This document shows positions 1 to 29,274 of a DNA stretch of 29,274 nucleotides, in pieces; the stretch's first letter is position 1; each line of letters opens with the position of its first letter. Under the pieces are notes generated by a model. It searched no databases. It was not told the origin of the DNA and worked only from the letters and a program-made list of their open reading frames with translations. A program made the translations under genes and the position numbers. The DNA lies in the IMG/VR virus record IMGVR_UViG_3300048591_000639, positions 1 to 29,274 of that record; one strand, 5' to 3'. The DNA is from a virus.

Positions 1-54
1 CTCACGGGGGCCAGGGGCAGTCCGGTTCAGGCCCTTCGGGGACTGCAACCGAGT

Positions 55-106
55 GGGCCTTCATGGGCAACAGCCGCGGCGCTTCGGTGCCGGCTCATGA
101 GGGTCC
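55..106 (+). ncRNA. Wobble-rich RNA stem-loop upstream of the cloverleaf RNA
   Basis: Bases 55-68 pair with 93-106 as an uninterrupted 14-bp helix that includes several G-U pairs. Inside it, 77-82 and 87-92 form a 6-bp helix closed by a UUCG tetraloop (83-86). Only the RNA of this strand pairs fully, because the wobble pairs are not complementary in DNA, so the structure is better explained as RNA than as a DNA palindrome. A further hairpin lies just upstream: 17-23 pairs with 40-46 over 7 bp. No open frame here looks real. The 5' end and promoter are probably outside the window. Confidence 0.5.
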
Positions 107-111
107 ACCCG

Positions 112-217
112 GTTGCGGTGTAGCTCAGACGCACAAGAGCACCGGGGATCGACAGCCGCGCGATCGCGCGTGGTGCCGTAACCCGGAGGTCGCCGGCAGC
201 ACACCGGTCATCGCAAC
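112..217 (+). ncRNA. tRNA-like cloverleaf RNA with expanded anticodon loop
   Basis: The sequence folds as a cloverleaf with canonical spacing. The acceptor stem is 114-120/209-215, 7 bp with one G-U, extendable to 9 bp with 112-113/216-217. The linker is T121 A122. The D stem is GCTC/GAGC (123-126/137-140). The anticodon stem is CCGGG/CCCGG (142-146/182-186), the variable loop is 5 nt (187-191), and the T stem is 5 bp (192-196/204-208) with a 7-nt loop. Core tRNA positions U8, A14, G15, A21, C48 and A58 are present. The elbow is not canonical: the D loop lacks the GG pair and the T loop reads CAGCACA instead of TTCRANY. The anticodon loop is 35 nt and contains the 14-nt palindrome at 157-170. 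CCA is not encoded, and no simple excision gives a 7-nt loop with U33. It may be a degenerate tRNA, a tRNA mimic, or part of a leader that controls the genes downstream. Confidence 0.5.
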
Positions 218-224
218 ACAGTTT

Positions 225-263
225 GCCCGCCGGCGGCTTTCGGTCCGGTCGGCGGGCTTTTTT
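225..263 (+). terminator. Intrinsic terminator after the tRNA-like RNA
   Basis: GCCCGCCG (225-232) pairs perfectly with CGGCGGGC (250-257), and six T follow at 258-263. The Shine-Dalgarno sequence of the next gene starts only about 6 bases later, so the hairpin ends the RNA upstream or attenuates the operon. The 5' arm (229-240) can instead pair with 186-197 of the cloverleaf over 12 bp including three G-U, which is a possible antiterminator. Confidence 0.75.
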
Positions 264-278
264 AATCTGGGAGGCTAC

Positions 279-653
279 ATGGAAGCGCTCATCGTCGGAT
301 TCCTGTTCGGTCAAGTTGTCGCGTACCTGGTCGCGCGCAGCTCCCTCAATCGGTGGCGAGACGCCGCGTCGTTCCAGGCAGACGTCGCCGCCCGCGCCGG
401 CGTTGATCTCGCCGCCGCCCGCACCGAGGGCAAGCTCCTGCGGGCCGCCCTGCAGCGCCGTGACCAGACCATCGCCGGCCTTGAGGCGCAGGTTCGCAAG
501 CTCGACGCCGAGCGCGCGTCCGCCATTGCCGGTGAGCTGGCGGCCGAGGTCGAGGCCGAGAGCATGCGGAAGACGCTGGCCGGCCTGCGCGAGCGGATCG
601 CTGACATGCGCGGCGAGCTCGACACCGCCGACGCCGGCGCGGAGGGCGGCTGA
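279..653 (+). CDS. Small membrane-anchored coiled-coil protein, 124 aa
   Basis: Function is not recognised. Residues 2-18 are hydrophobic (ALIVGFLFGQVVAYLVA) and form an N-terminal membrane segment or uncleaved anchor. From about residue 25 to 120 the protein is Ala/Glu/Arg-rich with heptad-like spacing, consistent with a long helix or coiled coil. The ATG at 279 was chosen because GGGAGG lies 5 bases upstream; longer frames would run through the terminator and the cloverleaf RNA. It is the first gene after the terminator at 225-263 and is followed after 2 bases by another membrane peptide, so it probably heads a co-transcribed group. The architecture resembles spanin-like or superinfection-related membrane proteins, but no family can be assigned. 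Confidence 0.65.
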   Translation: MEALIVGFLFGQVVAYLVARSSLNRWRDAASFQADVAARAGVDLAAARTEGKLLRAALQRRDQTIAGLEAQVRKLDAERASAIAGELAAEVEAESMRKTLAGLRERIADMRGELDTADAGAEGG

Positions 654-655
654 TC

Positions 656-763
656 ATGGCAAACGAGAAAGAGGACTGGGGCGGCTACGTCGGGATCGTG
701 TTCATCGTCCTGGTCGTCGCCACCATGGTCGCCTCCCTGTTCATCGACATCACCACCCACTGA
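656..763 (+). CDS. 35-aa single-pass membrane peptide
   Basis: The start ATG lies 2 bases after the previous stop. The peptide has a charged N-terminus (ANEKEDW), one strongly hydrophobic helix at about residues 12-31 (GIVFIVLVVATMVASLFI) and a short polar tail. The next gene begins 11 bases downstream. No family is recognised. Tiny phage membrane peptides often interfere with host envelope functions or superinfecting phages, but nothing here proves such a role. The support is the tight operon spacing and the clean amphipathic layout, which differs from the shadow frames. Confidence 0.5.
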   Translation: MANEKEDWGGYVGIVFIVLVVATMVASLFIDITTH

Positions 764-774
764 GGGACTATCCA

Positions 775-1506
775 ATGGCAGCGAACAAAAAGCCCGCCGG
801 CAAGGCGGCCGTGAAGATCGAGAAGGCGAAGGCCCAGCAGTGGACCCGCAACCGCGGGAAGATGCCGGTCGACGGTGAGACGTGGGTCATCGGCCGGCGG
901 CGCGACGGTCAGGAGACCATCGCCATGCGGGCCGGCGAATTGCGCTGGAAGATCCACGGCGCAGACACCTGCGGCGGCGACCGCGACATCATGGCCTGGC
1001 GCCGCGTGCGCAAGCCGCGGCAGCCGAAGGCGATGCCGCCGGAGGCCATTCCCGAGAAGCCTGCCGCAGACCTTGCGACGTGGCCACGCGAGGCCACGCA
1101 CGCTGCTGCCGTGCGCGGCGAGCGCAAGCGCATCCTCGCCGACACGCTGGAGGAGACCGACGCCAACGTGCGGGCTGCCAGCGATGGCCGCCTCGGTGTC
1201 GTGGCTGCCGACATTGCGACGTGGCCGCGCGAACATACGATCGCCGCAGCCGATCGCCATGCGGACGGCGACCTGCCGCGCAGCATGACCGGCCTGTCGC
1301 CGGCCGCTTACCACGGCGAGCCTGCCGACGATGCAGTTGCCGACCAGCTCGACCCGACCTCGCCGAATTGCCCGATCACCACAGGCTGGCGCGAGGAGGA
1401 GATCATGCGCGACCTCACCGCCGGCCGGTGGATCGGGTTCGTGCTGATCGTCGTCATCGTCCTGGCCGCGGCCGCGATCTTCCTCCGCCACCAGATGGGG
1501 GCCTGA
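775..1506 (+). CDS. Hypothetical C-tail-anchored protein with internal repeat, 243 aa
   Basis: Not recognised. The ATG at 775 follows a GAGGGA Shine-Dalgarno 6 bases upstream. The N-terminus is basic (Lys-rich to residue 20). Two copies of a motif, ADLATWPREATHAAA at 98-112 and ADIATWPREHTIAAA at 145-159, show an internal duplication of about 47 residues. A single hydrophobic helix near the C-terminus (about 219-237) followed by RHQMGA suggests a tail anchor with the bulk in the cytoplasm. Residues 30-80 hold a Trp/Arg-rich segment that looks like a small folded domain. It follows the 35-aa membrane peptide by 11 bases and precedes a 35-aa ORF by 2 bases, consistent with one operon. Confidence 0.6.
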   Translation: MAANKKPAGKAAVKIEKAKAQQWTRNRGKMPVDGETWVIGRRRDGQETIAMRAGELRWKIHGADTCGGDRDIMAWRRVRKPRQPKAMPPEAIPEKPAADLATWPREATHAAAVRGERKRILADTLEETDANVRAASDGRLGVVAADIATWPREHTIAAADRHADGDLPRSMTGLSPAAYHGEPADDAVADQLDPTSPNCPITTGWREEEIMRDLTAGRWIGFVLIVVIVLAAAAIFLRHQMGA

Positions 1507-1508
1507 CC

Positions 1509-1616
1509 ATGACCCCCGAGCACTACGACGAATTCATCGACGCCGTGCACCGTTCGCGCTCGGCAAGTAACACGGTGCGCCGCCGCAGCAAAGCGCCAGC
1601 CCACCGTGCGCAATAA
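1509..1616 (+). CDS. Short ORF, 35 aa, probably broken or truncated
   Basis: The ATG at 1509 lies 2 bases after the upstream stop. The first 20 residues (MTPEHYDEFIDAVHRSRSAS) read like a genuine acidic/helical start, but the rest is low-complexity basic sequence ending at TAA 1614-1616. In another frame, bases 1616-1702 encode a protein-like stretch (VNEYHPRTGLIRYLAMGAFV) without a start codon, ending right at the next gene. Together these look like the remains of one or two genes disrupted when the methyltransferase region was assembled. No function can be assigned. Confidence 0.35.
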   Translation: MTPEHYDEFIDAVHRSRSASNTVRRRSKAPAHRAQ

Positions 1617-1698
1617 CGGAGGCAGCCAGAGCGTTACGGGTCAACGAGTACCACCCGCGCACCGGCCTGATCCGCTACCTCGCCATGGGGGCATTCGT

Positions 1699-2421
1699 AT
1701 GACCGCCTGCCCTGACTGCGGAGAAGGAGGATTGAATGAGCTGGCTCTTTTCGCTGGCGCTGGCGGAGGCCTGCTTGCAACGGAGCACCTTCTGGGATTC
1801 AGGCCGGTTTGCATTGTCGAGCGCGACGACTATCGTAGACGGGTTCTTTGCCAGCGACAAAATGACGGACACATTGGAGCAGCCCCTATATGGGATGACG
1901 TTTGCTCCTTTGACGGTAGACCGTGGCGCGGCGTGGCTAATCTCGTGTCTGGAGGCTTCCCTTGCCAAGCATTCAGCCGCGCGGCTCGGGGCAACAATAC
2001 CGCCGTCAACCTATGGCCTGAAATGCTCAGGATCGTTTCAGAGGTCGCTCCACTTCTCGCATTTGCCGAGAACGTCACGCGCGAAGCCATCGACTTCGCC
2101 GCTGACGACCTCGAGTCGTTGGGTTACTCCGTCAAGTGCATGTCTTTGTCGGCGGCTGACCTGGGTGCTGACCACATTCGGGAGCGACACTGGCTACTTG
2201 CATACCCCGACAGCAACCGCGAACTACTCCGCGCCATCTATGCAAAAGTGGAAATGCGCGCGCGAGTTTTCTCGAGTTTTTGGTGCACCGAACCATGCAA
2301 ACCACGAGTGGCTGATGGGCTGGCCTTCGGGATGGAGCCTGTGCGAGCCACTGGAGACGGGCAGGTTCCAGTCGTGGCTGCAAGCGCATTCTTGCAGTTA
2401 CTTGGGAGTGCAGCGCGATGA
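1699..2421 (+). CDS. DNA (cytosine-5) methyltransferase
   Basis: Transfers a methyl group from S-adenosylmethionine to cytosine C5 in DNA, probably to protect phage DNA from host restriction. Counting from the ATG at 1699 (240 aa), motif I is LALFAGAGGG (15-24), motif IV is GGFPCQAFS with the catalytic Cys89, motif VI is ENV at 124-126, motif VIII is RERHWLLAYP from 161, and motif X is GDGQVPVVAA from 219. The target-recognition region is short, so this is a compact enzyme. The start is ambiguous. The N-terminus MTACPDCG copies the start of the next gene, and a strong AAGGAGG at 1724-1730 sits ideally for an out-of-frame ATG at 1736. TTG at 1732 is an in-frame alternative. Its base composition looks less GC-rich than its neighbours, which suggests acquisition. 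Its stop overlaps the next start (ATGA). Confidence 0.88.
   Translation: MTACPDCGEGGLNELALFAGAGGGLLATEHLLGFRPVCIVERDDYRRRVLCQRQNDGHIGAAPIWDDVCSFDGRPWRGVANLVSGGFPCQAFSRAARGNNTAVNLWPEMLRIVSEVAPLLAFAENVTREAIDFAADDLESLGYSVKCMSLSAADLGADHIRERHWLLAYPDSNRELLRAIYAKVEMRARVFSSFWCTEPCKPRVADGLAFGMEPVRATGDGQVPVVAASAFLQLLGSAAR
1708..1721 (+). repeat. Direct repeat copy 1 flanking the methyltransferase
   Basis: TGCCCTGACTGCGG, identical to 2430-2443. Both copies lie just inside an ATGAC start and encode the CPDCG zinc-knuckle. Confidence 0.85.
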
Positions 2422-2648
2422 CAACGGCATGCCCTGACTGCGGCGCACCGCTGACCGTGGCCACGGTCGTGCGCGGCTACGCGGCGGAATGCCCGACGGC
2501 AGACTGCCGGGCGATTTTCGTGGCGCACGGCCATACGGCTAACGCGGCGGCTGACAGGTTTGTTCAGCGCTGCGAAGAACACGACTACACCATTGCGCTG
2601 ACCGAGAGGCTGCGCGAGGCACTTTCGATCAGGAATGGGGAGGAGTGA
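2418..2648 (+). CDS. Small zinc-ribbon protein, 76 aa
   Basis: Two cysteine pairs, C5-P-D-C8 and C25-PTAD-C30, are spaced as in a short zinc ribbon of about 35 residues. A mostly helical tail follows (residues 38-76, acidic at the end). The start overlaps the methyltransferase stop as ATGA, so translation is probably coupled. The role is unknown. Small zinc ribbons of this kind are common in phage accessory operons, where they may bind nucleic acid or a host protein. Its first eight residues are nearly the same as those preceding the methyltransferase, pointing to a duplication of the gene start. Confidence 0.7.
   Translation: MTTACPDCGAPLTVATVVRGYAAECPTADCRAIFVAHGHTANAAADRFVQRCEEHDYTIALTERLREALSIRNGEE
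2430..2443 (+). repeat. Direct repeat copy 2 flanking the methyltransferase
   Basis: Second exact copy of the 14-bp repeat at 1708-1721, 722 bp downstream, within the first codons of the zinc-ribbon gene. Confidence 0.85.
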
Positions 2649-3334
2649 TGGACGTACAAGAAGCGGTAGCACTGTTGCGCAGGTTCAACGCATGGCGGTG
2701 TGGTGCCGCGCACGTTCCTGATGATGCCGCAGACGCAGCGCCTGTCCCGCGCGAGGTCACCAAGGCAATCGACACTGTATGCGCAGCCCTCGCCAAGCGG
2801 GAGGCGGTGCCAGCCGATGTCATGGCGGCGCTGGATCGCATGTGTGAGCCGCTGCACGATTCCATCCTTCCGACCAGTAGCGAAACGGCCATGGCCGACG
2901 CGCACAGCATGGAGGTGATCCGGAATTACATCATGGCCAAGCCGACGGCGGCGGATGATGAGGTCACCGAGAATCTGGTCGCTCTGGTCGGCCGTCTGTC
3001 CTACGCGCTTCGGAAGGCAAACCCGGCGAATGGTCTGCCGGCAAAAGCCATGTCGTATCTGGAAGGCGCTGGGTTCAAGTTTCACATGGCGCGCCACGAT
3101 GAATCGGCCGGAGCGGCGGATGCGGCGGAAGCGGCGGAAGCGTTCGCGTCGTTGTTCGAGGAAACGGTGCGGAAGGTCGAAATCACGGCATCTGGTCACG
3201 CGGTTGGGGCCGACAAGAGCGGCGACCGATACCAGACTGGATTCGCCAGTGGGTTCTACGGGTGCTGGAAGATATTCGCCATGCTCGCCGCCAGCCAGCA
3301 GCCCGCACAGAAGGATGGGGGCGATGCCCAGTAG
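2648..3334 (+). CDS. Hypothetical phage protein, 228 aa
   Basis: No enzyme motif is recognised. The N-terminus (about residues 3-20, EAVALLRRFNAWRCG) matches the helical lead seen in many phage accessory proteins that begin with an LRRFNxWRRG-like motif. The middle holds two predicted helical segments (about 37-60 and 85-135), with an Ala/Glu-rich helix at about 150-170. The C-terminal third has an aromatic patch (SGFYGCWKIFAML). ATG 2648 overlaps the previous stop and follows a GGGGAGGAG Shine-Dalgarno; GTG 2645 is an in-frame alternative. The last codons overlap the next start by 11 bases. It may be a fusion of two small phage modules. Confidence 0.65.
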   Translation: MDVQEAVALLRRFNAWRCGAAHVPDDAADAAPVPREVTKAIDTVCAALAKREAVPADVMAALDRMCEPLHDSILPTSSETAMADAHSMEVIRNYIMAKPTAADDEVTENLVALVGRLSYALRKANPANGLPAKAMSYLEGAGFKFHMARHDESAGAADAAEAAEAFASLFEETVRKVEITASGHAVGADKSGDRYQTGFASGFYGCWKIFAMLAASQQPAQKDGGDAQ

Positions 3335-3434
3335 CCGCACCGTCGTGCTCGCCCTGCTGATCGCCGGCATGATCCACGCCTGCCACGACGACCTTCTGAT
3401 CAAGCGCCACCACATGACTGAGGCCAGACCGTGA
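3324..3434 (+). CDS. 36-aa secreted or membrane peptide
   Basis: Starts inside the end of the previous gene (11-base overlap) after GATGGGGGCG. The sequence has a short hydrophobic core, TVVLALLIAGMIHAC at residues 6-20, ending in cysteine. This resembles a signal segment, although IHAC is not a good lipobox. The tail is polar and His-rich. Its stop overlaps the next start (GTGA). The function is unknown, and its reality rests on the tightly overlapping operon layout. Confidence 0.45.
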   Translation: MPSSRTVVLALLIAGMIHACHDDLLIKRHHMTEARP

Positions 3435-3589
3435 CCCGCCGCTACCGGCCGCCGCGCCTGACAAGGTCCGAGCAGATCATGGTCGGCCGCGTCCGGCAGG
3501 CTGCCGATGCCGCGAAGTGGGAGGCCGATAACCGGCGCCGCGCCGCGCTGGCGGCCTTCCAGATCATGTTCCTGGTGCCCCGTGCCTGA
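3431..3589 (+). CDS. Small basic protein, 52 aa
   Basis: GTG start overlapping the upstream TGA. The protein is Arg-rich (TRRYRPPRLTRSEQIM) with one long helix (about residues 17-45) containing alternating Ala and charged residues. No motif is recognised. It overlaps the LuxR-type gene downstream by 8 bases (GTGCCTGA), which suggests coupled translation of the two. Basic charge and size would fit nucleic-acid or anion binding, but this is only inference. Confidence 0.45.
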   Translation: MTRRYRPPRLTRSEQIMVGRVRQAADAAKWEADNRRRAALAAFQIMFLVPRA

Positions 3590-4181
3590 GACGCTGCTCG
3601 ACGGGCCGGAGTTGTCCGTCGTGCAGCTTGGCCCGCTCACGCCCCGCGAGGCCGAGGCCGTGCTCTGGGTTGCGGAGGGCAAGACAGCCTGGGAGACCGG
3701 CGCCATCATGGGCGTTGCCGAATCGACGGCCGTCGCTCACATCAAGTCGGCCACGGCCAAGCTCGAAGCCAGCACGCGGCCGCACCTGGTCACGCGCGCG
3801 TTCATCGTCGGCATCCTGCAGGTCGGCACCACCATCGTGCTGATCGTGGCGATTTTCATCCGGCTGCCCGGCGACTGCTACCGCCCGGCAGCGCGCTCGC
3901 GCATCAGGCGCAGGGAGGACGAGGTCGAGGATACGACGCCGTGGACGTCACTGGCAGGCGGAGACGGCGGCCTCAAGCTTCCCGATGTAGCCACGGGCGC
4001 GCTCGCGTTCTTCGAGCAGCACCAGGACCTGGTCGTCGATCGGCGCGTCAACAGCCAGCCTGTCGAATGCGTCCAGCACTGGCCGTTCGATGACCGGTGT
4101 CCGGCACGGCACGGGGATCTCGACCGTGACCGTCCGCGGCGCCGTGTTGCAGCCGGCCAGCGCAAGCGCAGCCACCACTAG
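3582..4181 (+). CDS. LuxR/GerE-type HTH protein with C-terminal extension, 199 aa
   Basis: Residues 18-80 form a LuxR-family DNA-binding domain: LTPREAEAVLWVAEGKTAWE followed by GVAESTAVAHIKSATAKLEA, the usual four-helix arrangement without an N-terminal sensor. Phage proteins of this type usually stop shortly after the domain. Here the frame continues through a hydrophobic helix (about 76-94, VGILQVGTTIVLIVAIFIRL) and about 100 further polar residues. The GTG at 3582 overlaps the previous stop. The last 234 bases overlap the o-spanin gene on the opposite strand, so that part of the frame may be non-functional read-through. It is the last gene of the + operon and meets the lysis cassette head-on, a position suited to a regulator of late or lysis genes. 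Target unknown. Confidence 0.65.
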   Translation: MPETLLDGPELSVVQLGPLTPREAEAVLWVAEGKTAWETGAIMGVAESTAVAHIKSATAKLEASTRPHLVTRAFIVGILQVGTTIVLIVAIFIRLPGDCYRPAARSRIRRREDEVEDTTPWTSLAGGDGGLKLPDVATGALAFFEQHQDLVVDRRVNSQPVECVQHWPFDDRCPARHGDLDRDRPRRRVAAGQRKRSHH

Positions 4182-4193
4182 CGCCACCCTCAT
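3948..4193 (-). CDS. O-spanin, outer-membrane lipoprotein (Rz1-like)
   Basis: Outer-membrane half of the spanin complex, which fuses inner and outer membranes in the last step of lysis. From the ATG at 4193 (81 aa), a signal peptide MRVALVVAALALAGC carries the lipobox LAGC with Cys15 as the lipidated residue. The mature part is short and contains Pro-rich EIPVPC, as expected for Rz1. The start overlaps the stop of the i-spanin gene (ATGA), so the two genes are end-to-end rather than embedded as in lambda. Three cysteines (15, 30 and 80) may allow dimer disulfides. A longer upstream frame exists but would bury the signal peptide. The gene lies antisense to the 3' end of the LuxR-type frame. 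Confidence 0.85.
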   Translation of the reverse strand: MRVALVVAALALAGCNTAPRTVTVEIPVPCRTPVIERPVLDAFDRLAVDAPIDDQVLVLLEERERARGYIGKLEAAVSACQ

Positions 4194-4558
4194 TGCCTGC
4201 CTTCCCGGTAACGGCGGAGGATGATCTCGGCGTTCGCGCACGCGTCACCGGTTTTCGGTCGCTCGTCCCGCAGCCTGCGCATCGCATCTTCTGCCTGCTG
4301 CGCGCGCTCGGTGGCGACGGCAATGGCCTCCCGCACCTGCTGGGCACGGACGTCCGCCTGCCGGCTCATCTCGCGCGCCACGGCATCGCGCTCGGCGAGC
4401 CGCTCATCGAGCATGGTGATCGCGCGCTCCCGGTCCGCCAGCCTGCCCTCTAGGCCGGCGATGGACTGGCGCTGGAACCAGATGATCCCGACCAGCACGG
4501 CCAGCAGGACGTACTGCCAGTTGCGCGCGAGCAGGCTGAGGACGCTGGCGATCGGCAT
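4190..4558 (-). CDS. I-spanin, inner-membrane subunit (Rz-like)
   Basis: A 122-aa type II membrane protein. Residues 14-29 (WQYVLLAVLVGIIWF) form one N-terminal transmembrane helix, followed by a periplasmic coiled coil from about 32 to 105 rich in Glu, Arg and Ala. This is the classic i-spanin layout, and it is followed immediately by the lipoprotein o-spanin gene. Together they would span the periplasm and disrupt the outer membrane after the muramidase has cut the cell wall. The gene starts 2 bases after the stop of the holin-like gene, within a four- or five-gene lysis operon. Confidence 0.85.
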   Translation of the reverse strand: MPIASVLSLLARNWQYVLLAVLVGIIWFQRQSIAGLEGRLADRERAITMLDERLAERDAVAREMSRQADVRAQQVREAIAVATERAQQAEDAMRRLRDERPKTGDACANAEIILRRYREGRQ

Positions 4559-4560
4559 GG

Positions 4561-4836
4561 TCAGAACTTCTCGGTGCCGCGCTTGCCCATGATGTCGGCG
4601 ACAGAGTTCGCCATGTACCCGACACCGAATGCCGTCACCGGCGTGAGCTGCGTCGCCTCATGCAGGGCCACGAAGCCGGCGATCGCGCTGACCACGCACA
4701 GCAGGGTCTGCGGCCAGTAGCTGGTCCAGTACCCGAGCAGATTGGGGCGCTGCTTGGTTTCGCCAGCGATGCGGGTCAGTTCCTTGAGGTAGTGCGCCAG
4801 CAGCCCCAGCACCAGCATCATGATCGCGACGGTCAT
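4561..4836 (-). CDS. Holin-like membrane protein, 91 aa
   Basis: Probably permeabilises the inner membrane or controls endolysin release. From ATG 4836 the protein has an N-terminal hydrophobic helix (AIMMLVLGLLAHYL, residues 4-17), a basic/aromatic loop (LLGYWTSYWP) and one or two further hydrophobic segments (about 44-59 and 65-80). A charged C-terminus (GKRGTEKF) completes the usual holin pattern. ATG 4836 overlaps the muramidase stop (ATGA), and the gene lies directly between muramidase and spanins. The longer frame from 4860 starts within the muramidase and is less likely. The family assignment rests on topology and context, not on a sequence signature. Confidence 0.65.
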   Translation of the reverse strand: MTVAIMMLVLGLLAHYLKELTRIAGETKQRPNLLGYWTSYWPQTLLCVVSAIAGFVALHEATQLTPVTAFGVGYMANSVADIMGKRGTEKF

Positions 4837-5375
4837 ACAGCCACCCTGTTGAGGATCCACCCGAAGGTGAAGGTTTCGTTCGCCTGGCGGCTCTCGCTGA
4901 TGGCGACGTAGCGCTCGAGCTGCAGGCCGTTGAGTGCGCGCAGCAGCACACTTTCGGCGTGCGGCCCGCGCAGCTTCATGTAGGACGTGAGGGCGCCGAT
5001 GGTCGCCGGCCCGCAGTCACCATCCACCCGGATGTCGCCGTAGAGCGTGCCCTTGTTGTTCAGCGCGTTCAGGCACCGCTGCAGCATGGTGGCGGCGATC
5101 GCCGTGCCCATGTTGACGCCGGTGTCGATCAGTTCTTCCGCCACGCGCGGGCTGATGGCGTAGACCTTGTCGAATCCCGGCGCCTCGACGTAGGCCAGCA
5201 GGTAGATTCCCTTGGCGATGTTGCGGGTCATGGCCTGCATCGGCCCGCTGTAGCCGTGCTTGCGCGCCACGCGCTCGGTGATGCCCCAGATGGTGGGGCC
5301 GCCAAGGTCGTCCGCATTGTTCGTGTAGCCGCCCTCGGTGGCGACGACGCGGTCCAGGATATCGGCAATGCTCAT
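4833..5375 (-). CDS. GH108 N-acetylmuramidase (endolysin)
   Basis: Hydrolyses the beta-1,4 bond between N-acetylmuramic acid and N-acetylglucosamine in peptidoglycan. The 180-aa protein opens with ILDRVVATEGGYTNNADDLG, the signature of glycoside hydrolase family 108 (ZliS type). Glu14 in EGGY is the expected catalytic acid, and GPTIWGIT follows. The C-terminal half (about 105-150) has the DGxxGPxTIGAL pattern of the peptidoglycan-binding domain usually fused to GH108. No clear signal peptide is visible, so export presumably depends on a holin. ATG 5375 was chosen because the domain starts here; the longer frame runs into the upstream gene. Confidence 0.9.
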   Translation of the reverse strand: MSIADILDRVVATEGGYTNNADDLGGPTIWGITERVARKHGYSGPMQAMTRNIAKGIYLLAYVEAPGFDKVYAISPRVAEELIDTGVNMGTAIAATMLQRCLNALNNKGTLYGDIRVDGDCGPATIGALTSYMKLRGPHAESVLLRALNGLQLERYVAISESRQANETFTFGWILNRVAV

Positions 5376-5377
5376 GG

Positions 5378-5758
5378 TCAGGGCTTCGGCAGCTTGTCGG
5401 CGTGTTGGGCGGCTTCCTGCGCGGCCTGGCTGGCCAGCATGTGCAGGGCATAGTTCCCGAGCCACCACAGGGCGCTAGCGATAGACAGCGCAGCGCTCAG
5501 CAGAAGTCCCCCGATAACCGTGGTGCGGATCCGCTCCATGCGCTCGCGAGCCCGCTGGCGCTCGGCGAGGAAGGCCTGCAGCTCGGAGCGGCAGTTCTCG
5601 ACGAACCGGTGGTTTTCCTCCCGCACGTGCAGCGGGACCTGACTGCCCTCTTCCCGGATAACCTGCCTGACCAGCTCCTTCACCCGCGCCTCCCAGATGG
5701 TCAGCGGCTGGCCTGTCTCACATACCGGTTGGTCGTTCGACACTTGGCAGGTCTCCAT
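5378..5758 (-). CDS. Membrane protein of the lysis cassette, candidate holin or antiholin
   Basis: A 126-aa protein with a charged, probably coiled-coil N-terminal part (residues 20-75). A single strong transmembrane segment (about 81-104, VIGGLLLSAALSIASALWWL) and a soluble Ala-rich tail follow. The layout resembles XhlA-type or other single-pass lysis proteins. It is the first gene of the lysis operon, and its stop lies 2 bases before the muramidase start. GTG at 5743 has a better Shine-Dalgarno (GGAG, 8 bases upstream) than the ATG at 5758, which has none, so the real protein may be 121 aa. Role inferred from position and topology only. Confidence 0.6.
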   Translation of the reverse strand: METCQVSNDQPVCETGQPLTIWEARVKELVRQVIREEGSQVPLHVREENHRFVENCRSELQAFLAERQRARERMERIRTTVIGGLLLSAALSIASALWWLGNYALHMLASQAAQEAAQHADKLPKP

Positions 5759-5809
5759 TGCGGCAAAAAGAAGGCGCGGTGTACCCGCAGAGGATACCCG
5801 CGCCGGAGG

Positions 5810-5866
5810 CTATTTTCTATTGCCGGTTGTCCCGATCAGCTGGTCGGCGCCGTCGATACGGTGCAT
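5810..5866 (-). pseudogene. Remnant 5' end of a second tail-fibre gene (18 codons)
   Basis: From ATG 5866 with GGAG 8 bases upstream, the frame reads MHRIDGADQLIGTTGNRK and then stops. The intact tail-fibre gene upstream has GGAGG 8 bases before an ATG and starts MYRID. The shared M-H/Y-R-I-D start and matching Shine-Dalgarno context indicate that this is the start of a paralogous fibre gene whose body has been lost, or a recombination scar. It lies between the fibre gene and the lysis genes, the usual place for fibre gene exchange. Confidence 0.45.
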
Positions 5867-5903
5867 GGTGCGGACTCCATAGTGATTGGGGTCCGCAAAT
5901 GTT

Positions 5904-5925
5904 CAGGGGCGCCGAAGCGCCCCTG
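5904..5925 (-). terminator. Candidate terminator after the tail operon
   Basis: CAGGGGCGC and GCGCCCCTG form a perfect 9-bp stem. On the - strand the loop is the stable tetraloop TTCG. It lies 22 bases beyond the tail-fibre stop. The run that follows on the - strand (AACATTTG) is not a strong T-tract, so termination may be partial. Confidence 0.5.
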
Positions 5926-5946
5926 TATTCCCACTTCTGGGAATGG

Positions 5947-6498
5947 TCAGGCGAGGTCGCCCCAGACCGAGAGAGTGAACTCGTTGTTGTCGTAGGCGTC
6001 GGTGCCGTTGACCTGGATGTTAACGCCGATCTGCGTCGTGCTCGTGATCTGCCACGTGGCGGTCTTGTTGTTGTTCTGGCGGTTGGTTTCAACCGTCACG
6101 AGCGGAGCCATCGCGCTCGTGCTGGCGAACGCATCCGGGAACGTGACCGTGTAACGGCCGGTGGCATCCAGCGCAGACGTGATGCCTGCGTCGGAGGCCC
6201 AGACGATGCCGCCCCCAGCGCCGATCCGGCAGACGAACTTTGGGACGTTCTTGTTGCCAGTGCTGAACAACGCCTGCAGGGCGGCCAGCAGCTGCGCGTT
6301 GTCGGTCTTGTCACCGGTGAGCCCGGCTTCCTCGACCACCGCCATCAGCTCTTCCTGAACGGCGTTCGCCCAGTCGGCATCCACCACCGTCGCCGGCTGG
6401 CCGCCGCTCGGGTTCCCCTCAGTGAAATATCCGGGCGTTCCCGCCGCCGCCGGGGTCGGCAGGGACGCTGCAGCGGTGTCATTGTCGATGCGGTACAT
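5947..6498 (-). CDS. Tail fibre / receptor-contact protein, 183 aa
   Basis: Last gene of the tail block. The N-terminus (MYRIDNDTAAASLP) with TEGNPSGGQPATVVDADWAN and the helical QEELMAVVEEAGL at about 50-62 is typical of short phage fibre proteins that attach to the Mu gp48-type baseplate. The C-terminal 100 residues are Thr/Asn-rich and beta-predicted (VTVETNRQNNNKTATWQIT), consistent with a trimeric distal domain. ATG 6498 has GGAGG 8 bases upstream and lies 15 bases inside the end of the gp48-like gene. No separate fibre-assembly chaperone follows. A paralogous start remains downstream at 5866. Confidence 0.75.
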   Translation of the reverse strand: MYRIDNDTAAASLPTPAAAGTPGYFTEGNPSGGQPATVVDADWANAVQEELMAVVEEAGLTGDKTDNAQLLAALQALFSTGNKNVPKFVCRIGAGGGIVWASDAGITSALDATGRYTVTFPDAFASTSAMAPLVTVETNRQNNNKTATWQITSTTQIGVNIQVNGTDAYDNNEFTLSVWGDLA

Positions 6499-6512
6499 GG
6501 TGATGGCCTCCG

Positions 6513-7103
6513 TCAGGAATATCCGAAAAGCAAGATTGTGTGGGCCGGCTTGAGCTGCTCGATCGCACACTCAAGTCGCTCGTTCCCCCAGGCGCGCAGC
6601 GGCTCGCCCACTGCCGACTGGCCGACCCGGAACGAGGTGATGGTCGTCTCCGGCGCGTTTACCCGCCAGGCGAATATCCAGTCACCGTTCGTCAGCGCGT
6701 CGCCGACTGCCGACTGGCCGACACGGAACGGGCGGAACTCGGTGATCGTTACCGTGTAGCCGAGCGCGGCCGCCACCTCGATGAAGTAGGCCGCCGACTG
6801 CCCACCGGTGGACGACAGGCGCGCAACCAGGTCGGCACGGCGGTCCTGCAGCGTCTCTGCCAGCTCGCCGATGCAGTCATCCGGCAGGCCGGCCGCGCGC
6901 TCCCAGTCGGGCAGTAGCAGCAGCGTCGTCAGCGGATTGACGTCGACGGCCAGCTCCAGCCCTGCCGCATCCAGCCTCGCCCACTCCTGGGCCAGCCCGT
7001 CGAGGAGGGTGTCGATATTCGCTCCCGGCTCGCGCGTGATCGCGCGGCCTGGCGGCAGCAGGCTCTTGAGCTGGTCGCGGTACTGGTCGGCCGTGCGCGC
7101 CAT
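6513..7103 (-). CDS. Mu gp48-like baseplate/tail protein (DUF2313 family)
   Basis: A 196-aa protein with the family hallmarks. It opens with YRDQLKSLLPPGRAI and continues with a helical region including LLLPDWERAAGLPDDC. It ends with two FRVGQSAVG repeats (near residues 126 and 158) and LKPAHTILLFGYS. In Mu this protein closes the inner baseplate and links to the fibre. It lies directly after gp47 and before the fibre gene, the conserved order. The duplicated FRVGQSAVG motif is usual in this family and not a local oddity. Confidence 0.85.
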   Translation of the reverse strand: MARTADQYRDQLKSLLPPGRAITREPGANIDTLLDGLAQEWARLDAAGLELAVDVNPLTTLLLLPDWERAAGLPDDCIGELAETLQDRRADLVARLSSTGGQSAAYFIEVAAALGYTVTITEFRPFRVGQSAVGDALTNGDWIFAWRVNAPETTITSFRVGQSAVGEPLRAWGNERLECAIEQLKPAHTILLFGYS

Positions 7104-7112
7104 GTCACGACC

Positions 7113-8177
7113 TCACGGGATGGCCGAGAACGTGATCGTGCCGAGCACGGCGATCTCGCCCGTGGCGCTGGTGACGTCGGCCACCGGGTCCGTGACCACG
7201 TTGTCGGACTCGCCGGCAGCAATGGACACGGCCTCCCTGATGCGGCTCAGCAGGATAGTCCCGCCCGGCACGGCGTCGCGGCGGAACAGGTCATCCATCT
7301 CGGCAGTCACAGCGGCCTGCACGGCAGCCGTGTTCGGGCTGAGCTGGATATCAATGTCGACCACCAGCTCGGTCGGCGCCGCCACCGTCACGTCGGCCGT
7401 CACGGGCCGGCGCTCATCGATGTATTCCTGCACCGCGGTCACCTCACCGGCGTCGGGGAATATGCTCGCGTCGTCGTCGCGCACGAAGTGAATCAGGACG
7501 GTGCCGGCGCCCAGCCCGTTCTCGGTGACCCAGACCCGGGTGACGCCGGAGACCTCAAGCGCCCACTGTTCGTAGTCAGACGCCGACCCGCCCTGCGGCG
7601 GGTTGCTGATGCGCAGGAGCAGGCGCTCGCGCAGCCGCTCGTCGGATTCGCTGTCGAGGCCGCCGGTCAGGCCGCCGGTGGCCACCGTCGCCGAACTCTG
7701 CACGCCCGTGATGGGCGACACCAGAAACACGGTAGACGCGGCGTCCAGGTTGCTGTCGACGCCGGCGTCGACCGCCTCGACTGCCACCGTCGCCGAGCCG
7801 GTGGAGATCGTGCCGTCGGCCAGCGTGACGTACTGCAGACCGTCCTGGCGCTGCACGACAGTGCCGGCCGGGATGGTCGATCCGTTCGTCCCCGTGAACG
7901 TGACGTTGCCAGTCGCGTACTCGGCGGCCTTGCGGCTCAGGCCCCAGACCGCGGCCCAGCGTTCCAGCCACTCGGCTTCGGCCGTGTCGGGGATGGCCTG
8001 GCGCGAGATCCAGTCCATGTAGCCGTACAGCATGTGGGCCTCGCCCGCCGTCGACCTGGCGAGGATCCCCAGCAGCGACCGGCGCAGGACCGCGCCCTCG
8101 ACGCCCAGCACGCGGCTGGAAACGTCGGCGGTGACGCGGTCGATCAGTTCGGTCAGTGTCGGTCGCGGGAACGTCAT
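7113..8177 (-). CDS. Baseplate J family protein (Mu gp47-like)
   Basis: A 354-aa wedge protein of the contractile-tail baseplate. Features of the baseplate-J family are the N-terminal PTLTELIDRV, the AEWLERWAAVWGL segment near residue 67, and the GGLTGGLDSESDERLRERLL block followed by SNPPQGGSASDYEQWAL. The last is the most conserved stretch of the family. The C-terminal part holds the usual beta-rich domain. ATG 8177 overlaps the gp46 stop (ATGA), and the longer frame would add a non-homologous leader. Confidence 0.92.
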   Translation of the reverse strand: MTFPRPTLTELIDRVTADVSSRVLGVEGAVLRRSLLGILARSTAGEAHMLYGYMDWISRQAIPDTAEAEWLERWAAVWGLSRKAAEYATGNVTFTGTNGSTIPAGTVVQRQDGLQYVTLADGTISTGSATVAVEAVDAGVDSNLDAASTVFLVSPITGVQSSATVATGGLTGGLDSESDERLRERLLLRISNPPQGGSASDYEQWALEVSGVTRVWVTENGLGAGTVLIHFVRDDDASIFPDAGEVTAVQEYIDERRPVTADVTVAAPTELVVDIDIQLSPNTAAVQAAVTAEMDDLFRRDAVPGGTILLSRIREAVSIAAGESDNVVTDPVADVTSATGEIAVLGTITFSAIP

Positions 8178-8644
8178 GCCGCCCTCTTGGCGGCCTGGGC
8201 CGCCCACTCATAGTCGTATCGGTACCGGGCGAGATTCCCGCCCGGGCGGTAGATGTCCACCTCGATCCGAATGATACCCGTCATCGGGTAGCTGGTGCGC
8301 ACCTCGACACGCGACGCCACGCGATCCTCGACCATCCACTGCAAGGCCTCGCCGACGTATTGCTGCGCGCGCGCGAGCGTGCCCGTGGTCTGCTTTTCGC
8401 GCTCCAGCAGCCAGAGCAGGGAGCCGAGCTGGTCGCCCTCGACGTCTGGCCGGACGTCTCCCCAGTACCCGCGCAGGTCGTCCGCCGGAACGCCGGGCGG
8501 CACCTGCTCGGGCGTGGCGCGCCGGTCGCAGAACAGGGACAGGATGACGGCCGTCTCCAGGCCGTTGTCGCGCTCGAGGTCGCGGCCGTCGAGGGCGATG
8601 TCGCCGTGCCCGAAGTCGTCCAACGCCAGTGCGATATCCGCCAT
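8174..8644 (-). CDS. Mu gp46-like baseplate wedge protein (T4 gp25 class)
   Basis: A 156-aa protein of the phage GP46 family. Family features include an early Asp/Gly-rich segment (DDFGHGDIALDG), LETAVILSLFCDRRA, a GYWGD motif, LGSLLWLLEREKQT, and EALQWMVEDRVASRVEV. These proteins play the part of T4 gp25, nucleating sheath polymerisation on the baseplate. The gene sits between gp45 and gp47, and the end of one gene abuts the start of the next. A complete family length is seen. Confidence 0.9.
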   Translation of the reverse strand: MADIALALDDFGHGDIALDGRDLERDNGLETAVILSLFCDRRATPEQVPPGVPADDLRGYWGDVRPDVEGDQLGSLLWLLEREKQTTGTLARAQQYVGEALQWMVEDRVASRVEVRTSYPMTGIIRIEVDIYRPGGNLARYRYDYEWAAQAAKRAA

Positions 8645-9289
8645 TTAGACCACCACGCTCGTCTGGTTCGGGCCGGTGACGACGCCGCCATGCTTGTGGG
8701 TTTTGTCGATCCGGGTGCCGTCGCTGCGGACCTCGCCAGCGAAGTCTGCGTCGCCGGTCACGTCGAGGCCGCCGGTGCAATCGATGCCACCTGTCACGGC
8801 CAGGTCGCCGTCGATTGTAACCGTCGGCGCCGTGATCGTGACGTTCCCGACCGCGGTGACCGTGACCGATCCGCCGACGCCGGCGTCGAGGTCGCCGCCC
8901 ACCGTGGCGCTCAGGTCTAGCGTGGTGTCGACCACGATGCCGGTCCGGCTCAGGTGCACCCGCTGCCCCAGGTCGTCGTACAGCGCGACCTCGCCGGCAG
9001 CGAGGCCGGTCAGCCGGTACCGCCGGTCGTCCACTGCCACGATGATGCCGTGTTCCCGGTTGCCGGCCACGAACACCACGGCGGCGTCCGCGCCCGGGTG
9101 CGGCACGGACGTGAATCCGTAGTCCTGCATGCGCTCGACCTGGTCGCGCAGCTCGCCCTTGAGCAGCTCGATCTGATGCAGCTGTCGGCCGAGGTCGTCG
9201 CTGACCGCGCGCACCACGGCCCGGCCGATGCTCATCAGGACCCGGCGCTTGATCGGCTCTAGCATGCGCATGAAGCGGCGGTCGCTCAT
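8645..9289 (-). CDS. Baseplate assembly protein V / tail spike (Mu gp45-like)
   Basis: A 214-aa protein. Residues 1-30 are helical, 60-115 form an OB-fold-like domain, and 115-190 contain repeated short beta strands (LSATVGGDLDAGVGGSVTVT) that would form the trimeric needle. Near the C-terminus HKH at 198-200 within THKHGG is the expected apical metal-binding HxH motif of P2 gpV and Mu gp45 spikes. In the virion this spike pierces the outer membrane. ATG 9289 overlaps the gp44 stop by one base. Confidence 0.9.
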   Translation of the reverse strand: MSDRRFMRMLEPIKRRVLMSIGRAVVRAVSDDLGRQLHQIELLKGELRDQVERMQDYGFTSVPHPGADAAVVFVAGNREHGIIVAVDDRRYRLTGLAAGEVALYDDLGQRVHLSRTGIVVDTTLDLSATVGGDLDAGVGGSVTVTAVGNVTITAPTVTIDGDLAVTGGIDCTGGLDVTGDADFAGEVRSDGTRIDKTHKHGGVVTGPNQTSVVV

Positions 9290-10395
9290 CAGCCACCCCC
9301 TGCCGCCGGGAACCCCGGCCACTCGTTTTCGTCCAGCTCGGAGGCCCACGGGTTGGACTCAGCCGTCTCCGGCGCCGGCGGCTCGGGCGCGAAGGCCTGC
9401 GGGCTCACGAGCGCGAGCTGGGCCACCTGGCCGCCATCCTTGTCCATGGCATAGGTGACCTGGCGGACCAGCATGGTGCCGGCCATGCGCAGCCACGACG
9501 ACCGGACATCGACCTGCAGGTTCGGCCGCCAGAGCGCGCCGCCCGGTCGCTGACGCCAGCCGGCAACGACCACGTCGACCGATGCCGCGCGTCCGATCCG
9601 CACGTTCGCCTCCCAGGTGGCCCGCTCCTTCGCCGCGGCCGTCGTGCCGCCAGCCTCCGCCACCAGCAGCATCGGGCGCCGGCGGCCGACGCCAGGGTCG
9701 GTGGCCACGGCCTCGATGAGGGACTCGGTCTCGACGTCGGTCTCCGCGCTCCACCCCGCCTGCGCGCGCACGGTGTAGCTGCTGAACCGCTGAGACATAT
9801 CGATGCTGCCGCTGGCCGACTTGATGTTCACGCCCTGCTCGAGCACGGTCTCAGCCTGCTCGGCACCGGCACGGGTGATGAGCAGGCCGCCCAGGCCGTC
9901 CGGCATCAGCAGCAGCTTCCGCATGCGGCAGTGGCGGTCGAGAGCCTCGAAGGCGGTCTCGCCCTGCTGCAGCTTCACGACCCGGAAGCGCTCCCCCACC
10001 TGAACGTCCGCGCGCACCTTCACCCCGAAGGGGCGGGCGAGGATCTTGGCCAGCGCCAGCACGTCCAGGTCGCGCCACTCATCCGGGCTGTGCACGGCCG
10101 AGCAGTCGACCATGTCGGCCGACTTGTCGCGGCCCTGGACCGTGATGGCGTGCTCATCCTTCGAGAACGACGGCCGCCACACGTCCACGTAGCCGGTGAT
10201 CACGGTGTCGCTGCCGAGCCGGACCTCGCACTCGTCGCCCGGCACGATCGGCCATGGTTCGTCCTGCCCGGCCCAGCGCTCGACGAGGCCGAGGCTGAAC
10301 GACCCGGTGGCGGCGTCCATGGCCCTGGTCACGGTCACGCTCTTCCAGCCGGAATAGGCGCGCCCACCGACCAGAAGCTGCACCTGGTCAGCCAT
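9289..10395 (-). CDS. Mu gp44-like baseplate hub protein (gpP)
   Basis: A 368-aa hub protein. It opens with VQLLVGGRAYSGWKSVTVTR and carries the GSFSLGLVERW and PGDECEVRLGSDTVITGYVD blocks of the Mu gpP/gp44 family, which is the structural counterpart of T4 gp27. The middle has DKSADMVDCSA, and the C-terminal 30 residues are Pro/Glu-rich and probably disordered. It links the tail tube to the central spike and lies between gp43 and gp45 as in Mu. The start overlaps the end of gp43 by 8 bases. Confidence 0.9.
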   Translation of the reverse strand: MADQVQLLVGGRAYSGWKSVTVTRAMDAATGSFSLGLVERWAGQDEPWPIVPGDECEVRLGSDTVITGYVDVWRPSFSKDEHAITVQGRDKSADMVDCSAVHSPDEWRDLDVLALAKILARPFGVKVRADVQVGERFRVVKLQQGETAFEALDRHCRMRKLLLMPDGLGGLLITRAGAEQAETVLEQGVNIKSASGSIDMSQRFSSYTVRAQAGWSAETDVETESLIEAVATDPGVGRRRPMLLVAEAGGTTAAAKERATWEANVRIGRAASVDVVVAGWRQRPGGALWRPNLQVDVRSSWLRMAGTMLVRQVTYAMDKDGGQVAQLALVSPQAFAPEPPAPETAESNPWASELDENEWPGFPAAGGG

Positions 10396-11572
10396 CGCTC
10401 AGGACCTCGATGGCTCGCCCGCCAGTGATGAAGGCCGGGTGCCGGATGCTGTTCCTGGCCACGATCTCGTCGGCCCGGCTGGCATCGCCGTACAGGCGCT
10501 GCGCCAGCACCAGCGACGGCACGGTCGCCGGCGGCGTGTACGTGATCAGGTAGGGCAGGGTCGCCCCGGACGCTGGGATGGCCTTGGCCGTTCGAGCGCG
10601 CAGGGCGAGCAGGACGGCAATGGCATCGTCGTCGACCGCCTGCTCGACCTCGTCGTCGATCCGGCTCAGCACCGTGTCTCGGGCGTCGAGCGCGTCCTGG
10701 TAGGAGGCGTGGTCGGCATCGGTCTGCACCCTGGCCAGGTTGGCCACGGCCACGCGCCGGACGAGGGCGCGCAGGGCCCGGTCATTGTTGCGCTGCTGCC
10801 GCCGGCTCGGCGTGTCGGCGATCAGCACGGGATAGCCGGCGTTGTCATCGAACAGGCCGGCCAGGATGCTGTCGCTGTCGGTGAAGGCTTCGCTCACCAA
10901 GTCAATCGTCGACCGCACCTGGGCTGCCAGCCGGTCGGGCGTGGACAGCAGGTCGGAGATCTCGGCGTTCAGCGTGCGCACCGAGTAGGCGAACTCGGTC
11001 ACGGCCTCAAGGCTCTTTGTGATTCCGTTCACATTCAGGGCGGACGTCAGCGCCTGCATCTGCGCAGTGGCGGCATCGACCACGAAGCCGGCCATGCCGA
11101 GGATGCTGAACCCGTCGGCGAATGCCGCCTCCGCCGCGTCGCCCGTGTCCTTTGCCGCCTTCCGGACGGCCCGCTTGCCGTCGTTCGCCACGGCCGGGAC
11201 GATCGGCTCCCCGGCCTCGATGAACGTCATGGTGATGACGCACATGCCGCCGTCGGCCGAGCTCTCCCGGACCCGGATGCCCTTGCAGACGACCGACTGC
11301 GAGCCCTGGTACGGGTGCACGAGTTCGCCGGCGCCAGGCGTGTCGCGGCACGCCTTGATCAGGCGGTCGCGCTGACGGTCGTAGTTGTCGCCCAGCAGGT
11401 ATGCCTCGACCGAGAACTCGTCGGGCTTCCGGCCCAGATCCTCGGTGCTCGGCTTGTCGACCAGCGGGAATTCGTGGATCGCGTGCGCGCGCCCGAACCC
11501 GCTCTCGATCGAGCGGACGTAGAACTCGACGCCGCGGAAGCTCGCCTGCCGGTACCGATCGCGCCAGCTCAT
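10388..11572 (-). CDS. DNA circularisation N-domain protein (Mu gp43/gpN-like tail protein)
   Basis: A 394-aa protein. The N-terminal 120 residues match the DNA_circ_N domain of Mu gp[42 protein letters not shown], and PGAGELVHPYQG. Despite the historical name, the protein acts in the tail or baseplate of Mu-like phages. The rest is largely helical, with a C-terminal segment (about 330-394) ending in HPAFITGGRAIEVLSDG that resembles a tail LysM-like tip. ATG 11572 overlaps the stop of the DUF6527 gene. Confidence 0.88.
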   Translation of the reverse strand: MSWRDRYRQASFRGVEFYVRSIESGFGRAHAIHEFPLVDKPSTEDLGRKPDEFSVEAYLLGDNYDRQRDRLIKACRDTPGAGELVHPYQGSQSVVCKGIRVRESSADGGMCVITMTFIEAGEPIVPAVANDGKRAVRKAAKDTGDAAEAAFADGFSILGMAGFVVDAATAQMQALTSALNVNGITKSLEAVTEFAYSVRTLNAEISDLLSTPDRLAAQVRSTIDLVSEAFTDSDSILAGLFDDNAGYPVLIADTPSRRQQRNNDRALRALVRRVAVANLARVQTDADHASYQDALDARDTVLSRIDDEVEQAVDDDAIAVLLALRARTAKAIPASGATLPYLITYTPPATVPSLVLAQRLYGDASRADEIVARNSIRHPAFITGGRAIEVLSDG

Positions 11573-11874
11573 GCCTTCCTCCACTCGGGAAGCGGCACGG
11601 TCTTGCCGGCCAGCGCGTGCGTGCAGTCCGTGAGGAACCTGATCTGGCCGTCCGTCACGAAGGAGTGGCAGCACTTGGGCGTGCGCGCCTCACCCTCGTG
11701 CCACCTGAGCAGCACGCTCGGCGTGAAGGTCGGCCGGTTCGCGTCGCCGTTCCAGCCCCAGCGCGGGCCTTGCCCGCTACCGTGCTGGATGCGGTGCGGC
11801 ATGTCGCAGCCAGGGCACCAGAACATGAGGCCGTTGTCGGTGGTGTCGCGCAGGATCGGGCTGAGTTGGCTCAT
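11569..11874 (-). CDS. DUF6527-like zinc-binding protein, 101 aa
   Basis: A small protein with CPGC at residues 20-23, [20 protein letters not shown] in the middle, [14 protein letters not shown] and finally [16 protein letters not shown]. The ordered Cys/His residues suggest one zinc site. This pattern is that of a small phage/prophage family of unknown function, to my recollection DUF6527. It lies between tape-measure and gp43 genes with 4-base overlaps on both sides. Mu itself has no gene here, so this is an insertion in the Mu-type order, probably a late accessory rather than a structural protein. Confidence 0.65.
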
Positions 11875-13406
11875 GGGGCCGCCATCGCGTAGCCGAGGTC
11901 GAGGTCGAACTCGGCGCCGCTGTTGTCAGTGGCCACCCGCGTGCCGGGCGGCAGGTTGTTCATGTCGACGCTCACCTTGACCTCGTTCCGGCCGCCCTGG
12001 GCCGTGGCCCTCCCGACCTGTTCGCCCATGCCGACGCCGGCCGGCGCCTCGCCCTCGTCGTCGCTGTTGAACCAGTCGACGGCCGCGCGCACGCCCTTGA
12101 TGGCCATGCCGAGCGGCGTCAGGTTCTCGAACGCCCACTTCAGCTTCGGCCCCAGCCAGTCGAAGAACCCGACGAACCAAGCCTTGAGCGTGTCCCAGTG
12201 CTTGATGACCATGTACGCGACGAAGGCCAGGGCCGCGACAGCAGCCACGACCCACCCGATCGGCGTTGTCAGGAACGCAATGCCCAGCGCCTTGACCGCA
12301 CCGGCAAGGGCGATCACGGCCGTGACGACCTTGAAGCTGATCACGCCGGCGATGGCGAACATCGCGGCGTCGAGCGCCCACGAGTTCTCTGTCATCCACG
12401 CCAGCAGGCTGATGAACGGTCCCAGCAGCGTGGACAGGGTGTTGATCGCGCCGATGATGTTGTCGATCCGCGCCGGCAGTTTCTCGGCGAAGGAAGCCGC
12501 CCATGCCTCGATCTGCGGCCGGTTCTTTACGATCAGCTCGGTCATTTTCTGGGCAAGCTTTGTCAGCTCGGGGACCAGCGCGGTGCCGACCGTGTTGCGC
12601 AGGCCGGTGAACGACGAGCGCAGGTCGTCGAGCGAATCGCCCAGTGCATCGCCGGCCGCCACGTCGTCGTTCCGGATCACGATGCCGAGCTCGCGCGCGC
12701 GCGCGGTCAGTTCGGCCATTCCCTTGCTGCCCTGTTTCAGGAACGGCAGCAGGTCGGCACCGCTCTCGCCGAAGATGCGGGAGGCCGCTGCCACCTGCAT
12801 GGTCGGCGACTTGAGCGAGGAGAGCTTGTCAGCCAGTTCGGGAAGCAGGGACTCCATCGTCCGCACCTTGCCCGTGGTGTCGCGGATCTGGATGCCCAGG
12901 CCGGCCAGCACTTCCTTGGCGCGGCCGGTGCCTGCAGCGGCCAGGCCGATGTTCTTTGCCCCGTCCTGGACCGCGCGGTAGAACCGCTCAGCCTCGACGC
13001 CGTTCTGCTTGGCGCCGTATGCCCAGCCCTGGATTGCCTCGGCGCTGACGCCGGTGGCCTTAGACAGGTCGTCGAGCCTGCCCGTCACGTCGGCGTAGCC
13101 GGTGACCAGCTTCCAGCTCACGGCCGCGGCCACGCCGGCGGCGGCTGTGAAGTAGGCCGTATACCGCGCCGCCGACCGCATGTGATCGACGAAGGCGCCG
13201 AAGCGCTTGTTCGCGTCGCCCAGCGCGGCCGTGAACACGGGGATGCGGGTGGCCGCGCTGAACCTGTCGAAGAGGCCGCGCGCGCCGGCAGATTTGGCGA
13301 TCGCGCCGAAGCGACCGACCGTACCAGCCATGCGTCGCATCGGGGCCGTCAGTTTGTCGACGGCCTCGATGATGACCTTTAGCGGGTACCCTTTGGACGC
13401 TGCCAC
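11871..13406 (-). CDS. Tail tape measure protein, 511 aa
   Basis: Sets the length of the tail tube and is probably ejected with the DNA. The N-terminal part ([20 protein letters not shown]) and the [20 protein letters not shown] block are typical of Mu/P2-type tape measures. Residues 345-420 form a hydrophobic, membrane-active region ([40 protein letters not shown]). The GTG at 13406 has AGGAG 8 bases upstream and lies inside the gp41 extension frame. At 511 aa it is short for a myovirus, which suggests a short tail tube. Confidence 0.9.
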
Positions 13407-13788
13407 TCAGCCCACTCCTGCGCACGCGCGAACCAGAAACCAAGGTCCTCGTCGTCGAGGTTATCGAGTTCCGAGGGCCCCCAGTGGAATGAGCCTGCGA
13501 GCGCGGTCAGCCTTGAAGGCCAGTCCGCCGGCCACGCTCGACGAGCTCCCCCACGGCTTCGACGATCTCCATCCAGTCGTCGCTGTCGAGCTGGTCAAGG
13601 ATCGCCTCTTCCAGCAGCGTGCACTTGCTGAGGAAGCGCATGGTCGCTTCTTCCTGGTCGCCCTTGAGCAGGACGCGCATGTCCTTTCCGCGCGGCTTGT
13701 AGATCGTGACCATCGTGATCGTTTCCGACCCGTGCTCGACAGGCTCGCGCAGCGTGATCTGCTTGATGACCTTGCGTTCAGCTGCCAT
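13379..13788 (-). CDS. Frameshifted tail assembly chaperone gp41-E' fusion
   Basis: The -1 frame relative to the chaperone stays open upstream of its stop and continues to TAA at 13381-13379. It encodes [20 protein letters not shown] followed by [12 protein letters not shown], which looks like the E' extension of P2/Mu-type phages. The extension has no start codon of its own with a Shine-Dalgarno and overlaps the tape-measure start by 28 bases. A run of five G on the - strand (13548-13552, codons GTG GGG GAG) is a candidate slip site inside the region where both frames are open. The family is known for a programmed frameshift at this position. The exact slip site is inferred. Confidence 0.7.
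13507..13788 (-). CDS. Tail assembly chaperone (Mu gp41 / P2 gpE-like)
   Basis: A 93-aa protein of the E/41/14 tail chaperone family: [20 protein letters not shown], a KGKD-like RGKDMRVLL stretch, and the helical [20 protein letters not shown]. It coats the tape measure before the tube polymerises. ATG 13788 overlaps the tube stop, and GTG 13791 is an in-frame alternative. A -1 frameshift near the end of this gene would yield the longer product annotated separately. Confidence 0.85.
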   Translation of the reverse strand: MAAERKVIKQITLREPVEHGSETITMVTIYKPRGKDMRVLLKGDQEEATMRFLSKCTLLEEAILDQLDSDDWMEIVEAVGELVERGRRTGLQG

Positions 13789-14147
13789 CACCGGATCTCC
13801 TCACCGCTCTTGCCTTCGAACCGCACCTGGCCGTTGCCTTCCTCGGTATTGAAGGTGCCCTCGGCGGCGTACCAGGCGTTGCGCAGGACGATGGTCTTGC
13901 CGTTGCCCAGGCGCAGGGTCACGGTAGCGTCCGTGATCGACACCAGCTCCTCGATGCTGATGTCGGAGCGGTCCGTGATCTCGCCCTCGATGAAGGCGAC
14001 CTGCGGCGTTTCCTTGAAGCCGTGCGTGGTGTCGGCACCGACCACGGCCTCGCGGCGCGGCTTGCCGATGTTGTAGGTGAAGTTCCCCTTCGCCAGGTAG
14101 ATGTTGCCATCCACCTTGAGTTCGATCAGGCCTGCGACTCGGGACAT
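13788..14147 (-). CDS. Tail tube protein (Mu gp40-like)
   Basis: A 119-aa protein that polymerises into the inner tube of the contractile tail. The family pattern is clear: IELKVDGNIYLAKGNFTYNI, GKPRREAVVGADTTHGFKE, then EGEITDRSDISIEELVSITD. It follows the sheath gene by 26 bases and overlaps the start of the chaperone gene. Complete length, no oddities. Confidence 0.92.
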   Translation of the reverse strand: MSRVAGLIELKVDGNIYLAKGNFTYNIGKPRREAVVGADTTHGFKETPQVAFIEGEITDRSDISIEELVSITDATVTLRLGNGKTIVLRNAWYAAEGTFNTEEGNGQVRFEGKSGEEIR

Positions 14148-14173
14148 GGTCCTGTTCTCCGTTTAGGCGACCG

Positions 14174-15640
14174 TCAGAGACGGAACGCGATCTTGTTCGC
14201 AACGACGCGGAGGGCGTTCACCAGATCCGGCGGCAGCAGCATGTCGAGGCGGTTCGGGTCGCTCGCGTTGCGCTCGGAGACCAGGTTCTCCTTCATGGCA
14301 TCGATGTTCTCGACCAGCCCGATCTCTTCCCACTCGCGAGCCTTCGACACGTATTCCGCCTTCATCAGCGAGGGCGTGACGATGGCCTGGCCGGGTCCGT
14401 AGCGGGTGCCGTCCGACGCCAGCTTGTGGCGCGGATACTTGCGCTTCACGTAATCGCGCCAGTCGTGGCGGATGAACATCAGCGTCAGCAGCGTCTCGAC
14501 GTCCAGGTAGGACGTGTCGCTGGCGCCGGCCGAGTTCTCCTTGTAGGTCGTGATCAGGCGCTCGACCTGCATGGTGCCGCCGGCGTCGACCTTGGTCGTG
14601 GCGATGCCGTCGTAGAGCAGGATGTTCCGCTCTGCCATGGTGAAGCGGTTCGCCATCTTGGGCGCGATGCACCACCGGTACGGCAGGTTCTGGATCGGGC
14701 GGGCCGGGTCGATCTGCGCGTAGTAGGCAGCGATCGACGCCGTCTCCGCGGCCTTTTCGTAGGCCGGCATCGGGTTGTCGGCCGACTCGACGATGGTCAG
14801 GTGCGGACTGTTGCGCGCGTTGCCCAACGTGCCCAGGTTCGACAGCGTGTCGTTCGCGGCCGCAAAGGCATGACCCTCGAGTTCGCGCAGCGGGCCGAAG
14901 CGATCGGCCAGCTCGGTCTCGATGTCCGTCAGGGTGGCCGTGTCGGTCCAGCCGATTGCCCAGATGTGGAACCACTCGTCGCCGATGGCGGCGATGGCGG
15001 TGGACAGGTCCGGGTTCGTGGCGCCGCTGGCCATGTCGGTGATGGCGACGCCGACGCCGGCCGGAGTTTCCTCGCCGTCGTAGAAGTTCACCATCAGGGT
15101 GATCTCGTTCCCGCACTCGCCCTTGTGGCGGGCGGTGATCGCGACCGTGCCGGTCGTGTTGACCGCGGTAACCGGCAGGTCGGTGTCGGCGGTGATGGCG
15201 GCCTCGATCGCGTCACCGATGGCCGTTGCGCTGTCGCCGCTGGTGACGGCGACCTCGACCTCACGGCCGGCGATCAGCAGGTTCAGCGTGCCGGAGGCCG
15301 TGGCCGAGCCGGTGATGGCGATGCTGCCAGTGGCCTGCACGCCGGCGCCGTTGTCCGCCACCGGCAGGATCCACAGCTCGGTGAACGCGTCCTGGGTCAG
15401 CGCGGCCTCGATCATGCCAGCCAGCTGCGAGCCGGCACCGGCGAGCGTCTTGCCCTCGGGGATGCTGGTCACGCGCACGAGCTGGTTCGCCGTGGCCGTG
15501 CCTGCCGACAGTTTCTGTCCGATCAGCAGGCGGCGGTACGGGATCAGCTGCGGGCCGGATACGGCCTGGCTGTTGTCGATCTCGGAGTAGACGCCGGGGA
15601 CGCGGATGGTCGCCGGGATGTTGTCGAAGGAAATTGCCAT
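14174..15640 (-). CDS. Tail sheath protein (Mu gp39/gpL-like)
   Basis: A 488-aa contractile sheath subunit. It starts with AISFDNIPATIRVPGVYSEI, the typical Mu sheath N-terminus. The domain around residues 85-210 varies, and the conserved C-terminal part includes YRWCIAPKMANRFTMAERN, LMFIRHDWRDYVKRKYPRHK and GTRYGPGQAIVTPS. Sheath contraction drives the tube and spike through the outer membrane. ATG 15640 was chosen over GTG 15643. The gene abuts the stop of the gp38-like gene. Confidence 0.94.
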   Translation of the reverse strand: MAISFDNIPATIRVPGVYSEIDNSQAVSGPQLIPYRRLLIGQKLSAGTATANQLVRVTSIPEGKTLAGAGSQLAGMIEAALTQDAFTELWILPVADNGAGVQATGSIAITGSATASGTLNLLIAGREVEVAVTSGDSATAIGDAIEAAITADTDLPVTAVNTTGTVAITARHKGECGNEITLMVNFYDGEETPAGVGVAITDMASGATNPDLSTAIAAIGDEWFHIWAIGWTDTATLTDIETELADRFGPLRELEGHAFAAANDTLSNLGTLGNARNSPHLTIVESADNPMPAYEKAAETASIAAYYAQIDPARPIQNLPYRWCIAPKMANRFTMAERNILLYDGIATTKVDAGGTMQVERLITTYKENSAGASDTSYLDVETLLTLMFIRHDWRDYVKRKYPRHKLASDGTRYGPGQAIVTPSLMKAEYVSKAREWEEIGLVENIDAMKENLVSERNASDPNRLDMLLPPDLVNALRVVANKIAFRL

Positions 15641-15831
15641 CACTCACCCCCGGTGTGTTTCTTTGCGGCCGGCTTGGCCGCCTCGGTGACCTCGACCACC
15701 TCGCCGGCGGCGATGCGGCGCACCCAGTAGGTGGTCATCTCCACGCGCTCGCCTTCCGGCTTGAGGTGCTTGCCGTCGGGCTTGCGCACGAGCGCGCTGC
15801 CGGCGGGCTTGAGTTTCTTGATCTGAGCCAT
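15640..15831 (-). CDS. Mu gp38-like small tail protein (DUF2635)
   Basis: A 63-aa basic protein. It carries LVRKPDGKHLKPEGERVEMT and YWVRRIAAGEV, the core of DUF2635, followed by a Lys/Ala-rich tail. The gene always precedes the sheath gene in Mu-like tails; its role is not known. ATG 15831 is the first gene after the control region at 15832-16073, so it probably opens the tail operon. A longer in-frame extension to 16032 runs through the promoter region and is unlikely. Confidence 0.88.
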   Translation of the reverse strand: MAQIKKLKPAGSALVRKPDGKHLKPEGERVEMTTYWVRRIAAGEVVEVTEAAKPAAKKHTGGE

Positions 15832-15892
15832 GCCACGGTCCCCGGGGACGGTTGATGGGCGGTTCCGGCCTCTGCCGGCAGGATGGACCTTG

Positions 15893-15922
15893 ATTCTAGC
15901 AGCGATTTTCTCGCCCTGTGTA
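15893..15922 (-). promoter_or_regulatory. Candidate promoter of the tail operon
   Basis: On the - strand TACACA (15922-15917) and TAGAAT (15898-15893) are separated by 18 bases, and TGC precedes the -10, making it an extended -10 element. Transcription would start about 55 bases upstream of the gp38-like gene. The octamer CTAGAATC recurs in the candidate promoter at 29064-29071. Confidence 0.45.
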
Positions 15923-15954
15923 CCGGCGGCAAGGATTCGCATGTAATCCCGGGA

Positions 15955-15994
15955 ACTGGCCCAAATAGCCGTTCGTCGGATACTGGCCCGAATA
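15955..15994 (+). repeat. Pair of direct repeats, possible activator or repressor sites
   Basis: ACTGGCCCAAATA (15955-15967) and ACTGGCCCGAATA (15982-15994) match at 12 of 13 bases, 27 bp apart. They lie immediately upstream of the -35 of the moron promoter and 60-100 bases upstream of the tail promoter on the other strand, so either could be controlled. Confidence 0.5.
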
Positions 15995-15995
15995 C

Positions 15996-16024
15996 TTGCA
16001 ACCTGTCCCATTGGGAGTTTAACT
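15996..16024 (+). promoter_or_regulatory. Candidate moron promoter with palindromic operator
   Basis: TTGCAA (15996-16001) and TTAACT (16019-16024) are 17 bases apart. The spacer contains the inverted repeat TCCCA-T-TGGGA (16006-16016), placed so that a bound dimer would block RNA polymerase. The most likely binder is the HTH protein encoded by the third gene of this operon, as in autoregulated acr-aca operons. The -10 is a weak match. Confidence 0.5.
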
Positions 16025-16073
16025 ACCGTCACTGGGATGGCGCACGGGGCGCCCCCAGCAAGAGGACGGAACC

Positions 16074-16274
16074 ATGTTCAAGGTCAAATTCACCAAGGTC
16101 TATGTCGGCGGTTTCCTGGACGGCCGGAAGGCCGATGCCATCGAGACGTTCGCCTCGCGCGAGGAGGCAGACGCCAGGGCTCGCGAGCTGCGCAGCGCCG
16201 AGTACGATTTCCGCGCCGTGCGTGGCGCTGGCACGCAGCGCTTCATGCCGGTCGGCGCCAAGGTCGAGGGCTGA
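16074..16274 (+). CDS. Moron protein 1, 66 aa
   Basis: First gene of a + strand operon embedded in the - strand late region. AGAGGA lies 6 bases before the ATG. The protein is a small alpha/beta fold candidate: strands near FKVKFTKVYVGGFLDG, a helix REEADARARELRSA, then a strand at the end. No characterised family is recognised. Size, position and the downstream HTH gene fit an anti-CRISPR or other anti-defence protein, which is inference from context. The stop is 3 bases before the next start. Confidence 0.7.
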   Translation: MFKVKFTKVYVGGFLDGRKADAIETFASREEADARARELRSAEYDFRAVRGAGTQRFMPVGAKVEG

Positions 16275-16277
16275 GCC

Positions 16278-16493
16278 ATGACCGCCAAGATTCAATTCCA
16301 CACCGCCCAGTATCGCCGCAGCCAAATGACGGAGCCGCGTGGCCGCGGTTCGTGGGCCTTCGCTGTCGCTGGCCAGACCCTGTTCTCGCCATCGATGACC
16401 TACGGCGAGGCGAAGAAGTGGGCGCGCGAGCGCGTGCGCGAGATAGCCGCCGGCACGAAGGCCGCCATCGTCTACGTGGACGTCCTGCCATGA
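16278..16493 (+). CDS. Moron protein 2, 71 aa
   Basis: Follows the first moron gene after 3 bases. The sequence HTAQYRRSQMTEPRGRGSW contains PRGRGSWAF, a motif I recall from small hypothetical proteins of proteobacterial phages and mobile elements. The C-terminal half has a helix (MTYGEAKKWARERVREIA) and a strand (AAIVYVDVLP). Compact one-domain fold, function unknown. The stop overlaps the next start (ATGA), so it is translationally coupled to the HTH gene. Confidence 0.7.
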   Translation: MTAKIQFHTAQYRRSQMTEPRGRGSWAFAVAGQTLFSPSMTYGEAKKWARERVREIAAGTKAAIVYVDVLP

Positions 16494-16708
16494 CGCCGCG
16501 CGAATTCGAGAAGCTGACCGGGCTCAACGGTAACGAGTGCGCCACCCTGCTCAGGGTCTCGCACTCGAAGTGGTATGAGTGGCGCGACGGCCAGCGCACG
16601 GTGCCGCCCTACATCGTGGCCAGCATGGAAGCGCACGCTGCGCTATTCCGGGCTGGCATGCTCGCGCCAGTGCTCGCGCGCAGGCAGGCGGAAAAGCGGA
16701 AGGCTTAA
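16490..16708 (+). CDS. Small HTH regulator, Aca-like by context, 72 aa
   Basis: The protein has a helix-turn-helix of the Cro/XRE or CopG-like small regulator type. NGNECATLLRVSHSKWYEW (residues 13-31) gives helix-turn-helix spacing with Trp/Arg-rich recognition residues, followed by RDGQRTVPPYIVASMEAHAA, a pattern shared with Aca proteins and other antitoxin-like regulators. It is the distal gene of a three-gene moron operon whose promoter spacer holds an inverted repeat. This is the layout of Aca-autorepressed anti-CRISPR operons. Assignment as Aca is contextual. The start overlaps the previous stop. Confidence 0.7.
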   Translation: MTPREFEKLTGLNGNECATLLRVSHSKWYEWRDGQRTVPPYIVASMEAHAALFRAGMLAPVLARRQAEKRKA

Positions 16709-16748
16709 CCCTGATCCGGGATGCGCTCGTAGCCGATGGTAGCGGACG

Positions 16749-17111
16749 TCACGCAAGCTCCTTGCAGTAGGCGATGACTTTCCCGCGAGCACTGCTCGCA
16801 TCCTCTCCGGCTGTTACGCCGTGGCCCCGCGCGCCCTTGCCGGTGAGCCAGTTGACCAGCGCGCTGCCGTTGTAGCCCGGCCCGGGCTCAAGCACGAAGA
16901 AGCGGTCGTCGCTCTTGATCTGAGACAGTTGCGCGCCGCTCACGTCCGCCGTAATGACGAGCAGATTGACGGCATGGATGCCGTTGGCCAGCGGGTTGCC
17001 GGTGATGTCGTCGTATCCGGTCGGGCCGATGACATCGACCAGCAGAGGGCGGATTGCATCGCTGACGCTCGACCCGCTGCCGGTGTAGGGAGTGATGATT
17101 TCCGCGATCAT
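16749..17111 (-). CDS. Hypothetical late protein, 120 aa
   Basis: Not recognised. The protein starts MIAEIITPYTGSGSSVSDAI and contains YDDITGNPLANGIHAVNLLV and KSDDRFFVLEPGPGYN; it has an alpha/beta composition and no membrane segment. ATG 17111 overlaps the stop of the Ig/LamG-like gene (ATGA), so the two proteins are probably made together. This suggests a role with that virion surface protein, or as its partner. It converges on the moron operon with a 40-base gap that holds no clear terminator. Confidence 0.6.
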   Translation of the reverse strand: MIAEIITPYTGSGSSVSDAIRPLLVDVIGPTGYDDITGNPLANGIHAVNLLVITADVSGAQLSQIKSDDRFFVLEPGPGYNGSALVNWLTGKGARGHGVTAGEDASSARGKVIAYCKELA

Positions 17112-18022
17112 ACGGGGATGTCCGCCGGGTCAGTGGAGTTGACGACGTAGATGTCGGTAGCCGTGTAGGCCGGCGGGGAACCAGAGTCTCGCCAGAATCC
17201 GACCCCCGTGTTTGTGAGGTGCGTAGAAGCCAGCGAGTAACTGATCCGCAACGTGCCGTCGATATAGCAGTCGATGGTCGTGCCGTTAAAGACAATCGCA
17301 GCCTTGTACGCCGTGGTAGCGCCTGCCGTGTAACTGCCGCGAGAGACAGACGATCCGTTGACCTCGTACAAAGTCCAAGCAGTCACGTCGTGGAACAGCA
17401 GCCAGTACGCGGTCCCCGTGGACTGCCTGCAAAGCAACCCGGCCTTGCTGACCAGCGAGGACGTTGCCACGATACCGTCAGATATGCCGGCGTTGATCGC
17501 AACCGACGTGAACGTGTCGCTGGCCGAGGTGCGGACAAGAGTTGTGCCGGTCGCGCTGTCAATAGCGAATACAGGCGGCGTGCCGCTATTGACGTAGTTG
17601 GCCCACGAACCGCTCGCCGGGCTGTTGAGCGTGTCCGGCGTGTGCGCCGTGATCGCAGCCCCCGGCGTGTCCGTGAACGAGTCGTAAAGCAGGGTGAAAT
17701 TGACTTCGCTGGTATTCGTTATCGAAACCGGACCGAACGAGGCGACATCTCCACCTGCACCAGCAAGATCTCCGGTGTCGGCGTCGTAGCTGACCGTGCC
17801 GACCGAGCCGCCCGCGTAGACCTTCGGGATGGTGAGGTCGACGTTCACGCCGTCGATGGCACCAGACGATATCGAGCCGGTCGAGCGCGTGAATCCGAGC
17901 GCAGCCGTGCCAGTGACGGCCTCGCTGAACACCATCCGCAGCGTAACACCATCGGACAGGATGGTCGCTGAGACCAGCGTCGGCGCTATTGCGTCGTCAG
18001 AAAACAGCGTCAGCAGCCCCAT
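17108..18022 (-). CDS. Putative virion surface protein with Ig-like and LamG-like domains, 304 aa
   Basis: Residues 12-100 (PTLVSATILSDGVTLRMVFS and onwards) follow the pattern of bacterial Ig-like or SwmB-type repeats. Residues 108-300 look like a concanavalin/LamG-like beta sandwich, with WLLFHDVTAWTLYEVNGS, YKAAIVFNGTTIDCYIDGTL and THLTNTGVGFW as its strands. Such domains bind carbohydrates. The gene lies between neck genes and tail genes on the late strand, so the product is probably attached to the head or tail and may help adsorption. Its sequence is Ser/Thr/Gly-rich and appears less GC-rich than its neighbours, consistent with horizontal exchange. Confidence 0.65.
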   Translation of the reverse strand: MGLLTLFSDDAIAPTLVSATILSDGVTLRMVFSEAVTGTAALGFTRSTGSISSGAIDGVNVDLTIPKVYAGGSVGTVSYDADTGDLAGAGGDVASFGPVSITNTSEVNFTLLYDSFTDTPGAAITAHTPDTLNSPASGSWANYVNSGTPPVFAIDSATGTTLVRTSASDTFTSVAINAGISDGIVATSSLVSKAGLLCRQSTGTAYWLLFHDVTAWTLYEVNGSSVSRGSYTAGATTAYKAAIVFNGTTIDCYIDGTLRISYSLASTHLTNTGVGFWRDSGSPPAYTATDIYVVNSTDPADIPV

Positions 18023-18026
18023 GACG

Positions 18027-18386
18027 TCAGCGCTTCGCCAGGATCAGGTGGACGGTCCGGCTCGATCCCGGATTCGTCACCGCAGTCCCGAGGCTGATGC
18101 CGACGAACGGCGGAGTGAACGGGTAGTCGGACGGCTTCAGGCGCACGAACTCGTCGGCGGCGAAGGTGATCGACACGGCAGCTCCGGCGCCATCCTTATA
18201 CTCTTTCGGCGCGTCAATGGCGGTGCCGAACAGCAGGCTCCCGGTCGTCGCCTCCAGGCCAGCAGGCGTGCGCAGGCCTGCGATCACGTAGTCCTCGAGG
18301 GGCTGGTTCGAACCCAGCACGCTCGTGGTGGCGACGAGCGCCGAGTCCGTTTCCCCGTGCGCGATAACCAGCGGGATCTCCAGCAT
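18027..18386 (-). CDS. Hypothetical virion-associated protein, 119 aa
   Basis: A beta-rich small protein: LEIPLVIAHGETDSALVATT, LEDYVIAGLRTPAGLEATTG, AAVSITFAADEFVRLKPSDY, ending TVHLILAKR. The layout resembles head-decoration or fibre-cap proteins that occur between neck genes in marine and freshwater phages. ATG 18386 was chosen because GGAGG lies 8 bases upstream; ATG 18392 is nearer than is ideal to the same site. Its stop is 4 bases before the next gene, so it is part of the same accessory surface group. Confidence 0.6.
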   Translation of the reverse strand: MLEIPLVIAHGETDSALVATTSVLGSNQPLEDYVIAGLRTPAGLEATTGSLLFGTAIDAPKEYKDGAGAAVSITFAADEFVRLKPSDYPFTPPFVGISLGTAVTNPGSSRTVHLILAKR

Positions 18387-18463
18387 TGTCATGGCCTCCA
18401 AAGTCAGGCCGCAACCGCGGCCAATTGACACGAATCATAACCCGGCGCCGGCGCCGGCGGCGG

Positions 18464-18922
18464 TCAGTCGAGGTAGAACGAGAACTTCGCCCACACCTTG
18501 TGATTGTTCAGGCTGACCGGGTGCTCGAGCATGACGTCGCCGTCCTGCTCTACCCGGATGTGGCAGTAGTCCGGGGCGTTCGTGTTGTCGTGCACCTGGC
18601 CGACAAAGGACTGGACAAGCGACGGACGGTATCCCGTCGGCAGGGTGAAGATCGGACTCGCGTTCCCGTTCTGCACGGCCATGCGCACGTCCACCCTGGA
18701 GCAAACCTTCCGGAACTGGGCAACCTGTTCGGTGCCGCCGATGTTCGCCCACGAGTTCAGCAGCGTCGGCGCCGTCCAGGCAACGCCGTGACCGTTCAGC
18801 AGCGCCTGCAGAGTCTCGAACGTGATCTTCCGCGACAGCCCGCCGGCCACCACGTAGAACAGGTCGGTCAGGGACAGCGACGTCGCGGCCGCGAGTTGAG
18901 AAAGCTTCTTGTCGGTAGCCAT
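18464..18922 (-). CDS. Head or tail fibre-like protein, 152 aa
   Basis: The N-terminus KKLSQLAAATSLSLTDLFYV with RKITFETLQALL is the short anchoring motif of many phage head-fibre and tail-fibre proteins. Residues 45-152 form a beta-rich distal domain (WANIGGTEQVAQFRK, VDVRMAVQNG, IFTLPTGYRP). It starts 2 bases after the neck gene stop on the same strand. Together with the three downstream genes it makes a surface-protein block between head and tail genes. The receptor or virion attachment site is unknown. Confidence 0.65.
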   Translation of the reverse strand: MATDKKLSQLAAATSLSLTDLFYVVAGGLSRKITFETLQALLNGHGVAWTAPTLLNSWANIGGTEQVAQFRKVCSRVDVRMAVQNGNASPIFTLPTGYRPSLVQSFVGQVHDNTNAPDYCHIRVEQDGDVMLEHPVSLNNHKVWAKFSFYLD

Positions 18923-18924
18923 GG

Positions 18925-19566
18925 TCAGGTTTCCTCAGTGAGATATCCGCCGCTCTCGACCAGCAGGTGCGCGCCGTCCTCGAGCAGCAGCGGCGGGCCG
19001 TCGATGGTGATCGTGTCGCCCTTGCCGGCGTCGGCCTCGCCGTCCTCGTCGCTCAGGTCGTACTCGGTATGCAGGGTCTGGAAGTCGTCGAGCGTGCTCG
19101 CGCCGCACTCGTCTCCCGGCAGCCACTCGTAGTAGTCGGCCTCGAAGGTCAAGGCCGCGACGCCGATCATCTTCTGGCCCTGGTCGACGATGCCCAGGCT
19201 GGTGCCCGTCAGCTGGAAGTCGGCACACGTCCCGCCCATGGTGTCGTCGCGCAGGAGCAGGCACTCGACCGTGCGCGCGAAGTCGTCGAGCTCGGCGTCC
19301 AGTTCCGTGGTCGGGCCGATCTCCTTGCCGCACTCGACAACGATCTCGACCGTCCGTCGGTATCGACGCGGCGCCGCCTCGAAGATGACCGACGTCTCGG
19401 TCGTGCTGTAGATGATGATCGCCGGGAACCCGGTCCGGCCGGCGCGCGCGGTCGCCTGCTGAGTGATCGGGTTCGTCCGGTTCACGGACACCCTGTCCTC
19501 GGCAATGGTGTTGTCCAGCAGGGCGGTCTGCACCGCCTGGCGGATGAGCGTGCGCGGGTGCGTCAT
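18925..19566 (-). CDS. Tail terminator / minor tail protein (Mu gp37 or lambda gpU-like)
   Basis: A 213-aa protein. The opening TLIRQAVQTALLDNT and the FPAIIIYSTTETS, RRTVEIVVECG and DELDDFARTVE-like segments match small tail-terminator proteins that cap the tail tube and meet the head. It then extends by an acidic tail (EYDLSDEDGEADAGKGD). Position after the FII-like gene and an ATGA overlap with it (19563-19566) support a neck role. The C-terminal 40 residues are unusual for the family and may be a separate small module. Confidence 0.65.
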   Translation of the reverse strand: MTHPRTLIRQAVQTALLDNTIAEDRVSVNRTNPITQQATARAGRTGFPAIIIYSTTETSVIFEAAPRRYRRTVEIVVECGKEIGPTTELDAELDDFARTVECLLLRDDTMGGTCADFQLTGTSLGIVDQGQKMIGVAALTFEADYYEWLPGDECGASTLDDFQTLHTEYDLSDEDGEADAGKGDTITIDGPPLLLEDGAHLLVESGGYLTEET

Positions 19567-19901
19567 GCCAGGTGCAGGCGCAGCGTTACCGTGCCCTGCC
19601 CGTCAAAGGTTGGCTCCACCACCGTATAGGTGCGACCGCGGATGACCACGGTGTCGCCGCTGTCGGGGTCCTGTTCCATGTCCGAGACCTTGAAGCTGAT
19701 CACGGGCTGGTTCGACACCACCCGCATCCTGGTCTCCGGATCCACGACCAGGGACTCTGAGTCGAAGATGCCGTTCACGGCGTAGGGCGTGCCGGCGCCG
19801 TGCGCGACGGTCACCTGCTCGGCGCCCTCGCCGAACACGTCAATGCAGTCCTGCATTGCCTCGTCGACCATCTCTTCCCACGGTGTCGCTGGTGCCGGCA
19901 T
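19563..19901 (-). CDS. Head-tail attachment protein (lambda FII-like)
   Basis: A 112-aa neck protein. It carries WEEMVDEAMQDCIDVFGEGA, the helical lead, and then a small beta barrel with NGIFDSESLVVDPETRMRV and GDTVVIRGRTYTVVEPTFDG, the typical FII pattern. It joins the completed head to the tail. The gene starts 15 bases after a strong intrinsic terminator, so it needs read-through or an unseen promoter. The stop overlaps the next gene. Confidence 0.82.
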   Translation of the reverse strand: MPAPATPWEEMVDEAMQDCIDVFGEGAEQVTVAHGAGTPYAVNGIFDSESLVVDPETRMRVVSNQPVISFKVSDMEQDPDSGDTVVIRGRTYTVVEPTFDGQGTVTLRLHLA

Positions 19902-19915
19902 TGCCTGTCTCCAAC

Positions 19916-19942
19916 AAAAAGGCCCCGTTGCCGGGGCCTTTT
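19916..19942 (-). terminator. Strong intrinsic terminator inside the late region
   Basis: GGCCCCG (19921-19927) and CGGGGCC (19932-19938) form the stem, flanked by A4/T4 that extend it to 11 bp. On the - strand the loop is GCAA and the stem is followed by TTTTTG. It is nearly symmetric, so it could also act on the + strand. It separates the packaging/head block from the neck block. Confidence 0.8.
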
Positions 19943-19969
19943 CTCGTTACCGCACGAGGCCCACGTGCC

Positions 19970-20359
19970 TCAGCCGCGTCGGCCGCGGCGGCCACCGGAC
20001 GGGCGTTCCTGGGCTTCCTCGGGCGCGGACTCGGTCTCCGGCTCGTCGCCGGTTGCCGTGTCCACGTCGAGGTCAAGCTCGAGGTCGTCCCCCGCCGCGG
20101 TTTCCTCCTCGGTCGCCGGAGCGGCGGCCACCTGCTCGGATGCGGGCGCGGCGGCGACAGGCACCGCCGCGTCCTGGCCGATGACGCGCGCACCAGCCGG
20201 CACCGTCGGCGCCTCGACCTCCGCCGGGACGGGCTTGGCATGCCCGCGCCGGATCAGGTACTCGCCCACCTCTTCCGGCACGTCGTGCTCGCCGGCCGGG
20301 TAGTGGTAGCGCTTGCCGTCAAGGCCGAGGCGCACATTGGTACTGGTCTGGATCTTCAT
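19970..20359 (-). CDS. Hypothetical head protein, lambda FI-like position, 129 aa
   Basis: The N-terminal 45 residues (RLGLDGKRYHYPAGEHDVPE, EVGEYLIRRGHAKPV) form a small domain found in many phage head clusters. The remaining 80 residues are Ala/Glu/Pro-rich and probably disordered, ending in GGRRGRRG. The order capsid, this gene, FII-like is the same as E, FI, FII in lambda, and lambda FI is also a small acidic Ala/Glu-rich protein that helps packaging, so a similar role is plausible but not shown. The terminator lies 27 bases after its stop. Confidence 0.65.
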   Translation of the reverse strand: MKIQTSTNVRLGLDGKRYHYPAGEHDVPEEVGEYLIRRGHAKPVPAEVEAPTVPAGARVIGQDAAVPVAAAPASEQVAAAPATEEETAAGDDLELDLDVDTATGDEPETESAPEEAQERPSGGRRGRRG

Positions 20360-20373
20360 CGCGTCACCCCCGA

Positions 20374-21420
20374 TCAGGCTTCGATCACCGTGGCCGCCCA
20401 GCAGGCGTTCACGCGGTACGGCACCACCAGCGGCGCCGACTGCATGAGCAGGATGCGGCTCGACGGATCCTCGACCTCCCAGGACTTCACGAAGTATTCC
20501 TGGCGAGCCAGGCCGCCTTCGATCGCCTTGACGTCGCGGATCGCGCCGTGGTGCTGCACGCCCATGATCGAGCCCGACAGGCCGAGCACCGTGCCGTAGG
20601 GCAGGATCGCGGTCTCGGTATCGGTGTCGGGATCGATGTACCAGTCGGTGTAGACCCAGTAGCGGTACACGCCGTCCGTGCCCATGTAGTTCACGTGCTC
20701 CGGCGGCAGGATCGTCATCATGTTGCCGTTCACGTCGGTGCGGCGCTTGTCCAGCTTGTCGACGATGCCGGTCGCGGCGACGAATGCACGCCAGGCGTTC
20801 TTTTCGAACACCAGGTCACGGACGACGGCGCCGGACTCCTGCAGCACCTCGAACGACCAGTCCTCGATGTTGTCGAGCGGCTTGATGCCGGTCTGGTCCC
20901 AGCAGTCCGAGCCGGACAGGGTGTTGGTCAGGTCGGTGTCGCGACTGAAGTTGACCGTGACCGTGCCGAAGCCCTCGCCCTTGATCGTGCACGAACCGGT
21001 GCGCAGAACCTCGGCGGCCATCACTTCCTTGCGGCGGGTCAGCATGTCCAGCTGGTTCTGCAGGTCACGCTGCAGGTTGGCGGCGGCGCGCTCGGCAGGC
21101 GTCATGCTCTGGCCGGTACCGATGGTCTCGCCGATGGCGCGGCGGAACGAGCGGTTCGGGTCGTGCACGCGCTTGTCCTTCACGTACGCCGGCTTGAAGG
21201 ACTTCGTGGTGAAGCCCTCGCTCTCGACGATCTTGCCTTCCTTCATCGGGTGCACGAAGGGGGCGAGGCGGCGCTTCACGCCGTCGATCTCGACATCGAA
21301 GTAGATTTCCTCGGTGTCGGAGAGCTCGATCTGGCCGAAGAAGTTGTTGAGCAGGAACGCGTTCGGCCGCTTCAGCGATTCGACCGTACGGTTCAGGGTG
21401 GCGGTTCCGTAGATGTCCAT
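20374..21420 (-). CDS. Major capsid protein (lambda gpE-like)
   Basis: A 348-aa HK97-fold capsid protein of the lambda E family. Typical segments are LLNNFFGQIELSDTEEIYFD near the N-terminus, RRLAPFVHP, YVKDKRVHDPNRSFRRAIGE, NLQRDLQNQLDMLTRRKEVM, WDQTGIKPLDNIEDW and, near the end, SWEVEDPSSRILLMQSAPLV with VNACWAATVIEA. No separate maturation cleavage is evident. It follows the decoration gene by 15 bases. Confidence 0.95.
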   Translation of the reverse strand: MDIYGTATLNRTVESLKRPNAFLLNNFFGQIELSDTEEIYFDVEIDGVKRRLAPFVHPMKEGKIVESEGFTTKSFKPAYVKDKRVHDPNRSFRRAIGETIGTGQSMTPAERAAANLQRDLQNQLDMLTRRKEVMAAEVLRTGSCTIKGEGFGTVTVNFSRDTDLTNTLSGSDCWDQTGIKPLDNIEDWSFEVLQESGAVVRDLVFEKNAWRAFVAATGIVDKLDKRRTDVNGNMMTILPPEHVNYMGTDGVYRYWVYTDWYIDPDTDTETAILPYGTVLGLSGSIMGVQHHGAIRDVKAIEGGLARQEYFVKSWEVEDPSSRILLMQSAPLVVPYRVNACWAATVIEA

Positions 21421-21435
21421 TGCTGCTCTCCGCGC

Positions 21436-22116
21436 TTACGCGCTCACCGGGGTTTTCAGGAAGATGTTGAGGTCGGCCAGACCGTCCTTGACGCTTGCCG
21501 CGGTGTGGCCGGCGCCGAAGGTCATCTCGTTCACGTTGAACTCGCCCATGACGTAGGCCAGCGTGGTCACGGTACCGCTGGTCGCGTCGGCATCCTCGGC
21601 GAGGATGGCGACCGGCGTCTGCGAGCCGTCGGTGGCAGCAGCCAGCGACTTGACGTAGTGGCCCGAGCCAGCGGCCGCGGTGACGGTGACGATGAACGCC
21701 TCGCCGGCAACCGGGTCGGTGCCAGCGTCGGTGATCGTCAGGGTCAGGCCACCACCGGTATACTCGGTGTTGCCCGTCGCCGTGCCGACGAACTCGCCGT
21801 CCGGATCGTAGTGGTTCCACTTCGAGGTGGTGGTCGCGCCACCGATGACGCACTCGAAGCGGTGCACACCGGTCTTGCTGCCGGCAGCGACCGTCGGGCT
21901 GGCCGTGATGGTAGCGGCAGCCGGGGCCGGGGTGCTGGCAGCGCCAGCAGCGCTGAGGGCGCCGATCGTGATCTTGCCCAGCAGCGTGCCGCGGGTCAGC
22001 GAGCCAGCGCCATTCTTCAGCGTGATCTCGTCAGCACGTACCGGGAAGTCGCCGGCAATGAGGAGGTCCGGGGAGTAGCTGCCCGCGGAACCGTTGAACG
22101 TCGGTTTGTAGTCCAT
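21436..22116 (-). CDS. Head decoration protein (lambda gpD-like with inserted domain), 226 aa
   Basis: Stabilises the expanded capsid. The N-terminal part (LLIAGDFPVRADEITLKNGA, LTRGTLLGKIT) and the C-terminal part (PVAILAEDADATSGTVTTLA, VMGEFNVNEMTFGAG) together match gpD. About 90 residues between them (roughly 60-150) form an inserted beta domain (GVHRFECVIGG, WNHYDPDGEFVGTA), so the protein is twice the lambda length. Insertions at this loop would be displayed on the capsid surface. It follows the protease/scaffold gene by 13 bases. Confidence 0.88.
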   Translation of the reverse strand: MDYKPTFNGSAGSYSPDLLIAGDFPVRADEITLKNGAGSLTRGTLLGKITIGALSAAGAASTPAPAAATITASPTVAAGSKTGVHRFECVIGGATTTSKWNHYDPDGEFVGTATGNTEYTGGGLTLTITDAGTDPVAGEAFIVTVTAAAGSGHYVKSLAAATDGSQTPVAILAEDADATSGTVTTLAYVMGEFNVNEMTFGAGHTAASVKDGLADLNIFLKTPVSA

Positions 22117-22129
22117 GGCTCTCTACCTC

Positions 22130-22540
22130 TCAGGCAATGCCAGCTTTTTTCGCGGCGGAGGCGATGAACGCCACCGGATCGCTCGGGGGCGCACCGTCGG
22201 CGTCGGCGCCGACCTGCGGATTCTTTTCGGTGGCCATGGCCTGGCTCAGCGGGTCGACCCTCGGCGCGGCGGCCTTGGGCGACTTCGCCAGCAGGGCGAT
22301 GGCCTGCTCGGGCGCGATGTCGCCTTCGAAGGCCAGGGCCTGCGCCAGCTCGCCGCGGCCTTCGGCCTCGGTGCTGGACAGGATCGCCTTGACGCGATCG
22401 CGCTCGGATTTCACGCCGTCGGCACGGCCTTCGGCGCGCAGCGCGGCTGCGACCTCCGGGTGCTTTTCGGCGACGGTGGCAGCGGTGATCTGTTCCGGCT
22501 GGCTGCCAGCGGCCGGCTGCTTGTCGTCTTTCGGGTCCAT
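22130..22540 (-). CDS. Nested scaffolding protein (Nu3-like), 136 aa
   Basis: An in-frame internal start at ATG 22540 (codon 295 of the protease gene) is preceded by GGAGGT with a 7-base spacing, one of the best ribosome binding sites of the window. The product begins MDPKDDKQPAAG and is Glu/Ala/Lys-rich and helical (AATVAEKHPEVAAALRAEG, GVKSERDRVKAIL), as scaffolds are. Lambda C and Nu3 have the same nested arrangement. The product would guide capsid assembly and be cleaved or expelled. Confidence 0.78.
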   Translation of the reverse strand: MDPKDDKQPAAGSQPEQITAATVAEKHPEVAAALRAEGRADGVKSERDRVKAILSSTEAEGRGELAQALAFEGDIAPEQAIALLAKSPKAAAPRVDPLSQAMATEKNPQVGADADGAPPSDPVAFIASAAKKAGIA

Positions 22541-23422
22541 GTCGGACACCTCCGGTTGTACGCCGCTGGCCGCGGCCCCACTTTTCACCGGGCCGGCGTA
22601 CCGCCCGGAAGTCAGCTCGGAGACGATGCCCTCGAACGACCCCACGCGGTCCGCCAACCCGGCGGCCACTGCGGCCTGGCCGACGAGGACGTCGCCCTGG
22701 CCGTAGTCCCTCAGCACCGTGTCGCGGTCCACGCCGCGGTACGTTGCCACCTTGTCCACGAAAACATCCGACAGCGAGTCGACCAGCGCCTGCATGCGCG
22801 CGAGACCTTCGTCGGTCCCGGGGTCGAGTCGCTTGTACGGCGACTGGCTGCTGACGATCTCGTACGTCTTTTCGCCGGCCTTCGCCTCTTTCTCCCGGGT
22901 GTCCCGGACGGTCATCACCGTGCCGATGGATCCCAGGATGGCGGTGTCAGCGATCACGACCTCGTCAGCGGCCGATGCCAGCCAGTATGCCGCACTTGCG
23001 CCCAGTCCGCCAACATAGGCCAGGATTGGCTTCTTCCCCCGGGCAGCCGCGATCTGGTCAGCGAACTCCGACACCCCGTTGGCCTCACCGCCAGGGGAAT
23101 CGATGTTGAGGATGATCGCCTCGACCCTGGGGTCGTCCACGGCCTTGGCGAAGTCGCGGGCCAGCAGGTCGTAGGACGTCGCCCCGCTCAGGGCCGTGAA
23201 CAGGTTCGCGTACCGGAACAGCGGGCCGGTGACGGGCAGGATGGCCACGCCGTCCCGGTACTCGACGTCGTAGGTGTTCTCCAGCGGCCGGCCAAGCTTC
23301 TGCGCCACGGCATCCGGCGACAGGTTCTGCCGCTCGGCGATGGTCATGATGGTGTCCATCATCTCCTGGGTGATGGCCCAGGGCTCGGACTTGATCTTGC
23401 CCAGGATGCGCAACAGGCTCAT
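22130..23422 (-). CDS. S49 head maturation protease (lambda gpC-like), 430 aa
   Basis: Processes head proteins during capsid maturation. The SppA/S49 catalytic domain covers residues 55-265: ILNIDSPGGEANGVSEFADQ, then GGLGASAAYWLAS with the nucleophile Ser143, and SPYKRLDPGTDEG with the likely general base Lys197. Residues 266-294 are a linker, and the C-terminal 136 residues form a scaffold domain that also has its own start (see the nested gene). The gene begins with an ATGA overlap on the HNH gene inserted between it and the portal. Confidence 0.9.
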   Translation of the reverse strand: MSLLRILGKIKSEPWAITQEMMDTIMTIAERQNLSPDAVAQKLGRPLENTYDVEYRDGVAILPVTGPLFRYANLFTALSGATSYDLLARDFAKAVDDPRVEAIILNIDSPGGEANGVSEFADQIAAARGKKPILAYVGGLGASAAYWLASAADEVVIADTAILGSIGTVMTVRDTREKEAKAGEKTYEIVSSQSPYKRLDPGTDEGLARMQALVDSLSDVFVDKVATYRGVDRDTVLRDYGQGDVLVGQAAVAAGLADRVGSFEGIVSELTSGRYAGPVKSGAAASGVQPEVSDMDPKDDKQPAAGSQPEQITAATVAEKHPEVAAALRAEGRADGVKSERDRVKAILSSTEAEGRGELAQALAFEGDIAPEQAIALLAKSPKAAAPRVDPLSQAMATEKNPQVGADADGAPPSDPVAFIASAAKKAGIA

Positions 23423-24078
23423 AGGGTAACCCCCGTGACGGTCGGTCCAGCGTCCACGCTGAACCGGTTGTTTTTGGATGCGTTCACGGAGCCCGGCAGG
23501 ATCTGCAGGTTGTGTTCGCAGTGGAGCCCGCAGACCAGTGGCGAGACGAGCGGAACAATGTGATCAACATGGTACGCGACACCCGTCTCAACGGAAATCA
23601 GGCCGGCCAGGTCGTAGTAGTCAGCGATCTTCTGCCGGTCGCGCCACTCTGGTGAGGCCCGGCGTACACGTGCCCGGCGCTCTGCCATGTACATTACCCG
23701 CAGGTGCGGATTCGCCTTGCTCCACTCCCTTGAATACGCGGTCCGCTTTTCGCGGTGCTTCCGGTACATCCGGTGTCGCTTCGCCGCTGCGGCATCCTTG
23801 TCCGCCGCATAGCGCTGGCGCTCAATGGCTCTGAGGCGCTCCCGATTCTCTCCCTGCCATTCGGAGTGGTACTCAGGGTTTTCCGTGCGCCACGCCTTGT
23901 TGTACTCCGATACCCGCTCACGATTATTCGCGGCCCACTGGCGCTTAGATTCGCGCCGGCAAGGGCGACAGTTGCTGTTCAGCCCGTCACGCATCCGCTT
24001 GTTAGAGCCGAACTCGGCTACTGGGCGCGTCACGCCGCACTTCGTGCAGCACTTTGTCTCAGCGGCCAGCGCGTTCAC
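23419..24078 (-). CDS. HNH endonuclease inserted between portal and protease genes, 219 aa
   Basis: The C-terminal region carries the HNH core: YHVDHIVPLVSPLVCGLHCE, HNLQILPGSVNASKNNRF. The N-terminal 45 residues have a CxxC...CxxC zinc-binding pair (C11/C14 and C37/C40), and a long Arg/Glu-rich helical region (about 45-140) links the two. Free-standing HNH genes of this form behave as homing endonucleases that spread between phage genomes. ATGA overlaps on both sides (24075-24078 and 23419-23422) fit it cleanly between portal and protease, a place that is empty in lambda. Cleavage target unknown. Confidence 0.87.
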   Translation of the reverse strand: MNALAAETKCCTKCGVTRPVAEFGSNKRMRDGLNSNCRPCRRESKRQWAANNRERVSEYNKAWRTENPEYHSEWQGENRERLRAIERQRYAADKDAAAAKRHRMYRKHREKRTAYSREWSKANPHLRVMYMAERRARVRRASPEWRDRQKIADYYDLAGLISVETGVAYHVDHIVPLVSPLVCGLHCEHNLQILPGSVNASKNNRFSVDAGPTVTGVTL

Positions 24079-25682
24079 GGCCGACTCCCGTTCTGCTGCT
24101 CTTCGTCGCCAAGTTCATCGTCTGCCTGGCCTCGGCGACCTCCGCCGGCCTGATCAGGCGAACCACCCTGAGCCGGGGGGATATGCACATCAGGCAGACC
24201 GAGAGAGCGCGCTGTTTCATTTTCGCGGGCACGCTGCTCAATGACTTCCTCCCAATCTTCACCCTGCTCGGCACTTTCGCGCTCCAGGGTGGAGATACCG
24301 GATTCAAGTCGCACCTTCGCGGCCTCTGCCTCACGGAGAGGATCGATCCAGCCGCGGCCCGGGCCGATCCACTTGCACCGGCAGTAGGCGGCGCGGTTCT
24401 CGTAGAAGCCCGGCGCCTCGACCTCGCCCTTGCTGATCGCCTCTTCCAGCCACAGCTCGTAGACCGGGTCGCACCAGTAGGTGGACAACCACTCGCGCAT
24501 GGACATGAAGTACCGCCAGGCCTCGAGCAGTGCGGCCCGCGCCGACGAGTAGTTCGTTTTCGAGAAGTCCCGCATCAGCAGCTCATACGGCATGTTGATG
24601 CCCGTGCCGATCGTGCGCAGCACGGCCTCGACGAACGAGGCGTATGCCGTGCTCGGACGGTTCGGCGTGAACGGCGACAGCTTGTCGCCCGGGTGCAGCG
24701 GGATGATTCCGGCGCCCTCGAGCTTCACGTCCCAGCCGTTGCGCGATTGACCGAACTGTGTGCTCTGCCAGTCGCCGTCGTTCTCGCCGAACATCTGCGC
24801 GATCTGCTCGCCGCTCAGCGGCGTCTCGATGAAGGCGGCGATCATGGAGTTCACCACGGACGTCTGCAGCTCGATCCGCTGGTAGTGATCCAGCATGCGG
24901 AACGAGCCCATGACCGAGGTCAGGATGCTGCGGCCGCGCGACTGGCCGGGGCGGAGTTTCTCGTACAGGTGCACGACCTTCCGGCGGCCGAACGACGTGC
25001 GGGCTTCCACGCGCTCGAACCCGTCACGCGGGCCGAACACGGTGCCGACCTCGCACGGGTGCGACTTCCGGATCCAGTACGCCAGCGGCTCGCCGAACGG
25101 GCTGATCTCGATGCCGCCGCGCATGGACGCGCCGTCGCGCTGGCCATCGGGCGTCGCCAGCCGCGCCGGGTCGACCGCCTGCAGGCAGGTGCGCCAGCGC
25201 GCGCCAGCGCGGTCCTTCTCGGTCAGCCAGAGCGCGAGCGCCAGGGCCTCGCCGCTGACGAACGTGGTGCGCAGCTGCATCGCGGTCATTCCGCCGAACG
25301 TCAGTTGCCGAGCCGCGTCGAATTCCGGCGTGTCGGCGAACGTGCGCCACCGGGCCTCGACGTTCTTTGCCCAGTCGTCTGCCCACTCTTTCGTGCGGCC
25401 GAGCGCGCGGTAGTCCGGCTTCGCAGCCAGGCGCAGACCGCTGCCGACGATGTTGTCAACGCCGGTGCGGATTCCGCCGGCAGCGATCGCGTTGTTGCGC
25501 TCCAGGTCATTGGCGCGCGCGGCGATAGTGTCGACCTCGTCGAGCAGCGCGGCGTCAGCACTTGCGTTCAGCGGCGCCCAGCGCGCGAACTCGCGCGCGC
25601 GACGCGACGCCGCGAAGTGCGCCGTGTCCTGTGCCCGGATCGGGTGACCGCTTGCGTCGACGATCTGCACGTGGCCGCTCAT
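24075..25682 (-). CDS. Portal protein (lambda gpB-like), 535 aa
   Basis: Forms the dodecameric ring through which DNA is packaged. Lambda-family features include AHFAASRRAREFARWAPLNA, the GIRTGVDNIVGSGLRLAAKP block, MQLRTTFVSGEALALALWLT, VHLYEKLRPGQSRGRSILTS, FSKTNYSSARAALLEAWRYF and YRCKW-like CKWIGPGRGWIDPLREAEA. The last 60 residues are Gln/Gly-rich and probably disordered. ATG 25682 overlaps the gpW-like stop by one base. The longer frame to 25739 runs inside gpW. Confidence 0.94.
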   Translation of the reverse strand: MSGHVQIVDASGHPIRAQDTAHFAASRRAREFARWAPLNASADAALLDEVDTIAARANDLERNNAIAAGGIRTGVDNIVGSGLRLAAKPDYRALGRTKEWADDWAKNVEARWRTFADTPEFDAARQLTFGGMTAMQLRTTFVSGEALALALWLTEKDRAGARWRTCLQAVDPARLATPDGQRDGASMRGGIEISPFGEPLAYWIRKSHPCEVGTVFGPRDGFERVEARTSFGRRKVVHLYEKLRPGQSRGRSILTSVMGSFRMLDHYQRIELQTSVVNSMIAAFIETPLSGEQIAQMFGENDGDWQSTQFGQSRNGWDVKLEGAGIIPLHPGDKLSPFTPNRPSTAYASFVEAVLRTIGTGINMPYELLMRDFSKTNYSSARAALLEAWRYFMSMREWLSTYWCDPVYELWLEEAISKGEVEAPGFYENRAAYCRCKWIGPGRGWIDPLREAEAAKVRLESGISTLERESAEQGEDWEEVIEQRARENETARSLGLPDVHIPPAQGGSPDQAGGGRRGQADDELGDEEQQNGSRP

Positions 25683-25927
25683 CAGAAGGTGAACCTCACG
25701 GGGCCGCGGGCTTTCGCCGTCGTGCTCGTCGCGCAGCACAGCGCGTACTGATCTTCCAGCTCGGCGATGTAGCTCTTCAGGTCGGCCTTGTTCGCCTGCG
25801 TGTACTCGACGCGCTTGCTCGGGCCGAAGGTGACGGACGCACGCGCCTTGCCCAGCACCAGCTGGTGGTAGGCGTCTTTGGCCTCAGCGATTTTTGTGGC
25901 AAGTTCGGTGCAGTCCGGGCAGCTCAT
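25682..25927 (-). CDS. Head-tail joining protein (lambda gpW-like), 81 aa
   Basis: A small protein between large terminase and portal, as in lambda. It carries IAEAKDAYHQLVLGKARASV, then FGPSKRVEYTQANKADLKSY and IAELEDQYALCCA, matching the alpha/beta gpW fold. Its stop overlaps the portal start and its start overlaps the terminase stop (ATGA). It would plug or extend the portal after packaging. Confidence 0.85.
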   Translation of the reverse strand: MSCPDCTELATKIAEAKDAYHQLVLGKARASVTFGPSKRVEYTQANKADLKSYIAELEDQYALCCATSTTAKARGPVRFTF

Positions 25928-27846
25928 AGATACGGGTCGTCCGCCTTCGTAATCTTCGGCCTCGTCACCACCACCGGCGCCGGCGTCGCCGGTTTCTCAG
26001 CCTGGCGCACGCTGACCGCCTGTTGCAGCTCGTCCCACTTCCTGTCCTGCCACCGGTCAATCCCCAGCAGGGCTGACGCGGCTCGGGCATACACCCTGCA
26101 GTCCAGCGGCTCGTTCCGGTCGTAGACCTTTTCCCACTGGTACCGCCGGAATCCCTTGACCAGCCTCGGCACCACCTCTTCGGCAGTGAGACCACGGAAG
26201 TATTCTTCCGGGTATTCAGGGAAGTGACAATAGCCGTGCGGCAAGTCTAGCCCAGATTCGCGGGTCGGTTTTTCTTGCTTCAACCACCCGTATATTTCCG
26301 TTTTTACTAGACTTGTCCCAATGGGCCACAGTTTTACACTGCCGATCTTCTTTTTCCCCGTCGGGTTGATCTCCACCGCTTTCGGCTGGCCGACCATCAG
26401 CCGGTAGCTCTCGCCGCGGCCGTCGACAGCCACCACCCTGTTCGCGGCCTTGCCGCGCACCCACTGGTAGACCGTGTGGGTGCGGAAGCCGGTGTCGATC
26501 GCCAGGATGCGCACCTGCAGGCGGCCGCCCAGCTCATGCTCGAACCACTCGTTCAGCAGGTCGTCGAGCTGGCGGAACGGACTGTTCGGCCCCTCATGGT
26601 CGGCGGTGTCGCCCTTGATGACGCGGTAGTCCACGGACCACGACTGCATGCGCCGGCCGAAGGCCACGACCTCGACCTCGATGCGATCCGCCTGCACGTC
26701 GACGCCGGCGAACAGCACGAGGCCGCCGCGCGGCACCCGCCCCATCCGGTACGTCTCGCGCCGGTCGTAGAGTTTCTTCCAGTCCGGTGCGTCGCCCTCG
26801 CCCTTGTAGGTGTCGCCCAGGACCGTGTTGATGAAGGTCTTTCGTTCCTCGACGTTTTTGTGGCTGTCGATCCACTCGCGCGCCAGCTTTTCCCACGTCG
26901 CGTTCGGCGACCACGAGTAGCCGGCCCAGATGTGGAACGAGGCGTGGCCCGGCTCGGCGTTCGGGTTCGTCGCCACCCAGCCGGCATCCGGGTTCCCGTC
27001 CAGCGCCTGGCGATCTGCCTCCTCGATCATCCACCGCTGCCACCGGTACTCGATGCCGGTGCCGCACCCGATGCAGTGGTAGAGCACCGTCTCTGGCCGG
27101 CCCTTTTCCCAGCGCAGGTTCTCCCACTTGAGCACCTGGAATGTCCGGCACTCAGGGCACGGCACGAAGTAGCGGCGCTGGTCGCCTTTCTCGAACAGAC
27201 GCTGGATGCGGCTCGTCGCGTCGAGCGTGGGCGTGCTGCCGGCGAGGATCTTCCGGTTCCAGAAATACTCGGTCCGCTTCACGCCCAGCTTGATCTGGTC
27301 GCCTTCCTCGCCGGCCGTCGGCGCGTAGCCGTCCACCTCGTCGAAGGCGATGAACCGGATCGAGACGCGGCGGAAGCCGCGCGGCGAGTCGGCGCCGACC
27401 ATGCGCAGCTGCCCGCCAGGGAAGGTTTTGTGCAGGATCGTGTTCCCGCTGTCGCGCCTGCCCGTCTCCGCCACCAGACCTTCCAGGCACGGCGTGTCGC
27501 GCAGCATTGGCGCGACCTCGTCCTTCGAGTAGCCCTCGGCGTCTCCGATCGTCGGATGCACGACCATTATCGGGCACGGGTCGTGGTGCATGTGGTAGCC
27601 CAGCGCGTGGTTGATGATTTTCGTCCAGCCCACGCGGGCCGACTTCATCACCGTCACCTTCTCGACGTGGCGGTCTGTGATCGCGTCCATGATCCCGCGC
27701 TGGTACGGGATGGTGCGCCAGCGCCCGACCTCTGCCGACGACTCCGCCGACAGCACGGCGTGGCGGTCTGCCCACTCCGACAGCCTCAGCCGAGGCGGCG
27801 GCATCCACGCGCCGCAGACCCGGCGCAGCAGTACGTCAGCTTCCAT
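25924..27846 (-). CDS. Terminase large subunit (GpA family), 640 aa
   Basis: ATP-driven motor and nuclease that packages DNA into the prohead. The N-terminal ATPase has a Walker A-like KSARVGWTK (68-76) and Walker B FIAFDEVDG (DEVD at 169-172). A zinc-ribbon-like pair, CPEC and CIGC, lies at about 235-268. The nuclease half has FAGVDVQADRIEVEVVAFGR and later AIDTGFRTHTVYQWV, containing the expected acidic residues. Length fits GpA. The start overlaps the small-terminase gene by 11 bases. GpA enzymes usually cut at cos sites. Confidence 0.95.
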   Translation of the reverse strand: MEADVLLRRVCGAWMPPPRLRLSEWADRHAVLSAESSAEVGRWRTIPYQRGIMDAITDRHVEKVTVMKSARVGWTKIINHALGYHMHHDPCPIMVVHPTIGDAEGYSKDEVAPMLRDTPCLEGLVAETGRRDSGNTILHKTFPGGQLRMVGADSPRGFRRVSIRFIAFDEVDGYAPTAGEEGDQIKLGVKRTEYFWNRKILAGSTPTLDATSRIQRLFEKGDQRRYFVPCPECRTFQVLKWENLRWEKGRPETVLYHCIGCGTGIEYRWQRWMIEEADRQALDGNPDAGWVATNPNAEPGHASFHIWAGYSWSPNATWEKLAREWIDSHKNVEERKTFINTVLGDTYKGEGDAPDWKKLYDRRETYRMGRVPRGGLVLFAGVDVQADRIEVEVVAFGRRMQSWSVDYRVIKGDTADHEGPNSPFRQLDDLLNEWFEHELGGRLQVRILAIDTGFRTHTVYQWVRGKAANRVVAVDGRGESYRLMVGQPKAVEINPTGKKKIGSVKLWPIGTSLVKTEIYGWLKQEKPTRESGLDLPHGYCHFPEYPEEYFRGLTAEEVVPRLVKGFRRYQWEKVYDRNEPLDCRVYARAASALLGIDRWQDRKWDELQQAVSVRQAEKPATPAPVVVTRPKITKADDPYL

Positions 27847-28444
27847 AGTTCGCGAGCTCGGTAAGGCACTCGTCGATCATCTCTTCGAGCAGTTCGATGT
27901 CGGAGACCGTCAGGTGCGGGAGCCGGCCCTTGGCCTTGGTGGGCACGCCGCGCACGCGCGTGACCGCAGACCGCAGCATGGTCACCAGCCTGGCCTCGAT
28001 GTCGGCGGCGTTGACCAGCTTCCCGATCCGCTCCTCGTACTCGATCTTGGCCATGCGGGCCTTGTAGGCCGCGGTCAGCGCGTTCGACGACGCCTGGGAC
28101 GGGATTTCCTTTCCGGCCTTGAGCGTGCCGGCGCCGGCAGGCTCGTCGGCCACCTCGCCTGCAGCGATCTCAGCCGGCGGCCGCTTCGGCTGGCCCTTGG
28201 CCACGCGCGCCCGGTTCTCGCTGAGCACGGCCTTGTCGCGCTGCATGGCATGGTTCGTGTTCCGGCCCAGGGCGCGGCGCGCCGCCTCCGGGTCAGTGAT
28301 GACCGGCCACTTCTTGCCGTTGCCTACCGTGCGCTCGCCCACGAACTCGGCGGGGATGCGTCCCTCCCGGATCGCCTTGCGCACGCCCTCGCCAGACAGG
28401 TCCACCCACCTGCCGAACTCGCGCAGCCCCATTGGCTCGGTCAT
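27836..28444 (-). CDS. Terminase small subunit (Nu1-like), 202 aa
   Basis: Recognises phage DNA for packaging. Residues 1-60 form a winged-helix domain with FGRWVDLSGEGVRKAIREGR and the wing GNGKKWPVITDP. A flexible Ala/Pro-rich region (about 75-115) follows, then a helical oligomerisation region starting at NALTAAYKARMAKIEYEERI. It is the first gene of the packaging block and overlaps the large subunit. The DNA site is expected just upstream of the terminase genes or within 29027-29274. Confidence 0.85.
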   Translation of the reverse strand: MTEPMGLREFGRWVDLSGEGVRKAIREGRIPAEFVGERTVGNGKKWPVITDPEAARRALGRNTNHAMQRDKAVLSENRARVAKGQPKRPPAEIAAGEVADEPAGAGTLKAGKEIPSQASSNALTAAYKARMAKIEYEERIGKLVNAADIEARLVTMLRSAVTRVRGVPTKAKGRLPHLTVSDIELLEEMIDECLTELANYGS

Positions 28445-28456
28445 GCACGGATGGTC

Positions 28457-29026
28457 TCAGGCAGCGGCATAGCGCCGCGTGTTGTCGTTCGCCGGCCTTG
28501 GGAACAGGTGTGTCCTGCACTTCGGTCCAACCCATCGCCCGTGCTCGATGCTGTGGCAAACCTCACAGAGGGTAAGACCATTCGATACTTCGGTAGCCAA
28601 CTCCTGATTGCTGGCATAGGGCTTGATGTGATGCGCGTGCAGGTGCTCTTTTGCCCCGCACCGCCGGCACTCCCATCCATCCCTGTCTTTCACTGCACGC
28701 TTCCAAGCGGCAAGCGCGCCGCTAAGGCGTGCACGATTGCGCTCTAGCGACTTTCCATCCTTCCACTGAGATGACCGTTCGCCTGACCTATACAGGCCGG
28801 AACACTTCTTTGAGCAGAACTTCTTTCCGTGCCCATCAGCGGTCCCAAACGTCACCCCGCACTGCAGGCAATCTGTGTGGGCGCGCGTCAGCCTGCATTC
28901 GGCGCTGCAGTATCGAGAGGTGGTCGCACGGTGGGCATGAGTCTCGTAATCCTTCCCGCACTTCGCGCAGGTCAGCGTCACACGGTTTCGCCGGCACAGA
29001 ACCGGTTTCCCCTTGATCGCTGGCAT
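28457..29026 (-). CDS. HNH endonuclease with zinc fingers next to the terminase, 189 aa
   Basis: The C-terminal domain is HNH: WECRRCGAKEHLHAHHIKPY, NGLTLCEVCHSIEHG, with His132/133, Asn149 and CxxC pairs at 120/123 and 154/157. Three further Cys pairs in the N-terminal part (20/23, 40/44, 53/56, plus 71/75) form zinc knuckles. HNH genes beside terminase are common in cos-packaging phages, where some stimulate terminase cutting; a homing nuclease is the alternative. ATG 29026 was chosen because upstream codons run through the palindromic control region. Confidence 0.85.
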   Translation of the reverse strand: MPAIKGKPVLCRRNRVTLTCAKCGKDYETHAHRATTSRYCSAECRLTRAHTDCLQCGVTFGTADGHGKKFCSKKCSGLYRSGERSSQWKDGKSLERNRARLSGALAAWKRAVKDRDGWECRRCGAKEHLHAHHIKPYASNQELATEVSNGLTLCEVCHSIEHGRWVGPKCRTHLFPRPANDNTRRYAAA

Positions 29027-29049
29027 TGCGGTCGCCCCCTGCAGTCGGT

Positions 29050-29085
29050 CGGTTGTCAACGTCGATTCTAGGCGGTTGACAACCG
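29050..29085 (-). promoter_or_regulatory. Palindromic operator around a candidate late promoter
   Basis: CGGTTGTCAAC (29050-29060) and GTTGACAACCG (29075-29085) are an exact 11-bp inverted repeat with a 14-base centre. The centre carries the - strand hexamer TAGAAT (29070-29065), with TTCCCA (29094-29089) at 18 bases, so the repeat arms flank the -10 of a promoter for the packaging/head genes. CTAGAATC is shared with the tail promoter at 15893-15898. Confidence 0.55.
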
Positions 29086-29173
29086 GCATGGGAAGCCGGG
29101 TCCGCAACCTTCGCGCGATTGCACGCGCACGCACTCCCGGTCACGGCGAGCCACGGCCGTACACGCGCCGGTT

Positions 29174-29189
29174 GTTCCACGTGAAACGG
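29174..29189. promoter_or_regulatory. ParB parS-like site
   Basis: TGTTCCACGTGAAACG matches the bacterial parS consensus TGTTNCACGTGAAACA at 15 of 16 positions, the last base being the only difference. It lies about 150 bases upstream of the HNH/terminase genes in a non-coding region. No ParA or ParB gene is in the window, so it would be read by a host ParB or by a phage ParB outside it. Confidence 0.7.
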
Positions 29190-29274
29190 TCATGCGCTTA
29201 TCGGATCAGCCGATGGAACCGTGGCGACCCTATCTGAGGCGGTTCTATAGACCGGTGACAGGGTTCGAATATCC

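Follow-up and report, generated by a model that had tools for sequence, protein, structure and literature searches.

Three short genes set within the tail-gene block of a phage genome probably constitute, on balance, an autoregulated accessory (moron) cassette, and the second of them belongs to a conserved protein family that is found almost only in viruses and is uncatalogued. The window, that is, the whole stretch of DNA analysed here, is a 29,274-base virus record from a Mu/SfV-tailed phage. Its main block, on the - strand, comprises terminase, portal, S49-type protease, capsid, tail terminator, DUF2635, tail sheath, tape measure, baseplate and lysis genes, several of these roles having been assigned from gene order. 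The sheath shares 57% identity with that of Bordetella phage PBb001 and about 42% with those of SfV-like phages. An identical sheath (100% across 381 residues) is present in a second viral contig, IMGVR_UViG_3300048837_000578 (L060), which starts within the sheath gene, so that the cassette region lies outside its coverage.

The window contains further genes of a probably mobile or acquired character. Two HNH-type genes lie on the - strand (23419-24078 and 28457-29134); one matches Pfam HNH and adjoins a small-terminase-like gene, while the other, between portal and protease, displays CxxC and HVDHIVPL-type motifs by eye and has no Pfam match, and both are likely mobile endonucleases. In addition, a C5-cytosine DNA methylase gene on the + strand (1606-2421) has an unusually low GC3 (0.58 versus about 0.9) and was probably acquired recently.

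The first-pass annotation had described open reading frames of 66, 71 and 72 aa on the strand opposite to the late genes, and the sequence bears this out: all three are on the + strand, the flanking DUF2635 gene, sheath gene and open reading frame are all on the - strand, and the second stop and third start codons share the ATGA at 16490-16493 (Table 1). The arrangement conforms to the short-gene operon of AcaFinder, in which all genes lie on one strand, encode fewer than 200 aa and are less than 250 bp apart. Genes 1-3 have a GC3 of 0.85-0.86, and GC at the three codon positions of the cassette (about 0.64/0.50/0.86) follows the pattern of the phage's own genes; because this resembles the neighbouring genes, the three look coding and compositionally at home, and the coding status of gene 2 is backed by homology as well.

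Table 1. Features of the cassette and its surroundings (window coordinates)
Feature	Position	Strand	Remarks
Sheath gene	14174-15643	-	Cassette neighbour
DUF2635 gene	15640-15831	-	Cassette neighbour
Accessory insert, 3.1 kb	15832-18924		Between tail terminator and DUF2635/sheath genes; missing in relatives
TCCCC-GGGGA dyad, core of GTCCCCGGGGAC (15838-15849)	15839-15848		Candidate regulator site 3
TCCCGGGA dyad	15947-15954		Candidate regulator site 2
Direct repeat copy 1, ACTGGCCCAAATA	15955-15967	+	
Direct repeat copy 2, ACTGGCCCGAATA	15982-15994	+	
Candidate core promoter TTGCAA-16-TTTAAC	15996-16023	+	8/12 to consensus; weak, putative
TCCCA-T-TGGGA dyad (TCCCATTGGGA)	16006-16016		Between promoter hexamers; candidate main operator
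Gene 1	16074-16274	+	66 aa; orphan small protein
Gene 2	16278-16493	+	71 aa; uncatalogued virus-only family
Gene 3	16490-16708	+	72 aa; single-domain HTH protein, putative autorepressor
Flanking open reading frame	16749-17111	-	Cassette neighbour
Tail terminator gene	18925-19566	-	Far border of insert

The cassette is part of an insert that splits genes which adjoin in related phages. In PBb001 (L006) and in two further loci, L064 and L066, the DUF2635 and sheath genes directly follow the tail terminator and the insert is absent, and the existence of relatives without these 3.1 kb identifies the position as an accessory (moron) site. The relatives compared are distant (28-57% identity in the compared genes), and the insert therefore marks an accessory site and not a recent event. 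Besides the + strand cassette, the insert holds four accessory genes on the - strand (16749-18922; 120, 304, 134 and 152 aa), whose products are unknown or tail-fibre-like, the 304-aa product having a weak laminin-G/lectin-like match under the cutoff. Like phage morons, the cassette is a small unit set between conserved genes, on its own strand and probably with its own promoter; it differs from them in having three genes rather than one and a GC content equal to that of the phage. A simple scan found no terminator for the cassette.

A scan with gene 2 recovered three relatives, and the alignment of these led to 51 viral loci, a count in which distant members are under-represented because the scans were seeded from short conserved peptides; the family loci comprise the window gene itself together with L007-L059. 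Only two members turned up in 84,980 bacterial and archaeal genomes, and a profile run against 399 Pseudomonadota genomes matched the centre genome alone, which had been picked for the set because it carries the family. In 33 aligned members P20, G22, G24, W26, F28 and A45 are invariant, and gene 2 has both family motifs, P-R/K-GRGSWAF and FSP-MT--EAK; none of the 33 matched Pfam or PHROGs. The model of the protein is confident (pLDDT 93), with a beta-alpha-beta-beta-alpha-beta order, and it found no fold match in the PDB (best E 0.63), and one confident structural match among viral proteins, V9QKW2 (E 1e-5, TM about 0.8).

The relatives, which include EVC24_129 of Rhizobium phage RHph_I4 and the 51 IMG/VR loci, share the conserved motifs and a similar length with gene 2, whereas their surroundings differ. 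There the gene sits in small-gene clusters, often next to SSB, methyltransferase-type or winged-helix genes; SSB and methyltransferase-type genes are frequent neighbours, and those recognisable by Pfam include SSB, DUF4942 and MarR-type winged-helix genes. Neither a relative of gene 3 nor an Aca-like HTH partner was found near the gene 2 relatives, in the loci or in 32 whole records. It is a serious possibility, though short of an even chance, that the cassette is a small-protein module, controlled by gene 3, that acts against other defences (restriction, nucleotide-based or abortive) or in host takeover, a role that the gene 2 family would then perform in many phages. As a special case of the autoregulated cassette, this possibility is consistent with the restriction of the family to viruses and with neighbours typical of phage DNA-metabolism operons; however, gene 2 has no annotated relative in Pfam or PHROGs, and the family could equally serve replication or recombination.

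The same distribution bears on a toxin-antitoxin-like or superinfection-exclusion module acting in the lysogen, in which the toxin would be gene 1 or gene 2 and gene 3 the antitoxin or repressor. In higBA-type modules, too, the HTH gene comes last in a small operon, and small accessory genes within an insert would suit such a function, yet gene 2 relatives occur without a gene 3-like HTH antitoxin partner and the family is almost absent from bacterial genomes, which makes this explanation very unlikely.

Gene 1 is an orphan: no relatives were found in phages, viral contigs or the 399 genomes, and its only resemblance is a weak SPOR-like stretch under the cutoff. Neither gene 1 nor gene 2 belongs to a Pfam, PHROG or NCBIfam family. 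PADLOC, NCBIfam and Rfam gave no match above cutoff.

Gene 3 is predicted to encode an HTH-type helix bundle, as supported by its structural model and by weak matches. The AlphaFold2 model, built from the single sequence, places helices at residues 3-10, 14-20, 40-54 and 59-71 with a pLDDT of 80, the other four models reaching 63-65. No significant relatives were found in phages, viral contigs, bacterial genomes or plasmids. The family matches are all below cutoff: HTH_31 (E 0.027), Aca2_YdiL (PF08965; E 0.15, 12.6 bits against a gathering cutoff of 23.8) and the VC1465 Xer activation factor family (NF040522; E 0.008, 16.2 bits against a curated cutoff of 70), so that gene 3 falls outside both of the latter. 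The weakly matching phrog_8898 was also tried, and was set aside after giving only scattered HTH-like stretches.

The weak similarities nevertheless point in one direction. With phmmer, nothing in the PDB apart from three Aca2 sequences (E 0.85-0.9) was matched at E values up to 10, and Aca2 and Aca1 occupy most of the top Foldseek places (E 0.15-0.3), accompanied by ClgR and restriction controller proteins; the nearest HTH domains are those of Aca2, Aca1 and Aca10, none significantly so. A search with the DNA pattern of the recognition stretch led to two phage XRE-type HTH proteins (L105 and L106) that share WxxWxxGxRxVPxY, and a profile of these with gene 3 ranked Aca2 first (E 0.003), a score that is partly circular because both proteins had been selected on the gene 3 motif. 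A scan with the alignment of L105 and L106 yielded no further members. Gene 3 bears a weak resemblance to Aca2/YdiL in its N-terminal HTH, in a stretch that includes W, G and VP residues; Aca2, however, is 116 aa long (PMC8434428), and at 72 aa gene 3 is too short to include the C-terminal dimerisation domain. The comparison with Aca families that had been proposed as a check gave no significant match for the gene downstream of the small genes (Aca1, Aca2 and Aca10 structures and Pfam being compared), and gene 3 is best described as an Aca-like single HTH protein outside any family testable here.

The region upstream of gene 1 is rich in inverted repeats. The 242-bp intergenic region contains eight 5-bp dyads with loops of 0-8, against a shuffle mean of 2.8. 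The dyad TCCCA-T-TGGGA, which the first-pass annotation had placed in the promoter spacer, is real, as are the two direct repeats it had reported upstream. Taken alone the dyad is weak evidence, and a single palindrome was dropped as proof of an operator, since dyads of 5 bp turn up often in sequence of this kind; the repetition of one arm is the better evidence. The pattern TCCC-N0..4-GGGA occurs three times upstream of the cassette (15839, 15947 and 16006) and nowhere else in the 29-kb window, and, with every 4-bp arm tested, 2 of 2000 dinucleotide shuffles produced three dyads having one arm in common. Three or four dyads, with GCGC- or GCCG-type arms, are also reached in some GC-rich parts of the window; the case that the same-arm enrichment is not due to chance is good without being overwhelming. 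The direct repeats, ACTGGCCC(A/G)AATA at 15955 and 15982, have no further copy in the window, and equally good ones appeared in 4% of shuffles. The candidate core promoter is the best of the region, and a stricter scan did not list it.

One of the dyads and a second promoter-like site could also be read as serving the tail genes. If gene 3 mainly controlled divergent DUF2635/sheath transcription, the small genes being passengers, it would fit that the 15839 dyad and the ribosome-binding region of DUF2635 overlap and that an extended -10 promoter-like site lies on the - strand at 15922-15893, which could set sheath-operon transcription going again on the downstream side of the insert. This is a most doubtful reading, as the same tail genes occur in relatives without the cassette and the 15839 dyad may be incidental precisely because of that overlap.

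The annotation had proposed an operon of the acr-aca type, and the cassette does resemble anti-CRISPR operons in layout, judging by analogy with Aca1, Aca2 and Aca10 systems. As in these, short co-directional genes are followed by a distal HTH gene of about mean Aca size, Acr-associated Aca proteins mostly averaging 60-65 aa (PMC9410906), and the cassette occupies an accessory place among structural genes. Characterised acr-aca operons carry an inverted repeat within the core promoter (PMC9410906), and the TCCCATTGGGA dyad lies inside the candidate core promoter here, itself a weak one. The proposal is thus partly supported. In layout, in the dyad within the candidate promoter and in its accessory site the cassette matches acr-aca operons, and what stands is a probably self-repressed accessory cassette; gene 3 lacks significant similarity to Aca1, Aca2 and Aca10, and no known acr was found in Pfam, PHROG or NCBIfam.

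A true acr-aca operon, in which gene 1 and/or gene 2 inhibit host CRISPR-Cas and gene 3 founds a new Aca family, is quite unlikely. Its attraction comes from the operator position, from Aca2 and Aca1 as the nearest solved neighbours of gene 3, and from an insert at an accessory site among the structural genes of a phage with a Mu-type tail; Mu-like phages of P. aeruginosa hold anti-CRISPR genes at an accessory site. GC is lower at that Pseudomonas site, whereas the cassette has the same GC as its phage. Against it count the Aca2_YdiL score below the gathering cutoff and gene 2 relatives free of an Aca-like HTH partner. Because the small proteins resemble no family in the libraries searched and no such partner was found beside the gene 2 relatives, anti-CRISPR activity is a guess, and CRISPR is one possible target among many.

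The autoregulated accessory cassette would work as follows. The candidate promoter at about 15996-16023 would fire once phage DNA enters a cell free of gene 3 protein, and both small proteins and the HTH protein would be made in a burst. A dimer of the latter would then bind the TCCC...GGGA dyads, one of them between the promoter hexamers, and shut the operon, so that the opposing tail genes would no longer be transcribed in antisense; the host or its defences would be an early target of gene 2, and probably of gene 1. This reading is supported by the layout with its ATGA overlap, by the insert that is missing in PBb001, L064 and L066, by the HTH model of gene 3 and the Foldseek ranks of Aca2 and Aca1, by the three same-arm dyads and by the virus-restricted gene 2 family. 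It is weakened by gene 3 considered by itself, whose family and fold matches are all non-significant and whose profile is partly circular, and by the weak promoter, the phage-like GC and the lack of a second genome carrying genes 1-3 together among the phages, viral contigs and bacterial genomes searched.

To conclude, the operators of gene 3, should it prove to be an Aca-type repressor, would provide a handle to find more such cassettes. A bolder and rather unlikely extension is that gene 2 founds a large virus-only counter-defence or takeover family, with a fold absent from solved structures, which stands here under a new Aca-type autorepressor family. The more solid gain, and a more lasting result than the reading of cassette regulation, is the uncatalogued gene 2 family itself, which is conserved, missing from Pfam and PHROGs, and has a confident model without a PDB match. 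A small, virus-only protein that is kept across diverse phages makes a good candidate for a host-takeover or anti-defence function yet to be described, and one that is directly assayable.
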